A stretch of 5,609 bases of DNA from Candidatus Desantisiibacteriota bacterium. GTDB lineage: Bacteria; JACRDZ01. The position numbers and the translations under genes are program-made. The stretch covers positions 1 to 5,609 of the forward strand of contig JACQWU010000140.1 in the NCBI GenBank assembly GCA_016209155.1, given 5' to 3'. Shown here in pieces: positions 1 to 5,609 of the stretch. The notes below the pieces were generated by a model. It did not search any database. It was not told the DNA's origin and saw only the letters and a program-made list of their open reading frames with translations. Position 1 is the first letter of the stretch. Every line of letters begins with the position of its first letter.

Positions 1-392
1 GATGATCCATAAAAACAAGGATTGAAACACATCAATGCCATAAGTATTTAAATAATCAATTATTTATTTGAATTGATGATCCATAAAAACAAGGATTGAA
101 ACTTTTCTGAAAAAAAATACATGGAGTTAATTAATCAGGATTTGAATCGATGATCCATAAAAACAAGGATTGAAACTAACCCGATGTAGGGCTCATATTC
201 TCCTACGGAGATTTGAATTGATGATCCATAAAAACAAGGATTGAAACTTATAAAAGATTAAATAAAATTGTTGATACAAAATTATTTGAATTGATGATCC
301 ATAAAAACAAGGATTGAAACCAGGAAACGTTTGAGTTAGGCTATATCCAGTTTTAATTTGAATTGATGATCCATAAAAACAAGGATTGAAAC
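1..392 (+). CRISPR. CRISPR array segment: five full 37-nt repeats plus one edge-truncated repeat
   Basis: Complete repeats lie at 66-102, 140-176, 211-247, 284-320 and 356-392. The last 28 nt of another repeat are at 1-28, cut by the window edge. Each full repeat begins ATTTGAATTGATGATCC and ends ACAAGGATTGAAAC. The only visible variant is the copy at 140-176, with C for T at repeat position 9. Spacers are 29-65 (37 nt), 103-139 (37), 177-210 (34), 248-283 (36) and 321-355 (35), all different and mostly AT-rich. The 3' ATTGAAAC end is typical of type I and type III repeats, where it becomes the 5' tag of the crRNA. I therefore infer transcription along the + strand with the leader left of the window. 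No cas gene is present, so the subtype cannot be fixed. Confidence 0.98.
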
Positions 393-1163
393 ATCTTTAG
401 ATATGATGATCCAATTTGGAATGAGTTTGGCTGGCCGCCATTTGATTATGGGTGCAGATGCAGGGTTAGAGCATTATCAGACAAAAATTTAGCTGATAGA
501 AAATTAAAGGTTTCGTCTTCAGAAGGGAAATTAACTACTGAGGAAGTAATAATAAATCAGGAAACAGGAAAGACGGGGAAAGTTGGCGTTTATAGGTTAG
601 ATAATAAATTAGATATACGGACAGGTGTTGGTTTTAATTTTAATCAGGGCAAGGAAGCCTGGCAGCCGGACTTAAATAAATATGATTATGATATTGCAAA
701 ACAATATATTCAAGGTGCTATCACGGGACCGGATTTTCAAAGATTTTTTGAAAATAAAACACAAGGAAATTATCCGGTTGCAGTAATAGATGAAGAATAT
801 ATGAATTCAATAGGATCAAAATCACAGGTGGTTTTAATGAGTGATTATACCGTTAAAAAACAAAAAGGATTAATACCAGGTAAAATTGGGCATAAGGAAT
901 TATCAATTGAGGATTATCAATTATTACCTGATGTAGTAGAAAAAGCTCAGCTGGTAGTTAAAGATAAAGAAAATACATTTGTGTTTTTAAAAGTAAATGG
1001 TGAAATTTATTATGGAGCAATAAAAACAACGGCTACAGGAAAAACAAATTTTTTAGAATCATTTAGAAAGGCGCAAATGGCAGATATAAAAAACTTCACC
1101 CACACGCGATCCGTTTTTACAAACGTCCTACGGCCGGGAGATTCACCGTGTTTTCAGAGCTGA
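393..1163 (+). pseudogene. 5'-truncated Mu gpF-like phage head morphogenesis protein with C-terminal nuclease-like domain
   Basis: The frame is open from the end of the CRISPR repeat to a TGA at 1161-1163 (256 codons) and has no start; the N-terminal part is missing. It opens with YDDPIWNEFGWPPFDYGCRC (fragment residues 4-23), the hallmark C-terminal motif of the SPP1 gp7/Mu gpF minor head proteins, which act in prohead assembly and DNA packaging. The later part, about residues 150-245, contains HKEL, DYQLLPDVV, IKTTATGKTNFLESFRKAQ. This pattern resembles the phage-Barnase-EndoU-ColicinE5/D-RelE-like (PBECR) nuclease domains often fused to gpF; that assignment is by recollection of the family pattern. 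An internal ATG at 801 would give 120 aa but cuts the domain structure, so it is not the true start. The last 23 codons (from about 1095) are richer in GC than the rest and may not be ancestral. Confidence 0.85.
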
Positions 1164-1219
1164 TAAATAAAGAGTACGATAAAAAAAGATATTTGTCAAT
1201 AAAATAAGTAAAGGGAAGT

Positions 1220-1684
1220 ATGGCTGATTTGGCGGAAATTATAATTGATAATACTGCGGTAATTAAACTGCTGACAACATTATCAGGGAGATTAAATGAT
1301 ATGAGCCCGATAATGCGCAAAACAGCGGGGGTTATGCACGATGCGGTAGAAGAAAATTTTGCGCAGGAAGGACGTCCGGAAAAATGGGCGCCTTTGGCAA
1401 AATCAACCATAGCAGCAAGGGAGCGTAAAGGATATTGGCCGGGGAAAATAATGCAGAGAACGGGAGCTATGATATCGGCATTATTTACGAAGTATAGCAG
1501 TAATGCAGCAATAGCTGGATTTCCGCCGAGCATTAAGCAGGCGACAAGAATGCACTGGGGATATCCAGGCGGTACTGGGCGTGGACATGCAGAAACCCCG
1601 GCGCGACCGGTATTAGTATTACCGCCAGAAACTATTGAAGATATTAGGGATATGTTAGAAAAAGAAATAACAAGGGTTGTTTAA
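1220..1684 (+). CDS. Phage virion morphogenesis protein, Mu gpG-like (tail completion family)
   Basis: This 154-aa protein matches the Mu gpG/phage virion morphogenesis family (Phage_tail_S), whose members act late in assembly, at the head-tail connection or tail completion. Family features are the N-terminal helical stretch with LSGRLNDMSPIMRKTAGVM (22-40), then WAPLAKSTIAARE (56-68), MQRTGAMISAL (78-88) and a C-terminal ARPVLVLP segment (128-135). The length is normal for the family, so this is the only intact gene of the phage block. AAGGGAAG directly before the ATG serves as ribosome binding site, though its spacing is short. It lies 56 nt after the gpF stop and 50 nt before gpI, in the Mu order F-G-I, which supports all three calls. 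Confidence 0.88.
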   Translation: MADLAEIIIDNTAVIKLLTTLSGRLNDMSPIMRKTAGVMHDAVEENFAQEGRPEKWAPLAKSTIAARERKGYWPGKIMQRTGAMISALFTKYSSNAAIAGFPPSIKQATRMHWGYPGGTGRGHAETPARPVLVLPPETIEDIRDMLEKEITRVV

Positions 1685-1690
1685 TATAAT

Positions 1691-1716
1691 GTAGGGGCAG
1701 GTCCCTGTGCCTGCCC
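1691..1716 (+). repeat. GTAG-headed perfect hairpin, REP-like
   Basis: GTAG at 1691-1694 is followed by a 7-bp perfect stem, GGGCAGG (1695-1701) and CCTGCCC (1710-1716), with an 8-nt loop. It lies between the gpG and gpI genes and is much richer in GC than its surroundings. No T-run follows on either strand, so it is not a typical intrinsic terminator. A GTAG tetranucleotide 5' of a palindrome is the hallmark of REP sequences recognised by RAYT (TnpA-REP) proteins. I infer membership by form only. Confidence 0.6.
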
Positions 1717-1734
1717 ATTAAAAAGGGAATTAAA

Positions 1735-1944
1735 ATGACAGATGAAAAGTGGATTCCGATTTTTCGGACTGGGGCTCATGTTGATAATAATGGAAATATG
1801 AAAATATGGAGACAAAAAGATTTGGATGACATAGTAGATAAATATAATCCATCTTACAAAGAGGCTCCGATTGTGATTGGACATCCGACTGATAACGCTC
1901 CGGCATATGGCTGGGTTGAGGCTATTAAGAGATATTTGAATTGA
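1735..1944 (+). pseudogene. 3'-truncated Mu gpI-like phage protease/scaffold protein, cut by a CRISPR repeat
   Basis: The first 66 residues match the N-terminus of Mu-like prophage I proteins (Mu-like_Pro family), head maturation proteases that also supply the scaffold. The signature is WIPIFRTG (6-13), DLDDIVDKYNP (29-39), APIVIGHPTDNAPAYGWVEA (44-63). Members are several hundred residues long, so most of the protein, including the catalytic part, is missing. The last phage-encoded base is 1933; residues 67-69 (YLN) and the TGA stop come from the CRISPR repeat. The start is supported by AAAGGGA at 1722-1728, six nt before the ATG. The break lies at a repeat border rather than at a phage or transposon end. 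Confidence 0.85.
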
Positions 1945-1970
1945 TGATCCATAAAAACAAGGATTGAAAC
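1934..1970 (+). CRISPR. Isolated CRISPR repeat at the far side of the phage block, probably terminal
   Basis: These 37 nt are identical to the consensus repeat of the array at 1-392, in the same orientation. The preceding repeat ends 1541 nt upstream. No further repeat follows in the window; the next bases are AT-rich and non-coding and lead into cellular genes. If the array is transcribed along +, this is its trailer-end repeat. It shows no decay, whereas terminal repeats often carry mutations. Confidence 0.97.
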
Positions 1971-2111
1971 TTAAGACGACTAAATGATCACATTATCCTT
2001 TTGATATATTTTTTCTGTTTTTATTATATAAAGGTTTATTCATTTAAAATAAACTAAAGTAACAAGATTCACCCTTTATGTAGCAGCTCGATCATTATCC
2101 AGCTTAATAAG

Positions 2112-2134
2112 GCGAATAGTAATTCGCACACTAC
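2112..2134 (-). repeat. GTAG-headed hairpin on the minus strand, REP-like
   Basis: Read on the minus strand, GTAG (2134-2131) and TGT are followed by GCGAAT (2127-2122), a 4-nt loop (2121-2118) and ATTCGC (2117-2112). This is a 6-bp perfect stem. Its layout resembles the hairpin at 1691-1716, including the leading GTAG, although the stem sequences differ. It lies upstream of the predicted promoter. Membership in one repeat family is inferred from form alone. Confidence 0.4.
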
Positions 2135-2149
2135 AAATACTATAAATAC

Positions 2150-2164
2150 GCATTTCGTAAATGC
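2150..2164. repeat. Short perfect palindrome GCATTT-CGT-AAATGC
   Basis: Six-base arms (2150-2155 and 2159-2164) flank a 3-nt centre, ending 17 nt before the -35 box of the predicted promoter. It could be an operator-like site or a chance palindrome; nothing else supports a role. Confidence 0.3.
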
Positions 2165-2181
2165 CATTACAAGAAATAACA

Positions 2182-2209
2182 TTGACATGAAAAATTTTGT
2201 TAATATAAT
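2182..2209 (+). promoter_or_regulatory. Perfect-consensus sigma70-type promoter
   Basis: TTGACA at 2182-2187 and TATAAT at 2204-2209 are separated by 16 nt, both boxes matching the housekeeping consensus exactly. Transcription would start near 2216. The next recognised gene begins at 2397, giving a leader of about 180 nt, and no other gene lies between. I infer that it drives the envelope gene cluster to the right. Confidence 0.7.
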
Positions 2210-2235
2210 ATATATGATTTAATATTAATAATAAT

Positions 2236-2361
2236 AGGAGAACAAATTTAAGTTTGATTCAAGTCTTTATAATCAGGCAGGTAATTTTGGATTTGAAAGA
2301 TCATCTGACGATTAATAATACTCTTTTTCTCATTCTTAAGTTTTATGTTAATTATATTTGA
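2236..2361 (+). other. Ribosome-binding-site-like AGGAG with a possible 35-codon leader ORF (TTG start)
   Basis: AGGAG at 2236-2240 lies about 20 nt downstream of the predicted transcription start, but no ATG or GTG follows at usable spacing. A TTG at 2254, 13 nt downstream, opens a 35-codon frame ending in TGA at 2359-2361. Its product would be hydrophobic, with no recognisable family. It could be a leader peptide, the decayed 5' end of a lost gene, or chance. I do not claim it is translated. Confidence 0.2.
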
Positions 2362-2396
2362 TAAACAAATTAATTTCTCCGGATCAAACTTATTAA

Positions 2397-2945
2397 ATGA
2401 AAATTCATAATATAAAAAAAATAGTTTTAATAGCTTTATTTGTTTCAATTGCTGTTATTTTACAGACAATAGAATCAACTTTCCCATATTTTTTTGTCCC
2501 ATGGGCAAAGCTTGGACTGCCGAACATTGTTATCCTTTTTACCTTGATATATTTTGGATTCACAGAAGGGCTTCTTGTAGCATTCATAAAAAGCATAATA
2601 GGAGGATTTTTGACAGGTACAATGTTTAATCCGTCTTTTATTATGAGTATATCCGGAGGTTTAACAAGTACGATTGCAATGTGGCTTGCACTTCCGCTTT
2701 TGAATAAAAAATTTACGCTTGTAACTGTGAGCGTAATCGGGGCACTGGTTCATATTATTACACAGTTTACAATTGTATATGTCATTTTTTTTGATATGCT
2801 TAGTTTAGGGAAATCCGGTTTAATATTCACTTCTCCATGGTTTATGTTTTTTGCTATTCCGGCAGGTTTTGTAACTGGAATGGCAGCGAATTTTGTTGTG
2901 GAATATATAGACAGGACTAATCTTTTAACTAAAATTAATGGATAA
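2397..2945 (+). CDS. Gx-family membrane transporter component (Hpre_diP_synt_I-like, ECF S-component type)
   Basis: This 182-aa, very hydrophobic protein has about five to six membrane segments. It matches the family long labelled heptaprenyl diphosphate synthase component I (PF07456), now usually called Gx transporter and thought to be an ECF-type substrate-binding subunit; the substrate is not established. Diagnostic stretches are AKLGLPNIVIL (37-47), GGFLTGTMFNPSFIMSISGG (69-88), GALVHIITQ (115-123) and a C-terminal segment with IPAGFVTGM. The length is normal for the family. It is the first gene of the same-strand cluster and ends 5 nt before the prepilin peptidase gene. The start has no good Shine-Dalgarno sequence, but the N-terminal KIHNIKKIV before the first membrane helix fits, so I keep it. 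No ATPase or T-component is in view. Confidence 0.83.
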   Translation: MKIHNIKKIVLIALFVSIAVILQTIESTFPYFFVPWAKLGLPNIVILFTLIYFGFTEGLLVAFIKSIIGGFLTGTMFNPSFIMSISGGLTSTIAMWLALPLLNKKFTLVTVSVIGALVHIITQFTIVYVIFFDMLSLGKSGLIFTSPWFMFFAIPAGFVTGMAANFVVEYIDRTNLLTKING

Positions 2946-2950
2946 ATCTT

Positions 2951-3709
2951 ATGATTATTTATTTTTTAATATTTATATTTGGTATGGTAATAGGCAGTTT
3001 TCTTAATGTGTGTATTTATCGTCTGCCGAAAGATGAGTCTATAATTATGCCGGTGTCCCATTGCCCGAAATGTAATAATCATATTAAACCATATGACAAT
3101 ATTCCGGTTATAAGCTATTTTATTCTGCACGGTAAATGCAGAGCATGCGGTACTAAAATATCTCCGCAATATCCTCTGGTTGAAATTTTAACCGGTGTTT
3201 TATTTTTATCGCTTTATTATTATAATAGTTTATCTCTGGATTTTGTTTTAAACTCAATTCTCATTTCAGGGCTTATAATCAGTGCTTTTATTGATATTGA
3301 TTATAAAATTATTCCTGATTCGATAACGTTACCTTTAATAATATTTTTTATTACTATTAGTTTCGGGAGATATTTAATAAGTAATAATCTTAATTTTGTT
3401 ATTGATTCCTTTCTTGGAATGCTTCTTGGCGGAGGATTTTTATTTTTAATTGCAATTATCTGGCGCGGTGGTATGGGAGGCGGGGATATTAAGCTTGCGG
3501 CTCTTATAGGCAGTGCAATTGGCTGGAAAATGGTTATACTTGTTCTTTTTTTATCTTTTATAATTGGTGCTGTTTCAGGAATAATTTTAATTTTATCTGG
3601 AAAAAAGACACGTAAAGATGTTATTCCTTTTGGACCTTTTTTATGTTTAGGAGCATTTATTAGTATATTCTGGGGAAAGATAATTATATACTGGTATTGT
3701 CAAAAGTAA
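2951..3709 (+). CDS. pilD: Prepilin peptidase / N-methyltransferase (type IV pilus or type II secretion)
   Basis: This 252-aa inner-membrane aspartic protease cleaves the leader of type IV prepilins or type II pseudopilins and N-methylates the new N-terminus. The N-terminal GMVIGSFLNVCIYRLP (11-26) and the cytosolic zinc-binding pair CPKC (38-41) and CRAC (63-66) form the DiS_P_DiS methylase part. The peptidase part has AFIDIDYKIIPD (112-123) and GGMGGGDIKL (173-182), so one catalytic aspartate is in the FIDID motif and the other is D179 of GGGD. PFGPFL near the C-terminus is also typical. All key residues are present and the length is normal. The gene starts 5 nt after the transporter gene, with a weak GGA ribosome site overlapping its stop, which suggests translational coupling. 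A GspF/PilC gene two genes downstream supports a role in pilus or secretion assembly. gspO would be an equally valid name. Confidence 0.95.
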   Translation: MIIYFLIFIFGMVIGSFLNVCIYRLPKDESIIMPVSHCPKCNNHIKPYDNIPVISYFILHGKCRACGTKISPQYPLVEILTGVLFLSLYYYNSLSLDFVLNSILISGLIISAFIDIDYKIIPDSITLPLIIFFITISFGRYLISNNLNFVIDSFLGMLLGGGFLFLIAIIWRGGMGGGDIKLAALIGSAIGWKMVILVLFLSFIIGAVSGIILILSGKKTRKDVIPFGPFLCLGAFISIFWGKIIIYWYCQK

Positions 3710-3738
3710 AATTATCAATATATTAGGGAGATTTATAA

Positions 3739-4449
3739 ATGAAGATAATAATATTCCTTTTCATTGTTATGCTGGTTTTAATTAATATAATTTATGGCAG
3801 TGAAAAGATAGATAATTATATCAAATTACGCGAAGATATGGTAGAATTTATAAAGCAGCGAGGCATAAAAGACGAAAAAGTTCTGGATGTGATGAGGAAA
3901 GTAAAGCGTCATCTTTTTGTCCCTGAATCAATGGTTGAAAATGCATATGTAAATGATCCTCTGCCGATTGGTGAAGGGCAGACTATTTCTCAACCCTATA
4001 TCGTAGCTTTTATGACTGAAGTTCTAAATGTCAAACCGGATGAAAAAGTGCTGGAAATCGGGACAGGGTCAGGTTATCAGGCGGCAATCTTGTCGGAACT
4101 TGCAAAAGAGGTTTATACTATCGAAATCATTGAAGTTCTCGGGAAAAAAGCCGAAAAAACATTAAAAGACCTTGGATATAAAAATGTTAAAGTGAAAATC
4201 GGTGATGGATATAAAGGATGGATTGAATATGCACCTTATGATGTAATTATTGTAACCTGCGCACCTGACCGCATTCCTGAACCTTTAGTCAAACAATTGA
4301 AAGACGGAGGAAGAATGATAATTCCGGTAGGGGAGTCTTATAATCAGGAATTGATTATGATAGAAAAAATAAATGGCATAGTATCCCAAAAAGGTGTTTT
4401 GCCTGTTATTTTTGTACCAATGACAGGAGATGGGATAAAAAAGCATTAA
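3739..4449 (+). CDS. pcm: Protein-L-isoaspartate O-methyltransferase with N-terminal export signal
   Basis: The 236-aa product transfers a methyl group from S-adenosylmethionine to isoaspartyl residues, starting repair of aged proteins. Family motifs are complete: HLFVPE (58-63), PIGEGQTISQPY (76-87), the SAM-binding VLEIGTGSGYQAA (104-116), GDGYKGW (155-161), APYDVIIVTCAPDRIPEPL (165-183), GGRMIIPVG (190-198) and PVIFVPMTG (222-230). Unlike the cytosolic enzyme of E. coli it begins with MK and a hydrophobic run to about residue 19, ahead of YGSEK. This looks like a signal peptide or uncleaved anchor, so a periplasmic location is inferred. The start is firm: AGGGAG at 3725-3730, 8 nt before the ATG. 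It lies 29 nt after pilD in the same direction. Confidence 0.93.
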   Translation: MKIIIFLFIVMLVLINIIYGSEKIDNYIKLREDMVEFIKQRGIKDEKVLDVMRKVKRHLFVPESMVENAYVNDPLPIGEGQTISQPYIVAFMTEVLNVKPDEKVLEIGTGSGYQAAILSELAKEVYTIEIIEVLGKKAEKTLKDLGYKNVKVKIGDGYKGWIEYAPYDVIIVTCAPDRIPEPLVKQLKDGGRMIIPVGESYNQELIMIEKINGIVSQKGVLPVIFVPMTGDGIKKH

Positions 4450-4490
4450 TTCAAAATGTAAAAAATCAGAATGCAAAATGACAAATTTAT

Positions 4491-4504
4491 GGAGATTTGA
4501 AGTG
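4491..4504 (+). promoter_or_regulatory. Ribosome binding site that decides the mtgA start
   Basis: GGAG at 4491-4494 lies 7 nt before the GTG at 4502-4504. The in-frame ATG at 4478 has only A-rich sequence ahead of it and would add MTNLWRFE, which the transglycosylase family does not need. The GTG start places KYIK directly before the membrane anchor. Confidence 0.65.
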
Positions 4505-5203
4505 AAATATATTAAATTTACTGCTTTTGTTTTATCCGGTTTGATGTTATTTTATTTAATTTTAATCCCGGACATTTCTGTTTTAAAAGATGAAAATCCG
4601 GATAAAACGTCTTTTATGATATATAGAGAAAATGAATGGAAACATGATAATAAAAATTATAAAATAAAACATAAATGGGTGCCATATTCCAGAATTTCTT
4701 CTTATATAAAAAAAGCTGTTATTGTTGCTGAAGATGATAAATTTTGGAGTCATGACGGTTTTGATTTTGATGCAATTAAAGATGCTATGGAAGCAAATTA
4801 TAAAGCCAAAAAATTCAAAGCAGGAGCAAGCACTATAACACAGCAGCTTGCAAAAAATATTTATCTTTCCCCGTCTAAAAATCCTTTGAGAAAAATGAAA
4901 GAGGCATTGATAACCTGGCGAATGGAAAAAGTATTATCTAAACGGCGGATACTGGAACTTTATCTCAATTCGGTTGAATGGGGAGACAAAGGAATATTCG
5001 GGATTGAGGCTGCGTCGCGGTATTATTTCGGGAAACCGGCATCAGCATTGAATCCTGAAGAATCATCAAAACTGGCGGCTATTTTGCCTAATCCGAGAAA
5101 ATATAATCCGTTAAAACCGAGCAGATATGTATTAAGAAAATCGGATTTGATTTACAGGAGAATGGTAAGACGCGGAATAGTTGTTGCCGCGAATAATCGT
5201 TAA
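4502..5203 (+). CDS. mtgA: Monofunctional peptidoglycan glycosyltransferase (GT51)
   Basis: From the GTG start the product has 233 aa. It polymerises lipid II into glycan strands at the outer face of the inner membrane. One membrane anchor (about residues 4-23) is followed by the GT51 domain. The motifs are AVIVAEDDKFWSHDGFD, with catalytic Glu77; GASTITQQLAKN (108-119); LRKMKEALITWRMEK (129-143); RRILELYLN (148-156); and AASRYYFGKPA (170-180). There is no transpeptidase domain and the length is right for MtgA, so it is not a truncated bifunctional penicillin-binding protein. Motif II reads GAST rather than the more usual GGST, a mild variation. It follows pcm by 52 nt, in which A-rich AAAATG-type repeats occur, and is 18 nt from the GspF/PilC gene. 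The other possible start, ATG 4478, would give 241 aa. Confidence 0.94.
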   Translation: MKYIKFTAFVLSGLMLFYLILIPDISVLKDENPDKTSFMIYRENEWKHDNKNYKIKHKWVPYSRISSYIKKAVIVAEDDKFWSHDGFDFDAIKDAMEANYKAKKFKAGASTITQQLAKNIYLSPSKNPLRKMKEALITWRMEKVLSKRRILELYLNSVEWGDKGIFGIEAASRYYFGKPASALNPEESSKLAAILPNPRKYNPLKPSRYVLRKSDLIYRRMVRRGIVVAANNR

Positions 5204-5221
5204 CTAATAAAGGATATTTTT

Positions 5222-5609
5222 ATGCCTATTTTTGAATATAAAGCTCTTGACCCTTCAGGAAAAAATGTCCAGGGAGTAATCGAAGCGGATAGTCAGGAAG
5301 ATGCAAGAAAAAAACTGCGAAAAGAAAATATTTATACTGTAAATATAAAAATTTCTTCGGAAAAAAAAGCGTATAAAGAAATACCTTTTTCTAAATTTTT
5401 TAAAATCAAGTCTACTTCAGAGATTTATCTTATAACCAGACAGCTTGCCACACTCATTGGCGCCGGACTTCCTCTTGTACAGGCTTTGTCCATTGTTGAA
5501 GAACAAATTGAAGAGGAAAATATTAAAAAGATCATAATGAAGATAAAGGAAAATGTTACACATGGAATGACTTTTGCTGACGCACTTTCTGAACATCCTA
5601 AATTTTTTA
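5222..5609 (+). CDS. GspF/PilC-family inner-membrane platform protein, N-terminal part
   Basis: The gene opens at ATG 5222, with AAAGGA at 5209-5214 7 nt upstream, and runs off the window after 129 codons; family members have about 400. Residues 1-45 (MPIFEYKALDPSGKNVQGVI, then ADSQEDARKKLRKENIYTV) are the typical N-terminal segment of type II secretion F and pilus-assembly PilC proteins. TSEIYLITRQLATLIGAGLP (65-84) and the helices after it begin the first T2SF cytoplasmic domain, including HGMTFADALSEHPKFF. The protein is the membrane platform onto which pseudopilins or pilins are assembled. That fits the prepilin peptidase gene about 1.5 kb upstream on the same strand. The sequence in view cannot separate GspF (secretion) from PilC (pilus). 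Confidence 0.93.
   Translation, partial: MPIFEYKALDPSGKNVQGVIEADSQEDARKKLRKENIYTVNIKISSEKKAYKEIPFSKFFKIKSTSEIYLITRQLATLIGAGLPLVQALSIVEEQIEEENIKKIIMKIKENVTHGMTFADALSEHPKFF

Follow-up and report, generated by a model that had tools for sequence, protein, structure and literature searches.

How did a stretch of phage head genes come to lie where a CRISPR array should hold a single spacer? The window, 5,609 bp long, is the whole of contig C39, which belongs to a draft MAG of 3.08 Mb in 352 contigs that is 79% complete. C39 has no N run. Elsewhere in the MAG, contigs C29, C11, C20, C200, and C113 carry scaffold gaps whose flanks overlap by 8 to 23 nt and were left unmerged, a sign of a coverage-limited assembly.

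Phage head genes between two perfect repeats

Because the window is a complete contig, its CRISPR array starts inside a repeat, at the contig end. This partial array (positions 1 to 392, forward strand) consists of a first repeat trimmed to 28 nt by the contig end, five full 37-nt repeats, and five spacers whose lengths are 37, 37, 34, 36, and 35 nt, in agreement with the 34- to 37-nt range first reported for this locus. The repeat copy at 140 to 176 carries a T-to-C change at repeat position 9. The two repeats that enclose the phage genes, at 356 to 392 on the left and 1934 to 1970 on the right (both forward), are perfect 37-nt copies; the right-hand one is the last repeat of the array and, judging from the orientation in a related genome, marks its trailer end. 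Searching the MAG with the 28-nt repeat core, and allowing up to three mismatches, finds seven copies, all on C39. No array with this repeat was found among the genome contigs and viral contigs of other assemblies that were searched, and a search of genomes from the same phylum returned one degenerate copy only.

Between the two perfect repeats lies the phage block (393 to 1933, forward), which at 1,541 nt is not of the length of the array's ordinary spacers, 34 to 37 nt. Its GC content is 38%, compared with 28% for the array and 31% for the right flank. The block is a single collinear F-G-I segment with intact reading frames and no frameshift, as the original prediction of Mu-like head genes in one spacer position had it. 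The first gene (393 to 1163, forward) is Mu F-like, encodes a minor head protein, and is represented by its 3' part only; its 256 codons are open from the repeat border and end in a stop codon at 1161 to 1163. Positions 393 to 1160 match the C-terminal end of Mu F, with 18.4 bits to PF04233, under the Pfam cut-off of 29.6, and with a strong match to phrog_220 in PHROGs (E value, 2.6e-22). The second gene (1220 to 1684, forward) is complete and encodes a Mu G-like tail-completion or virion morphogenesis protein (gpG; PF05069, E value of 2.6e-15). The third (1735 to 1933, forward) is the 5' part of a Mu I-like head maturation protease gene, whose 66 codons run up to the repeat border (phrog_976; E value, 7e-24).

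Consecutive homologues of F, G, and I are thus present, and their order and families are those of a Mu-like head module; the difference is that the outer genes are truncated at the repeat edges. Identity to relatives on viral contigs is 27 to 32% for F, at most 46% for G apart from one short segment at 59%, and 35 to 66% for I. With F and I truncated and G left alone, a use to the host is unlikely. Insertion of a prophage was rejected as an origin, since the block holds only internal parts of phage genes and lacks phage ends. A transposon was likewise rejected, given terminal inverted repeats of at most 4 nt and no transposase, as was a repeat carried by the phage itself, with the repeat present in none of the viral contigs searched.

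Two minor features of the block were also recorded. The interval at 1693 to 1718 (forward) holds a dispersed element, GTAGGGGCAGG..CCTGCCC; related copies of it occur at more than 10 sites in the MAG and also in genomes outside the MAG's phylum. Further, the block starts with ATCT (393 to 396) and ends with AGAT (1930 to 1933), so that AGAT is found at the 3' end of each strand, probably by chance.

The truncated genes had been described as cut exactly at 392/393 and 1933/1934, and both junctions could be checked against relatives. On the right, contig C89 of the same MAG has 87% DNA identity to the window over 1734 to 1933 and matches through the final base, T1933; past that base the window goes over into the repeat, whereas C89 continues with CCGGAG. 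The right border is at the repeat edge, exact to the base. On the left, protein homologues read GK and then (V/I)F.YDDP, whereas the window runs from the repeat straight into IFRYDDP, a comparison that would place the left border at the repeat edge within about 1 base. Collinearity with a phage is accordingly followed along C89 up to 1933 at the right end and read from protein homologues at the left. The chance that both borders fall on repeat edges is about (1/72)^2.

To the right of the array, the flank at 1971 to 2396 (forward) is non-coding. Two of its segments, 2031 to 2169 and 2249 to 2319, resemble sites on other contigs of the MAG, with 78 to 87% identical copies on C157, C302, and C231. 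The genes that follow are ordinary chromosomal ones, encoding a heptaprenyl diphosphate synthase component I-like protein, a type IV leader peptidase, a PCMT methyltransferase, a transglycosylase, and a type II secretion F protein.

The host CRISPR-Cas system and the related prophage

The MAG contains three Cas1 loci, two of which have arrays of their own with different repeats. The third, on contig C29, carries Cas10d (PADLOC E value, 7e-9), Csc2 (2.5e-24), Csc1 (2.2e-13), and the Cas3 of type I-D (1.1e-30), together with Cas6 and Cas1, and the contig stops soon after cas4. Cas10d, Csc1 (Cas5d), Csc2 (Cas7d), and a separate Cas3 helicase are therefore all found on C29. No contig of the MAG bridges C29 and C39. 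In a genome of the same phylum, G001, a Cas1 that is 93% identical is accompanied by cas4, a leader, and a repeat with 3 differences from ours across 28 positions, in the order cas4-leader-repeat. By synteny with this genome, the array on C39 probably belongs to the type I-D system on C29. The C29 gene set, the 37-nt repeat, and the 34- to 37-nt spacers resemble those of known type I-D systems (Cas10d, Csc1, Csc2, and a separate Cas3'), with the difference that here the array and the cas genes lie on separate contigs and are linked through the related genome. The G001 locus (L097, 8565 to 8592) combines a cas1-cas4 module and a leader with a single repeat and zero spacers.

The cas4-leader-repeat orientation in G001 would put the leader to the left of the array on C39 and the phage block at the trailer end, which is normally the oldest. 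The reverse orientation was considered and rejected because G001 contradicts it.

Contig C89, which supplied the right border, is a host contig that runs into phage structural genes, so a related prophage lies beside host genes in this MAG. A near-identical source phage was not found among viral contigs that encode F, G, and I proteins, phage and plasmid records, or genome contigs, where only distant relatives appeared, and an exact 20-mer from the right end of the block likewise returned no source.

Spacer-protospacer identity and the assembly graph

The three explanations originally listed for this locus, an assembly chimera, recombination, and one long acquisition, proved to be the right ones to weigh. 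The first two both need the ends of the block to be former spacers. Putative spacer S1 (393 to 429, forward) would be at most 37 nt long and identical to its own protospacer. Putative spacer S2 (1897 to 1933, forward), also of at most 37 nt, is identical to the C89 prophage at 36 of 37 positions.

If the contig is a chimera, the array truly reads repeat-S1-repeat-S2-repeat, and an assembler working at small k passed at S1 into a co-sampled phage and at S2 back into the array. We regard this as a serious contender whose chances fall somewhat short of even. Contig ends were compared among 85 sampled contigs, with random internal positions as a control. Contig starts that recur elsewhere do so over 141 nt (three contigs), 39 nt (three), 29 nt (C39), 134 nt (one), and 26 nt (one), whereas the lengths at random internal positions are scattered. 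The default k values of MEGAHIT include 21, 29, 39, and 141, and contig-end repeats of exactly 141, 39, and 29 nt point to this assembler. For C39, the 29-mer at the left end recurs at 365 to 393; this case is weak evidence because the T/C variant at repeat position 9 gives the same start base. Contig ends of the MEGAHIT kind, with that reservation for the 29-nt case, suggest that the assembler retained unitigs built at k = 29, a length below that of a spacer. The fragmentation of the draft and its scaffold gaps are consistent with modest coverage, the phage genes are undecayed, and the structure is on one contig only, all of which a chimera would explain.

The same range of k values also makes such an accident difficult. 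A k of at least 39 is needed to cross the 37-nt repeats, and at such values a 34- to 37-nt spacer is separated from its protospacer; the two share a graph node only at k = 21 and 29. Since any k that resolves the repeat also splits spacer from protospacer, the chimera needs three coverage accidents, one in the host and two in the phage, namely, loss of the S1-repeat-S2 link while its sides stay covered, and breaks just outside both protospacers in a phage that is itself covered over exactly the block. In addition, the missing phage flanks (the portal gene and the N-terminal half of F) were sought among the MAG contigs and none was found, although a free phage need not be binned.

We modeled these accidents in two ways. 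A simplified multi-k assembler produced 0 full chimeras in 616 runs, with single false junctions in 0 to 3% of runs at coverage of 5x or less and in none at 8x or more. Given a phage and two suitable spacers, which both models presuppose, a Monte Carlo calculation yields a joint probability of no more than about 6e-6 for a host at 3 to 8x and no more than about 1.6e-6 at 8 to 10x, with values below the first figure from 10x upward; contigs averaging about 8.6 kb would imply about 10x if coverage is uniform. Both are models of MEGAHIT that omit paired reads, local assembly, mercy k-mers, sequencing errors, and uneven coverage, and within that frame they weaken the chimera reading. The original prediction had ranked the chimera as most probable; it stands as possible, but these results do not favor it as the preferred reading.

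The flanks of the putative spacers bear on the question as well. The type I-D PAM is GTN in Synechocystis and GTH in Microcystis (PMC10212523). No GTN lies 5' of putative S2 at any spacer length from 30 to 41 nt, but GTN may not be the PAM of this lineage. The 5' flank of putative S1, predicted from homologues, would be AAR rather than GTN. A PAM was also sought through the other spacers of the array, for which no protospacers were found. As both the chimera and recombination require S2, its lack of GTN counts against them alike; the weight of the missing GTN is limited, since the tested PAMs come from other lineages. We did not rely on a self-targeting motive, which the 36-of-37 match of S2 to the C89 prophage might offer, because the flank has no GTN.

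Possible exchange with a phage or capture by Cas1

We favor, at a probability of about 0.4, the reading in which the locus is genuine and was produced by homologous recombination of the array with a Mu-like phage, whether infecting the host or resident in it. We infer that S1 and S2 were spacers, that an exchange took place, and that function was lost, along the following lines. The ancestral trailer end would have read repeat-S1-repeat(...)-S2-repeat, where S1 derived from the F gene and S2 from the I gene of one phage, both lying in the order and orientation that they have in the phage. Crossovers within S1 and protospacer 1 and within S2 and protospacer 2 would have swapped the repeat or repeats and any intervening spacers for the 1.5 kb of phage DNA lying between the protospacers. 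S2 would thereby lose its upstream repeat, leaving no correctly tagged crRNA, and S1 its downstream repeat. The transcript between the two border repeats would be a 1.5-kb unit, from which S1 might yield a crRNA only after trimming.

The borders, the gene content, the related prophage in the MAG, and, by synteny, the orientation are the observed part of this account. Recombination is supported by the coincidence of both borders with repeat edges, by the collinear F-G-I segment without a frameshift between them, and by the joint accident that the rival chimera needs, modeled at about 1e-6. A donor of this kind also fits the host, given the related prophage on C89, which matches putative S2 at 36 of 37 positions, and the dispersed element of the block, which is common in the MAG. 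In staphylococci, experiments have demonstrated that a spacer recombines with the phage sequence that it targets (Varble et al. 2019, Nat Microbiol 4:956; cited in PMC8616872), and two such crossovers, as that laboratory work is described there, would account for both borders. By the same description, spacer-length homology drives the exchange in the staphylococcal case, as it would here. The outcome described there is phage transduction of CRISPR-linked genes in the laboratory, whereas at this locus phage DNA would stay behind in the host array, and the setting is a draft environmental genome.

Several points count against recombination. Neither S1 nor S2 has a GTN flank, that of S1 being a prediction only; the viral, phage/plasmid, and genome collections searched yielded no near-identical source phage; and the case is one draft contig, with the repeat in no second assembly of those collections. 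Further, no natural case of host-side spacer-protospacer exchange was found in the literature searched, which sets a low prior. Recombination is slightly ahead of the chimera, nearly a tie, and the order hinges on priors that are low and poorly known.

The long acquisition would be a single oversized capture, in which type I-D Cas1 complexes joined the ends of a 1.5-kb fragment to the edges of one repeat without the Cas2 ruler. We consider this unlikely. The repeat would be duplicated as in a normal acquisition, by analogy with casposases that insert kilobase elements. Casposases are related to Cas1 and insert whole transposons, and their products resemble the block in having a duplicated target on either side, which in our case is the repeat; the block differs in having neither casposon ends nor transposon genes, and Cas1-Cas2 normally sets spacer length. 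Two-sided integration of this kind would yield an insert between duplicated repeats with exact edges. Because a capture does not require S2 to have been a spacer, the absence of a PAM on the right would be irrelevant, and the AGAT at both 3' ends of the insert would fit, as a coincidence of 1 in 256 at best.

The argument raised at the outset, that the Cas1-Cas2 length ruler speaks against a long acquisition, stands, with the caveat, which favors an oversized capture, that separate type I-D Cas1 complexes handle the two prespacer ends (PMC10212523). Such a capture would nevertheless break the length rule, as the spacer length reported for type I-D is about 35 nt, varying by 5 to 6 nt (PMC10212523). 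Acquisition is leader proximal, and the block, being at the trailer end, would be the oldest entry, yet it is undecayed. The predicted left-flank PAM, AAR instead of GTN, also argues against a capture.

Some other real insertion, such as end joining into a broken array, or an unmodeled artifact, such as a local-assembly or scaffolding error, is less probable still. Scaffolding left the assembly with gaps whose overlaps of 8 to 23 nt stayed unmerged, which would suit an error of this type; random joins are not expected at repeat edges on both sides, and C39 shows no gap of its own. We put at roughly even the chances that the locus carries a natural host-side footprint, whether of array-phage exchange or of a 1.5-kb capture by type I-D Cas1, that brought phage head genes into the array and disabled at least one spacer.

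If the structure is real, immune memory would be an entry point for phage DNA, and a pair of spacers against one phage would be a pair of recombination sites. The exchange would erase memory and at the same time deposit phage genes in a defense locus, and over-long spacers, which array finders usually filter out, would merit re-examination. If the contig is a chimera, it warns that identity between spacer and protospacer can fuse host and phage in multi-k assemblies, corrupting arrays and viral contigs both.

Two further loci of the MAG were recorded in passing. On C224 (L081, 958 to 3261), Cas1 and two tandem Cas2-like genes adjoin an N-terminal fragment that, by eye, resembles a reverse transcriptase, and the first 141 bases of the contig recur inside this fragment. 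On C89 (L072, 3183 to 8791), methylase- and helicase-like genes of a defense island carry in-frame insertions (VGQAFLPV...QTGMSDLP), some with asparagine runs. These are apparently translated palindromic repeat units, and all four long-ORF copies in the 735 kb sampled are on C89.
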